Shown here piece by piece: positions 1 through 64,000 of a stretch of 64,000 nucleotides of DNA; position 1 is the stretch's first letter, and each line of letters opens with the position of its first letter. Under the pieces are notes generated by a model. It was not told where the DNA came from and did not search any database. It worked only from the letters and a program-made list of their open reading frames with translations. The position numbers and the translations under genes are program-made. Location: the NCBI RefSeq assembly GCF_000697965.2, contig NZ_CP015882.1, positions 186,001-250,000 of the forward strand, given 5' to 3'. Source of the stretch: Ensifer adhaerens (GTDB taxonomy: Bacteria > Pseudomonadota > Alphaproteobacteria > Rhizobiales > Rhizobiaceae).

Positions 1-171
1 CCCAGCCTCAAGAAGCAAGACGCTGGCGTTTCCGCATTCTGCCAGTCGGGCGGCAACGACGGAACCACTGGATCCGGCTCCACATACTATGAAGTCAAAA
101 TCGGCTGGGACCTCAGGATGTCGTGGCGCCGGATTTTCACGTCGGTTTATGTCATGCGTATTCTGATCCAC
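1..171 (-). CDS. GMC-family FAD oxidoreductase, N-terminal part
   Basis: The gene reads leftward and leaves the window, so only 57 codons are present. They contain a Rossmann FAD-binding turn, GAGSSG at residues 31-36, followed by VVAARLAE and then LLLEAG, the usual opening of choline dehydrogenase/glucose oxidase-like (GMC) flavoproteins. Family members oxidise alcohols with FAD. The start is taken as GTG at 171 because AAAGG lies 7 bases before it, no ATG occurs in frame, and an in-frame TAG lies further upstream. The roughly 20 residues before the FAD motif are longer than usual. Substrate is not deducible. Confidence 0.8.
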
Positions 172-370
172 GGGGTTACCTTTGTGAATTGGTGGGCTGA
201 AATTGCAAGTTGGCCGCGAGCGCTATTGGCATCCGAGATGCAATCGATCTCAATCGGAGATCGACGTTTTTACATACGGCCTGTAAGTGTGATGGGAGGT
301 GAGGACATTCCAGCATCCGATCATCGGAACAGGAATGCCTGTCCCGATGATAAAGCTCGAACGACCATAC

Positions 371-1153
371 TTACTGCGCCGAAACAGTTTTCGCCGCTTC
401 GTCGATGGTGTCCGCGACCACCGTTGGCTGCGTCATGAACAGAGCGTGGCTTGCTGCGACCTTGGTGATCTTGGCTTTAATCCGCTCTGCCATATGGACC
501 AGCATGGCTTGGTCAAATGCTTTGTCCTCTGTGGCGATGACGGCCCAGCTTGGCTTGGTTCGCCAAGCAGCATTCTCCAGCTTCGTGGCAAACGCCGACA
601 TGTTGATTGGGACCTGCGAATCCCGCATGAACGCGACGTCGGTGTCGCTGGCGTCATGTGCAAATCCAGCCTTGAATTTCCCAGGGTTAACGTACCCAAA
701 TCCATCTTTCGTGGTTTCGATGACGAATTCAGATGCCGGGGCAAAACCTTCATACTGCTGGGCCGTCGTCTCGCCTGCGTCCGGTGAGAGCGCGGAGACG
801 TAAACCAGTCCCGCGGCCCTTGTATCAATACCGGCTTCCGTAATGACTGTTCCACCCCATGAATGGCCTACCAGAATGGCCGGTCCATCTTGCCGCTCAA
901 GTGCACGCTTGGTGGCGGCAACGTCGTCTTCGAGGGAGGTCAACGGATTCTGGACGATGGTGACACGATATCCACGCTTCGTGAGATTGTCGTAGACGGC
1001 CCTCCAGCCGGAACCATCGGCGAAAGCACCGTGAACGAGTACGACGTTCTTCACGGCCTGGTTAGCAGGGATCGTGTCCGCAGCGTTCGCAGGCACTGGG
1101 GCGGATATTGCGGCTACGGCTGCGACGGTGGCCAATACGGTCCTGGTGGTCAT
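371..1153 (-). CDS. Secreted alpha/beta-fold hydrolase
   Basis: A 260-residue protein with a cleavable signal peptide (hydrophobic 5-20, ANA-A near 23-25), so it probably acts in the periplasm. The alpha/beta hydrolase core shows HGAFADG at 41-47 (oxyanion region), the nucleophile elbow GHSWGG with Ser98, and a probable catalytic His near 236 (ASHALF). This is the esterase-like family often annotated as 'alpha/beta hydrolase' without known substrate. ATG at 1153 is preferred over the ATG at 1174 because GAGGAG lies 7 bases upstream of it. It is divergent from an OhrR-type regulator across a palindrome-rich gap, so it is the likely regulated target. Confidence 0.88.
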   Translation of the reverse strand: MTTRTVLATVAAVAAISAPVPANAADTIPANQAVKNVVLVHGAFADGSGWRAVYDNLTKRGYRVTIVQNPLTSLEDDVAATKRALERQDGPAILVGHSWGGTVITEAGIDTRAAGLVYVSALSPDAGETTAQQYEGFAPASEFVIETTKDGFGYVNPGKFKAGFAHDASDTDVAFMRDSQVPINMSAFATKLENAAWRTKPSWAVIATEDKAFDQAMLVHMAERIKAKITKVAASHALFMTQPTVVADTIDEAAKTVSAQ

Positions 1154-1174
1154 GGCTCTCTCCTCTTGATGCAT

Positions 1175-1242
1175 GCGATAACTCTTATCGCGATAAATAA
1201 TGCCTGTCAGTTTTCATTCTTCGTGTCAACAAAATTTATCGC
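1175..1242. promoter_or_regulatory. Candidate OhrR/MarR operator cluster
   Basis: Between the divergent hydrolase and MarR genes the sequence GCGATAA-CTC-TTATCGC (1175-1191) is a perfect inverted repeat. It overlaps a second perfect palindrome, TTATCGCGATAA (1185-1196), and a further TTATCGC copy lies at 1236-1242 before the regulator start. Three copies of one 7-mer in a divergent gap fit binding by the adjacent dimeric MarR protein. The assignment is inferred. Confidence 0.6.
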
Positions 1243-1295
1243 AATATTGTTTTTTGCAGTACTTTTTGCTAATTCTGCGCCGACAGGAGCTCAAA

Positions 1296-1763
1296 ATGAC
1301 GAAACGACATAACGACCCGCCGCCGCTCAGCGATCAGCTCTGCTACGCAATCTACACCGCTGGCATCGCTATCCAGCGTGCCTACAAGCAAGTGCTTGAC
1401 GAGTTGGGTTTGACCTATCCGCAGTACCTCGTGCTCAACGTTCTCTGGCGCGAAGACGAGCAGACGGTTGGTGCCATCGCCCATACCCTCGCTCTGGAAT
1501 CCAGCACGCTTACGCCGCTTCTAAAGCGGCTGGAAGCATCAGGCTTGCTGCGACGGACACGAAATCTGAGCAATGAGCGGCAGGTTGTCGTTGCATTGAC
1601 GAACGAGGGACGCACGTTGCAGCACCGGGCCGGCTGCCTCAGCGACACATTGCTCGCAGCCTCTACACAGACGCCCCAGGAGTTGGCATCCTTGAATCGC
1701 GATGTCCGGCATCTCCGCGACGCCATCTATTCACAGATCGGCGGATGGGACGCGCCCGCTTGA
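1296..1763 (+). CDS. MarR-family regulator, OhrR-like
   Basis: A 155-residue winged-helix regulator. The N-terminus reads DQLCYAIY with Cys16 at the position of the peroxide-sensing cysteine of OhrR proteins, followed by LTYPQYLVLNVLW, the recognition helix region STLTPLLKRLE and a wing with RNLSNERQV. These are signature features of the OhrR subgroup, which derepresses when organic hydroperoxides oxidise the Cys. The start at 1296 has AGGAG 7 bases upstream; a longer open frame back to 1200 has no such site. No ohr peroxidase gene is adjacent; the divergent alpha/beta hydrolase is the evident target. Confidence 0.87.
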   Translation: MTKRHNDPPPLSDQLCYAIYTAGIAIQRAYKQVLDELGLTYPQYLVLNVLWREDEQTVGAIAHTLALESSTLTPLLKRLEASGLLRRTRNLSNERQVVVALTNEGRTLQHRAGCLSDTLLAASTQTPQELASLNRDVRHLRDAIYSQIGGWDAPA

Positions 1764-1782
1764 TCTGCGAAGGCGTCTCGAT

Positions 1783-2565
1783 CTAGGCTGTCGGCACAGT
1801 TCCTCCATCGATGGTGTATTCGGTACCTGTGATCGATGCAGCGCGGTCCGATGCCAGGAAGGCAATCAGATTTGCCACTTCCGTCGGTTTGGCAGGGCGC
1901 CCGAGAGGTATGCCGCCCAAACTATCCATGATGATCTTCTTGCCACCCTCAAGATCCGTACCCGCCTTGTACGCCAAGCGCTGGGCCAAGTGAACGGACG
2001 CTTCCGTTTCGATCCAACCCGGAGACACTCGCACGACGCGGACGCCCTTGGGCGATACCTCCTTGGACATGGCCTTGCTATAAGTCGAGAGTGCCGCCTT
2101 TGCTGCGGCATAAGCCGTGGTCGCTTCCGGGAGAGGTAGCAATCTTTGGATGGACGTGACATGCACAACCACACCGGTTCCCCGTTCGACCATGTCTGGA
2201 ACCAGTTCGCGATCCAGTCGAACAGCGGGAAAAAGATTGAGAGACATTTCGTTGTACCACTCGGCATCAGTTAGCGCCCCAAAGCCACCGCCAGCTGCTG
2301 CGGAACCACCCAGCATATGAACGATGATATCGACGTTGCCGAGACGTTGACGCGTAACGTCCGCGACGGCCGCGCACCCCTCTTCAGTCGTGAGCTCGGC
2401 CTCGACAAACAATTCTTCCGGCAGGTTCTCAGGACGCGTCCGCGCGGTCGTCAACACCTGCGCGCCGAGGTCCCGAAACAGGCTGACGGTCGCAGCCCCG
2501 GCGCCCTTGGTTCCAGCAGTAATGAGGGCTCGCTTGCCTCTCAGGTTGAGAAAGTCTGTCATCAC
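1783..2565 (-). CDS. Short-chain dehydrogenase/reductase (SDR)
   Basis: A 260-residue SDR. The cofactor turn is degenerate (TAGTKGAG, residues 17-24, instead of TGxxxGxG), followed by [11 protein letters not shown] in place of the usual NNAG, a catalytic YAAAK near residue 150, and a C-terminal IDGG. NAD(P)-dependent oxidoreductase; substrate not deducible. It overlaps the upstream SnoaL-like gene by 4 bases (ATGATGA), so the two are translationally coupled. The start at 2565 has GGAG 8 bases upstream. Confidence 0.9.
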
Positions 2566-2882
2566 CGGATCTCCAGCCAGGCGATCTTGCCGTCCTTGAT
2601 GGTGAAGGCATATGAGAGCGTCACCGGACTGCCGGGAAACTGGCCGCCAACTTTGGCGGGGACGAGCACTTTGTTGCCGTCAACGGTGGATTCGAACGGT
2701 TCAGAAACGTACTGCGTCGCCTCCTTCGCAGCCACCCACCATTCACGGATAGCGACCACGCCTTGATGGCGCGATCCCTCATCTTCGACAACGGCTTCGA
2801 TCGCAAAGGTCTCCGACAGCGCATCCGCGTTGCTGCCGCTGTCAGCGTCAAAGTACATGTTCACGATATCGGGCATATCCAT
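2562..2882 (-). CDS. SnoaL/NTF2-like protein
   Basis: A 106-residue protein of the NTF2/SnoaL fold: an opening helix [12 protein letters not shown], central strands with [10 protein letters not shown], and a C-terminal [16 protein letters not shown] that is typical of the family's last beta hairpin. Such proteins are small cyclases, isomerases or ligand binders; the function here is unknown. ATG at 2882 is chosen over 2897 because AGGAG lies 7 bases before it. First gene of a two-gene unit with the SDR downstream, divergent from a LysR regulator. Confidence 0.8.
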
Positions 2883-2977
2883 TGTGGTTCTCCTCATTGG
2901 CTAACCCGATAGTAGCGCTCGACCATTGCGTAAATAAGTGGGATAAACCGGCATGCAGCAATGAACAGATCGGGACA

Positions 2978-3877
2978 ATGGAACAAGCCAACCTGAAGGA
3001 ACTTGAAGCGGTAATCGCTATTGCCCGGCGCGGCACATTCCGCGCAGCGGCCATTGATCTTGGCATGTCTACGACAGCGTTGAGCCACACAATAGGCAGG
3101 CTTGAGGCGGAGCTTGGGGTGCGATTATTCAACCGCACCACACGCAGCGTGTCGCTGACGGATGCCGGCAGGCTCTTTGTGCAGCAGGTGGCGCCCTCGC
3201 TTCAAGATCTCTATGCCGCCTTGGATTCGGTGCGGGCGCAACGTGAGACACCTTCCGGAACAATACGGATCAACGCGGCGCCCTTCGCGGCGCGCGCAAT
3301 CATCTCGCCGCTCGTGCTTGAGTTCCTGCGCCGCTATCCCGACATGAATGTCGATATTGTAACTGAAGGAAAGATGGTCGATATCGTCAAGGACGGGTTT
3401 GATCTGGGAGTCAGGGTTGCGGGCCTCGTTCCCAGCGACATGATTGCAGTTTCGCTCGGCCGGCCTCAGCGACATGCTGTGGTTGGGTCTCCTGAATACT
3501 TCGAGAGGCATGGGAAGCCGGTGGTCCCTCCCGACCTCCTCAGCCATCGATGCATTCGCGTTCGCCTCCCCGATGGCTCCCTGTTTCGGTGGCGTTTCGA
3601 GAAGGACGGGGAGCAGGTGCAAATCGATGCACGCGGCCCGATATCGCTGGACGAGGCTAGCCTCACGAGAACCGCTGTCCTGGAAAGCGCCGGTATAGCC
3701 TACATCTTCGAGCAAGACATTTTCCCGGACATTGAGGCGGGGCGCGTCGTCCGTGTACTGGAAGACTGGACGCCACCGTATCCGGGGCTTTGCCTTTACT
3801 ACCCTGGGCGCCGACATCTGTCAGCCGGGGTTAGGGCGTTCTTGGAACTTGCGCGTGAGCTCGCGAGAGTGAGCTAA
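2978..3877 (+). CDS. LysR-family transcriptional regulator
   Basis: A 299-residue LTTR. The N-terminal winged helix ([21 protein letters not shown]...[34 protein letters not shown]) is canonical, with a full-length substrate-binding domain of the CrgA/DmlR-like type ([31 protein letters not shown]). The start at 2978 gives the standard N-terminus; the open frame from 2882 is longer than the family allows. Divergent from the SnoaL/SDR pair and therefore its probable regulator. Confidence 0.92.
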
Positions 3878-4394
3878 TTGAACCGCCAGTGGAAGAGCTT
3901 TGCTTGTCTCTTCAACGCTCCAAGCGGACAGATTTGCAAGGCGTGAATGACCGGTTCGCGGCCAGTAGGTCACTGATCTGCCATTCCGCAAGGAATGAGC
4001 GGAAGGCAGACCCTCGGCTTCTAGGATCTCGTTCGATTAGCCTGGACAACCGAAATGGCGCGCAAAACCGCGTCCCTGCGTAACGAATTGATTGTCCGCT
4101 TCGGGCTACTAAAAGCGCGTCCAGGGAACGCATGAAAACCATGTGGTAAGTGCCGCCAGCGCTGCAATTGCTGCAGATCTTTCGCGCCGCGACGGGCCGT
4201 CCACATATGCGCAGAAGTCCGGATGGTGGGATCATCGTCAAATCAGCGGTCGCGGTCTTTGGTTTATAGGGACCTTGTATCGAAGGAAGGTGCCGCGCTT
4301 TCGCAGTCCACGCCTCTGCGCCGCCGCGCGCAGTCACGGACATCGTTTAATCGCGACCGTCTGCGAGCGAGATCACTACCGTCATCAGCTCCGC
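3878..4394. other. Intergenic region without a convincing gene
   Basis: About 500 bp with short open frames on both strands but no recognisable protein or good start site. A 47-bp stretch near 4215-4262 closely matches 53527-53573 (AGTC.GGATGGTGG...CATCGTCAAATCAGC.GTCGC). Read on the minus strand, the shared part covers GCTGATTTGACG followed by an ATG and CCACCATCC, so this may be a remnant of the same small gene that is broken at 53.3-53.6 kb. Confidence 0.5.
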
Positions 4395-4484
4395 TCACGT
4401 GAGCAACAAAATCACCCAGATCAGAACGGTGGCTGAGATGATCAGCAGCACGATTGCTGCGGCGCGTATTACCTTTCCCATCAT
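4395..4484 (-). CDS. Very small single-pass membrane protein (29 aa)
   Basis: ATG ATG GGA AAA... encodes 29 residues with a basic N-terminus (GKVIR) and one continuous hydrophobic segment (AAAIVLLIISATVLIWVILLL). GGGAGG lies 6 bases before the chosen ATG; an ATG two codons earlier abuts the Shine-Dalgarno site. Too short for homology judgement, but the ribosome site and membrane segment favour a real microprotein. A 170-bp repeat lies just upstream of it (4529-4702). Confidence 0.45.
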   Translation of the reverse strand: MMGKVIRAAAIVLLIISATVLIWVILLLT

Positions 4485-4528
4485 TGTCATCCTCCCGCCA
4501 GAACCGCGCTGGCGCCATGAGATAAATT

Positions 4529-4702
4529 GGCAGAACCGCAAACTTGCTCCGTGGCTGCGGCTCTGAGTGCCAGCGGGGATGTGCGTGAACGAACGATGGC
4601 GACCAACCAAAAATTGCAGCGTTTTGGTTAATTTAGCGTTGCCTCACGTATATTGGTTTTCTATTGGAAAGATTTGGAGCCGTTGCTGCGTCTTTCCGGC
4701 AA
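4529..4702. repeat. Dispersed intergenic repeat, copy 1
   Basis: Roughly 170 bp that aligns along its whole length, in the same orientation, with 56793-56962. Well-conserved blocks are GGCTGCGGYTCTGAGTGCCAG, ATGGCRACCRACC, GGTTAATTTAGYGTT and GCCGTTGCYGCGTCTTTC. Neither copy has a credible open frame, and each lies upstream of a minus-strand small gene, so a regulatory region or small RNA is more likely than a coding relic. Confidence 0.7.
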
Positions 4703-4785
4703 GTCGCCAGTCGCTTGAACGCTCAAGCCGCGCTTGGAAAAGGGTTAGACACACCCGTACCGGACTTCGCCACCGTGATCAGTGG

Positions 4786-5763
4786 TCAGGCGAACACCAG
4801 ACTCGAACCTGGTTCTTGTTCGGCGATCGCTTCGGTAAGGCCTGTGCGGGCAAAACTCTCGCGTATCTGCTGGCGAAGCCAGCCATTCGCTGGATCAGTG
4901 TCGGCATGTTTCGCCCAAACCATGTTCACCGCAGGGAAAGTGAGTGACACCGGCAGTGGGCTGACCTCCAAGCCCAACAGAGGCCCGTAGCGTTCCGCGA
5001 TCCTTGTCGGGACGGTGGCGATTACGGGGCTGAGTTGCGCGGCCGAAAGAACAGACATGTACCCGGGGGCTGCAGCAACGACATTGATATCGACGCCGGC
5101 GATTTCCAGGGCATCTTTGATGCACCCCTGCAGCGTCTCGTTCTGGGATATGGTGGAATGCTCAGCTGAAAGATACTCAGTAAGGCCAACGGGGTTGCTG
5201 AGGGTCATGAGATCCGCATTGAAACAGCACGACACCCCGGTGTCATACAGCTTCTCGGACGACCGGCGGCTGGTGACGGTGTAGGTGCACCCAACCGCGA
5301 GATCGATCGATCCATCCTCCAAGGAAGGCTCGACCGCCTCATGCGGAAACACTCGCGCTAGGAGTTTGATCCCTGGAGCCAGGCGCCGCAGCCTGGCGGT
5401 CAAATCTGGAATGAGCAGCAGCTCAATTTCCGGGGACATGGCGATCCGGAACACGCGCTCTTCCGTAGAGGGATTGAATTCCGCGCCTCCCGTCAACGCC
5501 AGTTGCGCCTGCCTTAACGCCTTTCTTATCGGAACCGCCAGGCTTTGCGCTCGCGCAGTCGGCTGCATGGTTGGGCCAACGCGTATAAAGAGCTCATCCT
5601 GCAACAGCACGCGCAGCGTCGAAAGAGAATGGCTCATCGCCGGCTGCTGGATTTTCAGACGCCGTGCGGCCTTGGTCACGCTCCCCTCAGCCATCAATGC
5701 GTCAAAGGCGACAAGAAGGTTGAGATCGAAAGAGCGAAGATTGAAATGATCGATAGTTGTCAT
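4786..5763 (-). CDS. LysR-family transcriptional regulator
   Basis: An LTTR of about 325 residues with the NodD/NahR-like opening HFNLRSFDLNLLVAFDALMAEGSVTKAARRL and QPAMSHSLSTLR, followed by a complete effector domain. The start is uncertain: ATG at 5763 begins the standard N-terminus, but in-frame ATG at 5772 and GTG at 5793 are possible. Divergent from the metallo-beta-lactamase hydrolase gene, which it probably controls. Confidence 0.9.
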   Translation of the reverse strand: MTTIDHFNLRSFDLNLLVAFDALMAEGSVTKAARRLKIQQPAMSHSLSTLRVLLQDELFIRVGPTMQPTARAQSLAVPIRKALRQAQLALTGGAEFNPSTEERVFRIAMSPEIELLLIPDLTARLRRLAPGIKLLARVFPHEAVEPSLEDGSIDLAVGCTYTVTSRRSSEKLYDTGVSCCFNADLMTLSNPVGLTEYLSAEHSTISQNETLQGCIKDALEIAGVDINVVAAAPGYMSVLSAAQLSPVIATVPTRIAERYGPLLGLEVSPLPVSLTFPAVNMVWAKHADTDPANGWLRQQIRESFARTGLTEAIAEQEPGSSLVFA

Positions 5764-5861
5764 GACCTGCATCGATTTGCGCGTTGATGTCACGGTACAT
5801 ATTTACTCTCCAGGTCAGTTCAAGGCCGCTTTTGCCACCTCGCGTACATCCGGAGCCTTTC

Positions 5862-6836
5862 ATGCAAACTCGTCGTTCTTTTCTCATCAATACAGCCGTA
5901 TTTGGCGCGGCAGCCGGGACCGTGGTCGGTCTCCCTGCCACCAGCTTCGCCAAGGCCCCGATGATCGGCGCGCAGGCGGCGGGATTTTATCGGATAAAGC
6001 TCGGCAACTACGAGATCACGGCGCTTTCCGACGGAACGGTAAAACTGCCGATGTCGAAGATCTACCAGAACATGTCCCAGAACGAGATCGACACCTATTT
6101 GACCGACCGGTTTCAATCGGGCGCGGCAGAAGTTTCCGTGAATGCCTATCTGATCAACACCGGCGAGCGCCTCGTGCTGGTGGATGCCGGCACAGGCGAC
6201 CTAATGGGTCCCGCGCTGGGCAAGCTCGTATCGAATATCGAAGCATCGGGCTACAAGCCCTCTGAAATCGACGACGTCATTTTAACTCACATCCACGCCG
6301 ACCATTCAGGCGGACTGGTTTCGGGCGGTGACCGCGTCTACAAAAACGCCATTCTGCACGTCAACCGACGGGAAGCGGAATTCTGGCTGAAGGCAGATGC
6401 TAAAGCGAAAGCCGATCAGGTACTTGGGCCTCAGATCGCCCAGGCCGAAAGGTGCCTCGGACCCTATGTCGATGCCGAGAAGCTCGAAACGTTCGATGAC
6501 AATGGCGCACCCATTTCTGGTTTTGCATCTGTTCTGCTTGCGGGCCATACGCCCGGTCACAGTGGTATCATTGTCGAGAGCGAGGGGGAAAAGATCGTGT
6601 TTTGGGGCGATGTCGCCCATGGCGACGTGCTGCAATATGACCATCCGGATGTCACGGTCGCATTTGATGTCGACCAGAACGCCGCCGCAGCAACCCGCGC
6701 GACGGCTTTTGCTGAGGCGGCAGACGGGCGCTATCTGGTCGCCGGTGCGCATCATGCTTTTCCTGGGATCGGGCATGTTCGCCGCGATGCGGACAATTAC
6801 GACTGGGTGCCGTTGGTATACCGGGCGGTTTACTGA
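5862..6836 (+). CDS. Tat-exported MBL-fold metallo-hydrolase
   Basis: A 324-residue protein with a twin-arginine signal (QTRRSFLINTAVFG, then hydrophobic to TSFA) and a metallo-beta-lactamase domain. The zinc motif is THIHADHSGG, with further ligands in AGHTPGHSG and WGDVAHG. The arrangement matches the lactonase/glyoxalase-II-like branch, which hydrolyses esters or lactones with two zinc ions. Start at 5862 with GGAG upstream; the open frame from 5784 would disrupt the Tat leader. Periplasmic by inference. Substrate unknown; lactone or quorum-signal hydrolysis is possible but not shown. Confidence 0.9.
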   Translation: MQTRRSFLINTAVFGAAAGTVVGLPATSFAKAPMIGAQAAGFYRIKLGNYEITALSDGTVKLPMSKIYQNMSQNEIDTYLTDRFQSGAAEVSVNAYLINTGERLVLVDAGTGDLMGPALGKLVSNIEASGYKPSEIDDVILTHIHADHSGGLVSGGDRVYKNAILHVNRREAEFWLKADAKAKADQVLGPQIAQAERCLGPYVDAEKLETFDDNGAPISGFASVLLAGHTPGHSGIIVESEGEKIVFWGDVAHGDVLQYDHPDVTVAFDVDQNAAAATRATAFAEAADGRYLVAGAHHAFPGIGHVRRDADNYDWVPLVYRAVY

Positions 6837-7062
6837 ACCCTCGACCGAACGCATGGAATGGTTCGCCATCCGCAGCGATCACTGTCGATCTCCCAGGCGA
6901 GAAGTGGCCGGATATTGCGCGCCTCGATGCCCGCAGAACGGCCGTTTTTGGCTTGCCCGCTAAAGCAATTTAGCCATCGGATCATCAAGAGGTGACGACG
7001 GGGCGATCCGGATGTGATTAAACGGAGCCTGGCGCGCGCACACTCGCCTGGAGGTCGTCAAT

Positions 7063-8058
7063 TTGGAAGAGCCGGAAGAAATCTCTCGCGAGGTCCTTTC
7101 GAAAGGAGGGTCATCGAAGGGGCCCTCCTTGCAGGGCGCGCAAGACCGGGAAGAGGCGGCTGCTCCACCTGAGCGGACCTCGCCGCTCGGCCTCGAGCAA
7201 TACATCGCGGGCAGGACGCTTGTCAGTGGCGATGGCCCGGCGTGGAACGACCTGTTCGTTCAGGTGTATTCCCGCCGCGACAAGCAGGAAGCGTTTCTTG
7301 TCCCAGCTGTTGCGGAACCGCTGATCGTCTGGGTTATGTCGGGCGAAGCGAATGTCGAAGAGCGCGAACTCGGCGGCGATTGGGTATCCAATATCGTGTC
7401 GGTCGGAGACTTCTTCCTGACCCGTTCCCCGACGCCTTACGAAATGCGCTGGCGTTCGACTGGGACGGCGCCCTTTCAGGTGATGCATCTGTATTTGTCG
7501 GTTCCTCTGTTTGAGCGCGTCGCCAAAGAGGTGCTTGGCGGCGATGGGCCGCCCGTGCTGCTCGACGTCTCCGGCGGGAAAGATGAGCAGCTCTCGCATC
7601 TATTGGCCTTGATCCATCAGGAACTTGCCGCTGAAGGCAAAGGCAGCCAATTGTTCGTGCAAGGATTGGCTCAAAGTCTCACGGTGCACCTGATCCGCAA
7701 CTACGTAACGGAGGATCGGCAAGACAATCGGCAGACGGCTCTGCCAGGCTTTAAGCTTCGGCGCGCCATGGCTTATCTCGAAGCGCACCTGGCTGACCCG
7801 TTCAACCTGGCGCAGCTCGCCGTTACGGTAGGCATGAGCGAGTTTCATTTCAGCCGACTGTTTAAGAAAGCAACCGGCCTTTCGCCCTCCCGCTACTTCA
7901 TTCGCCAGCGCGTCGCCAAGGCACAGCAGCTGCTCCAGGAAACTGAGACGAGCATCATCGAGATTGGCCTGTCGGTTGGCTATTCGAGCCCGAGTCACTT
8001 TGCGCAGGTCTTCCGCCGCGAGACAGGTCTGCCGCCGAGCCACTATCGTCGAGGATGA
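7063..8058 (+). CDS. AraC-family transcriptional regulator
   Basis: A 331-residue regulator. The N-terminal two thirds form a cupin-like sensing domain (VQVYSRRDKQEAFLVPAVAEPLIVWVMSG). The C-terminal ~100 residues carry both AraC helix-turn-helix units: FNLAQLAVTVGMSEFHFSRLFKKATG and IIEIGLSVGYSSPSHFAQVFRRETG. TTG at 7063 is proposed as start because GGAGG lies 8 bases upstream and no ATG is available. It precedes the SDR/flavin-reductase genes on the same strand and may activate them. Confidence 0.88.
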   Translation: MEEPEEISREVLSKGGSSKGPSLQGAQDREEAAAPPERTSPLGLEQYIAGRTLVSGDGPAWNDLFVQVYSRRDKQEAFLVPAVAEPLIVWVMSGEANVEERELGGDWVSNIVSVGDFFLTRSPTPYEMRWRSTGTAPFQVMHLYLSVPLFERVAKEVLGGDGPPVLLDVSGGKDEQLSHLLALIHQELAAEGKGSQLFVQGLAQSLTVHLIRNYVTEDRQDNRQTALPGFKLRRAMAYLEAHLADPFNLAQLAVTVGMSEFHFSRLFKKATGLSPSRYFIRQRVAKAQQLLQETETSIIEIGLSVGYSSPSHFAQVFRRETGLPPSHYRRG

Positions 8059-8204
8059 TTTTTCATCCGTCTGCGATTTGAGCAAGATCGCGACAGGTCG
8101 CGCAAGGCCCCGTGAGAAGGGCCGGCGTGAAACGCTTAGGTTCCTCCTTGTCGAAACGAAACGCCCACCGCGGTGGTGGGCTTCAAAGACAAGGAGTGAA
8201 GACA

Positions 8205-8954
8205 ATGGCCAACCTCAACGGAAAGATCGCATTGGTAACTGGCGCGTCGAGTGGCATTGGCGCCGCTACCGCCGTGAAGCTCGCCGAAGCCGGCGCGAAA
8301 GTCGGCATCGCCGCTCGCCGGACCGAAAAACTCGAAGACCTGAAGCAGCGGATTGAAGCGAAGGGCGGCGAGGCTCTGGTGATCGAGATGGATGTCGTTG
8401 ATCCGAGCGCGATCGAAACCGGCGTCAAAAAGCTTGTCGAAACCTACGGCTCGATCGATATCCTGGTCAACAATGCCGGCCTGATGCCACTCTCGGACAT
8501 CGACCAGTTCAAGGTCGACGAATGGCACCGGATGGTGGACGTGAACGTAAAGGGCGTGCTCAACACGACGGCTGCCGTTCTGCCCCAGATGATCAAGCAG
8601 CATTCGGGCCACATCTTCAACATGTCCTCGATCGCGGGCCGCAAGGTCTTCAAGGGTCTTTCGGTCTACTGCGCCACGAAACACGCGGTCACGGCCTTCT
8701 CCGACGGACTGCGCATGGAAGTTGGCCAGAAGCACAACATCCGCGTGACCTGCATTCAGCCAGGCGCTGTTGCCACCGAGCTCTACGACCACATCACCGA
8801 TCCGGGCTACCGCAAGCAGATGGATGAGCTGGCCAGCCAGATGACTTTCCTTCAGGGCGAGGACATTGGCGACACCATCGTCTTCGCCGCCCAGGCTCCG
8901 GCGCATGTCGACGTCGCTGAGCTGTTTGTCCTGCCGGTTGAGCAGGGCTGGTAA
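8205..8954 (+). CDS. Short-chain dehydrogenase/reductase
   Basis: A 249-residue classical SDR: NAD(P) turn TGASSGIG (11-18), NNAG near 86-89, catalytic Ser in FNMSSIAGRK and YCATK near 153-157. The C-terminal region (PGAVATELYDHITDPGYRKQM) matches the clade often called 'SDR family oxidoreductase YdfG-like'. Basic residues after strand 2 (AARRTEK) suggest NADPH. AAGGAG lies 8 bases before the ATG, just after a hairpin (GCCCACC...GGTGGGC, 8163-8181). First gene of a + strand unit with the flavin reductase, DUF1330 and a truncated ABM gene. Confidence 0.93.
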   Translation: MANLNGKIALVTGASSGIGAATAVKLAEAGAKVGIAARRTEKLEDLKQRIEAKGGEALVIEMDVVDPSAIETGVKKLVETYGSIDILVNNAGLMPLSDIDQFKVDEWHRMVDVNVKGVLNTTAAVLPQMIKQHSGHIFNMSSIAGRKVFKGLSVYCATKHAVTAFSDGLRMEVGQKHNIRVTCIQPGAVATELYDHITDPGYRKQMDELASQMTFLQGEDIGDTIVFAAQAPAHVDVAELFVLPVEQGW

Positions 8955-9010
8955 GCGACTGTCCTAACGGGCCCTGCCCAAGGGTGGGGCCCTCTTCACG
9001 GGAGAGTAGG

Positions 9011-9559
9011 ATGAAAGAGGTATCCGCACTACAAACCTACCGTGTGCTGGAGCCAGGCCCGATCGTTATGGTAACGACCAGCGATCGGGGAAAGCCAAAC
9101 GTCATGACGATGGGCTTTCATATGATGATCCAGCACGCGCCGCCGCTGATCGGCTGCATCATCGGGCCGTGGGACCATAGCTTCGAGACAATTCTGGCGA
9201 CGGGCGAGTGTGTCATCGCCGTTCCGGGTCTCGACCTCGCCGAGACGGTTGTCGATGTGGGGAACTGCTCGGGCGACAGCGTTGACAAGTTTCAGCGTTT
9301 TGGACTGCGCACCGAAAAGGCGAAGGAGGTGTCCGCGCCTCTTATCGCCGACTGCCTGGTGAACATCGAATGCGTGGTGGTCGATCGGCGCAACGTCGAG
9401 CCGTACAACCTGTTCATCCTGGAAGCCAAGCGCCTATGGGTGAACGAAACCCGCAAGGAGCGTCGAACACTTCACCACCGGGGCGACGGCACCTTCACCG
9501 TCGACGGCGGAACGCTCGATCTCAAGGACCGTATGGTCAAGTGGCGCCATCTGCCCTGA
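9011..9559 (+). CDS. Flavin reductase-like domain protein
   Basis: A 182-residue protein of the flavin-reductase (FMN-binding split barrel) family: PGPIVMVTTSDRGKPNVMTMGFHMM is the flavin-binding opening, with CVIAVPGLDLAETVVDVGNCSGDSVDKFQRFGL in the middle. Such proteins reduce free FMN/FAD or act as FMN-binding oxidoreductases. ATG at 9011 follows GAGAGTAGG. The gene follows the SDR by 56 bases and probably shares its transcript. A degenerate second copy lies at 16.47-16.72 kb. Confidence 0.86.
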   Translation: MKEVSALQTYRVLEPGPIVMVTTSDRGKPNVMTMGFHMMIQHAPPLIGCIIGPWDHSFETILATGECVIAVPGLDLAETVVDVGNCSGDSVDKFQRFGLRTEKAKEVSAPLIADCLVNIECVVVDRRNVEPYNLFILEAKRLWVNETRKERRTLHHRGDGTFTVDGGTLDLKDRMVKWRHLP

Positions 9560-9600
9560 GGGCGTCGGCCGCCTCATTCGAAACCTAGAGGAGAAACCCT

Positions 9601-9885
9601 ATGTCTGCCTATCTCGTCGTCGACCTCGATATTCACGATATGAATTCGATCGAAGACTATCGTTCCAAGGCATTGCCGCTTGTTGCCAAAGCAGGCGGCC
9701 GCCTGATCGCTCTCGACGCCACGCCACTTGCACTCGAAGACTGGGAAGCCACCAACATGCTGATCATTGAATTCCCGGACAAAGAAGCGATCAGCCAGTT
9801 GTTCGCATCGCAAGAATATCAACCACTTGCAGCCCAGCGCCAGGCTGCTGCCAAATCGAGGATCATCGCGATCGCGGGCGCCTGA
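9601..9885 (+). CDS. DUF1330 protein
   Basis: A 94-residue protein with the DUF1330 ferredoxin-like fold pattern: AYLVVDLDIHDMNSIEDYRSKALPLVAKAGGRLI, then LIIEFPDKEAISQLFASQEYQPL, the family signature ending in a Tyr before the final helix. Function is unknown; members often accompany oxidoreductases. GAGGAG lies 7 bases upstream of the ATG. Confidence 0.88.
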   Translation: MSAYLVVDLDIHDMNSIEDYRSKALPLVAKAGGRLIALDATPLALEDWEATNMLIIEFPDKEAISQLFASQEYQPLAAQRQAAAKSRIIAIAGA

Positions 9886-9914
9886 AGTCTGTCAACTCGG
9901 TAAGGACTATCAAA

Positions 9915-10049
9915 ATGGCCGAACTGACCAATGTGGCCTTCTTCAAGGCAAAGCCCGATATTTCCTTGCGATGGTGCCTGACCTTTGTGTCACCGATGTT
10001 GAGATCCGAGGGTTTCAGCAGCGCTCGGCGCTATCTGCATAGCTGCTGA
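9915..10049 (+). pseudogene. Truncated ABM-type monooxygenase
   Basis: The first 14 residues, MAELTNVAFFKAKP, look like the start of small antibiotic-biosynthesis-monooxygenase (ABM, YgiN-like) proteins, which are about 95 residues long. After that the reading frame becomes non-homologous and stops at codon 45. An internal deletion or frameshift has probably removed the rest. It sits last in the SDR-flavin reductase-DUF1330 unit, before a terminator. Confidence 0.55.
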
Positions 10050-10059
10050 CCATCGAACG

Positions 10060-10092
10060 AAAAGAGCCCGGGGGAAGGCCCGGGCTCTTTTG
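10060..10092. terminator. Bidirectional intrinsic terminator
   Basis: AAAGAGCCCGGG and CCCGGGCTCTTTT form a 12-bp GC-rich stem with a short GGAAGG loop and T/A runs on both sides. It separates the + strand flavin-reductase unit from the convergent doxX gene and can stop transcription from both directions. Confidence 0.88.
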
Positions 10093-10106
10093 CGGCTTAT
10101 GCGAGG

Positions 10107-10541
10107 TTAGCGGCGAGCGTCGAGGCTGAGGCGACCCGCGCCGAACGCGACGACCTGCAGCAGACCACCGGCCATGGCGATATTCTTGAAGAAGTGGATG
10201 AACTGGTTCAGGTCGCTGAGGTTGTTGTGGAACGTCACCGCGGTGACAATGCTGAACAGAGCCAGGACCAGGGCAACGATGCGGGTCTGGAAGCCGAGGA
10301 TCAGCGCCCCGCCGCCGACGATCTCCGTCACGACTGCCGCGCCATAGGACAGCGAGGGGAAGGGCAGGCCGACCATATTGATATAGCCGATCGTTCCGGC
10401 CGGGTCCGAGATCTTGCTGATGCCGGAAAGTAGGAAGATGGCGGCAAGAAGAACACGGCCGGCGAGCGGGGCCACGCCATTAATGAGGAGCGACTTGGAA
10501 AGAGTTTCAGCGCGCTCAGCGATTGCATCGGAATAAGACAT
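10107..10541 (-). CDS. DoxX-family membrane protein
   Basis: A 144-residue inner-membrane protein with four predicted membrane segments: LAGRVLLAAIFLLSGISKI (the DoxX signature), PSLSYGAAVVTEIVGGGALILG, RIVALVLALFSIVTAVTF and IAMAGGLLQVVAFGAG. DoxX proteins are linked to thiol and redox homeostasis in some bacteria. The start at 10541 has AGGAG 8 bases upstream; the open frame back to 10640 lacks one. Convergent with the flavin-reductase unit. Confidence 0.9.
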   Translation of the reverse strand: MSYSDAIAERAETLSKSLLINGVAPLAGRVLLAAIFLLSGISKISDPAGTIGYINMVGLPFPSLSYGAAVVTEIVGGGALILGFQTRIVALVLALFSIVTAVTFHNNLSDLNQFIHFFKNIAMAGGLLQVVAFGAGRLSLDARR

Positions 10542-10861
10542 CGACGTTTCTCCTGTGTTGGGGCGCAGCCGCCGTGGCTGCGTCGTGAGGAGAAACTGCC
10601 ATCTTGAGATCGGACGAAAAAGCCGGATATTCTCGCGCATTATCGTCGATAATCTCGAACGATGCCGCAGAAAAACCCGCGCTGGGAAGGCGCGCGTCCG
10701 ATCGGAGGGTCCTGAAGTTCAGTTTCGTTGCCGTGCTGAGATAATGAAGATCAATATTTTGAGTTTCGTCACGGGTAAGCTCCTCGGTTTAGGAAGCGGT
10801 CAGCAAGTGTGCTGCCCATGGCGAGAGATTCTCCTTGTGCGCGCGCCCGCGATAGAATGGA

Positions 10862-10928
10862 GTCCGGGTAGATTGCCTGATTCTACGCGTACCCGGACCA
10901 GAAGCGGAGCCGCGGTGAGGCGGCTCCG
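10862..10928. repeat. Pair of intergenic hairpins
   Basis: GTCCGGGTA (10862-10870) pairs with TACCCGGAC (10890-10898), and CGGAGCCGC (10905-10913) pairs with GCGGCTCCG (10920-10928). Neither stem has a T run. Two palindromes in tandem in an intergenic gap resemble the mosaic palindromic elements of rhizobial genomes; the wider gap 10542-10977 holds no credible gene. Confidence 0.5.
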
Positions 10929-10977
10929 TGCAGGGCAAAGTGGAAGGCAGTTGCCTGATCCTCAGCACAAGGTCAGG

Positions 10978-11796
10978 CTATAATTCGGAGGAGCCGCCCG
11001 AAGCAACCTGGTAGCGTGATGCCGGCTTCCCGCTTTGCGTCGCTGCAAAAAGCTTGTTTCGTGCTACATCGAAAGAAGCCCAAAGCTCAAGGTCCTCTAC
11101 CGACGGCATTGTCACGAGTTCACCTTTGTCGAGGCCCAAAAGGGCCGCGTCAACGAGGTCTGTGGTCGTCATGACCACGTCTGGATCAAATGCTGAAAGA
11201 GGGATGCCCGCATGGTCGTAGAACTCCGTTGCGGTCCCGGCAGGCAGCACCACCTGCACCTTCACCGCGGTTCCGGCCAATTCTTCCTGAAGGCCCCGGC
11301 TGAAGCTTAGGACAAATGCTTTCGTCGCGCTGTAGAGCGATGTTATCGGCAGGGAATGTAACGCCATCACCGAAGCGATATTGATGATCGCGCCGCTGTC
11401 GCGGGCGATAAAGTTGGGAAGGGCTGCACGTGTCAACCGCGTCAAAGCGGTCACGTTCAGCGCGATCATGGAGATCGAATCTTCATGCGAAATGTCCGTT
11501 GTTGTTCCGAGCTTTCCATTTCCCGCGTTGTTCACGAGCAGTGTGATGCGACTGTCTGAACGCAGGGTATTCTCGACCTTTGTGATACCGGATTCCGTTG
11601 TGAGATCGGCCTCGAGAACCTCCACGTTTGAACCATGTCGACAGGAAAGGTCAGTTGCGAGTTTGTCGAGCCGATCCAGTCGTCGGGCGACCAGAATGAG
11701 ATCATATCCCCGGTGTGCAAGGCGGTCGGCATACCCAGCGCCGATGCCGGAGGACGCACCGGTGACGAGAGCCACTGGCTTTTCATGGTTGGTCAT
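10978..11796 (-). CDS. Short-chain dehydrogenase/reductase
   Basis: A 272-residue SDR with TGASSGIGAGYADRLAHRGY at the cofactor site, basic VARRLDRL (NADPH preference), LVNNAGNG, and catalytic YSATK near residue 155. It resembles the DltE/YqjQ-like group with a long C-terminal extension. ATG at 11796 has GGAG 8 bases before it and is preferred to 11808. Divergent from a TetR regulator with palindromes in between. Confidence 0.92.
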   Translation of the reverse strand: MTNHEKPVALVTGASSGIGAGYADRLAHRGYDLILVARRLDRLDKLATDLSCRHGSNVEVLEADLTTESGITKVENTLRSDSRITLLVNNAGNGKLGTTTDISHEDSISMIALNVTALTRLTRAALPNFIARDSGAIINIASVMALHSLPITSLYSATKAFVLSFSRGLQEELAGTAVKVQVVLPAGTATEFYDHAGIPLSAFDPDVVMTTTDLVDAALLGLDKGELVTMPSVEDLELWASFDVARNKLFAATQSGKPASRYQVASGGSSEL

Positions 11797-11814
11797 ATAT
11801 CGCTCCATGTTTTA

Positions 11815-11874
11815 TAATGATCGTTAAACAACACAGCTTGACGATCGCTGTCAAACATTATTTAATGACCGTTA
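11815..11874. promoter_or_regulatory. Candidate TetR operators between divergent genes
   Basis: TAATGATCGTTA (11815-11826) and TAATGACCGTTA (11863-11874) are near-palindromic direct repeats about 48 bp apart, and between them lies TTGAC-GATCGCT-GTCAA (11839-11855). The second copy overlaps the start codon of the TetR gene, which fits autorepression. Assignment is inferred from position and symmetry. Confidence 0.5.
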
Positions 11875-12461
11875 TGAAACCTAAGAAATCACCCGGTGGC
11901 GGTCGCCCTAGAGAATTTGATCGTGACGCGGCATTGGAGACCGCGATGCGGCTGTTTTGGCGACACGGCTATGAAGGTGTCTCGTTCCAACAACTCACCG
12001 CTGCCATGGGAGTTGCGGCACCCAGCCTTTACGCTGCGTTCGGAAACAAGAGCGCGCTTTATCTCGAAGCCGTCGACAGATATCGAAGCCTGCGAGGCGC
12101 CACGGATCTCTCCTTCATGGATGTATACGAGACTGCTGACGATGCAGTGCTTGCTCTCCTTATCGCAACGGCACACGGCCTGAGCGATCCGTCCACCGAA
12201 GCGGGCTGCATGCTCAACATGGGCATGCTGACAAGTCATCCGGATCACGCCGAGATTGCAGCGCAGCTTTCCGAACGTCGAACGGCCTTCACAGCGTTGC
12301 TCGCAGGAAAGCTGCAGCGCTGGCTCGATGAGGAAGCCGCCGCTGACAGGGCAGTTTATCTTTCCGCGGTTATTCAAGGCATGGCAGTACAGGCCCGCGA
12401 CGGGGCCGGTCGCGAACGGCTGGAAGGGCTTGCCAGATTGGCTGCCAAAGCCATCAGTTGA
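11874..12461 (+). CDS. TetR-family regulator
   Basis: A 195-residue repressor. The N-terminus GGGRPREFDRDAALETAMRLFWRHGYEGVSFQQLTAAMGVAAPSLYAAFGNKSALYLEA is the classic TetR helix-turn-helix of the AcuR/YezE-like group, which often responds to small electrophiles. The rest is an all-helical ligand domain with a TetR_C-type segment (EAGCMLNMG). ATG 11874 is chosen because it begins the conserved region. Divergent from the SDR at 10978-11796. Confidence 0.9.
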   Translation: MKPKKSPGGGRPREFDRDAALETAMRLFWRHGYEGVSFQQLTAAMGVAAPSLYAAFGNKSALYLEAVDRYRSLRGATDLSFMDVYETADDAVLALLIATAHGLSDPSTEAGCMLNMGMLTSHPDHAEIAAQLSERRTAFTALLAGKLQRWLDEEAAADRAVYLSAVIQGMAVQARDGAGRERLEGLARLAAKAIS

Positions 12462-12531
12462 TCCCCGCCAAGGAGCAGCATGCGGCGACGCCTGGCGGTT
12501 TATCAGGTGTCACCAATCCCGTCGGGATAGC

Positions 12532-13581
12532 TCACGCCGCTTCTTTGCTGGCGAGTTGCGCCTTGACGGCGGGGATCACTTCTTCGCCGTACAGTCGGAT
12601 GCTTTGCATGAGATATGTGTGAGGAAGCGTTCCCGCGCTGTATTTAAGCTGGAACCGTTCAGCCCCCAAAGTATGGAGAACGGGAGCCAGCTTTGCCGCC
12701 ACCGTCTCCGCTGATCCGACATAGAGCGAACCGTTCTCGATCTCTGCGACATATTCGTCCATGGTAATTGGGCCCCAACCGCGTTCTTTTCCTATTCTGT
12801 CGCGCATCGCTCGATAGTGCGGCCAGAACTCGTCCCTTGCTTGCTCGTCGCTGTCGGCGATGTACCCAGGCGAATGGATGCCAAAGGGCAGCGGTTCAAA
12901 GCCGAGCTTTCGTGTCGCCTCGTGGTAGAGATCGACATAGGGTTTGAAGCGATATGGGCTTCCACCGATGATGGCGAGCATCAGAGGCAGCCGGTACTGC
13001 GCAGCGCGTATCACGGAGTTGGGACTGCCGCCGACGCCAATCCATGTCTTCAGTCGACCGGTTTCCACGTGCGGGAACACGCTCTGCTCGCTCAATGGCG
13101 GCCGGGTGGTCCCGGACCAGCTTACCGGCCTCTGCTCCAGCAGGTCGGAAAACAGGTCCAGCTTTTCCTGAAAGAGAGTTTCGTAGTCGCTGAGTGAAAA
13201 ACCGAACAGCGGAAAGGACTCGGTAAAGGAACCGCGGCCGAGGATCGCTTCGGCACGACCGTTCGAAACAGCATCGAGGGTGGAAAAGCGCTGGAAGACC
13301 CTGATGGGGTCATCCGAACTCAGCACCGTCACGGCGGAACCCAGCTTTATGCGGGAGGTCACGCCGGCGATCGCCGCAAGCACGATTTCGGGGGCGGACA
13401 CGGCAAAATCTTCACGGTGGTGCTCGCCAATACCAAAGAAGTCGATGCCGAGCTGATCGGCAAGAATGGCCTCCTCGACAAGATTGCGGATGACTTGCGC
13501 GTGATGTTCCGGCTGGTCGGCGTTATCAAGGGTAACGTCCCCGAAGGTGTCCAGACCGAACTCGATGTTCGTGGTTTTCAT
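12532..13581 (-). CDS. LLM-class flavin-dependent oxidoreductase
   Basis: A 349-residue bacterial-luciferase-like TIM-barrel protein. FGLDTFGDV opens the barrel; LGIDFFGIGEHHREDFAVSAPEIVLAAIAGVTSRIKLGSAVTVLSSDDPIRVFQ is the diagnostic FMN/substrate region; GRGSFTESFPLFG and IGVGGSPNSV follow. It would use FMNH2 or F420-type reduced flavin for monooxygenation or hydride transfer; substrate unknown. Last of three minus-strand genes after pirin and the F420-oxidoreductase-like gene, separated from them by a strong hairpin. Confidence 0.92.
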   Translation of the reverse strand: MKTTNIEFGLDTFGDVTLDNADQPEHHAQVIRNLVEEAILADQLGIDFFGIGEHHREDFAVSAPEIVLAAIAGVTSRIKLGSAVTVLSSDDPIRVFQRFSTLDAVSNGRAEAILGRGSFTESFPLFGFSLSDYETLFQEKLDLFSDLLEQRPVSWSGTTRPPLSEQSVFPHVETGRLKTWIGVGGSPNSVIRAAQYRLPLMLAIIGGSPYRFKPYVDLYHEATRKLGFEPLPFGIHSPGYIADSDEQARDEFWPHYRAMRDRIGKERGWGPITMDEYVAEIENGSLYVGSAETVAAKLAPVLHTLGAERFQLKYSAGTLPHTYLMQSIRLYGEEVIPAVKAQLASKEAA

Positions 13582-13772
13582 TTTGTTTCCTTTCGACGCC
13601 TGTCCAGTCGCGCCGGATTGAAGGTCACGACCTCGCTTTGGAACATAAGAATTCCAATCTCCAGGTCGATCGGCCTAATCTCCGATCATGAGGCTGGAAA
13701 TGATCGAAAAGCTCTACATGAGAGTTGCGCGGTTCGGTCTCGGCCTGGCTTTCGGAGCCTGAGTGCGGGGGA

Positions 13773-13797
13773 GAGCCGCCCGACGGGCGGGCGGCTC
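13773..13797. terminator. GC-rich hairpin downstream of the F420-like gene
   Basis: GAGCCGCCC and GGGCGGCTC form a 9-bp stem with a 7-base loop, just after the stop of the 13804-14400 gene. There is no T run, so it may act as an mRNA-stabilising or weak terminator element between that gene and the LLM oxidoreductase. Confidence 0.5.
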
Positions 13798-13803
13798 CAT
13801 TCT

Positions 13804-14400
13804 TCAATCCTTCAGCAGGGTCAACGCGACGAGCGGCTGTCCGAAATGCTGCAGAGAGCCAGAAGTTTTGAAGCTGCCGAGATCGGAAGGCGCAAAACCA
13901 AGGCGAGCGATCAGGTCAGCGACCGTCGTGCGCGCTTCCTGAAAGTTTCCGGAAAGGAACAACACGCGTCTACCGCTTTCCTTGACCGGATCCGCAGCCA
14001 GAACAGCGGCCGGGAGCGTGTTGAACGCCTTCACGAGCTCAGCACCGGGGAACAGTTCGGCGACAATTTCCGAAGACAGGCGGCCGCCGAGATCGCGCGG
14101 CTTGAACGCAGGAAAATCGATAGCGTTCGTCGCATCTACAATGATGCGGCCTTCCCAGTCCGATTTTCTCTTAGCGACTTGCGGTACAGCATCATACGGC
14201 ACTGCCAAAATAATGACGTCGGAATGAAGAGCTTGCTCCAGTTCCGCAGCCTTCACCGTGCTGCCAAACTTGTCGGTGATCGTCTGAAGCGAAGCCGCAC
14301 CGCGTGTGTTGGCGATAACGGCATCGATGCCTGCGGCGTGGAAACGTTCTGCCAGTGCAGAGCCGATCGCGCCAGAACCAATGATTGCATATGTCGTCAT
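13804..14400 (-). CDS. NADP oxidoreductase, F420-dependent-like
   Basis: A 198-residue Rossmann protein beginning TTYAIIGSGAIGSALAERF, a NAD(P)-binding GxGxxG, with VILAVPYDAVP and VKAFNTLPAAVLAADP, the hallmarks of the F420-dependent NADP reductase/YwnB-like group. In organisms without F420 such proteins are assumed to be NAD(P)H-dependent reductases; the actual partner is unknown. AGGAG lies 7 bases before ATG 14400. It follows the pirin gene by 28 bases, probably in one transcript. Confidence 0.87.
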   Translation of the reverse strand: MTTYAIIGSGAIGSALAERFHAAGIDAVIANTRGAASLQTITDKFGSTVKAAELEQALHSDVIILAVPYDAVPQVAKRKSDWEGRIIVDATNAIDFPAFKPRDLGGRLSSEIVAELFPGAELVKAFNTLPAAVLAADPVKESGRRVLFLSGNFQEARTTVADLIARLGFAPSDLGSFKTSGSLQHFGQPLVALTLLKD

Positions 14401-14428
14401 AGTCGTTCTCCTTGATATGCTGCGATTG

Positions 14429-15325
14429 TCAGTTGAAGTTGTCGGGGAGGGGAATGAACTCGTCGTCTCCCGGCACGCCGGGGAATTGCCGTTCGCGCCA
14501 TAGATTGGCGGCATGGCGGATGCGATCTTGATCGGTGGCTACGAAATTCCAGCGGATGAAACGCTTTTCCGGAAGCGGTTCTCCTCCAAACGCAAGGAAC
14601 CGGGATGGTTGCCTCGCCTTCACTACGATTTCTGCGCCGGGCTTGAACACGATCAGACGGTCAGGCCCGTGGGTCCCGTCCTGACCGGTGATCTCGATTG
14701 CACCGTCGACAACGAAGATCGCTCGCTCGATATGCTCGCCATCGATCCTGTAGCGGGCGCCGGCCTGAAGCTGAATGTCGGCGGAAAACAGATCAGAGAA
14801 GGTGGTGGTGGGTGCGCGCCGGCCGTGCAGGGTGCCGGCGAGAAGCTTCATGTTGATGCCCTCGCCACTGACCGTCGGCAATTCGTTGACGCTTAGGTGC
14901 TGGAAACGTGGTGTCGTCTCTTCGGACTGTTTCGGAAGAGCAATCCAGCTCTGCAGGCCTGCGAGCTTCCCTCCGTCCTTGCGAATGTGCTCCGGCGTGC
15001 GTTCAGAGTGAACAATGCCGGAGCCGGCCACCATCAGATTGACTTCGCCCGGGCTGATCGATTGTACGTAGCTTTCACTGTCACGATGCAGCAGTTCGCC
15101 TTCGAGAAGATAGGTGAGGGTCGATAGTCCAATGTGCGGATGGGGGCGGGTATCGATCCCCTCGCCGGCCCCAAAACGAACCGGTCCGAAACTGTCGAGA
15201 AATATGAACGGACCAACCATCTGGCGCATGGCCGAAGGAAGCGCGCGGCGGACAGAGAAACCTCCAAGGTCTCGGCTCGAAGGCAAGATCACCTGTTCGA
15301 TATCAGCGTTCGACAAATAGGACAT
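14429..15325 (-). CDS. Pirin-family protein
   Basis: A 298-residue bicupin. The pirin signature is clear: GPFIFLDSFGP, RPHPHIGLSTLTYLLEGELLHRDS with the iron-binding His residues, GEVNLMVAGSGIVHSER, and a second cupin ending in FGGEPLPEKRFIRWNFVA. Bacterial pirins bind Fe and some (YhhW-like) have quercetinase activity. First gene of the pirin/F420-like/LLM set and divergent from a LysR regulator 100 bp away. Confidence 0.93.
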   Translation of the reverse strand: MSYLSNADIEQVILPSSRDLGGFSVRRALPSAMRQMVGPFIFLDSFGPVRFGAGEGIDTRPHPHIGLSTLTYLLEGELLHRDSESYVQSISPGEVNLMVAGSGIVHSERTPEHIRKDGGKLAGLQSWIALPKQSEETTPRFQHLSVNELPTVSGEGINMKLLAGTLHGRRAPTTTFSDLFSADIQLQAGARYRIDGEHIERAIFVVDGAIEITGQDGTHGPDRLIVFKPGAEIVVKARQPSRFLAFGGEPLPEKRFIRWNFVATDQDRIRHAANLWRERQFPGVPGDDEFIPLPDNFN

Positions 15326-15425
15326 CGTCAGCTCCGACGGTTGAATTTCGATGAGCTGAAAATAAGTCCACTAGACGTTTCGGAAAACTCAGATAATTTC
15401 GGCGGAAACGATCGAGGAATTCGAA

Positions 15426-16340
15426 ATGTCAGATCCCGGCCAGCCGACGCTGGATCAGCTAAAAGTGTTCATCACCGTGGTTGAAACCGGGAGTTTCGCG
15501 GCCGCATCCCGCAAGCTTAACCGAGCCACCTCGGTCATCAGCTACACGATCGCCAATCTTGAAGCGCAACTGGGCGTGACGCTGTTCGATCGGCTATCGA
15601 CGAAGAAGCCGCAGCTAACCTTGGAGGGCAGGACAGTCCTTGCTGAGGCGAAGAGCGTTGCTCATGGCATCGATAACCTCCGTGCCAAGGTGAAGAGCAT
15701 GCTTCGCGGCGTAGAGCCGGAGGTTCACCTCGCACTTGATGTCATGCTGCCCGCCGCGCGCGTCATGGATGCGCTGAAGGCGTTTCGGAAGGAGTTCCCG
15801 AGCGTATCGCTTCGCTTGTATGTTGAGGCGCTCGGAGCGGTCACCCAGATGGTGCTGAACCGAAACGCCGGGATCGGCATTAGCGGCCCGCTCGATGTCG
15901 AAATCGCCGGGCTTGAACGCATCGGCGTGGGGTTCGTCAAACTGATACCGGTGGCCTCGCGTGACCATCCGCTGGCGGGCGGTTCACATCCGCCCGGAGC
16001 CGCACGAAGACACATTCAGTTGGTCCTGACCGACAGGTCTCCGCTCACTCAGGGACATGAGTTTGCTGTTGTCGGAAATCACACGTGGCGTCTGGCCGAC
16101 CTGGGCGCAAAGCATATGCTTCTCAAAGAGGGCATTGGTTGGGGCAACATGCCCGAGCCGATGGTACGTGATGACATCGTGGCGGGTCGTTTGGTGCAGC
16201 TTGACCTTCCCGATTGCAAAGGCGGCCCCTATCGCCTTCAGGCAGTGTATCGCACTGATGCGCCCCCTGGCCCTGCGGCCAGTTTCCTGGTTGACCATTT
16301 CCGAAGTCAGGATGTGGATGAGCCCATCGCCGCTGCTTAG
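15426..16340 (+). CDS. LysR-family transcriptional regulator
   Basis: A 304-residue LTTR: TLDQLKVFITVVETGSFAAASRKLNRATSVISYTIANLEAQLGVTLFDR is the DNA-binding part, followed by a long linker helix and a full effector domain. Divergent from pirin, which it likely regulates. The spacer 15326-15425 contains TTTCGGAAAACTCAGATAATTTCGGCGGAAACG, with a repeated TTTCGG that could include a T-N11-A site. Confidence 0.92.
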   Translation: MSDPGQPTLDQLKVFITVVETGSFAAASRKLNRATSVISYTIANLEAQLGVTLFDRLSTKKPQLTLEGRTVLAEAKSVAHGIDNLRAKVKSMLRGVEPEVHLALDVMLPAARVMDALKAFRKEFPSVSLRLYVEALGAVTQMVLNRNAGIGISGPLDVEIAGLERIGVGFVKLIPVASRDHPLAGGSHPPGAARRHIQLVLTDRSPLTQGHEFAVVGNHTWRLADLGAKHMLLKEGIGWGNMPEPMVRDDIVAGRLVQLDLPDCKGGPYRLQAVYRTDAPPGPAASFLVDHFRSQDVDEPIAAA

Positions 16341-16468
16341 CAGACGCGTTGACCCCCTCTTCCGGCTTCGACCGCTTGGCGTGGGCACGAGCGTACTGTC
16401 ATTCTCGATATGGGGAACGACGTCCTCAATGAGCAGAAGAGATGCCTGGTTCGCAATTGAACGGGCTG

Positions 16469-16720
16469 GGCAGTCGACAAGTTCAAATGTTTCGGCCTGA
16501 CGCCGAAGCCCGGCCGTGCCGCTGATCGAGGAGTGCCTTGCCAGCATGGAATGCGCAGTCGATGCCCGTGAAGCCCATAACCTCTTCATTCTGGATACTG
16601 AGCGGTTATGGATCGAGACTGAGCGCAAGGCGTAGCTTGCATCACCGCGGCAACCGTGCCTTTGCAGCCGAAGGCAGGTGCTCGGTCTAGAGGGCGCATG
16701 GTAAAATGGCGTCACGTTCC
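16469..16720 (+). pseudogene. Flavin-reductase-like pseudogene
   Basis: Fragments in successive frames match the intact gene at 9011-9559: AVDKFKCFGLTPKP at 16470, then PLIEECLASMECAVDAREAHNLFILDTERLWIE, then after a TAG stop LHHRGN and finally RMVKWRHVP, which corresponds to the C-terminal RMVKWRHLP. At least two frameshifts and an in-frame stop are present. The 5' half of the gene is missing or unrecognisable between 16341 and 16469. Confidence 0.8.
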
Positions 16721-16741
16721 GAGGCGACGCCATCGCTGTCT

Positions 16742-16990
16742 TTAGCAGTCGCCGGGCAGGAAAGCGGCCCGGCAATCATCGAGTTCAAGCGCATTCTCGT
16801 GGATAACGGCGACCTTTGAGGGGGCATTGGCACTGCCGGTCCACCGATCGAAGTTGGTCGCTAGCAACAGCAGCAGGACGACAGCCATCGCCACAGCTTC
16901 CACCAGCGACGGGCTGAGGCGCCGGCGGTGGGCCTCCTCGATCGTCTCGAGATTCCGGAAGGCGGGATGAAGTTTGTCACAATCGGACAT
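16742..16990 (-). CDS. Small membrane protein of unknown function
   Basis: 82 residues with a polar, charged N-terminus (HPAFRNLETIEEAHRRR), one hydrophobic segment (VEAVAMAVVLLLLLATNF) and a short C-terminal tail containing two Cys (DDCRAAFLPGDC). GGAGG lies 9 bases before ATG 16990. It is the last gene of the minus-strand set that begins with wrbA. No family recognised. Confidence 0.6.
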   Translation of the reverse strand: MSDCDKLHPAFRNLETIEEAHRRRLSPSLVEAVAMAVVLLLLLATNFDRWTGSANAPSKVAVIHENALELDDCRAAFLPGDC

Positions 16991-17008
16991 GACGGTTTCC
17001 TCCGAGCA

Positions 17009-17962
17009 TCAAGGGATAAGCACCATCGGACCGCTGCTGCGGCGTTCGAGAATGTCGGCATGGGCGCGCTGCGCTTCGGAGAGCGGATATTTCCGCGCGC
17101 TGATCTTACCGAACACACCGGTGCGCCAGGCATCGAACACCTCGTCGGCAGCGGATTGCAGGTTGGCCTTCGTCACATGCTGCCCGGTGCTGCCGCGCAC
17201 GAGGCGAATGCCGCGACGGCTGAGTTCCGCCTCGTCGATGGCGGCGCCACCGGATGCGGCGCCGATCACGGCGATCGTCCCGCCGTCACGGATGGAGCCG
17301 AGCGTCGATGCGAAAGTCGTTGCTCCCACCAATTCATAAACGACATCGACGCCATTGGGAGCGAGGCTGCGGATGTGGTCGTTAAGCGCGAGTGTTTCAT
17401 ATGCAAACGCATGGTCGACCGCCTGCTCCAGATCGGCGAGCTTGCGGCTCGAACCGGTTCCGATGACCGCTATGCCGCGCGCCCTCAGCCAGCGGGCAAG
17501 CAGATTGCCGACGCCGCCCGTCGCGCCCTGAACGAGCACGCGGTCGTCTTTGTCGGGCTTCGCCATGGCATTGATTGCCATCCACGCGGTGAGGCCCTTC
17601 GTAAGGATTGTCGCTGCCTTCTCTGCGGAGATGTCGTCGGGCACCTTCACGAGGACGTCTTCGCTGACAATGCGCTGGGTGGCATAGCTGCCGGGGGCGA
17701 AGAAGTAGGCGACCCGGTCGCCAGCGGCGAAGCGGGTGACGCCCGGTCCGACCGCCTCCACAGTGCCGGCACCCTCCACGCCGGCGACGGCAGGCAGGGC
17801 GACCTTGAACGTTCCATCCCGGAACATGGTATCGACGAAGTTCACGCCGATGGCTTCCTGTTTGATCAGAACCTCGCCGACGCCCGGGGCGCGGGCATTT
17901 TCCTGCTCGATGCGCAGGACGGACGGGCCGCCCCACTGGCTGTATTTGACGACGTAGGACAT
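17009..17962 (-). CDS. Zinc-independent quinone oxidoreductase (MDR family)
   Basis: A 317-residue medium-chain reductase of the quinone-oxidoreductase (QOR) type: GVNFVDTMFRDGTF, GVEGAGTVEAVGPGV, GDRVAYFFAPGSYA, and NADPH motif VQGATGGVGNLLARWLRARG. The catalytic and structural zinc Cys ligands of alcohol dehydrogenases are absent. Such enzymes reduce quinones or enones by NADPH. Start at 17962 with GGAG 7 bases upstream rather than 17998. In the same orientation as the SDR, SnoaL and WrbA genes upstream. Confidence 0.92.
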   Translation of the reverse strand: MSYVVKYSQWGGPSVLRIEQENARAPGVGEVLIKQEAIGVNFVDTMFRDGTFKVALPAVAGVEGAGTVEAVGPGVTRFAAGDRVAYFFAPGSYATQRIVSEDVLVKVPDDISAEKAATILTKGLTAWMAINAMAKPDKDDRVLVQGATGGVGNLLARWLRARGIAVIGTGSSRKLADLEQAVDHAFAYETLALNDHIRSLAPNGVDVVYELVGATTFASTLGSIRDGGTIAVIGAASGGAAIDEAELSRRGIRLVRGSTGQHVTKANLQSAADEVFDAWRTGVFGKISARKYPLSEAQRAHADILERRSSGPMVLIP

Positions 17963-18150
17963 GGTCTTCTCCATTAGGCAGGCATGACCTGCCGCCAAGC
18001 GGATTCAAATGATGAGGGTTTGCCGTCGCCTGAGACGGCCGGCCTCGGGGTTCTAGCCCTCGAATGCCGAGCTGGCCCAAGCCTGGCACCGGACGGCAAT
18101 GTCCTGATGAACCAGCACGTTCGGCGTTTTATCGCCGATTCCCTTATGGG

Positions 18151-18921
18151 TCAGAGGACGGCCAGCAGGCCGCCATCTACGAGGAGGGCGATGCCCGAGA
18201 CGTAGCTGGAGAGGTCCGAGCCGAGATAGGCCACAGCGTCGCCCACTTCGGAGGGCTGGCCGAGGCGGCGCAGCGGGGTGCGCTTGCGAAAGCCTTCTGA
18301 AGCCTCGGCAATGCCGGGGCTAGTGCGCAAAAGCTCGGTGTCGATCGTGCCAGGTGCGACCGCGTTGACGCGGATACCGTCCGGGCCGAGCGCGTCGGCA
18401 AGCGATTTTGCCATCAGCACGACGCCGCCCTTGCTGGTGGAATAGGCCACGGTGATTCCGGCGCCGGATATGCCGCCCATGCTGGCCATCAGCACAATGC
18501 TGCCGCCCTTGCCGTTCGCCTTCATTTGCCTGGCAGCGGCCTGCGCGCCGAACAGCGGGCCGTCGAGATTGATCGACAGCAGGCGGTGGTAGTCGTCTTC
18601 CGGCACGTCGGCGCCATCGGTGCGGAGCGTAATGCCCGCATTGGCGACCATGACGTCGACGCCGCCGAACTCGGCCGAGGCTTCGACGAGCGCATCGTTG
18701 TCGGCGCGTTTGCTGACGTCGGTCTTGACGAAGCGGGCGGCCGAGCCGATCGCCTCGATCTCCTCGACCGTAGGCCGGCCGCCTTCGCGCGGGGCCTCGG
18801 TGATGTCGGCGACGATCACGGCCTTCGCCCCGTGTTCGGCGGCGCGGATGGCGATGGCGCGGCCGATGCCGCTCGACGCGCCGGTCACGATGACCACCTT
18901 GTTCTTCAGAATGTCACTCAT
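18151..18921 (-). CDS. Short-chain dehydrogenase/reductase
   Basis: A 256-residue SDR: TGASSGIGRAIAIRAAEHGAKAVIVADI, with an acidic residue after strand 2 suggesting NAD, ANAGITLR, catalytic Ser in LMASMGG and YSTSK near 157-161, PLRRLGQPSEVGDAVAYLGSDLSSYVSG, VDGG. About 30 bases downstream of the SnoaL-like gene, so probably one operon. Confidence 0.93.
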   Translation of the reverse strand: MSDILKNKVVIVTGASSGIGRAIAIRAAEHGAKAVIVADITEAPREGGRPTVEEIEAIGSAARFVKTDVSKRADNDALVEASAEFGGVDVMVANAGITLRTDGADVPEDDYHRLLSINLDGPLFGAQAAARQMKANGKGGSIVLMASMGGISGAGITVAYSTSKGGVVLMAKSLADALGPDGIRVNAVAPGTIDTELLRTSPGIAEASEGFRKRTPLRRLGQPSEVGDAVAYLGSDLSSYVSGIALLVDGGLLAVL

Positions 18922-18951
18922 GGCACTGTTCCTTCAGAAAAATGGGATGGC

Positions 18952-19389
18952 TCAGCCCTTCGGCTGAAGCTGGAGGCCGAGCTGGCCGACGAGCGAATAG
19001 AGATTGGCGACGCCCCAGTGTTCGGTGATCTTGCCGTCGACGACGCGCATGGCATCCACCGTCTCGAACTGGATCGTCTTGCCGGTTGGTTCAATGCCGA
19101 GGAAGGTTCCCTTGTGGGTGCCGTAGTAGGTCTTGAAGGTTGTCACGAGATTGCCGTCGGCCGTTTGCCAGTGGATGACCGCATGGAAATCCGGAAAAGC
19201 CTTGCGCAGGCCGGCATAGAGGCCGCGCACGCCTTCCTTGTCCGGCACCATGTTTGGCTGCGGCGTGTGATCGAGAAAATCCTCCGAAAAGACTTCGTCG
19301 AAGATGGCGAAATTGCCCTTTCCTTGCACCTCTTCGGTGTTCCGGCGGACCACTGCGATCGCCGCTTCGCTTTCTGCACTTCTGGTCAT
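18952..19389 (-). CDS. SnoaL-like polyketide-cyclase-type protein
   Basis: 145 residues of the SnoaL ester-cyclase group: EVFSEDFLDHTP, GLYAGLRKAFPDFHAVIHWQTADGNLVTTFKTYYGTHKGTFLGIEPTGKTIQFETVDAMRVVDGKITEHWGVAN, a nearly textbook SnoaL core with HWG at the end. The fold binds small ligands; catalytic role here is unknown. Located between two SDR genes of the same strand. Confidence 0.88.
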   Translation of the reverse strand: MTRSAESEAAIAVVRRNTEEVQGKGNFAIFDEVFSEDFLDHTPQPNMVPDKEGVRGLYAGLRKAFPDFHAVIHWQTADGNLVTTFKTYYGTHKGTFLGIEPTGKTIQFETVDAMRVVDGKITEHWGVANLYSLVGQLGLQLQPKG

Positions 19390-19413
19390 GGTCTTATCCT
19401 TCGATGTCAGGGG

Positions 19414-20181
19414 TCAAAGTTCGAAGCCGCCGATGGTCATGCCGCCATCGACGACGATCATCTGGCCGAAGACGTAGCTTGCGGCCGGGGAGCTCAGCCA
19501 CACGGCCACTTCGGCGAGCTCGCGCGGCTGTCCGCCCCGCTTGGCGGGGATGGCTTTCCGTGCAAGATCGGCGAAAGCCGGGTTCTGGGCGCTGTTGGAC
19601 ACGACCATCGGCGTTTCGGTCCAGCCGGGCGCGAGTGCATTGACGCGGATATTGCGGCTGGCGTTTTCCATCGCCACGACGCGGGTGAGGCCGTGGATGC
19701 CGTGTTTGGAGGCGGCATAGGCGCTCATGCCGCCAGGTCCGGTCAGCGCGGCAACGGAGGCGGTGTTGGTGATCGCGCCGGCGCCGGTCTTGGCGATCAG
19801 CGGAAGCTCATATTTCATGCCGAGGAAGACACTGCGCAGATTGACGGTCAGCACCCGGTCGAAATCCTCGATCGGGTAGTCCTCGATGCGGTAGGTGCCG
19901 CCGGTGATGCCGGCATTGTTGAATGCTGCATCCAGCCGTCCCGCATCCTTTTCGATGCGCGCAAGGAAGGCCCTCACCTGCTCTTCGCTCGAAACGTCGA
20001 CACCGAAGATCTCGATTTTCCCGGCTGCGGAGATGTCCCTGGTCTCCTCAAGGCCGTCCAAGTTGAGGTCGGCCGCGAAAACATGGGCGCCGCGCTCGGC
20101 AAACAGCCGTGCCGCCTCCCGGCCTATCCCCGAGCCTGCGCCGGTGACCAGTACCACTTTGCCGTCGAAATCCGCAGACAT
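19414..20181 (-). CDS. Short-chain dehydrogenase/reductase
   Basis: A 255-residue SDR with TGAGSGIGREAARLFAERGAHVFAADLNLDGL (NAD-type acidic residue), NNAGITGG, catalytic Ser in NTASVAALTGPGG and YAASK near 155-159, and VDGGMTIGGF. Start at 20181 is the conserved beginning; an open frame continues upstream to 20400 but is not homologous. Part of the wrbA set. Confidence 0.93.
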   Translation of the reverse strand: MSADFDGKVVLVTGAGSGIGREAARLFAERGAHVFAADLNLDGLEETRDISAAGKIEIFGVDVSSEEQVRAFLARIEKDAGRLDAAFNNAGITGGTYRIEDYPIEDFDRVLTVNLRSVFLGMKYELPLIAKTGAGAITNTASVAALTGPGGMSAYAASKHGIHGLTRVVAMENASRNIRVNALAPGWTETPMVVSNSAQNPAFADLARKAIPAKRGGQPRELAEVAVWLSSPAASYVFGQMIVVDGGMTIGGFEL

Positions 20182-20272
20182 GGCTTCGCTCCTCGCCCGC
20201 CCGTGCGGGACGATGTTTCCGGTTGATTGTTGGGGGAGTGGGGCCGGAGACGTGAACCTCCGGCAGATCGGC

Positions 20273-20872
20273 TTAGCTGAAGACCTTGATAGCCGCGGCC
20301 GCCACCAGTTCGCCCTGGTGACGGGCGCCGGCGAGGTCGATCTCGGTCGGCCGGCGCGATCCGTCGCCGCCGGCCACCGTGGTTGCACCATACGGGGCAC
20401 CGCCGACGATTTCGTCGGCGCTCATCTGGCCCTGGTGGCTATAGGGAAGGCCGACGATCATCATGCCGAAGTGCAGGAGATTGGTAATGATCGAGAACAG
20501 GGTGGTCTCCTGCCCGCCGTGCTGGGTGGCGCTGGAGGAGAAGGCGCCGCCGATTTTGCCGTTCAGGGCGCCGCGCGCCCAGAGGCCGCCGGCTTGATCA
20601 AGGAAGGCTGCCATCTGTGAAGAGATGCGACCGAAACGGGTGCCGGTGCCGACGACGATGGCGTCGTAATCCGCAAGTTCCGCGACTGTGGCGATCGGTG
20701 CTGTCTGGTCGAGCTTGAAATGGTTGTTGCGGGCAATCTCCTCCGGAACAGTCTCGGGGACCCGCTTGACATCGACCTGAGCGCCAGCCTTGCGGGCGCC
20801 GTCTGCGATGGCATAGGCCATCGCCTCGATATGTCCGTAGGTCGAATAATAAAGGACCAGTACCTTCGCCAT
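20273..20872 (-). CDS. wrbA: NAD(P)H:quinone oxidoreductase WrbA
   Basis: A 199-residue flavodoxin-fold protein: [17 protein letters not shown] is the FMN phosphate loop, [29 protein letters not shown] and [38 protein letters not shown] are diagnostic WrbA segments, and [21 protein letters not shown] closes it. WrbA makes two-electron reduction of quinones, avoiding semiquinone radicals. Start at 20872, AGGAG upstream. First gene of the minus-strand quinone/SDR set; divergent from a frameshifted LysR gene. Confidence 0.95.
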
Positions 20873-21124
20873 TTTTGTTCTCCTTTGATTTGAGGCAGTC
20901 GCCCTTGCGGCTTGGCAAAAAACTCGCATCGAACCGCTTGGGGGAATAGTCGAATAAAATGATTGGTTACGGTCGAAAAAATCGAACGATATAGCGATGG
21001 CTGCATTTGTTCGGACGTTCTATTTAATCGACCATAACCCTCGAATCTTTGCCGCTGTTGCCGATTTTTTAGAGGTGTAGCCTTCTCGACGACGCAAGAA
21101 GCGGTGCGATCGAGGGAGCCGGTC

Positions 21125-22071
21125 ATGGATTTGCGCAGACTTCGCCACTTTGTTGCCGTGGCTGAGGAACTTCATTTCGGTAGGGCCGCCGAGCGGGCGC
21201 ATGTCGTTCAATCGGCCATCAGCCAACAGCTAAAGCTTTTGGAGGACGAACTCGGTTTCACCCTCATCCGGCGTTCGCGCCAGGATGTTAGCCTGACTTT
21301 GCTGGGCGAGGTTTTTCTACCCGAGGCGCGCGAAATCCTGCAACGAACGGAGGAGGCGGTGCGGCGGCTGAAGGCATCAGCGAGCGGCATTGTCGGACGC
21401 CTGTCCATCGGCTTCGTGGATAATGTGCTGTGGACGCTGCTGTCGCCGATCATCCGCGATTTTCGTGAACGCTGGCCGCATGTCGATCTGAAGCTTATCC
21501 CCATGGACCGCGGCGTTCAGGTCGAGGCTATCGCTGCGGGCACGATCGATATCGGCATGATCCCGGCGCCCTCTCATCTTGCCGCGGCCGTCAGGACCGA
21601 GGTGTTGATATCGGCGCCGCTCATGGTCGCGCTACCATCCGCGAACGTGCTGGCATTGAGGTCCAAGGTCGAGATGGCGGAGCTGGCAGCGGAACCCTTC
21701 GTGACCTTTCCCTGCAAATGAACAGCCGCATTCTCGATCTGCTGAAGACGGCCTGTGCGGGTGCGGGTTTTGCCCCGCGCGTGACGCAAGAGGGCGGACA
21801 ATTGCACACGCTGCTCTCGCTCGTCAGCGCCGGACTTGGCGTGACGCTGGTGCCGAAATGGGTGGCGAAGCTTCCCCAGCCAGGCGTCGTGTTTCGCGAT
21901 CTTGCGGATTTTTCCACGCCCTATGAACTGCTGCTCGCCTGGAAGGACGACGAACCGAACCCGTCGGCCGTCACATTCCGCGAGGGGCACATGATGTCGT
22001 GCACATGGCACTCAGCGGCACGCCGCGCGCCGGCAGGCTCTGATCTCGAATCCCGATCACGAGGTCATTAA
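21125..22071 (+). pseudogene. LysR-family regulator with a frameshift
   Basis: MDLRRLRHFVAVAEELHFGRAAERAHVVQSAISQQLKLLEDELG begins a typical LTTR. After FVTFPCK the frame stops at 21721, and the homology continues in another frame from 21718 (MNSRILDLLKTACAGAGFAPRVTQEGGQLHTLLSLVSAGLGVTLVPKWVAKL), the second half of the effector domain. A one-base change around 21715 would fuse them to about 300 residues. The last ~30 residues also look non-native. A true mutation or a sequencing error are both possible. Confidence 0.8.
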
Positions 22072-22973
22072 TCATCGCCTGCAGACATGCATAGGGGTTG
22101 CGGCGGCGGCAATGTCGGGAAGGACGGTAACAATGTGGTTGAGTGCTCCGGCAGGGGCTTCCCCCGTCGATTCCTCAGACGGCCCTCGAGGTCGAGCACG
22201 GCGCGGCCGGCATCGATGACATTTGTGCCGGGACCAACGAACCGCCGGATTTCTGGCAATATGTACCGAGCATCAGGGATGAGGCCTTTTTCGGACACCG
22301 GCCGACGACGCGGGAATGATCCGAGTCATAGCCGCGATGGGTAGCGAGATCGAAGTCGACCAGGCCGACAACAGCACCAAGCACCACAGCGGCACGCGTT
22401 TCAATTCGTCCGCTTTTGCGCCTGTCCGCTGTGGAACGGGCACCAGGCCTTCGAAAATCCCGGCCGAATTTTCGGCCAGCTCGCCGAAACGCCGGACGGG
22501 GTGCGTTACTCTGCCTTTCCACGCATGTTTCGCGCGGCGGTCGCCAACACTATGTGCTGGCACTCAGCTGTGAGGTTTCCTGCGCAGACAGTTTCCACGG
22601 TTTGAAATTCGACCGCTATTTCCTGGCGCATCTGCGAGCGCACCCAATGCGGCAGCCGCGCCGTGCCACCCTTGAAAGGGCGGCTGGTAATGGAGCACAA
22701 CAAGCGCCGAGCTATCCCTGCTCAATCCGCCCAGCGGGCGAAAAACTGTCGTCCTTCGTGCTTCCCGAACATTTGCTTCGAGCTACCACGACGGGAGAAA
22801 ACAATTCGTGCTTGGATTTCAGCGGTCAGCCAGTCGTTTGTGCCCCTAAAGCGAACCGCGCTCATAAAAGCGCAAGAGCCCGATGATGGTAGCAAGCGTG
22901 CGAGAGCAGCATTTGTTCGAGGCCCCTAGTCTGGCTGTGTCCGATAAAGGACATTCCAACCAGGAGAGCGAAA
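22072..22973. other. Degenerate region, no credible gene
   Basis: About 900 bp between a broken regulator and an SDR gene. All six frames are interrupted, and none of the short open frames has a good start site or a recognisable motif. The region is GC-rich and may be eroded coding DNA, but I could not identify a parent gene. Confidence 0.5.
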
Positions 22974-23729
22974 ATGACTGTGAATCAAGTAAATGAAGTC
23001 GAAGGCAAGGTGGCTATCGTAACGGGTGCCGCGAGCGGAATCGGCAAGGCAACTGTCGAACTGCTGCGTGCGCGCGGCGCGAAAGTCATCGCCGAAGATG
23101 TCGATCCCGACGTGAGATCGCTAAAAGCGGACGGAATCGTGCCTTTGGTGGCCGATATTTCCAGGGATGGCAGCGCCGAGGAGGCTGTCGCGCTTGCTCT
23201 GGAGCATTTCGGAAAGCTCGACTTGCTGGTCAATAATGCGGCCCGCATCGTCTACAAGCCCGTCGTGGAGATGACTCGCCATGATTGGGATTATGTGATG
23301 GAGACGAACGTTACCGGTGCTTTCCTTCACTCCCGCGAAGCGGCGAAGGTGATGATCAAGCAGAAGAGCGGAGCGATCGTGAATATCGCGTCCTATGCCT
23401 CCTACTTCGCCTTTCCGACAATCGCCGCCTACACGTCGTCCAAAGGCGCGTTGGCACAGTTGACCCGGACGTTGGCGCTGGAGCTTGCCGAGCATGGCAT
23501 CCGCGTCAATGCGATCGGCTCGGGTGATGTCGTCACCAACTTGCTGAACAGCTTCATGGAAGACGGTCCCGGCTTTCTCACGGAGCATGGCAAGGGTGCG
23601 CCGATCGGCCGTGCCGCCCAGCCGTCGGAGATCGCGGAAATTGTGGCGTTCCTCGCGTCCGACCGCGCAAGCTTCATCGTTGGCTCCGTCGTGATGGCCG
23701 ATGGCGGCTATAGCGTCCAGATCAAGTAA
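22974..23729 (+). CDS. Short-chain dehydrogenase/reductase
   Basis: A 251-residue SDR: VTGAASGIGKATVELLRARGAKVIAEDVD (NAD-type), LVNNAARIV, catalytic Ser in NIASYASYF and YTSSK near 154-158, RVNAIGSGDVVTNLL, ADGG. AGGAG lies 8 bases before the ATG. It stands alone, ends at a strong terminator and is convergent with the next LysR gene. Confidence 0.92.
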   Translation: MTVNQVNEVEGKVAIVTGAASGIGKATVELLRARGAKVIAEDVDPDVRSLKADGIVPLVADISRDGSAEEAVALALEHFGKLDLLVNNAARIVYKPVVEMTRHDWDYVMETNVTGAFLHSREAAKVMIKQKSGAIVNIASYASYFAFPTIAAYTSSKGALAQLTRTLALELAEHGIRVNAIGSGDVVTNLLNSFMEDGPGFLTEHGKGAPIGRAAQPSEIAEIVAFLASDRASFIVGSVVMADGGYSVQIK

Positions 23730-23769
23730 GGAAGGGGCCATTGCCCGAAAATTGTTAGTGGTCCGTAAA

Positions 23770-23810
23770 TTTCGGGGCCTTCGGCAGCTATTTGCCGATG
23801 GCCCCGGAAA
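23770..23810. terminator. Bidirectional intrinsic terminator
   Basis: TTTCGGGGCC-T-TCGGCA pairs with TGCCGA-T-GGCCCCGGAAA around a GCTATT loop, a long near-perfect stem between convergent SDR and LysR genes. It has a T-rich 5' side for the minus strand and a short A-rich 3' side, so it most plausibly serves both. Confidence 0.75.
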
Positions 23811-23819
23811 CCTTATGCC

Positions 23820-24746
23820 TCACGCCACAGACGTGGTGTCCGCTCTGGTTCGGTGTTCCCGTCGAAAGCGCTGAACATGCGCGATAAGCGCCCGCAGCTT
23901 GGGCGCCATGTTGCGCCGGCTGGGGAAATAGAGAAAGAGCCCCGGAAAGGGCGGCAGAAAATCCTTCAGCACTGAAATCAATTCGCCCCGTTCGAGATAG
24001 GGTCGAAACGTCTCCTCCAGCGCAAATGTGATACCGCCGCCGGAGAGCGCCGTCCGCATCATCAGGCGCAGGTCATTGGTCGTTATCTGGGGTTCGACGG
24101 AAACATCGAAGGCTTCTCCCTCCTGCACGAATTCCCACCGATATGGTGCAGTGTCCGGCGCTGGGCGCCACCCGATGCAACGATGATGAATCAAATCCCT
24201 TGGGTGGGTCGGCAATCCATTGGCTTCGAAATAGGCCGGGCTCGCCACGACGACTTCCCTTTGTTCGCCCGATAGCGGAATGGCCACCATATCCTGTTCA
24301 ATGATGTCCCCCAGACGTACCCCCGCATCGAAACCGGCGGAGACGATGTCAAACGTGTCGTCCGTCACCGTCACATCCAAGACAATATTGGGGTAAGCCT
24401 CGGCAAACGACGCAATGAGCGGGCCAGAGAGAAATTCTTCGGCAATCGAGGTCGCCGCGATGCGAAGCACGCCGTGGGGGTTGACGTTGCCGCCGACGTC
24501 TTCAAGCGCGGACAGGACCTCGGCCAGGGGGCGAGAAAGCGTGTCGCGAAGGCGCTCGCCCGCTTCAGTGAGCCTGACGCTGCGCGTCGTGCGCGTGACG
24601 AGCGCGATCCCACAGCCATCTTCCAACCGCCGGATGCCCTGACTGACGGCCGAGCGCGTAACACCGAGGCGAGCAGCGGCGGCCACGAAGTTCGCCTCCT
24701 CGGCCACCGCGAGGAAGAGGGGTAACAGGTTTAAGTCGATTGTCAT
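23820..24746 (-). CDS. LysR-family transcriptional regulator
   Basis: A 308-residue LTTR: DLNLLPLFLAVAEEANFVAAAARLGVTRSAVSQGIRRLEDGCGIALVTRTTRSVRLTEAGERL, then a full effector domain of the DmlR/CrgA type (PAYFEANGLPTHPRDLIHHRCIGWR). It is divergent from the 24881 gene pair and is their likely regulator. Confidence 0.92.
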   Translation of the reverse strand: MTIDLNLLPLFLAVAEEANFVAAAARLGVTRSAVSQGIRRLEDGCGIALVTRTTRSVRLTEAGERLRDTLSRPLAEVLSALEDVGGNVNPHGVLRIAATSIAEEFLSGPLIASFAEAYPNIVLDVTVTDDTFDIVSAGFDAGVRLGDIIEQDMVAIPLSGEQREVVVASPAYFEANGLPTHPRDLIHHRCIGWRPAPDTAPYRWEFVQEGEAFDVSVEPQITTNDLRLMMRTALSGGGITFALEETFRPYLERGELISVLKDFLPPFPGLFLYFPSRRNMAPKLRALIAHVQRFRREHRTRADTTSVA

Positions 24747-24880
24747 TGTCGCGTCCTGCTAACCAATATGGTTATGTATAATGGGATACCGACGACAATC
24801 AACGCCGTCTATCCTTCTTTCATCCCACAACGCACAAGGCGAGTGGAGATCGAAACCCACCCAGGATGAAAGGAAGAACG

Positions 24881-25438
24881 ATGACCTCTTTGAAGCTTAT
24901 GCTGGCTGCAGCCGCCATTGCTGGCGCATTCACAGCTCCGGCCGCCGCCCGGGACGCCGCTTGCCCCCAGCAGGGCGACAAAGCTCCCTTGTCGCTCCAC
25001 AAGAGCTGGATCATGACGGGATGGGAACGGCATGAGGGTGATCCCCGCTTCGTATTCGCCGAGAAAATGCGCGCATATTACGACCTGGAGAACACCACCG
25101 GCGTTTTCTACGATAATTTTGCGCCCGGTGAGAAACAGCTCTTCCGCAATGCGGCCCGCTACGGTGCAAACTGGGAAGACCTGCAGAATGCGGCACGGTC
25201 CGTTGCCCACGGCCTGACCGACGGGCACGATGAGATCATCGGAGACAGCGTTGCCTCGACCACTCTGGGCTTTGTCGGCCGGATCGAACGCCTCGACGGA
25301 AAAGTGATTGCTTTCGACGGTCGTTCGCAGTTGGGTTGGCAATGCGTGAAGGGGGCATGGAAGATCCGCCATGAGCTGAACTACGCCTGGACGGTCGAGC
25401 CCAAAACAATCGAAAAATTCCTGGGGAAGGCACAATGA
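24881..25438 (+). CDS. Exported SnoaL/NTF2-like protein
   Basis: A 185-residue protein with a signal peptide (LKLMLAAAAIAGAFTAPAAARD; cleavage near AAA-R) followed by a SnoaL-like domain, whose C-terminal half (IGDSVASTTLGFVGRIERLDGKVIAFDGRSQLGWQCVKGAWKIRHELNYAW) has the usual W-x-I-x-H-E ending of NTF2-like proteins. Periplasmic ligand-binding or small enzymatic role is inferred. ATG 24881 has AAGGAAG upstream. Overlaps the next gene by 4 bases (ATGA). Confidence 0.8.
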   Translation: MTSLKLMLAAAAIAGAFTAPAAARDAACPQQGDKAPLSLHKSWIMTGWERHEGDPRFVFAEKMRAYYDLENTTGVFYDNFAPGEKQLFRNAARYGANWEDLQNAARSVAHGLTDGHDEIIGDSVASTTLGFVGRIERLDGKVIAFDGRSQLGWQCVKGAWKIRHELNYAWTVEPKTIEKFLGKAQ

Positions 25439-25686
25439 CCGGGAAAACCTCACCACACCCCTATGCCGGCATGTGGGTCACGGCCGATGGCAACATCCGG
25501 CACGCGCTTCTGCCGAACGGCCGCTACGACGAGGCGCGCGGGCGGCGCGAAAGCGCCTATCAGGGGCGCTATGTAGTGACCGGCGACCATATCGAATACT
25601 GGGATGATACCGGGTTCACGGCGGATGGCGATTTTGTCGATGGCGTGCTCTATCATGCGGGCATGGTGCTGTATCGCAAACCGTGA
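25435..25686 (+). CDS. Atu4866-family protein
   Basis: An 83-residue protein matching the Atu4866 domain family from Agrobacterium: HPYAGMWVTADGNIRHALLPNGRYDEARG, then AYQGRYVVTGDHIEYWDDTGFTADGDFVDGVLYHAGMVLYR. The family is a lipocalin-like small beta barrel of unknown function. Translationally coupled to the exported SnoaL-like protein. Confidence 0.9.
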   Translation: MTGKTSPHPYAGMWVTADGNIRHALLPNGRYDEARGRRESAYQGRYVVTGDHIEYWDDTGFTADGDFVDGVLYHAGMVLYRKP

Positions 25687-25788
25687 AGCATCCCCACGAT
25701 CAGAAGGCGGCTTTCAGCGGGCCGCCTTCTTCGTGCCCGATCCGGGCGTGCGTCAGGGCCTCTTCGGAGCAATCGGCTGGGCCAATGA

Positions 25789-26625
25789 TCAACTTGGATC
25801 GGCGCCCATGACTAGTCCCTCGATGTCGTGCTTTTGCGTAATCGGCACGAGCTCGTCCACCACGCGGCAGACGAGGTGCTTCTTGCCGATTTCCGGCAGG
25901 GCATCATACCAATCCCGCGTGACCATCATGTCGTGCAACTCTGCATGCCCAGCGCCCGGCCTGTCCACACCCAGCACCATGACGGGTCGTGCAATAGGGG
26001 ACTGATGCTCCGTGCCTCGGTGCACCGTCAGCGCCGAGCGGCAGGAAATGTCGCCGCGCTGCGGATACTTGCGTGTCGCACGCTCTTGAAACCGGCTCCA
26101 GAGCGCCTTGTCCGGGAACATTTCGTGCTTCCATTCCCGGCCATCGTCATATTGCGTTCCCGGCGCCACTTCGAACGGCCCCATATCCTCGGTGACGTCA
26201 ACGCCGGTGAGGTTGAAGGCAAGCGAGGTAATCTGGTGGTCTCGATAGGTATCTACAGGCGAGGGGAAGTCGCGGTGCCACGGCTGGTATTTCGCGCCCT
26301 GGAACGGCACGTCGAGGCCTATCTCCACGATCTGGTAGTCCGATCCAAGCACGTTGGTGCAGACATCCACCACCCATGGATGGGTGATGAGATCGACGAA
26401 GCCGCGGAAGGCCTGGGGATGGATTTCGACATACCAGCGGCGCGGTCCCCGGCTGACCGCGCCGCCGGGCCTTTGAATGGCCGACCAGAAGGCCGTCATC
26501 ATGTCCTCGTGCATATCGTCGGCCCATGCCAGACTGAAAGCACCCTTCAGCCCGATGATGCCGTCTGCCGCCAGCTGCGCCATCTGCGCAGCAATATCGT
26601 AGTCGGGTGCTGGCTTCGTTTTCAT
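25789..26625 (-). CDS. Phytanoyl-CoA dioxygenase-like protein
   Basis: A 278-residue Fe(II)/2-oxoglutarate oxygenase-fold protein: PWHRDFPSPVDTYRDHQIT carries the HxD iron ligands, and the distal His lies in SALTVHRGTEHQSPIARPVMVLGVDRPG with Arg for 2-oxoglutarate. PhyH-type enzymes hydroxylate small molecules. GAGGAG lies upstream of ATG 26625. Divergent from a LacI repressor with a palindromic operator between them, so probably induced by a metabolite that this repressor senses. Confidence 0.88.
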   Translation of the reverse strand: MKTKPAPDYDIAAQMAQLAADGIIGLKGAFSLAWADDMHEDMMTAFWSAIQRPGGAVSRGPRRWYVEIHPQAFRGFVDLITHPWVVDVCTNVLGSDYQIVEIGLDVPFQGAKYQPWHRDFPSPVDTYRDHQITSLAFNLTGVDVTEDMGPFEVAPGTQYDDGREWKHEMFPDKALWSRFQERATRKYPQRGDISCRSALTVHRGTEHQSPIARPVMVLGVDRPGAGHAELHDMMVTRDWYDALPEIGKKHLVCRVVDELVPITQKHDIEGLVMGADPS

Positions 26626-26660
26626 CCGGTTCTCCTCCCAATTTTCAACAAGGCTACTGC

Positions 26661-26678
26661 GACTAATAAATATTAGTC
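26661..26678. promoter_or_regulatory. LacI-type operator
   Basis: GACTAATA-AA-TATTAGTC is a perfect 8-bp inverted repeat in the divergent promoter of the PhyH-like and LacI genes. A further half site, TTATTAGT, lies at 26691-26698. Position and symmetry make it the probable binding site of the adjacent LacI-family protein. Confidence 0.72.
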
Positions 26679-26727
26679 AATGGCCGATTTTTATTAGTTG
26701 GTGTAGAGAGGGCAAAACGGGGGCGAC

Positions 26728-27768
26728 ATGAGCGGTGGAAAAAAGAAGACGCGCGTAACCATGATGGATGTGGCCAAGGCGGCCGGCTGTTCGCAGGCGA
26801 CGGTCTCGGTGGTTCTCAACAATGTCACGGACATCAAGATATCCCCTGAGCTTCGGGCGCGCGTGCTGGATGTCGCGCATAGGCTTGGCTACGGGCTTGC
26901 AAGCCCCATCCGTCGCGCGGGCCTTGAGGATCTTCGCGGCGGCTGTATTGGCTTCATCGTCGATCAGCTCGCGACGACCCCGGAAGCCGTCAACGCCATC
27001 GAGGGCGCGCGGCACGCTTCCTGGGAGAACGATGTTACAATTCTCGTGGCGCAGACGCAGGGACGGGCCACGCACGAGCGCAAAGCGGTGGCCAGCCTTC
27101 TGCAGGCCGGTGCGCAGGGGATCGTCTACATGTCCGTTTTCACCCGCCGCATATCGCTCGACCCGGTCTTCGAGGACCTACCCGTTCCGCTCGTGCTGCT
27201 CAACTGCTATACCAGTGATAACCGTTTTCCCGCAGTGGTTCCCGATGAGGTGACCGGCGGGCGCATGGCGACGGCGACCCTTATCAGGAAGGGGCATACA
27301 CGCATCGCAACGATCGTCGGGGAGAGCTTCATGGAGGCGGCGCAGGATCGCCTCGCGGGCTATCGTGAGGCGCTGGCGGAGGCGGGGCTGCCCTATGATG
27401 ACGGCCTGGTGGCTGAAGGAAACTGGACACCGACATCCGGTTTCGAGGCTACCCAAAAACTCCTGTCGCTTCGAGAGCCGCCTACGGCGATCTTCTGCCA
27501 GAACGACAAGATGGCGATGGGCTGCCTAATGGCAATTGGCGAAGCAGGTCTGCGCGTTCCGCGGGACATCTCTGTCGTCGGCTACGATGACGACGAACTG
27601 TCGCGCCATCTGCGACCGCAACTGACTACCCTGGAGCTTCCGCACCGGCCGATGGGCGCCTGGGCGATTGAGCACCTTGCAAAGAAGCCGCGCTCAGGCC
27701 ATCACAGCCTAAAAAAGCTTGGCTGCACGTTGGTCGTCCGGGGCTCGGTCAGTCGTAAATCGGCCTGA
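26728..27768 (+). CDS. LacI-family transcriptional regulator
   Basis: A 346-residue LacI/GalR protein: VTMMDVAKAAGCSQATVSVVLNNVTDIKISPELRARVLDVAHRLGYG is the helix-turn-helix plus hinge. The periplasmic-binding-like effector domain follows (IGFIVDQLATTPEA; GRMATATLIRKGHTRIATI; GCLMAIGEAGLRVPRDISVVGYDDDELSRHLRPQLTTLELP). Expected to repress the divergent phytanoyl-CoA-dioxygenase-like gene. Confidence 0.94.
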   Translation: MSGGKKKTRVTMMDVAKAAGCSQATVSVVLNNVTDIKISPELRARVLDVAHRLGYGLASPIRRAGLEDLRGGCIGFIVDQLATTPEAVNAIEGARHASWENDVTILVAQTQGRATHERKAVASLLQAGAQGIVYMSVFTRRISLDPVFEDLPVPLVLLNCYTSDNRFPAVVPDEVTGGRMATATLIRKGHTRIATIVGESFMEAAQDRLAGYREALAEAGLPYDDGLVAEGNWTPTSGFEATQKLLSLREPPTAIFCQNDKMAMGCLMAIGEAGLRVPRDISVVGYDDDELSRHLRPQLTTLELPHRPMGAWAIEHLAKKPRSGHHSLKKLGCTLVVRGSVSRKSA

Positions 27769-27984
27769 CAAGATCAAGGCGATGGGTAATTATTTCAGCG
27801 GACGAAAATCTTGGAAATTGCGCTCCAAGAGCGCGCGTGTTGCTCACCCGCGTAAGACGGAAATGGCCAAGAGAAATGCATCGCCCCCGAAACCTTACCA
27901 GCTATCCCACTCCGAGCCATCGGCGCGCGTCGCCGGTCTTGACGCCTGATCCGGCGGCGCGTGACGTCACGACGTGGCTCTTGT

Positions 27985-28305
27985 CTATTGCGGTAATCGG
28001 AAATGGTCGTCGATGAGACGGCGGTGGCGAGTGTCCTTGTGCCAGCCGATTGCCTTTCGGTAGCTGCCGAAAAGCTGCCTTTCATGCACGCCTTCGACGG
28101 TCAGGCCGTGGACGGCCTCAGCATCCGGTTCAACATACAGCGCATCGACGGGGCAGTAGAGTTCGCACATGAAGCAGGTCTGACATGCATCCTGACGCTT
28201 GATGAGCGGCGGTCCTTCGCGCTGTGCTTGGAACACGTTGGTGGGGCAGACCTGGACGCAAAGATTGCAGTCGGTGCATGTGTTGGTGTCTAGAACTTCA
28301 ATCAT
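27985..28305 (-). CDS. 2x[4Fe-4S] ferredoxin
   Basis: A 106-residue protein with two cluster-binding motifs, CTDCNLCVQVCP and CQTCFMCELYCP, and a C-terminal tail (SYRKAIGWHKDTRHRRL). The arrangement is like the iron-sulfur subunits of adenylylsulfate-reductase/fumarate-reductase-type complexes. Its start at 28305 overlaps the last base of the flavoprotein's stop codon, so the two subunits are translationally coupled and surely work together. Confidence 0.93.
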   Translation of the reverse strand: MIEVLDTNTCTDCNLCVQVCPTNVFQAQREGPPLIKRQDACQTCFMCELYCPVDALYVEPDAEAVHGLTVEGVHERQLFGSYRKAIGWHKDTRHRRLIDDHFRLPQ

Positions 28306-29912
28306 TATTCTGCTGCTTGCTTGTATACGCCGGGATCGACCGCTTCCTGCCGAACGGCGATGTGGTCGAGGCCGCTGAGGATGAGCCTGTGGTGTTGGGC
28401 GGGGTTCTGCGTCGGATAATCCTCCCGTCTGTGCATACCGCGCGTTTCGGTACGAGAAAGCGCCGCGCGATACATGAAACGCGCCGTTGCCAGCATGGCC
28501 TGCGCCTGCCGTAGCTTGAGGGAATGATCCTCGTTGAGAGCGGTTGCCCGTCCGACGTTTTCCCAAAGCGCGTCCAGCCGCTTCAGAGATGCCGAAAGGG
28601 CCGAATGCGTGCGGAAGTAATTGATGTCGAGGGGGAATACCTCGTTCTGGACAGCCTTGATGATCTCTGCCGGGTCGATGCCCTTCGTGTCAGAGAGCGC
28701 GATGCATGCCGGGCCGAAATCGGTAGCGCTTACCCGCTGCAATGAATAGGACGCGGCAGCCGCGCCAGCAAAGGCACCTGTGGCGATCGCCCAGGCCGCG
28801 TTGTGGCTGCCACCGCCGGTGAACCCGCCGCAGATCGGCTCGCGGGTGGCGTTGTCGCCAGCGGCGTAAAGCCCCGGAACAGTCGTTGAACAGTCGAGGC
28901 CGGTCAGCCTCAATCCACCTGTACCACGGACCGTACCTTCAAGCCTCAGCTTGACTTCGAAGAAATCGGTAAAGGGATTTATGCCGCGCCTATCGAACGG
29001 AACGAAGAAGTTCGGCTGCGCGCGCCTGAGGATCGCCTTGACCTCATCAGTCCCGGCAAGGTCCAGCCGCGCAAACACCGGCTCCGAAAGCAAGGTGCGG
29101 GCGATGATCGAGCGCCCACGGGCCGAACCCGCTCCCTCGATCAGGCTGTGGTCCTTCCGGTAGAACTGCGCAAAGCGGTAAAGCGCCGTCTTGGTGATCG
29201 AGGCGAAGGCGGGCGAAATCGCATAGGCGGAGGAAAATTCCATGCCCGAGAGTTCGGCGCCAACCTCCGCGCCCATCAGATAGCCGTCTCCGGTCAAGAC
29301 GTCGCAGCCGAGTGCCTTGCTCATGAAGGCACAGCCGCCAGCGGCAAGAACGACGGCGCCGGCGTTCACCACCCAATGACCGCCGGCCTGGCGCCGCAGG
29401 CCGCTTGCGCCGACGACGCGTCCTTCCAGTGTCAGCAGTTGCGTCGCCGGATGATGATCGAGAATGGTGATCCCGGCATTCCTTACCCGGCGCCGCATCA
29501 GCCGCATGTATTCCGGCCCCTGGACCGAGATACGCTGCTCTTCCCCGTCGTCGTTACGGGGGAAGGGGTAGCCCCAGTCCGCCAACCGATTAACACTCTC
29601 GAACGTCTTGTCGAGGACGGGCACCATCCAGGAACGTTCGGACAGATAACCGCCCATCGCCTCGCGGCTGGCCATGGCTGCCTCCCGTTCCGCCGGGTCC
29701 GGCGGCACATACCAGATCTGGGTGCCGGCCGAAGCCGTGGCACCGGAGCTGCCGCAATATCCCTTGTCGACCAGCACGACCTTAGCGTTGCTGGATGCAG
29801 CTTCGGTGGCGGCCCAGCACCCGGCGGGTCCACCGCCAATCACGAGCACGTCGCAACCGATTTCGACGGCGGCGACGCTTGCCTCACCTGACTGTTGCAA
29901 TGGCACACTCAT
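28305..29912 (-). CDS. FAD-dependent oxidoreductase, fumarate-reductase/AprA-like
   Basis: A 535-residue flavoprotein: CDVLVIGGGPAGCWAATEAA (FAD Rossmann motif, 20-40), DKGYCGSSGATASAGTQIWY (flavin-contacting loop), VVLAAGGCAFMSKALGCDVLTGDGYLMGAEVGAEL, and PGLYAAGDNATREPICGGFTGGGSHNAAWAIATG near the end. This is the succinate dehydrogenase/fumarate reductase/APS reductase flavoprotein fold, and a helical C-terminal domain follows. ATG 29912 follows GAGAGG. Partner ferredoxin is encoded next. Substrate unknown; the neighbouring transporter and PhnD-like protein point to an organic sulfur, phosphorus or nitrogen compound, which is a guess. Confidence 0.9.
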   Translation of the reverse strand: MSVPLQQSGEASVAAVEIGCDVLVIGGGPAGCWAATEAASSNAKVVLVDKGYCGSSGATASAGTQIWYVPPDPAEREAAMASREAMGGYLSERSWMVPVLDKTFESVNRLADWGYPFPRNDDGEEQRISVQGPEYMRLMRRRVRNAGITILDHHPATQLLTLEGRVVGASGLRRQAGGHWVVNAGAVVLAAGGCAFMSKALGCDVLTGDGYLMGAEVGAELSGMEFSSAYAISPAFASITKTALYRFAQFYRKDHSLIEGAGSARGRSIIARTLLSEPVFARLDLAGTDEVKAILRRAQPNFFVPFDRRGINPFTDFFEVKLRLEGTVRGTGGLRLTGLDCSTTVPGLYAAGDNATREPICGGFTGGGSHNAAWAIATGAFAGAAAASYSLQRVSATDFGPACIALSDTKGIDPAEIIKAVQNEVFPLDINYFRTHSALSASLKRLDALWENVGRATALNEDHSLKLRQAQAMLATARFMYRAALSRTETRGMHRREDYPTQNPAQHHRLILSGLDHIAVRQEAVDPGVYKQAAE

Positions 29913-30001
29913 GACAGGGATCCTCTCGACCAAGAAATATCGTTGCGATTTAAATCTATGCAATGCATAGATTTTTGAGTCGTTTTTGCCGGAGCCCGCC
30001 C

Positions 30002-30808
30002 ATGCCTCTCGCCAGCCTCGCCATGTATGTAAGTCCGCCGCCGATCGAGGAGGCGACGCGGCTTTTCTGGAAAGCATTGGGGGACCGATTGCGTGGGTAT
30101 GGCCTTGATGCGCCCGGGGCGCTTGACGAGACCGTCGCCTACAACGAGGCGTGGTTTCGTCCGGACCTGCTGTTCGGCCAGACCTGCGGATATCCCTATG
30201 TCCAGCACCTTCGCGGGAGGGTTCAACTGGTGGCGACGCCCGTTTACGACTTGCCTGGCTGCGACGGCCCGCACAAATGCAGTTTCATCATCGTCAATGC
30301 CCGGTCGTCGGCCAGCTCGCTCGGCGATCTGCGCGGGATGCGTGCGGCGATCAATGAACCGGGCAGCAATTCCGGCTACAACCTGTTTCGAGCTGCGGTG
30401 GCGCCACATGCGGTCGACGGCCGCTTTTTCTCGTCGGTCATCGAGACGGGCGGGCACCGAGCAAGCATCGATGCCGTAGCGACTGGCGCGGCCGACGTCG
30501 CGGCAATCGACTGCGTTACGTTCGGCAACACACTGCGCTTCGATCCCGATCGCGTGGCCGCGGTCCGTGTTCTTGCTGAGACGACGAAAGGACCCGGACT
30601 GCCCTTCATCACATCCGCCTTGACCTCGGCCAAAGACCTCATGATCCTGCGTCGTACACTGGCGGAGACGATCGGCGATCCTGAACTCGGCGGCGTCTGC
30701 GACACGCTCTCGCTCAAAGGTATCAGCCTCCTGGGCGATTCCGACTACGAGGCACTGGCCGAGCTTGATCGGGACGCTGCACGCCATGGTTACCCTGCTA
30801 TCGTCTGA
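30002..30808 (+). CDS. PhnD-like substrate-binding protein without signal peptide
   Basis: A 268-residue protein of the phosphate/phosphonate ABC binding-protein (PF12974-like) fold: LASLAMYVSPPPIEEATRLFWKALGDRL, FGQTCGYPYVQHLRGRVQLVATPVY, CSFIIVNARSSASSLGDLRGMRAAINEPGSNSGYNLFRAAVAP. Unusually there is no leader, so it should stay in the cytoplasm, perhaps as a sensor or chaperone. Divergent from the flavoprotein gene (89 bp) and its end overlaps the convergent ABC ATPase gene by 19 bases. Confidence 0.85.
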   Translation: MPLASLAMYVSPPPIEEATRLFWKALGDRLRGYGLDAPGALDETVAYNEAWFRPDLLFGQTCGYPYVQHLRGRVQLVATPVYDLPGCDGPHKCSFIIVNARSSASSLGDLRGMRAAINEPGSNSGYNLFRAAVAPHAVDGRFFSSVIETGGHRASIDAVATGAADVAAIDCVTFGNTLRFDPDRVAAVRVLAETTKGPGLPFITSALTSAKDLMILRRTLAETIGDPELGGVCDTLSLKGISLLGDSDYEALAELDRDAARHGYPAIV

Positions 30809-31761
30809 GGGATGACGGCCGGCCTTGCGGCCAGCGGAAAGTGACAGGCGACAGCGCGTCCGTCTTCGCCCGCCCGAAGGGCAGGGGCTTCTGCTGCGCA
30901 AATCGGCTGCACCAAGGGACAGCGGCTATGGAACCGGCATCCGGCCGGCGGATGGGCGGGACTCGGCAATTCTCCGGAAAGAACGATTCGTTCGTGTCGG
31001 CGGCTGGGATCGAGCGTCAGATTGGCCGAAAGAAGCGCTTGGGTATAGGGATGCGCGGGGCCGCGAAACAAAGCGGCGGTCGGCCCGCTCTCGACGATGC
31101 GTCCGAGATACATGACGGCAACCCGGTCCGCGACCCGCCCGACGACATTGAGATTGTGGGAGATCAGCAGATAGCTGAGGCCCAGGTGATCCTTGAGCCC
31201 TCGCAGAAGGTTCAAAAGATCGCCTTGTACCGAGATGTCGAGGCCGGCGGTCGGTTCGTCGGCGACGACGATCGACGGTTCGGCTGCAAGCACGCGGATC
31301 AGAGCCACGCGCCGCGCCTGCCCGCCACTGAGCTGATGGGGATAGCGAGAGAGAAGCTGCTCGCCAAGCCCGATCCTTTCGGCCAGCCGCATGATCCGCC
31401 CCCAGTTCTCGGCCGTGAAGGCGTTGCGGATCTTCAGGGGCTCGCTAAGCAAGGCTCGGACCGTCAGACGAGGCGAAAGGGACGCGACGGGATCCTGAAA
31501 CAGGAGCTGGATCCGGCGCTGCAGGATGAGGCGGTGTTGCCTGGAGGCATCCTTTAGTGTCTCGCCCTCCACGGCAAGCGTGCCTTCGGAAAGCGGCTGC
31601 AGCCCGACGATCGCGCGGGCGATCGAGGACTTGCCGCAACCGCTTTCACCAATGAGTCCCAGGGTTTCGCCACGCCGCAGTTCAAGCGAGACGTTGTCGA
31701 CCGCGGTGAGCCGATCGTAGCGTACCATCGCGTTATCGAGGGTTAGAATGGGGCGGGCCAT
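30790..31761 (-). CDS. Dipeptide-type ABC transporter ATP-binding protein (second)
   Basis: A 323-residue ATPase: Walker A GESGCGKSS, Q-loop LLFQDPVASLSP, signature LSGGQARRVALIRVLAAEP, Walker B IVVADEPTAGLD, then the oligopeptide-transporter C-terminal domain with HPYTQALL and RCPLVQPICAAEAPAL Cys motif. DppF/OppF type. Its ATG shares a base with the preceding stop (TAATG), so it is coupled to the first ATPase. Confidence 0.94.
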   Translation of the reverse strand: MARPILTLDNAMVRYDRLTAVDNVSLELRRGETLGLIGESGCGKSSIARAIVGLQPLSEGTLAVEGETLKDASRQHRLILQRRIQLLFQDPVASLSPRLTVRALLSEPLKIRNAFTAENWGRIMRLAERIGLGEQLLSRYPHQLSGGQARRVALIRVLAAEPSIVVADEPTAGLDISVQGDLLNLLRGLKDHLGLSYLLISHNLNVVGRVADRVAVMYLGRIVESGPTAALFRGPAHPYTQALLSANLTLDPSRRHERIVLSGELPSPAHPPAGCRFHSRCPLVQPICAAEAPALRAGEDGRAVACHFPLAARPAVIPQTIAG

Positions 31762-32735
31762 TACGCAGCCTCCTGCCAGCAGGAATAGGTTCGCCCCTCT
31801 CGCGTCTGCCGCCGGGGCGGCCTTTCATTGCAGCGGTCGTGGCGGGCAGGACAACGGCTGGCAAAAATGCAGCCTTGGGGACGGCGTGCAGGATCGGGCA
31901 CGGTGCCGGGAATGGTTGCCAGATCCTGCGAGGGATCGAAGGCCGCATAGGGATCGATCTCGCAGGCGAGCAGCGCGCGGGTGTAAGGATGGCGCGGGCG
32001 GCTGAAGACGACGCGCACGGGTCCGTGTTCCACCACCGTGCCTGCATACATGACGATTACGCTGTCGCAGAGTTCGGCGATCAGGCCCATGCTATGGCTG
32101 ATCACCAGCATGGAGGCGGACGTGCGCTGTCGTAGCCGGTCCAGCACCTCGACCACTTGCGCTTCGATCGTCGCGTCGAGCGCGGTTGTCGGCTCGTCGG
32201 CAATCAACAGCTTCGGTTCAACCAGGAGTGCCATGGCGATCACCACGCGTTGGCGCATGCCGCCGGAGAACTCGTGCGGATAGCGGTGCATGCGCGCTGC
32301 CGCATCCGGCACGCCGACATCGACAAGCATTGCTTGCGCGCGGCCCCAGAGCCTGTTGCGGCTCTCCCGGGGGAAGCGCCGCCGCTGGATATCGACGAGC
32401 TGCGTTCCGATGGTAAACATCGGATTGAGCGCGGTCATGGGATCCTGGAAGATCATTGCGATGTCGGTCCCTCGCAACGCCCTGGTTTCGTCTACGCCAA
32501 AGCGCATTTCGCGCCCATCGAAGGCGGCCCGACGCGTGGAAACCTGCGCGTTGCCGTCAAGCAGCCCGAGCAGGGCGAAGGCGACCGTTGACTTGCCGCT
32601 GCCGCTTTCGCCAACGAGACCGACGGACTGTCCGCGACCAATGGTTATATCGACGCCGTCGAGGATGTGAGCCGTGCTTTCGTGACCCCGGTAGGACACG
32701 TGCAGGTCTTCGATGGTGAGAAGGGCGTCAGTCAA
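31761..32735 (-). CDS. Dipeptide-type ABC transporter ATP-binding protein (first)
   Basis: A 324-residue ATPase: GESGSGKST, MIFQDPMTALNP, FSGGMRQRVVIAMALLVEPKLLIADEPTTALD, then HPYTRALL and C-terminal Cys (CIFASRCPARHDRCNERPP) of the DppD/OppD group. TTG at 32735 is the proposed start: it overlaps the permease stop (TTGA) and GAGGAAAG precedes it, whereas the open frame to 32843 overlaps the permease by 100 bases. Confidence 0.92.
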   Translation of the reverse strand: MTDALLTIEDLHVSYRGHESTAHILDGVDITIGRGQSVGLVGESGSGKSTVAFALLGLLDGNAQVSTRRAAFDGREMRFGVDETRALRGTDIAMIFQDPMTALNPMFTIGTQLVDIQRRRFPRESRNRLWGRAQAMLVDVGVPDAAARMHRYPHEFSGGMRQRVVIAMALLVEPKLLIADEPTTALDATIEAQVVEVLDRLRQRTSASMLVISHSMGLIAELCDSVIVMYAGTVVEHGPVRVVFSRPRHPYTRALLACEIDPYAAFDPSQDLATIPGTVPDPARRPQGCIFASRCPARHDRCNERPPRRQTREGRTYSCWQEAA

Positions 32736-33565
32736 AGGGCTTTCCTCAGCTTCGGGTCGAGCGTGTCGCGCAAGGCCTCGCCGAGAAGCGCGAAGCCGAG
32801 GGTAGCAAGGACGAGCGCCAGTCCGGAAAAGGTCGCGAGCCAAACCGACTGGTCGAGATAGGTATAGCCGTCATTCAAGAGGTTGCCCCAGCTTGCCAGC
32901 GGCGGACGCACGCCAAGCCCGAGAAAACTCAGGCCCGCCTCGATGGTGATGACAACAGGGATATCCATGCAGGCCAGCACGAAGATCGGACCAATGATGT
33001 TCGGGGTTACGTGATGCAGCACGACCCGCCAGGTCTCTGCCCCAAGCACTTTTTCGGCCTCGATGAAGGGACTGTTGCGAATGGCGATCGTCTGGGCGCG
33101 GGCAACTCGGCCGAAATGGGGAATGAAAACAATGCTGACAAGCAGCACGACATTACCGAGGCCAGGGCCGAACACGGCCACCAATGCCAAGGCCAGTATA
33201 ATGCTGGGAAACGAAGTGACGATGTCGAAGACGCCGACCACGGCGAGATCGATTGCACGCGGCGAAAGGGCGGCCGCAATCCCGAAAGTGACGCCGGCGC
33301 TCAAGGAAATGGCAATGACCGAGAGTGAAATGCCGAGCGCCACCCGTGCTCCATAGATCAGCCGGCTGAGGATGTCGCGACCGAGATGGTCCGTTCCAAG
33401 CAGGTGCTGCCACGACGGCTCCATCAACCGGTTCGCCGGCGCTATTGCGTTCGGGCCATAGGGCGCAATCACCGGTGCGGCGATCGCCACCAGACAGAGA
33501 AGCGTCACCGCAAGCATTGCAAACGTGCCACCCGGGCGACGGGAAAGAGCGATGAAGGCTTGCAT
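32732..33565 (-). CDS. Dipeptide-type ABC transporter permease (DppC-like)
   Basis: A 277-residue inner-membrane permease. The N-terminal OppC segment is followed by NRLMEPSWQHLLGTDHLGRDILSRLIYGARVALGIS, which is diagnostic for the DppC/OppC family, and the EAA loop RVARAQTIAIRNSPFIEAEKVLGAETWRVVLHHVTPNIIGP. About six membrane spans. One base after the first permease gene's stop. Confidence 0.94.
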   Translation of the reverse strand: MQAFIALSRRPGGTFAMLAVTLLCLVAIAAPVIAPYGPNAIAPANRLMEPSWQHLLGTDHLGRDILSRLIYGARVALGISLSVIAISLSAGVTFGIAAALSPRAIDLAVVGVFDIVTSFPSIILALALVAVFGPGLGNVVLLVSIVFIPHFGRVARAQTIAIRNSPFIEAEKVLGAETWRVVLHHVTPNIIGPIFVLACMDIPVVITIEAGLSFLGLGVRPPLASWGNLLNDGYTYLDQSVWLATFSGLALVLATLGFALLGEALRDTLDPKLRKAL

Positions 33566-33566
33566 C

Positions 33567-34544
33567 TCAGTGTCCCTGACCAGATGTAAGGCGGGCGCGC
33601 TCGCGTGGATCGATCAGGCTCTGGGAGAGGTCGGCGATCAGATTGGTCAGCACATAGAGCATGACGATGACGAAGACGCCGCCCTGGACGACCGGATAGT
33701 TGCGTGTGCGAATGGCGTCGTAGATCAGCGAGCCGAGGCCCGGGCGGTTGAAGATCACTTCGGCAAACACGGCGCCGCCGAGGAGTTCGCCGAAACCCAT
33801 GCCAAGCACCGCCAGGGTCGGCAGGATTGCCGGCTTGAGTGCGTATTTCATCATGATCTTGGTTTGGCTGACACCATAGGCACGCAACGTGCGAACGTGG
33901 TTTTCCCCAAGGACCTCGAGCAGCGATGAGCGCAGGAGCCGGGCGATGTAGCCGACCCAGCCGGCCGCGAGCGCCGCCGTCGGCAATACGAGGTGCCAAA
34001 TCTGGTCGCCGAGGTTTCCGCTTTCCCCGGCGCCCAGCACCGGAAACCAGCGCAGATGCACGGAAAACACCATCAGCAGGAAGACCGATACGACGAAACT
34101 CGGCGTCGAAATGAATCCGACACTCAGGAACGCGACCATTCGATCTGTCTTGCCGCCCGGCCAGCGGGCACTGAAAAGCGCCAACGGCAAGCCGAGGGCT
34201 ACGGCGCACAGCATTGATGCGACCGCAAGCGCGGCCGTGTTCGGCAGCGCATTCAGAACCAGGCTGAGGACCGGCCGCCCGTTGAAGACGTCCTCTCCGA
34301 GATCGCCGGAGGCGAGCCTGCCGAAGAAGGTGAAAACCCGTTCGATCAGCGGCTTGTCGAGGCCGATGCGGGCATTGAGTGTCGCGACCGCTTCAGGCGT
34401 TGCGCGCGACCCAAGGATCACGGTCGCGGGATCCCCGGGGATTAGCCGCGTCAGGGCCATCAGGAGCACGACTGAACCGGCCACGGCAAGTGCCGCCGTC
34501 GCCAGCTTGAAGCCAAGATGGATTTGAAGGGACGCGCTCCTCAT
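33567..34544 (-). CDS. Dipeptide-type ABC transporter permease (DppB-like)
   Basis: A 325-residue permease of the DppB/OppB type: LTRLIPGDPATVILGSRATPEAVATLNARIGLDKPLIERVFTFFGRLASGDLG at the N-terminus and the EAA loop LRAYGVSQTKIMMKYALKPAILPTLAVLGMGFGELLGGAVFAEVIFNRPGLG. Six membrane spans. Second gene of the five-gene importer operon. Confidence 0.94.
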   Translation of the reverse strand: MRSASLQIHLGFKLATAALAVAGSVVLLMALTRLIPGDPATVILGSRATPEAVATLNARIGLDKPLIERVFTFFGRLASGDLGEDVFNGRPVLSLVLNALPNTAALAVASMLCAVALGLPLALFSARWPGGKTDRMVAFLSVGFISTPSFVVSVFLLMVFSVHLRWFPVLGAGESGNLGDQIWHLVLPTAALAAGWVGYIARLLRSSLLEVLGENHVRTLRAYGVSQTKIMMKYALKPAILPTLAVLGMGFGELLGGAVFAEVIFNRPGLGSLIYDAIRTRNYPVVQGGVFVIVMLYVLTNLIADLSQSLIDPRERARLTSGQGH

Positions 34545-34586
34545 TGCAGCGCATCCTCTTCTGTCGCAACGCAGGCTGCCATCAGG

Positions 34587-36149
34587 TCAAGCCGTCGCTT
34601 GCGTAAAGGCGGTGTAAAGCCAGTTATTGCCGTTCGGCAGGACGCCGGGCTTCAGCCACTTTCGCGAAGCGAACGCGTTGAGGTTGTGGGTGATCCAGAT
34701 AAAGGCAGCCGATTCGTCGAGCAGCTTCTGCGCTTCGATGTAGATCTTCTCGCGCTCGGCCGGATCGACCGTGACGCCGCCTTTCTCGTGCAAGGCATCG
34801 AAATCGGCATTCTTCCAGCGTTGCCAGTTCCACTGACCGACTTGTGCCGAGGTGAACCATTGTGTCTGGAAGCCGGGGTCGAACTTGCCGTTGAATTTGA
34901 TGAGCGAAAGTTCGAGGTCCTTGCTGGCGTCGTTTTCGCCGAGCGCCCAGTAGGCGGCCGATTCTAACGCCTCGATCTCGACCTCGATACCCACTTCGGC
35001 AAAGTTTGCCTGGATGATCTGGGCGATCGCCTCATAGCGGGCATTGGCCTCGATGGTGAGCTTCGTCTTGAAACCGTCGGCGTGACCCGCCTCTCTAAGC
35101 AGCGCCTGCGCCTTATCGAGGTCACGGGCATGGACCGGCGCGTCCTTCCAGTAGCCCAGCAGGCTCGGGGCAAGCAGAGCGTTAGCGCGCGGATAAAGGC
35201 CGGAATAGGCGCCTTGCAGGATGGCATCGATATCGACGGCATAGCGGATGGCCTGACGCACGCGGATATCGTCGAACGGCGCCTTCTCGATGTTCGGGCC
35301 GAACCAGACATAGTCGATCGCCGGGATCTCGGTGATGCTTGCATCCGGCAGCGCCGCCATCGACTTTCCGTTTTCGGGATCGATCGCGGTGAAGTCGATC
35401 TCGCCGGACTTAAAGGCGATTTCGGCGGTCTTCTGCTCGCCGATCGGCTTGCCGACGATCTGATGGAAATGCGCCTTGATCGGTCCCTTGTAGTCCGGGT
35501 TGATCTCAAGCACGAACTGTTCACGCGGCGTCCATTCCTTGAGCACGTAGGGTCCACTTCCGACGAGCTTGGTGGCGATATCCTTGCCGAGCGCCTCGAA
35601 AGCCTTCTTCGAGACGATGCGGCCGGAACCGTCGGCGAGCGCGATCGTATAGAGCGCCGGCGCCGGATTCTTGAGGATGATCCGACCCTCGAGCGGCGCG
35701 GTTACCTCCACGCGATCGAGCGCTGACCAGTCCTTCGCGTAGGTGACGGGCTTGCCTTCCGCGTCTGGCGTGATGAAGCGTTCGAAAGAGAACTTCACGT
35801 CTTCCGCTGTCAGGTCGCCGTAGCCGCCGGTGAAGGCGAGGCCACTGCGCAGCTTGAAGCGGATTTCAGTATCACTCACCTGTTCCAGTTCTTCGGCCGC
35901 ATCCAATTCCCATTCGGTCGAGCCGGGCTTGAAGGAGATCAGCCCCTGCTGCACCGACCAGATGACGTTGAGGTCGATCGGACCGGATCGATTGGCCGGA
36001 TCGAGGTTCGAGAGATCCTTTTCGACGCGCACGGTGATCTTGGTGCGATCGGCGCCGGCAAAGGCCGGATGGACGCCACCAAGCGCAACGATCGTCGCGA
36101 GGGAAGCGCCGCCGACAAGTACCTGCCGTCGCGTGGGGTTGAATGTCAT
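34587..36149 (-). CDS. ABC transporter substrate-binding protein, family 5
   Basis: A 520-residue periplasmic solute-binding protein (SBP_bac_5: dipeptide, nickel, opine or glutathione types). A twin-arginine-like leader (NPTRRQVLVGGASLATIVALG...AFAG) is followed by SVQQGLISFKPGSTEWELDAAEELEQVSDTEIRFKLRSGLAFTGGYGDLTAEDVKFSFERF, the family signature. GGAGG lies 8 bases before ATG 36149. First gene of the importer operon. The ligand cannot be deduced. Confidence 0.94.
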   Translation of the reverse strand: MTFNPTRRQVLVGGASLATIVALGGVHPAFAGADRTKITVRVEKDLSNLDPANRSGPIDLNVIWSVQQGLISFKPGSTEWELDAAEELEQVSDTEIRFKLRSGLAFTGGYGDLTAEDVKFSFERFITPDAEGKPVTYAKDWSALDRVEVTAPLEGRIILKNPAPALYTIALADGSGRIVSKKAFEALGKDIATKLVGSGPYVLKEWTPREQFVLEINPDYKGPIKAHFHQIVGKPIGEQKTAEIAFKSGEIDFTAIDPENGKSMAALPDASITEIPAIDYVWFGPNIEKAPFDDIRVRQAIRYAVDIDAILQGAYSGLYPRANALLAPSLLGYWKDAPVHARDLDKAQALLREAGHADGFKTKLTIEANARYEAIAQIIQANFAEVGIEVEIEALESAAYWALGENDASKDLELSLIKFNGKFDPGFQTQWFTSAQVGQWNWQRWKNADFDALHEKGGVTVDPAEREKIYIEAQKLLDESAAFIWITHNLNAFASRKWLKPGVLPNGNNWLYTAFTQATA

Positions 36150-36389
36150 GGCATGTCCTCCAGGATTGGCGCTCCCCAGGGCAGGGCAGCGCGTCAATTC
36201 GATGGGCGCATTAGAGCTAATAATACATCAATTACATAGAATAAATATTTTACGTTTCGTTCTTCTGACGCAACCAGTTTTCCGTTTTTCAGCGCCGTCT
36301 TGCAAAGACATGCGGCGCGGGTTCCGGTGCAGCGCGATTATATTGGCGGTTGAATTCTATTGCTTTTTTCGCTTTCCGGGTAACACGAC

Positions 36390-37361
36390 ATGTCCAATTC
36401 TCGGTCTTCAGAAGACCTTCCGTCACAATCGTCCCTCTCCAGCATCACCCGTATTGAGTGGCAGACCGCCGTTCTCGCGCTCGTCATTTATGGCGGCTTT
36501 CTTGGGCTTACCTGGTTTTGGCAATCGCTCCCCCTTGCGGTTGTCATCGCGCTCGGCGGATGGCTGATTGCCTGGCATGGATCGCTGCAACACGAGGTCA
36601 TCCATGGCCATCCAACCCGAAATCGGAGCATCAACGACGCCATCGGCTGGCCGCCGCTGTCGCTTTGGCTGCCCTACGCGATCTACCGCGAGGGACACTT
36701 GACCCATCACCGCGATGAACATCTGACGGATCCCATAGAGGACCCGGAGTCATCCTATCTCACCCAGGCAGGCTGGGATCGGCTGGGTCTCGTCGGGCGG
36801 TCTCTGGCCAGGTGGAACAGCACCCTGTTCGGGCGCTTGATCCTGGGTCCGCTGGTGATGATCGTCAGTTTCTTGGCGCAGGAGGCAGCACTCCTCCTCG
36901 AAGGGGACCGAGCCCGCAGCAACTTCTGGATCCGTCACGCGATCGGCGTAGCCGCCGTTCTGGTCTGGGTCATCGCCGTCTGCGGCATGCCTCTGTGGCT
37001 CTACCTCTTCGGCTTTGTCTATGTCGGCGCGGCCCTGACCCGGTTGCGCTCCTATGCGGAGCACCGTTACGCCGATCATCACGACGAGCGCACAGCGATC
37101 GTCGAAAACAGCACGCTCTTTGGTTTGTTGTTTCTCTACAACAACCTGCATGTCCTCCACCACCAGCGGCCGGGTGTTCCCTGGTACCGGATCCCGGCGC
37201 TTTACCAACGGCACAAGCAGACGCTTGTGTTGATCAATGGCGGGCTCATCTATGACGGCTATCTCGACGTGGCGCGCCGCTACTTCTTCCGGCCGCATGA
37301 CGACCTGCGTCATCCCCTTCACAGAAGCTCGTCGTCAATGATCTCTAGCGAGTATCTGTAG
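36390..37361 (+). CDS. Membrane fatty-acid desaturase
   Basis: A 323-residue integral-membrane di-iron desaturase. The three histidine boxes are HEVIHGH (68-74), HLTHHRDEH (103-111) and NLHVLHH near 255, and there are about four membrane spans (VLALVIYGGFLGLTWF, LAVVIALGGWLIAW, GPLVMIVSFLAQ, HAIGVAAVLVWVIAVCGMPLWLYLFGFVYVGAAL). These proteins insert double bonds or hydroxylate lipids with O2. Monocistronic, divergent from the importer operon. Substrate chain and position are unknown. Confidence 0.92.
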   Translation: MSNSRSSEDLPSQSSLSSITRIEWQTAVLALVIYGGFLGLTWFWQSLPLAVVIALGGWLIAWHGSLQHEVIHGHPTRNRSINDAIGWPPLSLWLPYAIYREGHLTHHRDEHLTDPIEDPESSYLTQAGWDRLGLVGRSLARWNSTLFGRLILGPLVMIVSFLAQEAALLLEGDRARSNFWIRHAIGVAAVLVWVIAVCGMPLWLYLFGFVYVGAALTRLRSYAEHRYADHHDERTAIVENSTLFGLLFLYNNLHVLHHQRPGVPWYRIPALYQRHKQTLVLINGGLIYDGYLDVARRYFFRPHDDLRHPLHRSSSSMISSEYL

Positions 37362-37459
37362 AGGAGAGGATTGCACGACAGATCTTCGGCGGCGGGATTC
37401 CAGTGTGCACGGCCGGAATGCTGGTGGGTATTTCCGATGCGCAGAGCATTCTATATCGC

Positions 37460-37669
37460 TTAAATATTGGTGGTTTCGCAGAAACCGCATGCCGGCAGGG
37501 TTTCAACCTTCACGGCCGTTGCCGACAAAGCCTCAGCGAGCGGCCGTCGCGCATAGGGCTTTGCAAGTGGCCGGAAACGTGACGTGGCGCCGATGCGTTC
37601 GACGTCCGCGTAGCCGGTCGCCAGGACAACCGGGAGGTTCGGATACGGCGCCATGATCGTGGTCGCCAA
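37460..37669 (-). pseudogene. Response-regulator receiver-domain fragment
   Basis: MAPYPNLPVVLATGYADVERIGATSRFRPLAKPYARRPLAEAL is the last third of a receiver domain of the kind fused to hybrid histidine kinases (compare the end of the kinase at 39251-41311: LPILIASGYAELP...RLAKPYSQQQLAVEI). The phosphoacceptor part is missing and nothing upstream restores it, so it is a remnant. Confidence 0.65.
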
Positions 37670-37767
37670 TCCTCGGTTCAGCCGTAGGTGTCATGCGTAT
37701 GGTGACGACTCGCCTGTTGCCTTCGCTCCGCTCGACACTAGTTACCTGTGATCAACGGAGGGCAAAA

Positions 37768-39276
37768 ATGGACACAAGCGTTATGTCGAAGGCCAAAACA
37801 GGTGTCGAAGGGCTGGACGACATCCTTTCGGGCGGTTTGTCACGTCGACACGTATTCCTTCTCGAGGGGGCGCCGGGCACGGGGAAGACCACGATCGCCA
37901 TGCAGTTTGTTCAGCAGGGCGCCGCGCTCGGTGAGAAATGTCTCTATATCACGTTGTCCGAGACCGAGGATGAGCTACGCGACAGTGCGCTCTCGCACGG
38001 GATGGAAATCCATAGAAATATCGAAATATTCGAGCTCGTTCCGCCTGAGAGCCTGTTGAACGCCGAACAACAGCAGAGCTTGCTCTACTCGTCGGATCTG
38101 GAACTCGGCGAGACCACCAAAATGATATTTGAGGTTTTCGAAAGGGTTCAGCCGAACCGCGTCGTGCTCGACAGCCTGTCGGAAATCAGGCTGCTTGCCC
38201 AAAGCTCCCTTCGCTATCGCCGGCAAATTCTGGCTTTGAAGCACTTCTTTTCGTCTACAGGCGCCACGGTCTTGCTCCTCGACGACATGACCTCCGACAG
38301 TCTCGACAAGACGGTTCACAGCGTAGTGCACGGGGTTATTCACCTTGAACAACTGGCGCCGAGCTATGGTTCGGAAAGACGCCGCCTGAGGATTACCAAG
38401 TACCGCGGTCAGGCATTCCGCGGTGGTTATCACGACTTCATCATCAAGACTGGAGGTGTTTCCGTCTTTCCGCGATTGCGAGCGATCGAGCACCGCACGG
38501 AGTTCGAGCGCTCTACGTTAAAGAGCGGGATCGCTGAACTTGACGCGTTGCTGGGTGGCGGCATCGAGCGGGGATCGAGCACGCTGTTGATCGGTCCTGC
38601 GGGCATGGGTAAAAGTCTCTTTGCGCTTCAATTCGTCGAAGCGGCCGTCAAGCGTGGCGAAAAGGCCGCCCTCTTCATCTTCGATGAAGAACTGGGGCTG
38701 CTGTTCCGGCGCATGAAAGACCTTGGCTTTGACTTGGAAAACTACCAGCGGGACGGCTCGATTCACATCGAGCAGTTGGATGCAGCTGAGGTTTCACCTG
38801 GCGAGTTCGCCCAGCGTGTGCGCGAGCACGTTACCAGATTTGACGCAAAGACGGTCGTCATAGACAGCATCAACGGCTATCAGGCCTCCATGCCGGAGGA
38901 AAGCGCGCTCGTCCTCCACATCCACGAGCTGCTGCAGTATCTGAACCGCCAGGGCGCAAACACCTTCGTAACGGTGGCGCAGCATGGGCTGGTCGGTGAC
39001 ATGAAGTCGCCGGTAGACGTGACCTATCTCGCCGACACCGTCGTTCTGCTGCGCTACTTCGAGGCGGTCGGCAAGGTCAGGAGGGCGATCTCCGTCGTGA
39101 AAAAGCGGACCGGCAAACACGAGGACACGATAAGGGAGTTTACGATCGGCCAGGGCGGCCTTTCGCTTGGAGATCCTCTTTCGGATTTCCAGGGCGTGTT
39201 ACGCGGCGTCCCGACCTTTGTCGGTGAAAACCAACCGCTGCTGAAGTCAAGTGAGGGCGAGGACGATTCCAAATAG
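37768..39276 (+). CDS. KaiC-like double-domain ATPase
   Basis: A 502-residue RecA-fold protein with two KaiC domains. CI begins TGVEGLDDILSGGL and has Walker A GAPGTGKTT (34-42) and the catalytic-Glu segment LSETEDEL; CII begins SGIAELDALLGGGI and has Walker A GPAGMGKSL, FDEELGLLFRRM and VVIDSINGY. Outside cyanobacteria KaiC homologues usually act with histidine kinases as stress or timing signalling modules. ATG 37768 has GGAGGG 7 bases upstream. The next gene, a histidine kinase, overlaps its end by 26 bases. Confidence 0.9.
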   Translation: MDTSVMSKAKTGVEGLDDILSGGLSRRHVFLLEGAPGTGKTTIAMQFVQQGAALGEKCLYITLSETEDELRDSALSHGMEIHRNIEIFELVPPESLLNAEQQQSLLYSSDLELGETTKMIFEVFERVQPNRVVLDSLSEIRLLAQSSLRYRRQILALKHFFSSTGATVLLLDDMTSDSLDKTVHSVVHGVIHLEQLAPSYGSERRRLRITKYRGQAFRGGYHDFIIKTGGVSVFPRLRAIEHRTEFERSTLKSGIAELDALLGGGIERGSSTLLIGPAGMGKSLFALQFVEAAVKRGEKAALFIFDEELGLLFRRMKDLGFDLENYQRDGSIHIEQLDAAEVSPGEFAQRVREHVTRFDAKTVVIDSINGYQASMPEESALVLHIHELLQYLNRQGANTFVTVAQHGLVGDMKSPVDVTYLADTVVLLRYFEAVGKVRRAISVVKKRTGKHEDTIREFTIGQGGLSLGDPLSDFQGVLRGVPTFVGENQPLLKSSEGEDDSK

Positions 39277-41311
39277 AGACGCCATTGCTCTGATCCATGC
39301 CCCTTTGGGAAGGGACGCGCAGATCGCGGCCGCGCTTTTGTCGGAAGCCGGCATTCGGCCGAAAATCGGCAAGGACGTTGCCGCTTTCGTCTCGGCTCTG
39401 GATGAGGATGTTGCTTTTGCTGTCGTGACGGAGGAGGCCTTGCGCTCGGCCGACCTTCGCCCACTTTCGGCGTGGATCAAATCGCAACCGAGCTGGTCCG
39501 ACCTTCCCTTTATCATCTTGACCCATCGAGGAGGTGGGCCTGAGCGTAACCCTTCCGCGAGCCGCCTGTTGGAGGTGCTGGGGAACGTCAGCTTTGTAGA
39601 ACGACCATTTCATGCCACGACGTTCATCAGCGTTGCGAGGTCGGCGCTGCGGGGCCGCCGACGCCAGTACGAAGCTCGACTCCGGATCGAGGCGCTGGAC
39701 GAGGGGGAACGGCGGCTAAAGACGGCGCTTGAGGCAGGCCATCTGGGTGCGTGGGAACTCGACCTCACCACCTATGCTCTCACCACATCGATCACCTGTC
39801 GGGGGGTGTTCGGCAGGAGCGCTGGCGGGGCATTCACCTATGGCGACCTCCTTGCCGCTACTCATCCTGACGATGTGGAGAGGATGAAAACGGCGATGCA
39901 GGCCACCATCGAGAGCGGGGCCGACTATGCAATCGAATATCGTACCGTCTGGCCCGACAGGTCCATTCATTGGGCGGAAATGCGCGCGCAGCTCTATCGC
40001 GACCGGAGAGGGAACGCGGTCAAGTTGGTTGGCGTCTCTTCTGATATCACCGCCAGGGTATCGTCCGAAGAGCAGCAAAAGCGATTGAACGAGATCCTTG
40101 AAGAGCGTGTCGCCGAGCGGACGGCTGAACTGCACAAGGCTCACGGAACCGTCATGGCGGAAGTGGCCCAGCGCGAGCGTGCCGAGGCGCAGCTTCGGCA
40201 GGCCCAGAAGATGGAAGCTATCGGTCAGCTGACAGGTGGAGTCGCTCACGATTTCAACAATCTTTTGATGGCGGTGCTAGGAAACCTGGAGCTCCTGCGC
40301 AAACACACTGGTGGTGACGCGAAAGCCGAGCGTTTGATCGATGGTGCGCTTCAGGGCGCAAAGCGCGGTGCGTCGCTAACACAGCGGCTTTTGGCATTCG
40401 CGCGCCGGCAGGACCTCAGTGTAGATCCAGTAGATCTGGGCGAGTTGGTGAGGGAGATGACGGATCTCCTTAATCGATCAGTCGGCACGGGCATTGTGAT
40501 CGAAATTCGCATTCCCGATCGAATGGATCCGGTACTTGCTGACTCCAACCAGTTGGAGCTCGCCCTTCTCAACCTCGTGGTGAATGCCCGAGATGCTATG
40601 CCGAACGGCGGGACGATCTGCATATCGCTTCAGGTGGAGAATGTGGCGAAGCCGGAGGGCGAGCTCGCGGCGGGTCGGTACGGCGTGCTCTCCGTTGCCG
40701 ACGAGGGCCACGGCATGGATGACAACACGCTGCAAAAGGCGATAGAGCCGTTCTTCTCGACCAAGGAACTTGGCAAGGGGACGGGTTTGGGCTTGTCGAT
40801 GATTCATGGCCTCGCCCTTCAGTTGCAGGGAGCGCTGCGGCTCACTAGCACGCCAGGGAAAGGCACCAGAGCCGAGCTCTGGATTCCGGTTTCGGACGAA
40901 AGCCCAGTTGTGTCAAAGGACACAGAGGTTTCGGAACCGGACCAAAGGGTAAAACCGCTACGCGTTCTTCTGGTGGACGATGATTTCCTGATCGCCATGA
41001 GTTCGGTCGACATGCTCGTCGATCTGGGCCACGAGGTCGTCGAGGCGCATTCTGGAAAGGAGGCACTCGCTCATCTTAAGGACGATGGCCGCTTCGACCT
41101 GCTCATCACGGATTATTCTATGCCGGAAATGACGGGGGGAGACCTCGCAAATGCCGCGCGGGACCTATTTCCGGATCTTCCGATTCTCATTGCATCGGGA
41201 TATGCCGAGCTGCCACCCGGCATCGATTTCGACGTGGCGAGGCTCGCAAAGCCCTACAGTCAGCAACAACTCGCCGTGGAGATCGAGAGTGTCCTCAGGG
41301 GTCTAAGTTAG
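39251..41311 (+). CDS. Hybrid histidine kinase with PAS domain
   Basis: A 686-residue sensor: residues 1-130 look like a degenerate receiver (ends LPFIILTH...SFVERPFHATTFISVARSAL); 150-270 is a PAS/PAC domain (AGHLGAWELDL, SSDITARVSSEE); 270-320 is a coiled coil; GQLTGGVAHDFNNLL holds the phosphoacceptor His333; the ATPase has NLVVNARDAM and GTGLGLSM; and the C-terminal receiver has LLVDDDF and LLITDYSMPEMTGG (phosphoacceptor Asp) with AKPY. No membrane segment, so cytosolic. The GTG start at 39251 lies inside the kaiC-like gene, which implies translational coupling. Confidence 0.9.
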   Translation: MRARTIPNRDAIALIHAPLGRDAQIAAALLSEAGIRPKIGKDVAAFVSALDEDVAFAVVTEEALRSADLRPLSAWIKSQPSWSDLPFIILTHRGGGPERNPSASRLLEVLGNVSFVERPFHATTFISVARSALRGRRRQYEARLRIEALDEGERRLKTALEAGHLGAWELDLTTYALTTSITCRGVFGRSAGGAFTYGDLLAATHPDDVERMKTAMQATIESGADYAIEYRTVWPDRSIHWAEMRAQLYRDRRGNAVKLVGVSSDITARVSSEEQQKRLNEILEERVAERTAELHKAHGTVMAEVAQRERAEAQLRQAQKMEAIGQLTGGVAHDFNNLLMAVLGNLELLRKHTGGDAKAERLIDGALQGAKRGASLTQRLLAFARRQDLSVDPVDLGELVREMTDLLNRSVGTGIVIEIRIPDRMDPVLADSNQLELALLNLVVNARDAMPNGGTICISLQVENVAKPEGELAAGRYGVLSVADEGHGMDDNTLQKAIEPFFSTKELGKGTGLGLSMIHGLALQLQGALRLTSTPGKGTRAELWIPVSDESPVVSKDTEVSEPDQRVKPLRVLLVDDDFLIAMSSVDMLVDLGHEVVEAHSGKEALAHLKDDGRFDLLITDYSMPEMTGGDLANAARDLFPDLPILIASGYAELPPGIDFDVARLAKPYSQQQLAVEIESVLRGLS

Positions 41312-41420
41312 ACCAACGCGATAGGTTATGAATGGCTTTGGCACGGTGCCGATCGTCACGTCCTCTTGTTAGACGCCACCCCAGCTTGGGTGGCGCGCCA
41401 TTGCTTCTAGTTGATCAAGC

Positions 41421-41683
41421 TCAAGCGACTGCGGGCGGTTTGACAACGAACGGATGCCGGCCGTGGCGGACACCCTCACGCGCCATCGCTTCTTCAAATA
41501 GCTCCGCCTCGTCGCTGACGCCGCCACGAAACTCATCCATCAGAAAGCCCGCAAAGGGATCGGCAAGCGAAGCAGCTGAGTGCTCTGTGTTTTGCTGCAG
41601 GACCTTACCCAGCGCCGAAGCAAGAGGCCGCTGGCGGCGGCGTTTAGAACTGCCTTATTGATCCGGTCGTACCTCATTGTCAT
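41421..41683 (-). pseudogene. Possible frameshifted small protein
   Basis: From ATG 41683 (MTMRYDRINKAVLNAAASGLLLRR) the frame ends early, but a neighbouring frame reads LGKVLQQNTEHSAASLADPFAGFLMDEFRGGVSDEAELFEEAMAREGVRHGRHPFVV to a TGA at 41421. The second part is strongly protein-like. One indel near 41625-41640 would give an ~85-residue protein. No family recognised; low certainty. Confidence 0.3.
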
Positions 41684-41689
41684 CGCTGT

Positions 41690-42074
41690 TACCCCGCGCG
41701 CATCCATCGCGCTGGGAAGGTTGAGCCTGCGCGGACCGGCCTTCCTGCTCGGAGTGCGTGCCTCGCGCCACAAGGGTCAAACCAACGCCTGGGCGCCCGA
41801 GAACTTGGACGGGTGGTTGGGCAAGGACTGGCAGCGATTGAGGATCTACACACGTTTCTGGCCGGCCGCGAACAAAGAGGCATTGTCAAAGGCAGTACGA
41901 TTGCCGGAAACTTGAAATCCGAAAGCAGAAAACCAGAATTCCGCTCAATATGTCAAAGTTACTTTCAATTGAGCCTTCAGAGGCGCACAATGTGATCATC
42001 GCTGGACTTTAAGAAGGGCTCCGGCGGCTGGAAGATCAAAAAGCGCTTTCGCCCCAACTGGAGGAGATTGCGCC
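41690..42074. other. Intergenic region, nothing recognised
   Basis: Nearly 400 bp upstream of the 141-residue protein. One + frame (APENLDGWLGKDWQRL...) is open but has no start site and no family resemblance I can defend. AT-rich sequence around 41935-42010 probably contains the promoter of the next gene. Confidence 0.4.
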
Positions 42075-42500
42075 ATGTTTGTTCCGCAACAATCCGGATA
42101 CATACTTCCTGAAGATTTCACTGTAATTGCCACGGTCTATGAGAAGATCGTGAGTGCTCGCGCGATAAACCGCCAAAGCGACGAGGGAGAGTGGCTGGCC
42201 CGATACACCCTTGAATTGTTCATGAGCGGCACGCGTGATGCGCGGGAACTCGAAACGCGTTTGGAGGAGTTCAGCCTCCCCATGAGCGGCGACGGGAAAT
42301 CCCGCGTAGTAGATTTGTTGCCTGATTTGTCAGCATGGGCGCGGAGCCTGACTGCCTCGCCGAGTGAGGCGACTGCCCTGACTGAACAAACGCTCGATTA
42401 CGCGATCGAACATGTAGAAGAATTTATTGCGACCTCGGATGTCAGAAGATGGTTGGTGCGTCTGATGGTGGAGCTCCGCCTGGGGCGTCGACCGCGGTAG
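42075..42500 (+). CDS. Uncharacterised 141-residue protein (family D, intact copy)
   Basis: The protein is soluble and mostly helical by sequence: EGEWLARYTLELFMSGTRDARELETRLEE, then LLPDLSAWARSLTASPSEATALTEQTLDYAIEHVEEF, then VRRWLVRLMVELRLGRRPR. GGAGGAG lies 8 bases before the ATG. A second copy, interrupted by an IS3 element, lies at 57111-58765 and shares all three segments. The similarity of 'SxSxxEAxALxEQTLxYAIEHxxEF' to sigma-factor or anti-sigma helices is too weak to use. Function unknown. Confidence 0.7.
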   Translation: MFVPQQSGYILPEDFTVIATVYEKIVSARAINRQSDEGEWLARYTLELFMSGTRDARELETRLEEFSLPMSGDGKSRVVDLLPDLSAWARSLTASPSEATALTEQTLDYAIEHVEEFIATSDVRRWLVRLMVELRLGRRPR

Positions 42501-42559
42501 AGATCGATTGAGCTGGTAAACGTATCGTTTCGCTCGCCGACCCTCTTAAATGACGGATG

Positions 42560-43280
42560 ACGCAGGTTGCGGTCATGGGGCCATGCTTCAGCGACAGCTA
42601 TAGGTAGCAGAAATGGCGCGCCCCTTCGTTTCAGCACAACTGGCGGGCGGATCGCCGGCATGATGTCGAGAGGCTCGCGAAGCTGCACGGATTCCTTGTT
42701 CCATCCGGCACCGTACAAGTTCCGCGCCCTTCTTCGCCGCCAGCAGCAGTCGGTCAATGGCGCCAGTTACTGTCGCGCCCCCATAACCTCCGATCACAAA
42801 GGTGTCGCGAGGCACGCATTTAATCTTCTGACGCTCCGGCCAGCGCCCCGATCGATAGGGCGGGTCCCCCTGCTTGGCTTGATCCCTTCGTGCCCGTGTT
42901 CGCACGCGGCGCGGAAGAACTCGGCGCCGTAAGCGTGCATTTCCTTGCAGAAGCGGATCGCGCCAGTCCTGCCAGAGACGATCGGTTATGAGCAGTTGCT
43001 GTTGTTCGGCAAGTGGCATCATCCCGAGATAGATGCGGAACAACGAAGGCAAAGAAGATGATTTCGGCGGCATCGTGCAGGCTCGGATGCCTGCCAACCG
43101 CTGCGCTGAAGCAGGCCGAAGTCGGACCCTGGTCGTCGAGAACAACCGCCTCGCCAGATGGCCGTACTCGCGAGGCTCGGCGACCCGAACTTTTCGTCGT
43201 CGTGACCGCCACGGGTGATTGCCCTCACGTTGCCCGCTTCAGCATGGTGAGGCGATAGCCGTGCCACCTCGAAGGCCATT
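42560..43280 (-). pseudogene. ATP-dependent DNA ligase remnant (LigD-like)
   Basis: Read leftward, fragments in three frames line up in the order of an ATP-dependent DNA ligase domain: VRAITRGGHD...KFG, EAVVLDDQG, DFGLLQ, EIIFFAF, MPLAEQQQLL, AYGAEFFRAACEHGHEGI, SPYRSGRWPERQKIKC and FVIGGYGG. These correspond to the motifs around the adenylation pocket and the C-terminal K(V/I)KC signature of LigD ligases. At least five frameshifts make it non-functional. No polymerase, nuclease or Ku gene is nearby. Confidence 0.75.
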
Positions 43281-43514
43281 CAGGACCTCGCGGCGGCCCG
43301 TTGCACCGCGGCGTTGCAGGGTCAAAAGAGGAGGAGGAGGGAACTGCTTGGGCCTCGTTGAACCGATTCAAGCCAGACTATGGTCTGGGCGGGGGCAAGA
43401 CCTAAGTCGAAGTGCGTGCGACTGAAGTCTGACCCTGGAACGCTAATTGCCCAAGAACGTTTGCAAAGTGTTCCCGCTTTGAGAGCAGGGAATTCAAAAC
43501 AGATGGAGACGTAC

Positions 43515-43820
43515 ATGAAGAAGGTTGTCAGTTCTGCCCTTGCAGGTTTGTTTCTGCTCGGGGCTTCCGGCTTTGGTTTTGCTCAAACGGTCCTAGTCAC
43601 GCCAGAGCAGGAAACGGTCGTTCGCGAATACGTGAAGAAGAAACCCCTCGCTTCCATCAATCTTCCGGGCGTTGAGCTGAATGTGGGCTCCGCACTCCCC
43701 GAGACGGTGGAATTGCACACCATTGATGCGCCGGACATCAAATACCGCTATGTGGTCATCGATAATCGCACCGTGCTGGTAGATCCAGGCACTCGCAAGA
43801 TCGTTCGCGTTATCGAATGA
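43515..43820 (+). CDS. DUF1236 exported protein
   Basis: 101 residues with a signal peptide (KKVVSSALAGLFLLGASGFGFAQ) and the DUF1236 domain: LPGVELNVGSALPETVELHTIDAPDIKYRYVVIDNRTVLVDPGTRKIVRVIE. DUF1236 is a small periplasmic domain common in Rhizobiales, often in stress-related proteins; function unknown. ATG 43515 has GGAG 7 bases upstream, better than the ATG at 43503. Confidence 0.9.
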   Translation: MKKVVSSALAGLFLLGASGFGFAQTVLVTPEQETVVREYVKKKPLASINLPGVELNVGSALPETVELHTIDAPDIKYRYVVIDNRTVLVDPGTRKIVRVIE

Positions 43821-44067
43821 CTGAAGACACGTCCCTTCCTTTCGGGGAAGGGACGTCTTCGCGAGCTACGCGAGGAAGAACGGCGATTGGACTTTAGTCC
43901 CATGATCTGGCCGCAAAGGTCCTAATCCGTAGCGGTCCCATATCGTCGCGTTATTTTAGCTTTAGCCTGTGGACAATCCATCCAGTGCTCCATAGCGACA
44001 ACGACGCCGAGGCAGCCTACCCGCCCTTCGGTTCGTTCTGGTGTCGTTGCCGACAGGAGGATCGAGA

Positions 44068-44262
44068 ATGTACGAACCATACTGCTACGGCGAGCCACCG
44101 CGCAAATTGTCTAGAGGGTTGCCGATCGGCATCACGCTCTTGGCGATAGTTGTCATCGGAGCCTATCTCTTCGTGGGCAGCGCGCTCTCGAACGATCCTC
44201 ACCAAACCAGTGCCATCCTTCTCCCCCCCCCGCCCCAACGTCAAAATAGCCTTGAGCTTTAG
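44068..44262 (+). CDS. Small single-pass membrane protein
   Basis: 64 residues: a polar, Tyr-rich N-terminus (YEPYCYGEPPRK), one membrane span (GLPIGITLLAIVVIGAYLFVG) and a short tail. AGGAGG lies 7 bases before ATG 44068. The 3' end crosses a run of eleven C with one G break (44221-44236), a mutational hotspot that may alter the C-terminus. It precedes the GRARL-family fragment and the peptide-modification genes on the same strand. Confidence 0.65.
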   Translation: MYEPYCYGEPPRKLSRGLPIGITLLAIVVIGAYLFVGSALSNDPHQTSAILLPPPPQRQNSLEL

Positions 44263-44275
44263 CGAGGGAGCAACC

Positions 44276-44530
44276 ATGAGATTGATGCATTTAGGTCGAG
44301 CCCGTCTGGGGATGGCTTTACCTCGGTATCGCCCTCAGCTGCGCCAAGCCAGAGAACCTTGCCTCCTAGATTTTTTCGAGGCGTACGGGCTCGCCGCGAC
44401 GACTCTCGACGACCTGATGCAGGAGTACCCGGCGCGCGTAGAGGCTCGGACTTGCAGGCAGAGGTCGTGGTCCTCCTCACGCTCACAGATGAGCGACTAT
44501 TTTCATGAGATTGAGGGCGCTCGGCTCTTG
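44276..44530 (+). pseudogene. GRARL-family small protein, degraded copy
   Basis: MRLMHLGRARLGMALPRYRPQLRQAREP..LDFFEAYGLAATTLDDLMQE matches the proteins at 58765-59046 and 56328-56669. After residue ~50 the frame is lost, but a neighbouring frame reads SDLQAEVVVLLTL, equivalent to LDMQAEVIALLKQ in the intact copy, so a deletion and frameshift removed the middle helix. GGGAG precedes the ATG. Confidence 0.7.
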
Positions 44531-44588
44531 CAACCCTTTTTTCGACTAGAATGTGGATTCAATTGTCTTTAGCGAACGAGAAGCGCCG

Positions 44589-45059
44589 ATGAAGTTCCGC
44601 CTCTCCGCCGGTGAGAGTTTCTTCTTGCTTGGGGAACGGAAGACTATCTTTGACGAAGCGTCCCAGCAGATTTTCCAACTGGATGAGTTGAGCGCCTTTC
44701 TTACCTGCCTCCTCGCCGAGGCCGCGCCGGCGCATCAGTTGGAAGGCGCCCTGGTGGCCCGGGGCGTAAGCCGAGCGCGTGCGCACGCGTCGGTGCAAGA
44801 CTATCTGGCCCATTTGTCACGATGGAATCTGCTGGAGATCATGTTTGATGAGAACGAGGGCACTGCGTTAGACACCAGACATTTGATTTCGAAGGTACCG
44901 CCGTATCGCTCGCCTTTTATGATCGAGAGCTTCGCGACCTCGTTGTCCCGATTTTCGCCCACAATGGGGCTGCTGCCGCTACGTCACACACGGCTGCGTA
45001 CGACGTGGCGCGTTTTGGCGAGCGCGTATGCATCAGCCGACATCGTTCCTCGGGTATGA
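44589..45059 (+). CDS. PqqD-like protein (RiPP recognition element type)
   Basis: Residues 1-90 resemble PqqD-like winged-helix proteins: KFRLSAGESFFLLGERKTIFDEASQQIFQLDELSAFLTCLLAE (strands plus first helix), AHQLEGALVARGVSRARAHASVQDYLAHLSRWNLLE (last two helices, ending at the usual hydrophobic strand). PqqD-type proteins bind the leader of a modified peptide and present it to tailoring enzymes. The frame runs on to 156 residues, but the extra ~65 residues overlap the kinase's apparent N-terminus in another frame and are probably not native. Followed by the kinase, nucleotidyltransferase and a leader-like peptide. Confidence 0.72.
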   Translation: MKFRLSAGESFFLLGERKTIFDEASQQIFQLDELSAFLTCLLAEAAPAHQLEGALVARGVSRARAHASVQDYLAHLSRWNLLEIMFDENEGTALDTRHLISKVPPYRSPFMIESFATSLSRFSPTMGLLPLRHTRLRTTWRVLASAYASADIVPRV

Positions 45060-45691
45060 TTCTCGCTGACTTGGAGGTTGCCCCAGCGATCAAGGCGCTT
45101 GTGGCAGACGACATTCTTGCCAACCTTGGCCTGAATGTCGCACTTCACGCGGCATTGCTCGTCAAGAACGGAAAAGGCCTCCTGATATGTGGCGCGGCGG
45201 GGGCCGGCAAGACGACACTCGCCGTGGCATTGCTCGCGGCAGGCTTCACCTACGGCGGAGATGATATCGCGCTGATGGATGAGGATGGACTGCTTGTGGG
45301 AGTGCCCTTCTCGCCCGCATTGAAGCAGGGGTCTTGGGGGCTGCTCGGCCACATGTCAGATGCAATTCTGGCAGCGCCAATCCATAGTCGGCTCGACAAT
45401 AAGCGTGTGCGCTATCCGACAGGGCTGCCCTATGCTGCACGCGTGCGGGTTCAGCCTGAAGCTGTCGTGCTGATCCGCCGTCGTCGCACCGGGCCAGTCT
45501 TTTGCGACGTTGAGCCCATGCGTGCCCTTTCGGAACTACTGGCCGGTGCGCACACGCCAGAGCGTCGCCTCGCCTTGCCGCAGTTTCAGCGGCTCCTCGA
45601 TATGGTTTCACAGGCGCGCACCGTCGAGCTTACCTACTCTTCCCTCGACAGAGCCGTAGAGACATTGAGGCGCCTTCATGACAGGCAATAG
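45005..45691 (+). CDS. HPr-kinase-like protein kinase
   Basis: 228 residues from GTG 45005. The HprK-type P-loop is GAAGAGKTT (63-71), followed by TYGGDDIALMDEDG with the acidic pair of HprK-like kinases and VRYPTGLPYAARVRVQPEAVVLIRRR. HprK homologues in lasso-peptide clusters (ThcoK, PadeK) phosphorylate the peptide. Open, protein-like sequence in the same frame extends upstream to 44852 (TFDFEGTAVSLAFYDRELRDLVVPIFAH...) but holds no ATG, GTG or TTG, so the true N-terminus was probably lost to a frameshift near 44850-44870. Overlaps the NTase gene by 14 bases. Confidence 0.8.
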   Translation: MARFGERVCISRHRSSGMILADLEVAPAIKALVADDILANLGLNVALHAALLVKNGKGLLICGAAGAGKTTLAVALLAAGFTYGGDDIALMDEDGLLVGVPFSPALKQGSWGLLGHMSDAILAAPIHSRLDNKRVRYPTGLPYAARVRVQPEAVVLIRRRRTGPVFCDVEPMRALSELLAGAHTPERRLALPQFQRLLDMVSQARTVELTYSSLDRAVETLRRLHDRQ

Positions 45692-46760
45692 TTGGCGCGA
45701 TCTGGTTACGCTCGCCTCCTGCCTCAACGGGCACATACCGAAAGAGGCGAACTGGGACGGGATCGTAGCCCTTGCGAACAGAAGCCTGACGATCACCTCA
45801 CTTGCAGGCGCGGTGAAGGAAGCCAACCCGCACTTGCCGGAGGATCTCTCCAACTATCTATCGATGATATATCGGCGGAACACTGACCGAAATTGCAGAC
45901 TGAAAGCTCAGCTGGGCGAGGCGGCCGCATCGCTGAACGAGATCGGTATAGAGCCCATCGTGCTGAAGGGGACAGCCATCCTTGCGAGTGCTGTCCCTGA
46001 AGCGCTTGGTGCACGGCTTCTGACCGATTTGGACATTCTTGTCCGCCCCCAGGATATGCGAGAGGCATCAAACGCACTGTGCCGTCAGGGATATGAGGTT
46101 GCGCTATCTTCCGGTGAAGGTTCCTGGCCAGGGAATGCGGAATACCATCTCCCAGTCGTCCTGATCCGTCCAACGGATGTCGGAAGCATTGATCTTCAGT
46201 GTCGACCGAAAGGGCCGGCCTCCTTCGGAGACGCGGAATGGCTTTGTGGCGATAGTTGCGTGGTCGATATTGGCGGAGGCCGTGTACGCGTTCCAACGGC
46301 CTTTGCGCAGATCATTCTTTTCATTCTTCACGATCAGTTTCAAGATGGTGACTATTGGCGCGGGCTACTCGACCTGCGCCATCTGCTGGACATAGCAACG
46401 CTCGCCCGCGCGTCCTCGGTCGACTGGAACGGACTTAGAGCGCTTTTTGCGAGCGGCTATGAGAGGAACGCGGTCGAGACCCAAATCGTAACAGCTGCCG
46501 CGCTTCTCGGCCTAGACCGAACGGCGATTAGGGGAGTGGGATCGACGGCCAGGATCCAGTTTGCCCGGCGGCGACTTCAGCTCGGCTGTGACTACCTGCG
46601 GGCTCCGCTCACGCTCCTGACTCTCATCTCGGAAGTTGCCCACTATCGCTCCTGGGATCGTTTTGGGGGCGAGCCTTATCCTTCTAAGCGCCGGGAGCTT
46701 GTGCGAAAGGCTCGCGAATTGCGGCGGAACTTCCGCGCCAAGCCTCCCGGAAAACTGTAG
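45678..46760 (+). CDS. Nucleotidyltransferase family protein (PF14907 type)
   Basis: A 360-residue protein: IVLKGTAIL (95-102) and ARLLTDLDILVRP with Asp117 and Asp119 give the LKG...DxD pattern of uncharacterised nucleotidyltransferases (NTP_transf_5). VGSIDLQCRPKG and a His-rich helix near LFILHDQF follow. Such proteins are found with HprK-like kinases in lasso-peptide and related RiPP clusters; the reaction is not established in general. Start overlaps the kinase end, so co-translated. Intact, unlike its neighbours. Confidence 0.85.
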   Translation: MTGNSWRDLVTLASCLNGHIPKEANWDGIVALANRSLTITSLAGAVKEANPHLPEDLSNYLSMIYRRNTDRNCRLKAQLGEAAASLNEIGIEPIVLKGTAILASAVPEALGARLLTDLDILVRPQDMREASNALCRQGYEVALSSGEGSWPGNAEYHLPVVLIRPTDVGSIDLQCRPKGPASFGDAEWLCGDSCVVDIGGGRVRVPTAFAQIILFILHDQFQDGDYWRGLLDLRHLLDIATLARASSVDWNGLRALFASGYERNAVETQIVTAAALLGLDRTAIRGVGSTARIQFARRRLQLGCDYLRAPLTLLTLISEVAHYRSWDRFGGEPYPSKRRELVRKARELRRNFRAKPPGKL

Positions 46761-46922
46761 CCGATTGGGAAGCCTTCGAGTTTGCAACCGAGCATTGACC
46801 TCGGGCGCATATGCGGAGGGCACCCCAGCTACATCTAAAGATATATGGATAACTCGTAGCTTTTAATGTAAAAGTAGTTAGTGCTAATATATCTAACATC
46901 CGTTGGACGGGTGGGAGGGCAG

Positions 46923-47218
46923 ATGGCCGAAGAATTCAACCAATCACGAAGCGACCATGATCGGCGCGAGTTTCTGAAGAGCTGCGGTCGATTTGCGGTC
47001 GTAACCCACCAGTCGTCACAATGCTTCTGTCAACCAGCCTGACGTCGCAAGCGATTGCCTCTTCCGGTGGTGGCGGTGGCGGCAGCAAAGGAAACAATGG
47101 TTGGGGTAACGGGCCGAGTTCGACAAATAGAGGAAGTAGCCACGGGCGTGGTGTTTCGCGCGGAGGACCGGGTGCCGGTCAATCGCAGAGCAGCAGCAAA
47201 ATGAACGGACGCCCTTAG
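46923..47218 (+). pseudogene. Leader-like Gly/Ser-rich peptide gene with a one-base frameshift
   Basis: ATG 46923 (GGGAGG 7 bases upstream) reads MAEEFNQ...DRREFLKSCGRFAVVT and then shifts frame at GTAACCCACC (about 47001-47010). Restoring one C (CCCC) gives VVTPPVVTMLLSTSLTSQAIASSGGGGGG, then a tail rich in Gly, Ser, Asn and Arg ending NGRP: about 98 residues. RREFLKxCGRFAVVTPP...LLLSTSLTSxAIA is a twin-arginine-like leader known from small peptides of alpha-proteobacteria. It lies last after PqqD, kinase and NTase genes and is the best candidate substrate of that set. Confidence 0.75.
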
Positions 47219-47867
47219 ACCACATTTGGCTCGTCGCCCAGTGGCTCACCACATGAGAAGCAGCCGAAACTCAATGGAAGCTCCGGGAGCTCACCTTGAA
47301 CGGATCTATGTCCAAGTCCTGTTTGTAGATATCCGCACGGCGGCCTTGCGATTGTCGCGCCGCTGACGAGAATCAAGCTGCTGCCCCCCGACAGTCGCGT
47401 TCACCCTTGGCCTCCGCGCGCGAAACGGTCCGCTTCGCGTTAGGTCTGCACGGAGGAGCGACAGCGGAGCGCCCTAAGCGTCAGCCGGTACGGGAATAGG
47501 TCCTCGACGACCCGACCTCGCCTGCGGCATGGATTCCAGCGCGACCTCGGGCTCTTGCATTTCGCAGACTCAGCGGGCTGTCAAACGAAGTGAGGATCTG
47601 ACCCCGCCTATTGCCTCACCCAGGAATGTTACTGACGCTGAGGGCAATGAGACGGCCCGTATCTCCTCCCGCCGTTAGCGTGAGGAGATACGGGCGCGCG
47701 CTTCATCCAGTACAGAGCCACCAGTCCTTCCCGAACCTAGAGACCATACCGGACAGCATATTGCCAAGTGCAAGGCGGCGTCAGAGCCTGTCACAGCCTT
47801 AAGCGTGGACGTCGCCTTAGGGGGCGGACAGACCGGGCTCCCACGAGCCGGCTACGGCTTGTTGCTG
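47219..47867. other. Non-coding stretch before the IS21-type element
   Basis: About 650 bp with no credible gene. It contains one strong palindrome (47656-47694) and shows no clear similarity to the neighbouring genes. The sequence GTGAGGATCTGACCCC near 47592 looks like the flank of a lost mobile element, but I cannot support that further. Confidence 0.45.
47656..47694. repeat. Long perfect hairpin
   Basis: CCCGTATCTCCTC (47656-47668) pairs perfectly with GAGGAGATACGGG (47682-47694) around a 13-base loop. There is no T run after it, so it is not a typical terminator. It could be a relic of an insertion-sequence end or a processing signal. Confidence 0.6.
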
Positions 47868-49604
47868 TAAATTTACGTTTTGGGTTTCCAAATCGCATGA
47901 TGTATCGACTGGAAGCGGATCTTTGCGGGTTTCGGTAATTCGCGGATAGGGTTTCCATTAAATCCCGGACAGTCTTTCGGCGATTAAAACATCGACTTTC
48001 GCACGCGCCGTTTTGCCATTCTGGACCCCGATTTGAGAGGGGTGCGGGGAATGGCGAGACGGAAGCAGGCGAGACTTACTGACGTGAAGGACATTCGATC
48101 GATATTGCGACTGACGCACGAACAGGGGCTTTCGGTTCGTGCGATATCGGAACGGCTGAAGATCAGCAAAACGACCATTTCGACCTACCTGCTGCGGGCG
48201 CGTGAGGCCGGGCTGACGGGCTGGCCGTTGCCGCCTGGGCTTGACGAGGACGCTGTGTTGCAGCGTCGCCTGTTCCATCGTCGCGGCCGCCCGCCCCAGG
48301 ATATGCACGCGCCCGACTGGAGCCAGATCGCCAGTGAACTGAAGCGAAAGGGCGTGACGCTGACGCTGTTGTGGCAGGAATATCGCGAGCGGCACCCGAA
48401 CGGTTATGGATACACTTGGTTCTGTGAGCGCTTCGCCGCTTTCGAACAGCGCGCCAGCGCCACTTTCCGCAATCGCCACACCGCTGGCGCGGCGATGCAG
48501 ACCGACTATGCTGGTCACACCGTCCCCGTCATTGATCCGGCGACGGGCGAGATCCGGCCGGCGCAGATCTTCGTCGCGGTTCTGCCGGCCTCTTTGTACA
48601 CCTTCGCCTATGCGAGCTTCACTCAACGGCTGCCAGACTGGATCGAGGGTCAGCAACGGGCTTTGAGCTTCTTCGGGGGCGTAACGAAAGCGATCGTCTG
48701 CGACAACCTCAAGGCCGGCGTTGCCAAGCCCTTGTGGTTCGAGCCGACCATCAACGCCACTTTTGCGGCATTCGCCGAACATTACGACACGACGATCCTG
48801 CCGACCCGCCCAAAACGGCCGAAGGACAAAGCCAAGGTCGAAGGCAGCGTTCTGATCGTTGAGCGCTGGATCCTGGCGCGACTGAGGAATGAGCGCTTCT
48901 TCAGCCTCGTTGATCTCAACGTGCGGATCAACCAGCTCCTCGGCGATCTCAATAACCGGCCGATGCGGCGTGTTGGCAAATCCCGACATCAACTCTTCGA
49001 GGCGATCGAACGCGAAGCGCTCGCCCCCTTGCCAGCAACGCCATTCGAATATTCCGAATGGAAATCGGCAAAGGTTCATCCCGACTATCATGTCGAGGTC
49101 AATAAGGCCGTCTACTCCGTGCCGCACCGCCTGATTGGCCGCCAGGTCGATGTCCGGCTCACAAGCCGGATCGTCGAGGTCTTCCATGATCACCAACGCG
49201 TCGCCAGTCACCGCCGGACGTCGCAGCGGGCTGGTCACGTCACCGTCAACGAACACATGCCGAAGACGCATCAGCACTATGCCAACACCACCCCGGCGAG
49301 CCTGATCAAGCAGGCCGCAAAGATTGGCCGCAACGCTGCGATCCTGATCGAACGGCTGATGCGCGACAGGCCCCATCCCCAGCAGGGATACCGCGCCGCT
49401 CAAGGCGTTCTATCACTCGCGCGCCGGTACGGACCTGAGCGTCTTGAAGCCGCGTGCGATCGGGCGCTGATGATCAATGCGACCAGCTATTCCTCCGTCA
49501 GCACCATCCTCAAATCCGGCCTCGATCAAGCTCCACCAGCCGCCGAGCCGGTCAAGCCAGCCCCGCCGCATGGCAACATCCGCGGCAGTTCCTATTACCA
49601 GTGA
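47868..49604 (+). mobile_element. IS21-family element, incomplete (no istB)
   Basis: The left end carries repeated GGGTTTC units (47881, 47929, 47948), as expected of the multiple terminal repeats of IS21-family elements, then the istA gene. The istB helper ATPase gene and the right end are absent: immediately after istA the sequence passes into a TetR-type coding remnant. The left boundary near 47868 is approximate. Confidence 0.6.
48051..49604 (+). CDS. istA: IS21-family transposase IstA
   Basis: A 517-residue transposase: ARRKQARLTDVKDIRSILRLTHEQGLSVRAISERLKISKTTISTYLLRAREAG (two helix-turn-helix segments), an integrase-like core starting AMQTDYAGHTVPVIDPATGE with the DDE residues, CDNLKAGV, LPTRPKRPKDKAKVEGSVLIVERWILARLRN, and the C-terminal beta domain HPDYHVEVNKAVYSVPHRLIGRQVDVR. 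ATG 48051 is chosen over GTG 48033. Full length, but without IstB it should not transpose alone. Confidence 0.92.
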   Translation: MARRKQARLTDVKDIRSILRLTHEQGLSVRAISERLKISKTTISTYLLRAREAGLTGWPLPPGLDEDAVLQRRLFHRRGRPPQDMHAPDWSQIASELKRKGVTLTLLWQEYRERHPNGYGYTWFCERFAAFEQRASATFRNRHTAGAAMQTDYAGHTVPVIDPATGEIRPAQIFVAVLPASLYTFAYASFTQRLPDWIEGQQRALSFFGGVTKAIVCDNLKAGVAKPLWFEPTINATFAAFAEHYDTTILPTRPKRPKDKAKVEGSVLIVERWILARLRNERFFSLVDLNVRINQLLGDLNNRPMRRVGKSRHQLFEAIEREALAPLPATPFEYSEWKSAKVHPDYHVEVNKAVYSVPHRLIGRQVDVRLTSRIVEVFHDHQRVASHRRTSQRAGHVTVNEHMPKTHQHYANTTPASLIKQAAKIGRNAAILIERLMRDRPHPQQGYRAAQGVLSLARRYGPERLEAACDRALMINATSYSSVSTILKSGLDQAPPAAEPVKPAPPHGNIRGSSYYQ

Positions 49605-49619
49605 AGAAAGGAAGACACT

Positions 49620-50188
49620 TGAATGCTCACAACAGATGCTCGATGTCGCGATGGAAATCGTCCGCAATCAGGGTGCGGATGAACTGACGCTCGGGACCTT
49701 GGCCGGAAAAGCAGGGGTCAGTCGCCCAATTGCTTACGAACACTTTTCTACCCGGGCCGGCCTCTTGGTGGCGCTGTTCAAGCGGTTGGAGGACAACTAT
49801 TGTCCACTGGCTCCGCTCTGCTCTCCGTGAAGCGCCAACTGACCTCACCGCCGTAGCTGACGTCATCAGCGATGCGTATTTCAAGTGCCTTGCCCAGTTT
49901 GGTCCAGAAGCTCTCGCAATCTCCGCCGCACTAAAAGGGACAGAGGAGATGGCCGCATAGCAACGGCTCATGCTCAACGTATACGTCGAGCTGATGTGTG
50001 ACGCGCTTCGGCCGTTCTCCGGCCTAGAAGATGAGCACTTGCGCCCCGTGTGCGTCGGTCTTCTAGGCGCAGCGGAGGCCCTTGCCTCCGAGGCACAAGC
50101 CGGGGCGATATCCCAGCAAATCGCCACGTCCGTATTAACGTCACTCATCGTAAAGGCTGTGGCTGATGGCCCCCACAAAGCTGGGTAA
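49620..50188 (+). pseudogene. TetR-family regulator, broken
   Basis: ECSQQMLDVAMEIVRNQGADELTLGTLAGKAGVSRPIAYEHFSTRAGLLVALFKRLEDNYC is a TetR DNA-binding domain. The frame then ends at 49830; the ligand-binding half continues in another frame (LREAPTDLTAVADVISDAYFKCLAQFGPEALAISAALKG), hits a TAG at 49958-49960 and resumes (MLNVYVELMCDALRPFSGLEDEHLRPV...). At least one frameshift and one stop. Its start was replaced by the IS21 element immediately upstream. Confidence 0.8.
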
Positions 50189-50337
50189 CGTTCCTGTCGC
50201 AAAGCCCGGGAAAGGACGATGAACTTTGACAAGGTTCTCAGGAGGGCACGCAGGGTGCGCCCGATCCCTGGCGCGGCCGGGCAGGTGAGACGTAGGCGCT
50301 GCATGAAGGCCGCACGACCAGTCCGCAGCGCCGTCTC

Positions 50338-50661
50338 CTAAGACAGCATTTCGAGACCGTGTTTCCGGACGATCGAGAGCAGCTTCAATGCGGGGCCGCT
50401 CGGCCGCTTGGCGCCGGTTTCCCACTTTTGTACGGTGGACCCGCTGGTATTGAGATAGCGCGCGAAGACTGGCTGGCTGACATGATTGTTCTCGCGTAAT
50501 GCCTTGATCTCAGCCGGCGTCATTTCCTGGGGGATGGACAGGCAAGTCTCATCGAAGGTCCTCATGGTTTCCTTGTCGATGGTACCTGCCGCAGACATGT
50601 CTTCGACGGCGCTATGGATCGCATCAAAGACATCGCTCTTGAACTTGCGCTTGGTCGCCAT
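50338..50661 (-). CDS. HigA/XRE-type antitoxin
   Basis: A 107-residue DNA-binding protein: an N-terminal segment (SDVFDAIHSAVEDMSAAGTIDKETMRTFDE) that should cover the toxin, then the helix-turn-helix MTPAEIKALRENNHVSQPVFARYLNTSGSTVQKWETGAKRPSGPALKLLSIVRKHG. AGAGGAG precedes ATG 50661. The gene lies just downstream of, and overlaps, a wrecked RelE-like toxin gene. Palindromes at 51011-51031 are its probable operator. Confidence 0.88.
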   Translation of the reverse strand: MATKRKFKSDVFDAIHSAVEDMSAAGTIDKETMRTFDETCLSIPQEMTPAEIKALRENNHVSQPVFARYLNTSGSTVQKWETGAKRPSGPALKLLSIVRKHGLEMLS

Positions 50662-51001
50662 TGCAAATCTCCTCTAGGGCGCCGGTCCCGATTTCGGCAT
50701 CAAGCTCCGCCTGCGTCTTGCGCCGCTAGAGTTCGGCGAGCTTCCGAAAAGCCAGGAGCTTGTCGTCATCGATGTTTGCGCGGTCCTTCTTCGCGAACAG
50801 ATAGGCGAACAACCTTCACCGGGTTTCGCCAGAACGAACGAACGGTGCAGGTTATCGTTGAGCGCTTCTTGAACACGCCGCCACCGAGATCGTCAGCCTG
50901 TGCGCGCGGCCTGCTCAATCGCCTTGCGGAGGGCCTTGTCTGAGATCCGCGCTTTCTTCGCTGCCTTGAAAAATCATGCTGTTCTGAAAGTCCGTCTGCA
51001 T
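50640..51001 (-). pseudogene. RelE-type toxin pseudogene
   Basis: From ATG 51001 the following in-order pieces appear in different frames: FKAAKKARISDKALRKAIEQAAR, QADDLGGGVFKKR, LNDNLHRSFVLAKPGEG, FAYLFAKKDRANIDDDKLLAFRKLAEL. Together they match a RelE/HigB-like (COG4737-type) mRNA-interferase toxin of ~110 residues. Four or more frameshifts or stops have inactivated it while the antitoxin stayed intact. Confidence 0.8.
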
Positions 51002-51010
51002 CGCTTCATA

Positions 51011-51031
51011 TAGCACTAGGTGCTACACCTA
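51011..51031. promoter_or_regulatory. Toxin-antitoxin operator, overlapping palindromes
   Basis: TAGCAC-TAG-GTGCTA (51011-51025) and TAGGTG-CTA-CACCTA (51017-51031) are both perfect inverted repeats and overlap by nine bases, 10 bp upstream of the toxin start. This arrangement is what a dimeric HigA-type antitoxin would bind to autoregulate its operon. Confidence 0.68.
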
Positions 51032-51396
51032 TCAAGTTGTCGGGAAAAATCGCGGAGACTTGCCGCCTCCCACCCTTGGTTCAAGATCCTGGCAGCAAGC
51101 GCCGCGTCGTCCTGCGGCAAGGAACGGCCGTAGTGGTTCGCAACCATCTCCCGTGTGTCCTACTCTCAAGCAACGTCGGCCCTTGAAACGCGCGCTTTTC
51201 TCACCTACCTCATTTTTGCCGGATGCCCTCTCGGATCCTGGCACGGGAACGATGGTCCATTTATGCGTTGGACTGGTTCGGTTCATATCTCTTCGCAAGG
51301 AGGATATGGTCCGGCGTCTGCCCGACCCCCTTGCGTAGCTGTTGTGCGATCGACCGTCTCGGTCTTCTGATCGTCAGTTCCGTCCGTCTCCGATCC

Positions 51397-51472
51397 TGCG
51401 GCCTCCGGCATGCACGTACTTGGCGCGTTTTAAGCAACAACAACGGCTGATTATGAAACGAAGGAGGATGCA
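51397..51472 (+). promoter_or_regulatory. Possible Shine-Dalgarno-masking RNA helix (heat-sensing candidate)
   Basis: TGCGGCCTCC (51397-51406) in the 5' leader can pair with GGAGGATGCA (51463-51472), which contains the ribosome site of the first hsp20 gene; nine of ten positions pair (one G-A mismatch, one G-U). Rhizobial small heat-shock genes are often controlled by RNA thermometers of the ROSE type. The 56-base loop is longer than in those, so this is only a candidate. Confidence 0.35.
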
Positions 51473-51473
51473 C

Positions 51474-51908
51474 ATGCTGATATCGGATTTTGGCCGCATG
51501 GGATTCGACCCATTTCTGGAAATGCGGCGAATGCAGCAGGAAATGAATCAGCGTTTGTCCGACATGACTGCCAAAGCCGCCCACGAGTTTCCACCCGTCA
51601 ACCTCTGGATGGGTGAGGGCAGCGTAGCGGTGACTGCTGAATTGCCTGGGATCGCGCCTGAAGAGGTCGATCTGACGGTTCGCGAGAACACGTTGACATT
51701 GAGGGGCGAACGCGGATCCCCGACGGAGGACGAGAGATCCGTCTGGCACCGGCGCGAACGAGTGTACGGAAACTTCTCTCGAACGGTGCAATTGCCTTTC
51801 CGCGTCGATCCGGAACAGGTCGAGGCGCGTTTCGCAAACGGGCTTCTTGAAGTCGAACTACACCGGCCCGAGACGGATCGACCGAAGAAGATCCAGATCA
51901 AAGGATAG
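51474..51908 (+). CDS. Small heat-shock protein Hsp20 (first)
   Basis: A 144-residue alpha-crystallin protein: FDPFLEMRRMQQEMNQRLSDM precedes the ACD PPVNLWMGEGSVAVTAELPGIAPEEVDLTVRENTLTLRGERGS, RRERVYGNFSRTVQLPFRVDPEQVEARFANGLLEVELHRPE, and the short C-terminal KKIQIKG with an I-x-I motif. ATP-independent holdase. ATG 51474 has AAGGAGG 6 bases upstream. Only 9 bases separate it from the second hsp20. Confidence 0.95.
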   Translation: MLISDFGRMGFDPFLEMRRMQQEMNQRLSDMTAKAAHEFPPVNLWMGEGSVAVTAELPGIAPEEVDLTVRENTLTLRGERGSPTEDERSVWHRRERVYGNFSRTVQLPFRVDPEQVEARFANGLLEVELHRPETDRPKKIQIKG

Positions 51909-51917
51909 GAGGCCAAA

Positions 51918-52322
51918 ATGGCTCAGGAACTGAAAACGACTGAACGCCGGGCTCCAAGCAAGCTTGACGGTGGCGAACCGACCCGTTCGCGCCCGGTGTT
52001 TGCCCCGCGCACCGATATCTATGAGACAGAGGACAATGTCGTTGTTCTCGTGGACATGCCGGGCGTCGCTTCAGAGGGTGTCGACATCACACTCGAGAAG
52101 CGGACGCTGGCGATTCGGGGCTACGCGACGGACGAACAGCACGACAACTATCGCCAAATCTATGCCGAATACGGCGCGGGCAATTATGAGCGCGTCTTCA
52201 CCCTGTCCGAAGATATCGATCGGGACAGTATCGAGGCATCGCAGAAGAACGGCGTCCTGCGGTTGGTCCTGCCCAAGGTCGCGCCGGCAAAGGCGAGAAA
52301 GATCAAGCTGAAGATGGCGTAA
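51918..52322 (+). CDS. Small heat-shock protein Hsp20 (second)
   Basis: 134 residues: TRSRPVFAPRTDIYETEDNVVVLVDMPGVASEGVDITLEKRTLAIRGYA, then YERVFTLSEDIDRDSIEASQKNGVLRLVLPKVAPAKARKIKLKMA. The alpha-crystallin domain is complete and the tail has the I-x-L motif used to build oligomers. AGGAGG 7 bases before the ATG. Middle gene of the triple operon. Confidence 0.95.
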   Translation: MAQELKTTERRAPSKLDGGEPTRSRPVFAPRTDIYETEDNVVVLVDMPGVASEGVDITLEKRTLAIRGYATDEQHDNYRQIYAEYGAGNYERVFTLSEDIDRDSIEASQKNGVLRLVLPKVAPAKARKIKLKMA

Positions 52323-52347
52323 TTCGTGCGGAGAAAGGAGGTTGACC

Positions 52348-52848
52348 ATGCAGATTAGAGATCTGATCCCCTGGGGCAGTAACAAGGGAAGCGAAATTGC
52401 GAAGTCAGACCAGGGAAATCCCGTCTTTTCCTTGCAGCGCGACGTGAACCGTATTTTCGAAGATTTCTGGAAGCGGCTCGATCAACCGTTCGGTGCCTTC
52501 GGGCGCTGGGATACCGGCGGGCCGCGAATGGACGTCACCGAAACCGAGAGTGCGATTGAGGTTTCGGTGGAGCTTCCTGGAATCGACCAGAAGGACGTCG
52601 ATGTCTCCCTGACGGACAGCGCGCTCACGATCAAAGGAGAAAAGAAAAGTGAGCAGGAAGAGAGCAAGAAGGGGTATCACTTGTTGGAACGCTCCTACGG
52701 GTCGTTCTACCGCTCGATCCCGTTACCATCGGGCGTCGACGCGGACAAAGCCGCCGCCCAGTTCAAGAACGGCGTCCTGACCGTGACGCTTCCAAAAACG
52801 GAGGAAGCGTTGTCGCGTGTTAGGAAGATCGAGGTGAAGGCGAGTTGA
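52348..52848 (+). CDS. Small heat-shock protein Hsp20 (third)
   Basis: 166 residues, the longest of the three: DLIPWG and NPVFSLQRDVNRIFEDFWKRLDQPFG form an amphipathic N-terminal arm, followed by the ACD PRMDVTETESAIEVSVELPGIDQKDVDVSLTDSALTIKGEKK, RSYGSFYRSIPLPSGVDADKAAAQFKNGVLTVTLPK and KIEVKAS. ATG 52348 follows AAGGAGG by 6 bases; TTG 52342 is discounted. This Hsp20 class is common in rhizobia as part of multi-copy sets. Confidence 0.95.
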   Translation: MQIRDLIPWGSNKGSEIAKSDQGNPVFSLQRDVNRIFEDFWKRLDQPFGAFGRWDTGGPRMDVTETESAIEVSVELPGIDQKDVDVSLTDSALTIKGEKKSEQEESKKGYHLLERSYGSFYRSIPLPSGVDADKAAAQFKNGVLTVTLPKTEEALSRVRKIEVKAS

Positions 52849-52903
52849 CATCGACTTCACGGTCGTGACATGCGGCGGGCGAAACCGCCGCATATGTTAG
52901 CGA

Positions 52904-53167
52904 TTACTGCAGAGGTCTCGTCCGTGGATAGGCCATCAAAGAAGCGCGGGCGCGGGCGAGATCTGCTCGGGCGACGGTCAGCATCTCGTCTGCCCTATCC
53001 AGAGCGCCGAAAGCAGCGGCAGTCGGATTGGGCCGTTCCGCAGTGATGCGAACCCAAGCGCGATCGATTTCAACAAGAGCCGCGCGAACATTCGCGATCG
53101 CTCGTTCGATGGCATCGTAGAGAGCGATCTCCTCTTCGGAGACGATTGGCGAATTGTCACCGCTCAT
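52904..53167 (-). CDS. Small helical protein of unknown function
   Basis: 87 residues, predicted mostly helical: VSEEEIALYDAIERAIANVRAALVEIDRAWVRI and FGALDRADEMLTVARADLARARASLMAY. GGAAGAG precedes the ATG by 5 bases. It converges on the heat-shock operon. No family recognised. Confidence 0.55.
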   Translation of the reverse strand: MSGDNSPIVSEEEIALYDAIERAIANVRAALVEIDRAWVRITAERPNPTAAAFGALDRADEMLTVARADLARARASLMAYPRTRPLQ

Positions 53168-53306
53168 CGATCTCTTCCGGTCACACGGGTCCCTGGTGCA
53201 GGCTCGAATTGCAAAATACCACGAAGAGTACCCTTCTTAAACAGTCAGCGTGGCGCCGTTGGGATGGCAATCGCCAGAACCCGTGGGCATCGATGTGCTA
53301 AAGGCA

Positions 53307-53560
53307 TCAAGGGGTGAAGTCGCGACCATTGAAACGCCTGATGAACGCGAGTTCAACTGCCAATTCTTCCCTCTGTCTCCAACATCCGTTTTCCTGAACG
53401 GGCACACCATTCTGATGAAACCAAAATGCAGCGTCGGCCGGCTTCGTTTCCTCCCGATAGATGTATGCGCCGATGATTACGGCGACAATCACGCCGCCGA
53501 TGATCAGGTCAGGGTGTTGAGTCGGGATGGTGGCAGCATCGTCAAATCAGCAGTCGCTGT
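53307..53560 (-). pseudogene. Small membrane-anchored protein, frameshifted
   Basis: MLPPSRLNTLT from an ATG near 53552 stops at a TGA, but a shift of one base continues LIIGGVIVAVIIGAYIYREETKPADAAF, a clear membrane span followed by a soluble tail that ends at 53307. The 5' part (GCTGATTTGACG ATG..CCACCATCC) is shared with 4215-4262. A single indel near 53510 explains both frames. Confidence 0.45.
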
Positions 53561-53684
53561 GTATGGCACGCTTGCGGATCTCTGGCCCAGCCAGGTCGTT
53601 TTCCACGCTAAGTTTCGGATTCGATTTCCCTCCCGTTATGAGTTAGCATCTCGCCGCTAATACACATCCTGTTCGGAGGGGAAC

Positions 53685-55127
53685 ATGAATATTTCGCGTC
53701 GGGCATTTACGACATCGACCTGTGCGGGACTAGCCATGGGGATGATTGCGGGACCCGCTGTTGCGCAGGACGGATCGATTGGCGACGAGTTGCTAGGACG
53801 GACAGACTTCTGGACAGCACTTGAAGCTTACATTTATGCCTATCCGTTAGTCACCATGGAGTACACGCGGCGCGTGATCACGAACGTCGCCGAACCCCAA
53901 GGCACGAAGGCGCCGATGGGCCAGATTGGTCGACTGCGCGCCTACCCCGACGCATCGTTTCGCGACGTGACCGCTCCTAATGCCGATACTCTCTACACCT
54001 ATGCTTTCTTTGATGTCGCCAAGGAACCCTATGTCTTGAGCCTTCCAGATCTTGGCGATCGTTATGCGCTTTTCCCGATGCTCGATGGTTGGACCAACGT
54101 CTTTGAAGTACCCGGAAAGAGAACTACGGGACCGGGTGCGCAGACATATGCGATCACCGGCCCGGGCTGGACGGGGGCGCTGCCTGAAGGCGTGACTGAA
54201 TACAAATCACCCACCAGCATGGTGTGGCTGCTCGGGCGTATCTATTGCACCGGAACGCCTGAGGACTATGCCGAAGTCCACAGGCTTCAGGATGAGGTGA
54301 AGCTCGTTCCCTTGAGTGGCTTCGGGACGGACTACACCCCACCTGCCGGCAAGACCGATCCAGCTATTGACATGAAGACTGCAGTTCGTGAGCAGGTCAA
54401 CGCGCTGGATGCGGTCGCCTACTTCAAACTGTTCTGCGACCTGCTGAAGACTAATCCCCCCGCCGCGGCCGATGCTCCATTGTTGGAGCAGTTGGCCACC
54501 ATAGGGATTGTTCCTGGCAAGGATTTCGACGAGAGCAAACTCGATGTCGTCCTCCAGAAGCGGCTTCCACAGATTGCGTACGCGCGAATTATGTTGCACT
54601 TCAAGGATAGCGGGGGCGACGTCGAGGACATCAACGGGTGGGCATACACGACAAAAACCGGTCTCTATGGTACGGATTATCTGCAACGCGCTCTGATCAC
54701 CGCCATCGGACTTGGCGCCAATCGCCCTCAGGATGCGATTTATCCAACGAGTACGAAGTCGGGCAGTGGCCTTTTTACTCGCGACTATAACGGCTCGGAA
54801 AACTATGTAATCAACTTTGCCAAGGGACATCTGCCTCCGGTAAACGGGTTCTGGTCGATAACGATGTATGACGCGGGATACTTCTTCGTGGACAACCCGC
54901 TGAACCGCTATTCAATTAGCGCCCGTCAGGAGCTCAAAGCCAATGCTGACGGGACGACCGATATCTACATCCAGTACGAATCTCCTGGCGCAGACAAGGA
55001 GTCAAACTGGCTGCCTTCCCCGAAGGGTAAGTTTATCCTGATGATGCGGCTGTACTGGCCGAAGGAAGGAAACCCGTCGATCCTCGACGGATCGTGGGTT
55101 CTGCCGGCGGCGACGAAGACGGGTTGA
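53685..55127 (+). CDS. DUF1254/DUF1214 exported protein
   Basis: A 480-residue protein with a Tat-like leader (ISRRAFTTSTCAGLAMGMIAGPAVAQ). The DUF1254 domain includes FWTALEAYIYAYPLVTMEYTRRVITN, GQIGRLRAYPDASFRDVTAPNADTLYTYAFFDVAKEPYVLSLPD and RYALFPMLDGWTNVFEVPGKR. The DUF1214 domain follows: GANRPQDAIYPTS, YVINFAKGHLPPVNGFWSITMYDAGYFFVDNPLNRYSIS, WLPSPKGKFILMMRLYWPKEGNPSILDGSWVLP. Periplasmic; function unknown, though family members often lie in stress or catabolic loci. GGAGGGG precedes the ATG. Confidence 0.94.
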   Translation: MNISRRAFTTSTCAGLAMGMIAGPAVAQDGSIGDELLGRTDFWTALEAYIYAYPLVTMEYTRRVITNVAEPQGTKAPMGQIGRLRAYPDASFRDVTAPNADTLYTYAFFDVAKEPYVLSLPDLGDRYALFPMLDGWTNVFEVPGKRTTGPGAQTYAITGPGWTGALPEGVTEYKSPTSMVWLLGRIYCTGTPEDYAEVHRLQDEVKLVPLSGFGTDYTPPAGKTDPAIDMKTAVREQVNALDAVAYFKLFCDLLKTNPPAAADAPLLEQLATIGIVPGKDFDESKLDVVLQKRLPQIAYARIMLHFKDSGGDVEDINGWAYTTKTGLYGTDYLQRALITAIGLGANRPQDAIYPTSTKSGSGLFTRDYNGSENYVINFAKGHLPPVNGFWSITMYDAGYFFVDNPLNRYSISARQELKANADGTTDIYIQYESPGADKESNWLPSPKGKFILMMRLYWPKEGNPSILDGSWVLPAATKTG

Positions 55128-55350
55128 CGTCCAAGGCCATAGTGAATCGGCCGTAACCGGGGATCTGGCAGTTGCAGCCTCAACGGGCGCAGCTTTGAAA
55201 AAGCACGGTGTTTATCTCGGCCGCGACTCGTTCACCACCGACAGCGATTTCCACAAAGCGGTCCACTCGCCCGTTGGTGTTGGAATCGTTGCTGTCCATG
55301 GCCTTCCTGAGTCGATTGTTGCGCTGAAGTTAAATCGCACCGTCTCTTAA
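55128..55350 (+). pseudogene. Open coding-like tail of unknown origin
   Basis: One frame stays open from inside the preceding gene and reads GDLAVAASTGAALKKHGVYLGRDSFTTDSDFHKAVHSPVGVGIVAVHGLPESIVALKLNRTVS before a TAA. The composition is protein-like but no start codon or ribosome site is present. It could be the 3' end of a lost gene; I do not recognise the family. Confidence 0.35.
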
Positions 55351-55397
55351 TAAACGAAACGGAAGTTTTGTTTATTACCGTACTCGCTTAATAAACG
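55348..55397. repeat. TTAATAAAC repeats with an inverted pair
   Basis: TAATAAAC (55348-55355) and GTTTATTA (55370-55377) form an 8-bp inverted repeat, and a third copy, TTAATAAACGG, follows at about 55388-55398. The block is markedly AT-rich against its GC-rich surroundings. It could be an operator or recombination site; no protein is assigned. Confidence 0.45.
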
Positions 55398-55748
55398 GTG
55401 GGCACAAAAGTTCGCTCGATTCTCATCAAGGCGAAGAGTCCGCAGCCGACTTACCGCCGTGCGGCTTGGGCAAGCGGTAAATGTGCAGAGCGGGCATTAA
55501 TTACAACCGTGCCAAACGACGGCACTGCGACAAAACAGGACAAGGGAAAGTCCAGCGCCTGCTTGCCCAGTCGGGTCCGATCGCGATGGTCTTGACCTGC
55601 TCCTCGGCCATGACAGCAGCGTGGCATCCGATAGAGTTGCTGAGCGCAGATCGAAACTCTTGCTACGCAGACGACGGATCTCGTCGCTCGGATTGAAGCC
55701 CTCGAGGCTCTCATAGCGCCGGGCGGCGTGGGCCAACCCGCATAACGG
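55398..55748. other. Intergenic region, nothing recognised
   Basis: About 350 bp with short open frames on both strands, none with a ribosome site or a protein family I recognise. Confidence 0.4.
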
Positions 55749-55871
55749 TTACAGCGATCGGGTCACCACCTCGGTCGCGACGGACACCAGCAGGGCCGCT
55801 AGCGCGACGGCCGTTCCAATTCGCGCGATCTTCATGCGGCGCCCGCGAGCGCCATCCCAATCATAGCCTAT
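55749..55871 (-). CDS. YDWxGAR-type membrane microprotein, start codon altered
   Basis: The frame reads (I)GYDWDGARGRRMKIARIGTAVALAALLVSVATEVVTRSL. It matches the microprotein at 61886-61993, which begins ATG-Ser-Tyr-Asp-Trp-Glu-Gly-Ala-Arg. Here the aligned start is ATA rather than ATG. Translation may start from the internal ATG at 55835, giving 28 residues that still include the membrane segment, or the gene may be inactive. Confidence 0.45.
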   Translation of the reverse strand: MGYDWDGARGRRMKIARIGTAVALAALLVSVATEVVTRSL

Positions 55872-56053
55872 CGTGTTCCCCCAGCCGGCATCATGCCGTG
55901 CGTGGATGGTGGCGCGTTTTCCTGACAAAGAGGTAAATCCGATGAGCGCCATCGCCGCTAGCGGGTTCGCGATGCCTCGTCGGGCAACCGGAATGTCGTG
56001 AAACCCCATTCGTGCTCGCGCGTTATCCCCCCGACCAAGCGGTGAGGAATCAA

Positions 56054-56254
56054 ATGTCTATTCATATGCGAGATCTCGGCGAGGCCGTTCTTGATTTGCT
56101 CTATTGGCGTCCGACAGAGCAGGCGCCTGAATTGAACGACGATCGGCATTTGCTCATTCAGGCATACCGAACGAACCAGGCCCCTGAGGCCGCTCGGCAA
56201 GAGCATCTAACGATTGACCCTGAGCTTGCAGTCTATGGGCGATCAAACCCCTGA
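56054..56254 (+). CDS. Small soluble protein of unknown function
   Basis: 66 residues: SIHMRDLGEAVLDLLYWRPTEQAPELNDDRHLLIQAYRTNQAPEAARQEHLTIDPELAVYGRSNP. GAGGAA lies 7 bases before ATG 56054. A + strand terminator follows at 56338. No family recognised. Confidence 0.45.
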   Translation: MSIHMRDLGEAVLDLLYWRPTEQAPELNDDRHLLIQAYRTNQAPEAARQEHLTIDPELAVYGRSNP

Positions 56255-56327
56255 CACTGACCGAGCGTACCGATTGCGTCCCAACTGGTTGGCGGCGTAA
56301 AATGTTGTGTCTGTAGAAGTCGAACGC

Positions 56328-56669
56328 TCAGACGGAAAGGCCCCGGATCACCCTCGTGGGACTCTGGGGCCTTTTTGCGTCTCGGAGCGATGCAACAGGA
56401 ATGGTGGTGTTCGCGGCATTGCCCTGGATAGCAGTCAGGAGGCGGGATACCTCCTCTTGTATCCCTCTGCTTGCCACCTCGTACTCGAATACAAGACGTT
56501 GATCTGGCTGTTCTGCTTCTCGGAATTCTTCTAACCGTTCGGCTGCGAGTGCATACGCCTCGAAAAGGTCATCCAGCTCCGCCGGACAGACATCACCTTC
56601 GAGCGCCCGTCGGAATTTCGGTAGTCTCACCGATAAACGGCGCCGTCCTAGTTCTCTGAGTTTCTGCAT
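56328..56669 (-). CDS. GRARL-family small protein (intact copy B)
   Basis: About 113 residues. RELGRRRLSVRLPKFRRALEGDVCPAELDDLFEAYALAAERLEEFREAE and YEVASRGIQEEVSRLLTAI align with the proteins at 58765-59046 and 44276. ATG 56669 has GGGGGAG 4 bases upstream; ATG 56681 is less likely. The last ~20 codons run through a terminator hairpin and are not conserved. Soluble, helical, unknown function. Confidence 0.65.
   Translation of the reverse strand: MQKLRELGRRRLSVRLPKFRRALEGDVCPAELDDLFEAYALAAERLEEFREAEQPDQRLVFEYEVASRGIQEEVSRLLTAIQGNAANTTIPVASLRDAKRPQSPTRVIRGLSV
56338..56379 (+). terminator. Intrinsic terminator
   Basis: AAAGGCCCC...GGGGCCTTTTT with an inner CC/GG pair and a run of five T on the + strand. 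It could end transcription of the 56054-56254 gene; on the other strand it lies inside the 3' end of the GRARL-family gene. Confidence 0.7.
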
Positions 56670-56792
56670 TTTCTCCCCCATTTCAGGGCAATCTAAGATG
56701 GCGCAGCCAAGGAAGGGTTAAATCGAAATTTCAATTGCGAGCGACCTCGCTAAAGCGACGAGCTCTCCTGCCGATTTTTCCCCGCGCCCAAC

Positions 56793-56962
56793 GGCAAAAC
56801 CGCAACCCCGAGGTCGGTGGCTGCGGTTCTGAGTGCCAGTTGTAACGTGCAGGGACAATGGCAACCGACCGTAGATTGCGCGGGAGCGGGTTAATTTAGT
56901 GTTTCCACACGGACGTGATCATGGGGGCGTTTCAAGCCGTTGCCGCGTCTTTCGCTGACAAG
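56793..56962. repeat. Dispersed intergenic repeat, copy 2
   Basis: Counterpart of 4529-4702 in the same orientation. Shared blocks include GGCTGCGGTTCTGAGTGCCAG, ATGGCAACCGACC, GGTTAATTTAGTGTT and GCCGTTGCCGCGTCTTTC. It lies upstream of the minus-strand GRARL-family gene, as copy 1 lies upstream of the minus-strand 29-residue membrane protein. Confidence 0.7.
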
Positions 56963-56973
56963 GCTACGAGACA

Positions 56974-57014
56974 AAAAAAGGGTGAAGCGCCCAGAACTCT
57001 TTCGCTTCACCCTA
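56974..57014 (-). terminator. Intrinsic terminator, minus strand
   Basis: On the minus strand AGGGTGAAGCG pairs with CGCTTCACCCT (11 bp) followed by seven T. It lies about 100 bases past the stop of the family D gene that the IS3 element interrupts and would have been that gene's terminator. Confidence 0.85.
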
Positions 57015-57259
57015 CAGGTCCAGCTTATCGCATCGTGAATACAACATATCAACTGCCTCCGGTCGCATGCAAATCACCATAGCGCGAGCGCCTTTCGGCT
57101 CTGCTTCACGTCAATGTGGGCGCCGGTTACTCCCGCGGCCAAAGCGACGCTCCATCATCAGCCGGACGAGCCACTCTCGTAGATCGGGGTTTTTGCGAAA
57201 CTCGTCGAAATGCTCGATGGCGTAACTGAATAGCCCCGAGTTTCGTAGACACCCTCGGG

Positions 57260-58120
57260 TTAGATTTTCTGCTGCTTCTCGAACTCGACGGGTGACAGCA
57301 TCCCGTTCCTGACGTGTTTGCGTTTCGGGTTGTAGAACATTTCGATGTAGTCGAACACGTCCTGGCGAGCTTCATCGCGTGAACGGTAGACCCTGCGACG
57401 TATCCTCTCTCGCTTCAGAAGATTGAAGAAGCTCTCGGCCACCGCATTGTCATGGCAGTTGCCGCGTCGGCTCATCGAGTGAACCAGATTGTGGTGCCTG
57501 AGGAACGAGGCCCAGTCCATGCTGGTGAATTGCGAGCCCTGATCGGAGTGGATCAGCACTTTGTCCTTCGGTTTGCGTCGCCACACCGCCATGAGCAGAG
57601 CCTGCAATACGACGTCCGTGGTTTGGCGGCTCTGCATCGCCCAGCCGATGACCCGGCGGGAATAGAGGTCGATGACGACGGCCAAATAAGCAAAACCTTC
57701 GCAGGTCCGGATATAGGTGATGTCCGTGACCCAGGCCTTGTCCGGAGCCGCTACGTCAAACTGCCGGTCGAGCGTGTTGTCGATAGCGACGGCAGGCCTG
57801 CCGCCATAGATGCCGGGACGGCGTTTGTAGCCAATCTGCGCCTTGATCCCGGCGAGACGGGTCAGACGCGCAACCCGGTTCGGGCAGCATATCTCGCCCT
57901 GATCGAGAAGGTCGTCGTGCAGCTTGCGATAACCGTAGACCTTCCCGCTCTCTTCCCATGCCTTCAGGAGCAGATCGGTCTGTCGTTTGTCCTCGTTGGC
58001 TCGCCTGCTCAGCGGGTTCTTCAGCCAGGTGTAAAATCCACTGGGATGAACCCGCAGAAGGCGGCACATCGTCCGCACCGAAAACTGCAAGCGATGCAGA
58101 GCAATGAACGCGTACTTCAC
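57260..58120 (-). CDS. IS3-family transposase OrfB
   Basis: A ~286-residue DDE transposase: RLLRVHPSGFYTWLKNPLSRR (HTH_21), APDKAWVTDITYIRTCEGFAYLAVVIDLYSRRVIGWAM, LIHSDQGSQFTSMDWASFLRHH, MSRRGNCHDNAVAESFFNLLKRERI (D, D, E residues), and the tail VFDYIEMFYNPKRKHVRNGMLSPVEFEKQ. It can start at GTG 58120 (overlapping the orfA stop) or be made as OrfAB by -1 slippage at A7G (58150-58156 on the + strand as T7). Confidence 0.93.
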   Translation of the reverse strand: MKYAFIALHRLQFSVRTMCRLLRVHPSGFYTWLKNPLSRRANEDKRQTDLLLKAWEESGKVYGYRKLHDDLLDQGEICCPNRVARLTRLAGIKAQIGYKRRPGIYGGRPAVAIDNTLDRQFDVAAPDKAWVTDITYIRTCEGFAYLAVVIDLYSRRVIGWAMQSRQTTDVVLQALLMAVWRRKPKDKVLIHSDQGSQFTSMDWASFLRHHNLVHSMSRRGNCHDNAVAESFFNLLKRERIRRRVYRSRDEARQDVFDYIEMFYNPKRKHVRNGMLSPVEFEKQQKI

Positions 58121-58386
58121 TTTGCATCCCTGGCGAAATACGCGGCCGCTTTTTTTAGGATATCTCGCTCCTCGGTAACGCGAGCCAGTTCCTTCTTTAG
58201 CCGCCTGATCTCCTCGGTCTCGTCGTTGCCCTTGGCGTTCGACGCAGCAAACTTCTTCTTCCATTCGTAGAGCGAATGCTGGCTGACGCCGAGACGCTGC
58301 GAAACCTCAGCAACCGGATAGCCTCGCTCCGTGATCTGGCGCACCGCGTCACGCTTAAACTCTTCGCTGAAATTCGATTTGCTCAT
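58117..58386 (-). CDS. IS3-family transposase OrfA
   Basis: An 89-residue protein: SNFSEEFKRDAVRQITERGYPVAEVSQRLGVSQHSLYEWKKKFAAS is the helix-turn-helix (HTH_Tnp_1) and EIRRLKKELARVTEERDILKKAAAYFARD the leucine zipper. The frame reads CTA AAA AAA GCG at the slippery run; a -1 shift enters orfB. Confidence 0.93.
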   Translation of the reverse strand: MSKSNFSEEFKRDAVRQITERGYPVAEVSQRLGVSQHSLYEWKKKFAASNAKGNDETEEIRRLKKELARVTEERDILKKAAAYFARDAK

Positions 58387-58764
58387 GATGCTCTTCTTGC
58401 CTCAAAATTAGGAAAGAAGGCGTCTACAAATCTCGGTGCTATTCAAACCGAGTGTCTGTTCGGCGAGAGCGTCCGCCTCAACCGGTGAGGTCGTTAGGCT
58501 GCGCGCCCATGCCAGTAGCTCAGGCAGAAAAGCCGAGAACTCGTCGTCGCGAGGGGCAGGTTGCGGCGGACGATTGACGAACACACAAACGGTCTTGAGC
58601 CTCTGTTCAAGTTCCCACGCATCCCCCGTGCCGTTCATGCAAAACTTGAGCGCATATCGCGCCAGGCACTCACTTTCCTTACTGTGCCGAGAAATATGTC
58701 GGCTGTCAGAGGCTGTTTTACAGTCCGGCGATGGGCTGAGTATGCACCTCTGGAGGCGGGCTGG

Positions 58765-59046
58765 CTATCCTTCAAAACCTCGGGTTCGGGATTGAGGTGC
58801 CGCTAGCTCAATTTGCTTCAGCAGCGCGATGACTTCGGCCTGCATGTCCAGGCACAGCGCCTGATACTCGTTGATCAATTCCTCGCGGCGGCGGTGCTCC
58901 GTCAGCAGTCTGTCGAGGGTCTGCGCGGCCAACGCGTAGGACTCGAACAGATCGTACAGAGTCGGATTCCTGGCTGCTCGCAACTGTTCACGGTGATAAG
59001 GCAATACCAAGGAGAGCCGCGCCCGTCCGAGCTTGACCAACGACAT
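58765..59046 (-). CDS. GRARL-family small protein (intact copy A)
   Basis: 93 residues: SLVKLGRARLSLVLPYHREQLRAARNPTLYDLFESYALAAQTLDRLLTEHRRREELINEYQALCLDMQAEVIALLKQIELAAPQ. Helical, probably coiled-coil-forming, with no signal or membrane segment. Homologues at 56328-56669 and 44276-44530. It is the middle gene of a minus-strand run, 3 bases after the 59050-59274 gene and directly before the IS-interrupted family D gene. Function unknown. Confidence 0.75.
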   Translation of the reverse strand: MSLVKLGRARLSLVLPYHREQLRAARNPTLYDLFESYALAAQTLDRLLTEHRRREELINEYQALCLDMQAEVIALLKQIELAAPQSRTRGFEG

Positions 59047-59049
59047 TTG

Positions 59050-59274
59050 TCACAGCCTTTGTCGCGTCATATTTGCCGCGTCACGACAGATTTCCAGAAT
59101 GTCTTCTTTTTGCATGCTGCGGGCAGCGCCGCAATGGGTGCGCTGAACCCGCTCCCTGGTCTCCATCTGAGCGAAAGTGAACCTCTCCCGCCCACTGCCC
59201 GTCAGGCACTGAATATCGAAGGTGTCTGAGCAATCCACGGCTGCCTCCGCGCATACACCACAACTATTTATCAC
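59050..59274 (-). CDS. Small Cys-containing protein of unknown function
   Basis: About 74 residues from a GTG at 59274: NSCGVCAEAAVDCSDTFDIQCLTGSGRERFTFAQMETRERVQRTHCGAARSMQKEDILEICRDAANMTRQRL. The C-terminal half looks like a folded domain. The GGGAGA before it is too close for a good ribosome site, so the start is uncertain. Coupled to the GRARL-family gene (3-base gap). Confidence 0.45.
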   Translation of the reverse strand: MINSCGVCAEAAVDCSDTFDIQCLTGSGRERFTFAQMETRERVQRTHCGAARSMQKEDILEICRDAANMTRQRL

Positions 59275-59383
59275 TCTCCCAACCGAAGGAAAACCCGATG
59301 AACAGAACGACGTTGCTCGCCTATGCGAGGCGCGCGCCTTTTAGTGAGCGCCTGAACAGAGCCAAATCGACGGCATCAATGCC

Positions 59384-59620
59384 CTAACGCTTCTTAGCAT
59401 TATCGAACGCGGTCGCTCGGCGATCGGCGGCTCCGGATAGAAGCTCATCAATACGGTTATGGTTCTCGTCGTGCAAATCGGAGAACGCCGCGTCGATCAT
59501 CAGCCGGTCCCATACCACACAACCATCGATGCGCTTCGGCCTCGGCATTCGCCGGTCCGAAACCATCTGGTCGAACTTTGTCACACTCACGTCGGCATTC
59601 GGGCCCTTCACTGTCAAATC
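59384..59620 (-). pseudogene. Excisionase-like helix-turn-helix fragment
   Basis: VTKFDQMVSDRRMPRPKRIDGCVVWDRLMIDAAFSDLHDENHNRIDELL matches the second half of small AlpA/excisionase-type proteins (S-x-x-F-D-x-x-V-x-x-G-x-M-P-x-P-x-R...W). The first helix-turn-helix residues are missing upstream of about 59610, where the sequence abuts the endolysin remnant. A phage or plasmid relic. Confidence 0.55.
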
Positions 59621-59639
59621 GTGAAAAATAGCAAGGCGC

Positions 59640-60167
59640 CAGCAACGCGCCACTGTTCACGACAACGATCAATACCAGATCCAGATCCCAGGTTCGCTTC
59701 GGCAATGGAGCGCCGGCGCCTATCGAGCATCCGATCTCGACAAGGAGCATTACTACTTCATCGTCGAGGGCTCCGGCAACGTGGTCCGCGGTGATCACAC
59801 GATCGCCGACAACGTGAGCACTGCCGATGACGACTACGCCGCCCATACGCGGGGCTGCAACACCGGTTCGATCGGCGTCTCGCTGGCCTGCATGGCCGGC
59901 GCGATCGAAAGTCCATCCCATGCGGGCAAATATCCCATGACGGAAACGCAGTGGCATTGCGCCATGGACGTCATCGCGCACCTGGCCGAGTTCTACAAAA
60001 TCCCGGTCACCTCGAAGACGATCCTTTCCCATGCCGAGGTTCAAACGAATCTGGGCATCAAACAGGCCGGGAAGTAGGATTTCACCCGGCTCCCGTTCGC
60101 GACGAACGTCATCGGCGCCAAAGCATGCGGCGATAAGATGCGCGCCGACGTCAAAGCACGCCTCTAA
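59640..60167 (+). pseudogene. Phage endolysin (N-acetylmuramoyl-L-alanine amidase) remnant
   Basis: A frame without a start reads WSAGAYRASDLDKEHYYFIVEGSGNVVRGDHTIADN, AHTRGCNTGSIGVSLACMAGAIESP, ILSHAEVQTNLGIKQAGK, then a TAG where homologues have Trp (K-W-D-I/F-T-R), then DFTRLPFATNVIGAKACGDKMRADVKARL. Zn ligands H, H (AHTRGC, SHAEV) of the amidase-2/PGRP fold are present. The missing N-terminus and the W-to-stop change make it inactive. Confidence 0.82.
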
Positions 60168-60194
60168 CCCTCTCCAACATCGAAGGAAACGAAC

Positions 60195-60506
60195 ATGCGT
60201 TCGCTGATCATCGTATCGGCGGCGGCCCTTGTGCTGTCCGCTTGCACCGCCACTGGTTCGATCGACACTGCGATCAAGACCAGCCTTCCGAAGACCTGCG
60301 CTCTGCTCGAGACGGCGCACGCCGCGTTCATCGCGGCCTCGGTCTCGGGCAACATCAAGGCTTCGACCATCGCCAAGGAAAAGGCCGCCTACGACGGCGT
60401 TCGCGTCAGCTGCGCCGATCCGGGAAGCGTCACGGCTGCCAACGCGCTCGTCGTCGCTGCGACCGCATACGCGACCATATCTCTCGCACTGAAGGAAGCA
60501 CAATAA
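60195..60506 (+). CDS. Phage-type small lipoprotein
   Basis: 103 residues with a lipoprotein signal (SLIIVSAAALVLSAC; Cys17) and the mature part TSLPKTCALLETAHAAFIAASVSGNIKASTIAKEKAAYDGVRVSCADPGSVTAANALVVAATAYATISLALKEAQ. Proteins of this kind sit between endolysin and holin genes in rhizobial prophages and may be spanin-like. ATG 60195 is preceded by AAGGAAA. Intact although its neighbours are broken. Confidence 0.75.
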   Translation: MRSLIIVSAAALVLSACTATGSIDTAIKTSLPKTCALLETAHAAFIAASVSGNIKASTIAKEKAAYDGVRVSCADPGSVTAANALVVAATAYATISLALKEAQ

Positions 60507-60650
60507 TGGGTAGCATCTCGAAAGCTCTTGGCGTTCATGCCCGAGGGCACGCCCTGGTACGGCTATCTGGCGCTCTACGCGCTCACGATCGGCCTGCCGG
60601 GGTCCTGACCTATCTGGCCCGAAGAACCAGCAGAAAGCATCATCTTGGCC
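60506..60650 (+). pseudogene. Holin-like fragment
   Basis: ATG GGT AGC ATC TCG AAA GCT CTT GG then, in a shifted frame, FMPEGTPWYGYLALYALTIGLPG and in a third frame TYLA-KNQQKA-like residues. In order these resemble a small phage holin or membrane protein, interrupted by two frameshifts. It completes the prophage lysis set with the endolysin and lipoprotein. Confidence 0.4.
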
Positions 60651-60879
60651 GTCTCTCATCCTCGGGAGCCGGCTCGACCAAGCTACCGACGCCTCCGGCA
60701 ACAGCGCCAATCAGCCCGACAAGTTCCGTTCCCAGTTCGGGCATACCCATGCCGGCGCCGAAGCCAGTGAGATAACCCACAATTGCGCCGGATAGTAGGC
60801 CGAGGCAGCACGCCCACGTTGGCTTGAACGGCAACTCTCCCTCCCCACGGATGCCCTTCTCGTAGTGACCGTACCGCAA
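60640..60879 (-). CDS. Small Gly-rich membrane protein
   Basis: 79 residues from TTG 60879: RYGHYEKGIRGEGELPFKPTWACCLGLLSGAIVGYLTGFGAGMGMPELGTELVGLIGAVAGGVGSLVEPAPEDERRPR, with one or two Gly-zipper membrane segments. The same frame is open and protein-like up to about 60960 (APAGTSYKAPVTGFPTQFGVSEIEQW) but has no canonical start, so the gene may have lost its 5' end. No family recognised. Confidence 0.4.
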   Translation of the reverse strand: MRYGHYEKGIRGEGELPFKPTWACCLGLLSGAIVGYLTGFGAGMGMPELGTELVGLIGAVAGGVGSLVEPAPEDERRPR

Positions 60880-60962
60880 CCACTGCTCGATTTCACTTAC
60901 TCCAAATTGAGTAGGGAAGCCTGTTACGGGGGCTTTATAACTGGTTCCCGCAGGGGCGACGT

Positions 60963-61199
60963 TTATGAACCGTCCGATCGACAGAGATAGGCGACGATCT
61001 CCAGCTTCAGCGGATCACGGTCGCCGTACTTCTCCCTGATCCGCTCAAGCTCCTCGATCGCGGCATGTTGCTCGTCTATATCCCCGAGCACGTAGCTTTC
61101 ATGCCCGACTGCGCAGATGTTGCACCCGGCTTCGATCACGTCGACGACGAATGCGGGGGTCTCGCTGGCGTTCATTTGGCGGCGGTCATTCTCCGTCAT
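60963..61199 (-). CDS. AGCxI-family small protein, copy 1
   Basis: 78 residues: PAFVVDVIEAGCNICAVGHESYVLGDIDEQHAAIEELERIREKYGDRDPLKLEIVAYLCRSDGS. GGAGG lies 8 bases before ATG 61199. It is a paralogue of 62109-62375; both are followed upstream by the same short + strand peptide and terminators. Probably soluble alpha/beta. Function unknown. Confidence 0.7.
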   Translation of the reverse strand: MTENDRRQMNASETPAFVVDVIEAGCNICAVGHESYVLGDIDEQHAAIEELERIREKYGDRDPLKLEIVAYLCRSDGS

Positions 61200-61315
61200 G
61201 TCAGGTCCTCCGTTGACGTTATGACGAGACCTGCCATGGCCGACAGGAGCAAGAATACTCCCCGGAAATTTTGGGGGCTTGAAAAGAAATGGCCCCGTCG
61301 GGCGGCGACGAGGCC

Positions 61316-61415
61316 ATCGGCACTGAGCAAGCTTCACTTCCGGAGGGATTGTGAAGGTGTCACCCTGATCGGGGAAAGGGTTCCACAAAGCCAGAAACGC
61401 AAACGGCGGTACTGA
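61316..61415 (+). pseudogene. EGVxLIG microprotein, copy 1 (start lost)
   Basis: The frame reads LHFRRDCEGVTLIGERVPQSQKRKRRY and stops. It aligns with the intact 34-residue protein at 62656-62760, but the start codon position reads ATC instead of ATG and the first few codons differ. A hairpin (TGGCC..GTC / GAC..GGCCA) lies just upstream in both copies. Confidence 0.5.
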
Positions 61416-61428
61416 GTTCCGTCTCTGC

Positions 61429-61463
61429 AAAAAAATGGCCCCAAATTGCAGCCAACGGGCCAC
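61429..61463 (-). terminator. Intrinsic terminator, minus strand
   Basis: On the minus strand TGGCCC...GGGGCCA is followed by seven T. A closely similar terminator lies at 62775-62803, so both belong to the duplicated unit. Confidence 0.6.
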
Positions 61464-61472
61464 GAAAGAGCG

Positions 61473-61761
61473 TGTGCGTCATCTACTCGCACGCACTTAA
61501 ACGAATGAAGCCCCGCAGGGGATGCGGGGCTTCATCGTGGAAGGTCGTCAAACCATAAAAAACGCAATGCGTACATTAATTCAGTGATCGCACGGCAATG
61601 AGAAGTACAACCATGGATTATTTCTGTTGCGCGATCACGGTTGTATCGTCGCAAAAATGGGGACCGATCGCAACCATGCGAAAGGGGTAGTCGCGTAATC
61701 AATTTGGGGGGCGCGAACTGCTTTGCTGGCGCTGCGGGGGATTTCATCTTTCGGGCCGCCA
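61473..61761. other. Intergenic region, nothing recognised
   Basis: About 290 bp between a terminator and the small lipoprotein gene. A 25-codon + frame from ATG 61613 (MDYFCCAITVVSSQK..) exists, but there is nothing to support it. Confidence 0.4.
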
Positions 61762-61872
61762 TCACCGAATAATGCAGGTGCCCGGCCAATCCCGGCAAGA
61801 GCGACCCGCACAGCTCGCCAGAGCTAATCCAGTAGCCACAATGCAGGCGATGACGGCGATCTTTCGGGCCAT
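61762..61872 (-). CDS. Tiny lipoprotein (36 aa)
   Basis: MARKIAVIACIVATGLALASCAGRSCRDWPGTCIIR: a basic start, hydrophobic core and lipobox LASC with Cys at position 21, then a 15-residue mature part with two more Cys. The architecture is like entericidin-type lipoproteins. Only 13 bases after the stop of the YDWE microprotein gene, so probably one transcript. Confidence 0.6.
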   Translation of the reverse strand: MARKIAVIACIVATGLALASCAGRSCRDWPGTCIIR

Positions 61873-61885
61873 TGGTTCGTTCCAG

Positions 61886-61993
61886 CTATGGCGTTAACGC
61901 GAGGGCGATAAGCCAAGCGGCCAAGGCGATCAGAAGCCAAATCCGAGCGCCCTTGTACCTTTGTCGTCTTGCCCCTTCCCAATCGTAAGACAT
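61886..61993 (-). CDS. YDWE membrane microprotein (35 aa)
   Basis: MSYDWEGARRQRYKGARIWLLIALAAWLIALALTP: an acidic-aromatic start, a basic stretch, then one membrane span. Related copies at 55749-55871 and 62430-62536. The region before the start (CCCTCTCGGTGGCGCACAATGCACGATTG) is shared with the copy at 62536, so the promoter was duplicated too. Function unknown. Confidence 0.6.
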   Translation of the reverse strand: MSYDWEGARRQRYKGARIWLLIALAAWLIALALTP

Positions 61994-62108
61994 CAGTGCC
62001 TCCCTCTCGGTGGCGCACAATGCACGATTGCACATATGACGAAAAGTCCATTTTCCTCATATACACAGCGCTGCTTGTCTGTTGTCCCTACCACTGGCTA
62101 GGACGCAG

Positions 62109-62375
62109 TCAATGCCGCGTCCCTTCGATCTCCAGTTCTATGTATCGGCCGATGGACCAGAGATAGGCGACGATCTGCAGCTTCAGGTGATCGCGCTCGC
62201 CGAATTTGTCGCCGATCCGGTCAAGATCCTCAAGCGCTGCATCCTGCTCCTCGATATCACCAAGTACGTACTTGTCATGCCCTATGGCGGTGATATCGCA
62301 ACCGGCCGCAATAATCTCAGACACGAAATCCGGTATTTCGCTCGGCTTCATCTTTCGCGGCTTGCTTTGGGCCAT
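62109..62375 (-). CDS. AGCxI-family small protein, copy 2
   Basis: 88 residues: KMKPSEIPDFVSEIIAAGCDITAIGHDKYVLGDIEEQDAALEDLDRIGDKFGERDHLKLQIVAYLWSIGRYIELEIEGTRH. AAAGGAGG lies 7 bases before the ATG. It shares P-x-F-V-x-x-I-I-x-A-G-C-x-I, GHxxYVLGDIxEQ and DxLKLxIVAYL with copy 1 at 60963-61199. Confidence 0.72.
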   Translation of the reverse strand: MAQSKPRKMKPSEIPDFVSEIIAAGCDITAIGHDKYVLGDIEEQDAALEDLDRIGDKFGERDHLKLQIVAYLWSIGRYIELEIEGTRH

Positions 62376-62429
62376 ATTAATCCTCCTTTGATCGAGCAGG
62401 AAGGGTAGGGATTCGGGAGATCCGCTAGG

Positions 62430-62536
62430 CTATTGCGCTGAAGCGAGAGCGACCAGTCATGCTGCTAAGGCAATCAAAGCCCGAGCCGCGCGTGCCTGTA
62501 CCGTCGACGCCTGGTACGTTCCCAATCGTAGGACAT
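62430..62536 (-). pseudogene. YDWE microprotein, broken copy
   Basis: MSYDWERTRRRRYRHARL starts at ATG 62536 but meets a TGA. A neighbouring frame supplies LIALAA and LVALA with an in-frame TGA between them. One indel and one stop relative to the copy at 61886-61993. Confidence 0.6.
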
Positions 62537-62655
62537 GAGGTTCCCCCTCTCGGCCGCGCACAATGCCAGATTGTGGGTGGGTGGGAAAGGCGCTTCCTCA
62601 GAGGAGCAAAGCGGTCCCCGCCAAAAAGTATGGCCTCGCCGGGGAGAGCGAGGCC

Positions 62656-62760
62656 ATGGGGCACTTTCATGAGTTTCAGATCCGGGCGGATCGTGAAGGC
62701 GTCATCCTGATCGGGGGACTCAGGGCTGCCACAGGCGAGAAACGCCGACGGCGTTATTGA
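62656..62760 (+). CDS. EGVxLIG microprotein, copy 2 (34 aa)
   Basis: MGHFHEFQIRADREGVILIGGLRAATGEKRRRRY: a short beta-like core and a strongly basic tail. A 9-bp hairpin (TGGCCTCGC...GCGAGGCCA, 62637-62661) overlaps the ATG and could hide the ribosome site or act as a minus-strand terminator. The conserved EGVxLIG and KRxRRY in the copy at 61316-61415 support coding. Confidence 0.5.
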   Translation: MGHFHEFQIRADREGVILIGGLRAATGEKRRRRY

Positions 62761-62774
62761 GTTCCTGCCTTCGC

Positions 62775-62803
62775 AAAAAAAAATGGCCCCAAAGTGCGGG
62801 GCC
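62775..62803 (-). terminator. Intrinsic terminator, minus strand
   Basis: On the minus strand GGCCCC-GCACTTT-GGGGCC is followed by A and nine T: a strong intrinsic terminator. It is the counterpart of 61429-61463. No minus-strand gene reading into it is obvious immediately upstream. Confidence 0.75.
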
Positions 62804-62949
62804 GAATTGTGTGCTGTGCCAAGAAGCCCGAGCAGGCGAAAGGGATCACTCGGGCTCGTTCTAAGACTATCACGTGCGGCGACAAATTCCGAGCCCTTTG
62901 GAGAATCCTACAAATTGCGCGTCGGGCGAAAGCCTGATCTGATGCGGGC

Positions 62950-63141
62950 ATGACCACGAAGCTTTCAGACTTGAGGCTGAGAAACCCAAAGCTCCTCGGC
63001 GAGCTCAAACGACGGGGGTTTGAGACCGTCGATGACATGAAGCACGTTCCCACGACGGACGCGTTGCGGATGAAGGGAATGGGCGCAAAATCGTGGCAGA
63101 AAATCTGTGATGCATTGGGCAGAGACCCTGCAAAGACGTGA
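62950..63141 (+). CDS. Small helix-hairpin-helix protein
   Basis: 63 residues: LRLRNPKLLGELKRRGFETVDDMKHVPTTDALRMKGMGAKSWQKICDALGRDP, which resembles the helix-hairpin-helix DNA-binding module of the RNA polymerase alpha C-terminal domain (LxxxGxxTVxDL...Lxxxk-GxGxKSxxxIxxAL). It might bind DNA. The ribosome site is weak, and an opposite-strand frame at 63155 has a better one but an implausible protein. Confidence 0.6.
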   Translation: MTTKLSDLRLRNPKLLGELKRRGFETVDDMKHVPTTDALRMKGMGAKSWQKICDALGRDPAKT

Positions 63142-63332
63142 GGCCTGAAAGCCATTACCGGGCCACCTCCTTCGAAATCAGTTCATTGAACTTCTCGATA
63201 TTCGCCCGCGGCTATAAAGACTTTGAGCATTCTCTTCACCTGCGTGGAAAAGCTCCTCTACCGCTGCGTCCTGGCGGTGGTATCGCCAATCCGGGCGCTA
63301 ACTGGGTGGCGATGGCATGTTCGGGAGCGTGT

Positions 63333-63668
63333 CTAGCCCTGGCTTTTGGGCACGCCGGTTTTGCGCAAGCCCGCCCGACCTCTAGCCTCTCTCGTCGCTG
63401 CAACTTGGGTGTCGCTGGGTGATCTGTCCTCAGTTGCTAAGGGAATGCGGGCGGTACCGAACCAGATAGCGCACTCTAGAAGGGAAGTTTCATCCTTGTT
63501 CCCAAGCCGGTATTCATCAGCGATGAAGCTTGCTAGGCGGACGGCTCGCTTGCTGAGATGTGGAATGCGAGTTTTGGCACAGGCCGTTTCGAAGACTTTT
63601 CGTATCAAGGCAAGATCTCGGGGACCAAGATGTTGAATTGCGAGTTTGGGCGGTATGTGCACTGACAC
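63333..63668 (-). CDS. Small rhizobial conserved protein
   Basis: 111 residues: IPPKLAIQHLGPRDLALIRKVFETACAKTRIPHLSKRAVRLASFIADEYRLGNKDETSLLECAIW, helical, with a low-complexity tail. GTG 63668 has AGGAGGT 6 bases upstream, a strong signal. I have the impression that such 'IPPK..HLGPRDLALI' proteins are common in rhizobia, but cannot confirm it from the sequence. It may be coupled to the gene upstream, whose frame overlaps its first 150 bases. Confidence 0.65.
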   Translation of the reverse strand: MSVHIPPKLAIQHLGPRDLALIRKVFETACAKTRIPHLSKRAVRLASFIADEYRLGNKDETSLLECAIWFGTARIPLATEDRSPSDTQVAATREARGRAGLRKTGVPKSQG

Positions 63669-64000
63669 CTCCTATGAATGAAGGGGGTGCGCGTCGAACC
63701 GGACTTGGAGGAAGCTCAAAAGGTGAACCTGCGATTGCGCCACCTTCATTCTCGCACCGATTGATGGCTTCCGTTTTCGTTTGGGCTGCAATTTGATTTT
63801 GTCCGCCTGGCGCGCCGCTCTTCCCAAGAAAGGCGGTCAGTTGCGCCTTTGTCAGTTCGCCCCGCTGAATGGCGGCCGTCAGGAATCGCGCCAGAGCAAG
63901 CTTTTCTGCGCGTTCATCTCTTTCTTTGGCTTCGAGATAACCAGCGGCTTTTAGTATTTCAACCAAAAGGCTGATGTCTTCGGCGTCTATATCTAGATCT
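63517..64000 (-). CDS. Uncharacterised protein, start outside the window
   Basis: The frame enters from the right edge (DLDIDAEDISLLVEILKAAGYLEAKERDERAEKLALARFLTAAIQRGELTKAQLTAFLG...). It is protein-like down to about 63750 and then looks out of frame (TSWSPRSCLDTKSL), overlapping the 63668 gene. A stop in another frame just before that gene's ribosome site suggests a frameshift near 63700. No family recognised. Confidence 0.45.
   Translation of the reverse strand, partial: DLDIDAEDISLLVEILKAAGYLEAKERDERAEKLALARFLTAAIQRGELTKAQLTAFLGKSGAPGGQNQIAAQTKTEAINRCENEGGAIAGSPFELPPSPVRRAPPSFIGGVSAHTAQTRNSTSWSPRSCLDTKSLRNGLCQNSHSTSQQASRPPSKLHR

What the first reader, a model, noticed from the sequence alone, without database searches (positions are those of the whole stretch)
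44589..47218. PqqD-like, HPr-kinase-like and nucleotidyltransferase genes with a leader-like peptide: a possible RiPP-type modification system
Seen: on one strand and partly overlapping lie a PqqD-like protein (RRE-like), a kinase with HprK P-loop GAAGAGKTT and GDD, an NTase with LKG...DxD, and a peptide with RREFLKxCGRFAVVT and a Gly/Ser/Asn-rich tail. Known: HprK-like kinases, PF14907-type NTases and PqqD-like proteins occur together as tailoring genes in some lasso-peptide clusters. Inferred: a minimal system that phosphorylates and/or nucleotidylates an exported peptide. No cyclase, leader peptidase or ABC exporter is here, so it differs from a lasso cluster.
Basis: partly seen in the sequence, partly recalled or inferred. 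Interest (0 to 1): 0.8.

Follow-up and report, generated by a model that had tools for sequence, protein, structure and literature searches.

The report
Decayed cassette for phosphorylated exported peptides
The window holds a broken copy of a three-gene bacterial cassette that, in its intact relatives, probably tags small exported peptides with phosphate through a recognition-domain/kinase fusion; related peptides are common in databases and their function is unknown.

Summary
Observation partly confirmed; gene count corrected. The window is Ensifer adhaerens Casida A plasmid DNA (100% to NZ_CP121310.1). The 'PqqD-like' and 'HprK-like' ORFs are two pieces of one frameshifted gene: close relatives encode a single ~368-aa RRE-HprK fusion. 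The peptide gene is frameshifted too; only the nucleotidyltransferase is intact. Strain M8 has all three intact.

Best reading: the kinase binds the leader and phosphorylates that serine; the nucleotidyltransferase decorates it; Tat exports the peptide. It works like the linear polyphosphorylated peptides (LPP) of Bacillota (PMC13381572) but is not an LPP by the features tested: fused RRE, no YxxP. Binding, activity and export are inferred.

The parts
44589..45059 (+).
   Evidence: ORF; aligns to residues 1-100 of the intact 368-aa homolog; one-base frameshift relative to strain M8 near 44.87 kb
44852..45691 (+). C-terminal piece of the same kinase gene: HprK-type domain with catalytic His, P-loop Lys, Asp-Asp; the ORF as listed starts at 45005
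   Evidence: open frame of 279 aa aligned to residues 89-368 of the homolog; TIGR04352 67.6 bits, cut-off 200
45678..46760 (+). nucleotidyltransferase, intact, 360 aa, overlapping the kinase gene end by 14 bases
   Evidence: PF14907 E=1.2e-27; G98, D117, D119 invariant in 43 sequences; model pLDDT 89.2 with pol-beta-type nucleotidyltransferase fold
46923..47218 (+). precursor peptide gene, broken by a one-base frameshift near 47.00 kb; 98 aa and intact in strain M8
   Evidence: ORF list and tail frame; intact copy L104:8340-8636
46962..46967 (+). twin-arginine codons of the leader (RREFLK)
   Evidence: sequence read directly; RRxFL in 120 of 120 listed homologs
47051..47065 (+). A-I-A signal-peptidase-type site, one residue, then the conserved serine (47063-47065), predicted phosphate acceptor; in the frame downstream of the frameshift
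   Evidence: sequence read directly; serine in 119 of 120 listed homologs and in 41 of 41 readable peptides from genome regions

Best explanation
A decayed copy of a three-gene alphaproteobacterial module that makes short, linear, exported, phosphate-modified peptides. In intact relatives: (1) a small precursor is made with a Tat-type leader (RRxFL, hydrophobic stretch with a conserved TPP, A-x-A) and a variable, often Gly-rich tail; (2) the N-terminal RRE domain of the fusion kinase binds the leader and its HprK-type domain phosphorylates the conserved serine two residues after the A-x-A site; (3) the NTP_transf_5 enzyme transfers a nucleotidyl, sugar or sugar-phosphate group onto that phosphoserine; (4) the modified peptide leaves by the Tat machinery and signal peptidase removes the leader, giving a mature N-terminus x-(modified Ser)-Gly. 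Shown here: gene coupling, RRE and HprK folds (predicted model), conserved catalytic residues, Tat-type leader, conserved serine, frameshifts in Casida A. Inferred: leader binding, the phosphorylated residue, what the NTase adds, Tat export, cleavage, biological role (perhaps cell surface; some cassettes lie beside polysaccharide genes).
Against: No activity, binding or export was measured. Of 21 kinase genomes, G524, G604, G831 and G843 have no peptide match at E<=1e-3 anywhere (G524 and G604 lie on cut contigs; G831 has another Tat-like peptide beside the kinase), and G290 and G868 have only weak ones elsewhere. G325 and G333 have a strong peptide without the kinase. Weak peptide hits left out of the serine count do not all have it at that place (L097, L099, L100; in L101 it is one residue earlier). 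The leader lacks the [Y/W]xxP motif bound by lasso and LPP RREs (0 of 42). The serine could serve leader cleavage rather than modification. In this window two of the three genes are broken.
Confidence: 0.62

Rival explanations
1. The kinase and NTase modify something else (a glycan carrier or a larger surface protein), and the peptide is the anchor or acceptor on which a polysaccharide or other group is built rather than a stand-alone RiPP.
Confidence: 0.17
2. The RRE domain is vestigial and the kinase is a regulatory Ser kinase of the HprK type; the Tat peptide is an unrelated neighbour kept by synteny.
For: HprK is a regulatory enzyme in other bacteria (recalled); the closest named model is 'HprK-related kinase A', with no substrate in its name.
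Confidence: 0.1
3. The conserved leader is only a Tat signal and the conserved serine only a feature of signal-peptidase cleavage; no modification takes place on the peptide's N-terminus.
For: All peptide features are compatible with Tat export alone.
Against: The leader is more conserved than the enzymes; serine at +2 is seen in 2 of 14 other Tat-like ORFs, one of the two (L046) itself beside an HPr-rel-A kinase; that control is small and impure.
Confidence: 0.13
4. The two frameshifts in the window are sequencing errors and the cassette works in Casida A.
For: Both are single-base.
Against: Two assemblies with different contig lengths and coordinates agree 100% over 13,100 bases, though their independence is not proven; strain Corn53 has lost most of the cassette, so decay in the species is under way.
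Confidence: 0.08
5. It is a lasso-peptide cluster with missing genes.
For: RRE, HprK-type kinase and NTase also occur in paeninodin-type lasso clusters.
Against: No cyclase or B2 peptidase among the 19 features annotated around the cassette in S. meliloti Ak57; no YxxP in the leader; Tat-type leader.
Confidence: 0.02

Closest known systems
Linear polyphosphorylated peptides, LPP (Bacillota; PMC13381572; abstract, outline, sections 6, 7, 12 and passages seen)
   Same: HprK-type kinase, RRE, NTP transferase, linear precursor with conserved N-terminus and variable C-terminus, serine just after a signal-peptidase-type cleavage site; polysaccharide genes beside some loci
   Different: here the RRE is fused to the kinase, the leader is a Tat-type signal without YxxP, no SpI-type peptidase or MsbA-type exporter among the annotated neighbours in S. 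meliloti Ak57, hosts are Alphaproteobacteria; that paper calls LPPs restricted to the Bacillota
Paeninodin/pseudomycoidin-type lasso peptides (PMC9266682, passages seen)
   Same: HprK-type kinase with His-Lys-Asp-Asp, NTase (knock-outs point to PsmN adding hexoses to the phosphoserine), RRE
   Different: no cyclase or B2 peptidase annotated nearby; acceptor serine predicted at the mature N-terminus, not the C-terminus
NCBIfam HPr-rel-A system (TIGR04352 kinase, TIGR04353 PqqD family peptide chaperone; only the model names seen)
   Same: kinase family, NTase next door; three of six over-cut-off loci also have a short Tat-like ORF beside them
   Different: the seven proteins of our type that were tested score 56-91 bits, cut-off 200; peptides of another sequence type
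Discrete lasso RREs TbiB1 and TfuB1 (PDB 5v1u, 6jx3)
   Different: fused to a kinase; a different leader type

Membership tests
RRE (PqqD-type) domain | RRE fold / profile match | tested here: met
RRE (PqqD-type) domain | binds the precursor leader | not testable with these tools
   needs binding assay
HprK-type peptide kinase | HprK fold with His-Lys-Asp-Asp | tested here: met
HprK-type peptide kinase | phosphorylates serine of a precursor peptide | not testable with these tools
   needs assay
NCBIfam TIGR04352 HprK_rel_A | score over the curated cut-off of 200 bits | tested here: not met
   67.6 (window), 76.2 (P0004), 70.8 (P0092), 56.0 (P0048), 83.0, 90.7, 76.7 bits (L119, L096, L118)
LPP RiPP family | HprK-type kinase plus NTP transferase, no cyclase | tested here: met
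   no cyclase annotated around the S. meliloti Ak57 cassette
LPP RiPP family | discrete RRE | tested here: not met
   RRE fused to the kinase
LPP RiPP family | YxxP motif in the leader | tested here: not met
   0 of 42 distinct peptides
LPP RiPP family | SpI-type peptidase and MsbA-type transporter in the cluster | tested here: inconclusive
   none among 19 features around the S. meliloti Ak57 cassette; an ABC transporter lies about 3 kb from the kinase in L033 (where ten proteins of four loci were scanned); no profile scan for SpI over all loci was run
Lasso peptide cluster | macrolactam cyclase and B2 leader peptidase | tested here: not met
   none annotated around the S. meliloti Ak57 cassette; none recognised among window ORFs (by eye)
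PF14907 NTP_transf_5 | score over gathering cut-off | tested here: met
   97.6 bits, cut-off 31.2
Tat substrate | RRxFL motif, hydrophobic stretch, A-x-A (consensus recalled) | tested here: met
   RRxFL in 120 of 120 listed homologs; A at +14 in 41 and A/V at +16 in 42 of 42
Tat substrate | exported by TatABC | not testable with these tools
   needs tatC mutant or reporter

The most novel reading that the evidence does not exclude
A RiPP class in which a Tat signal peptide doubles as the RRE-bound leader: a one-polypeptide RRE-kinase phosphorylates the serine at the future mature N-terminus in the cytoplasm, a PF14907 enzyme decorates it, and Tat exports the modified peptide. It may be spread over some two thousand database proteins of Alphaproteobacteria, S. 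meliloti included, and the 'HPr-rel-A system' of NCBIfam would be a sister of the same kind with other Tat-like peptides as substrates.
Probability: 0.48. Interest if true: 0.78.

Novelty: new variant of a known kind. Interest (0 to 1): 0.6.

Why it matters
It gives a concrete, testable substrate and modification site to a kinase/nucleotidyltransferase pair that annotation names only 'serine kinase' and 'nucleotidyltransferase family protein' in S. meliloti, links it to the LPP RiPPs reported for Bacillota in 2026, and would add Tat export to the ways modified peptides leave the cell. The peptide family looks large (2,164 database proteins at E<=1e-3, of which the best 120 were listed and inspected; the weakest may be other Tat signals). 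None of the pieces and relatives tested matched a Pfam or NCBIfam model over its cut-off, and the listed names are nearly all 'hypothetical protein'.

Tried and rejected

Choices behind counts. Kinase-positive means E<=1e-30 in the order sample (14 of 397) and the nine best genomes of the class sample (the ninth, G581, is split over two contigs, 5.9e-30); the other 34 of 43 class genomes with E<=1e-10 match weaker, other HprK-type kinases and were not counted; 10 of those 34 were fetched. 'Strong peptide' means E<=1e-8; weaker hits (class: G290, G505, G581; order: G837, G853, G868, G884, G908) were left out of the Fisher counts. The two samples share at least G000 and G572, hence 21 distinct kinase genomes. 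One search's 42 peptides carry the leader pattern used to find them; left out were the window's two pieces, seven hits with E>1e-8 (not all with the serine in place) and one without the leader pattern; one of the 42 is masked at the serine. In one search leader identities were divided by 36 though the leader has 35 residues, so they are slightly too low; tail identity there was 0.37, helped by glycine. One search used 29 loci (omitting the window, L103, same-genus near-duplicates and peptide-only loci; L089, L090, L094, L096 and L101 were already known to hold a peptide); at least three of its 24 near hits (L116 5286, L117 5475, L127 9353) do not look like real leaders. Alignments used part of what was listed: A3 63 of 120 listed proteins (132 found), A4 the window plus 42 of 69.

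Recalled, from no call: the Tat and signal-peptidase consensus, Tat's preference for cytoplasm-finished substrates, the role of HprK elsewhere, the activity of FKRP, mass values in the next steps.

Full report
What the window is. The 8 kb around the finding are 100% identical to Ensifer adhaerens strain Casida A-T305 plasmid unnamedB, NZ_CP121310.1, and 13,100 bases match without a gap. The window's own assembly is a different one: its contig C3 is 1,459,374 bases against 1,459,375, with shifted coordinates.

Checking the observation. The closest kinase homologs in a 5.8-billion protein search are single proteins of 366-368 residues in Sinorhizobium/Ensifer (P0001-P0024 apart from the 286-aa P0023); those printed begin with the window's 'PqqD-like' sequence and end with its 'HprK-like' sequence. 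Searching the window's genome with such a homolog gives two pieces, residues 1-100 and 89-368, in different frames. Against strain M8 plasmid pB (NZ_CP098809.1, 96.5% identical), the window lacks one base in the kinase near 44.87 kb and one in the peptide gene near 47.00 kb, plus one in-frame triplet in the kinase. M8 has an intact 368-aa kinase, 360-aa NTase and 98-aa peptide. Strain Corn53 keeps the window's sequence up to 44966, inside the kinase, and resumes at 50932 with about 2.5 kb of other sequence in between. So the species is losing this cassette, and in Casida A two of three genes are broken. The genome searches found no second kinase or peptide.

The peptide. Intact relatives read: a variable start, RRxFL, two or three residues, mostly [CA]G[RK]FA, two residues, TPP, a hydrophobic stretch, A-x-[AV], one residue, Ser, usually Gly, then a variable tail. 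2,164 database proteins match at E<=1e-3 (7,983 candidates scored, best 120 listed). Counting from the PP, position +18 is serine in 119 of the 120 listed and threonine in one. Because those 120 are the best hits, I repeated the count on 42 distinct peptides taken from the genome regions, with leaders as different as '...SLTSNAIAKSG' and '...AERNYAAAGSN': serine in 41 of 41 readable, A at +14 in 41 of 42, A or V at +16 in 42 of 42, while serine makes up 10.6% of the tails. Seven weaker hits (E>1e-8) were left out; not all of them have the serine there. Tails fall into several types (for example NNGxGNGxxDGxPG, GWGDKNHxHxGPPG, Gly/Lys-rich, His-rich), sometimes several in one genome (G780 six matches, G758 four).

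Coupling. In 397 genomes of the order, the fused kinase (E<=1e-30) occurs in 14 and a strong peptide match in 10, all 10 among the 14 (Fisher 4e-17; 1e-15 without the window's genome). In 385 genomes of the class, 6 of 8 strong-peptide genomes are among 9 kinase genomes (5e-10; 2e-8 without the window's genome). Of the 21 distinct kinase genomes, the fetched region contains the NTase in 17 and the peptide (E<=1e-3; G581 only at 1e-6) in 13; in G572, G856 and, weakly, G290 and G868 the peptide lies elsewhere; G524, G604, G831 and G843 have none. Peptide and kinase are upstream, downstream, convergent or divergent in different genera, so this is not mere inherited gene order. G325 and G333 have a strong peptide and no such kinase. 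Among 14 loci of close relatives found with the NTase, 13 have a peptide within about 6 kb. Without using homology, short Tat-like ORFs number 24 within 2.5 kb of the kinase (166 kb) and 3 in 181 kb elsewhere of the same 29 loci, at least three of the 24 being doubtful. The 35-residue leader is more conserved than the kinase and than the NTase in 78 of 78 pairs from 13 loci (mean identity 0.61, 0.30, 0.34), which I take to be unusual for a plain signal peptide and to fit a leader that must be recognised.

How it most likely works. The RRE of the fusion kinase holds the leader, the HprK-type domain phosphorylates the serine two residues after the cleavage site, the NTase decorates it, Tat exports the product and signal peptidase cuts after A-x-[AV]. 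Tat suits a substrate that is finished in the cytoplasm (recalled knowledge of Tat). The nearest precedent is strong: in the LPP family an HprK-type kinase puts several phosphates on Ser3 of the core, directly after the cut of a signal-peptidase-like enzyme; S3A, S3T and S3Y abolish it (PMC13381572 section 7). Binding, phosphorylation, decoration and export are inferred here.

Known or new. LPPs and paeninodin-type lasso peptides share the enzymes, but this module has the RRE fused to the kinase, a Tat-type leader, no YxxP motif (0 of 42), and no cyclase, dedicated peptidase or exporter among the annotated neighbours in S. meliloti Ak57 (other loci were not scanned systematically, and L033 has an ABC transporter about 3 kb away). 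The LPP paper calls LPPs and paeninodins restricted to the Bacillota (section 12). I found no description of the alphaproteobacterial module in the papers searched. I therefore call it a new variant of a known kind.

A wider lead. Six of 205 class-sample genomes carry kinases over the TIGR04352 cut-off, the 'HPr-rel-A system'. Three of the six (G212, G304, G378) have a short Tat-like ORF of another sequence type beside the kinase, again with Ser or Thr within the first three residues after A-x-A; G218 (short contig) and G250 show none and the one hit in G223 does not convince. So Tat-exported peptides may be substrates of that named system too.

Noticed in passing
window 47930-49631: IS21-type element with an istA ORF (48033-49604) but apparently no istB; the M8 match stops at 47923, so it is absent at that place there, and similar elements annotated with istA and istB occur in Rhizobium/Agrobacterium plasmids.
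   Followed up: partly
window 44966-50932 versus L106 (strain Corn53): Corn53 plasmid AB is over 99% identical on both sides but lacks the stretch from inside the kinase to 50932, with about 2.5 kb of other sequence instead: another loss of the cassette in the same species.
   Followed up: partly
L005:22-4667 (Sinorhizobium shofinae): Very long ORFs of Ser/Thr-containing nine-residue repeats (LSTDQIAAL type) directly upstream of the kinase; a motif scan did not flag them in L002-L018 otherwise. Possibly a second substrate or unrelated.
   Followed up: no
L128:7765-8334 (-), L129:5073-5354 (+), L168 near 2436 (+): Short Tat-like peptides beside true HPr-rel-A kinases (G378, G304, G212), of another sequence type, with Ser/Thr right after A-x-A.
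   Followed up: partly
L170 near 5920 (G370), L171 near 7625 (G226): Tat-like leaders followed by Ser/Gly/Arg repeats (RGSWGS, SRGSSAS) next to distant HprK-type kinases.
   Followed up: no
P0121 (Ensifer sp. Root278): A peptide with the whole leader repeated twice in tandem before one tail.
   Followed up: no
window 43380-43820; L032:12508-12897: A DUF1236 protein (E=8.7e-15) lies just upstream of the cassette; by eye a similar small protein lies in L032, some 5 kb from another cassette.
   Followed up: no
L107 (CP090106.1, S. meliloti Ak57): The record is named plasmid pSymB but is 3.7 Mb and carries hisD and infA around the cassette, so it looks like a mislabelled chromosome.
   Followed up: no
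window 51342-52848: Three consecutive ORFs that look by eye like small heat-shock (Hsp20-type) proteins; not scanned.
   Followed up: no
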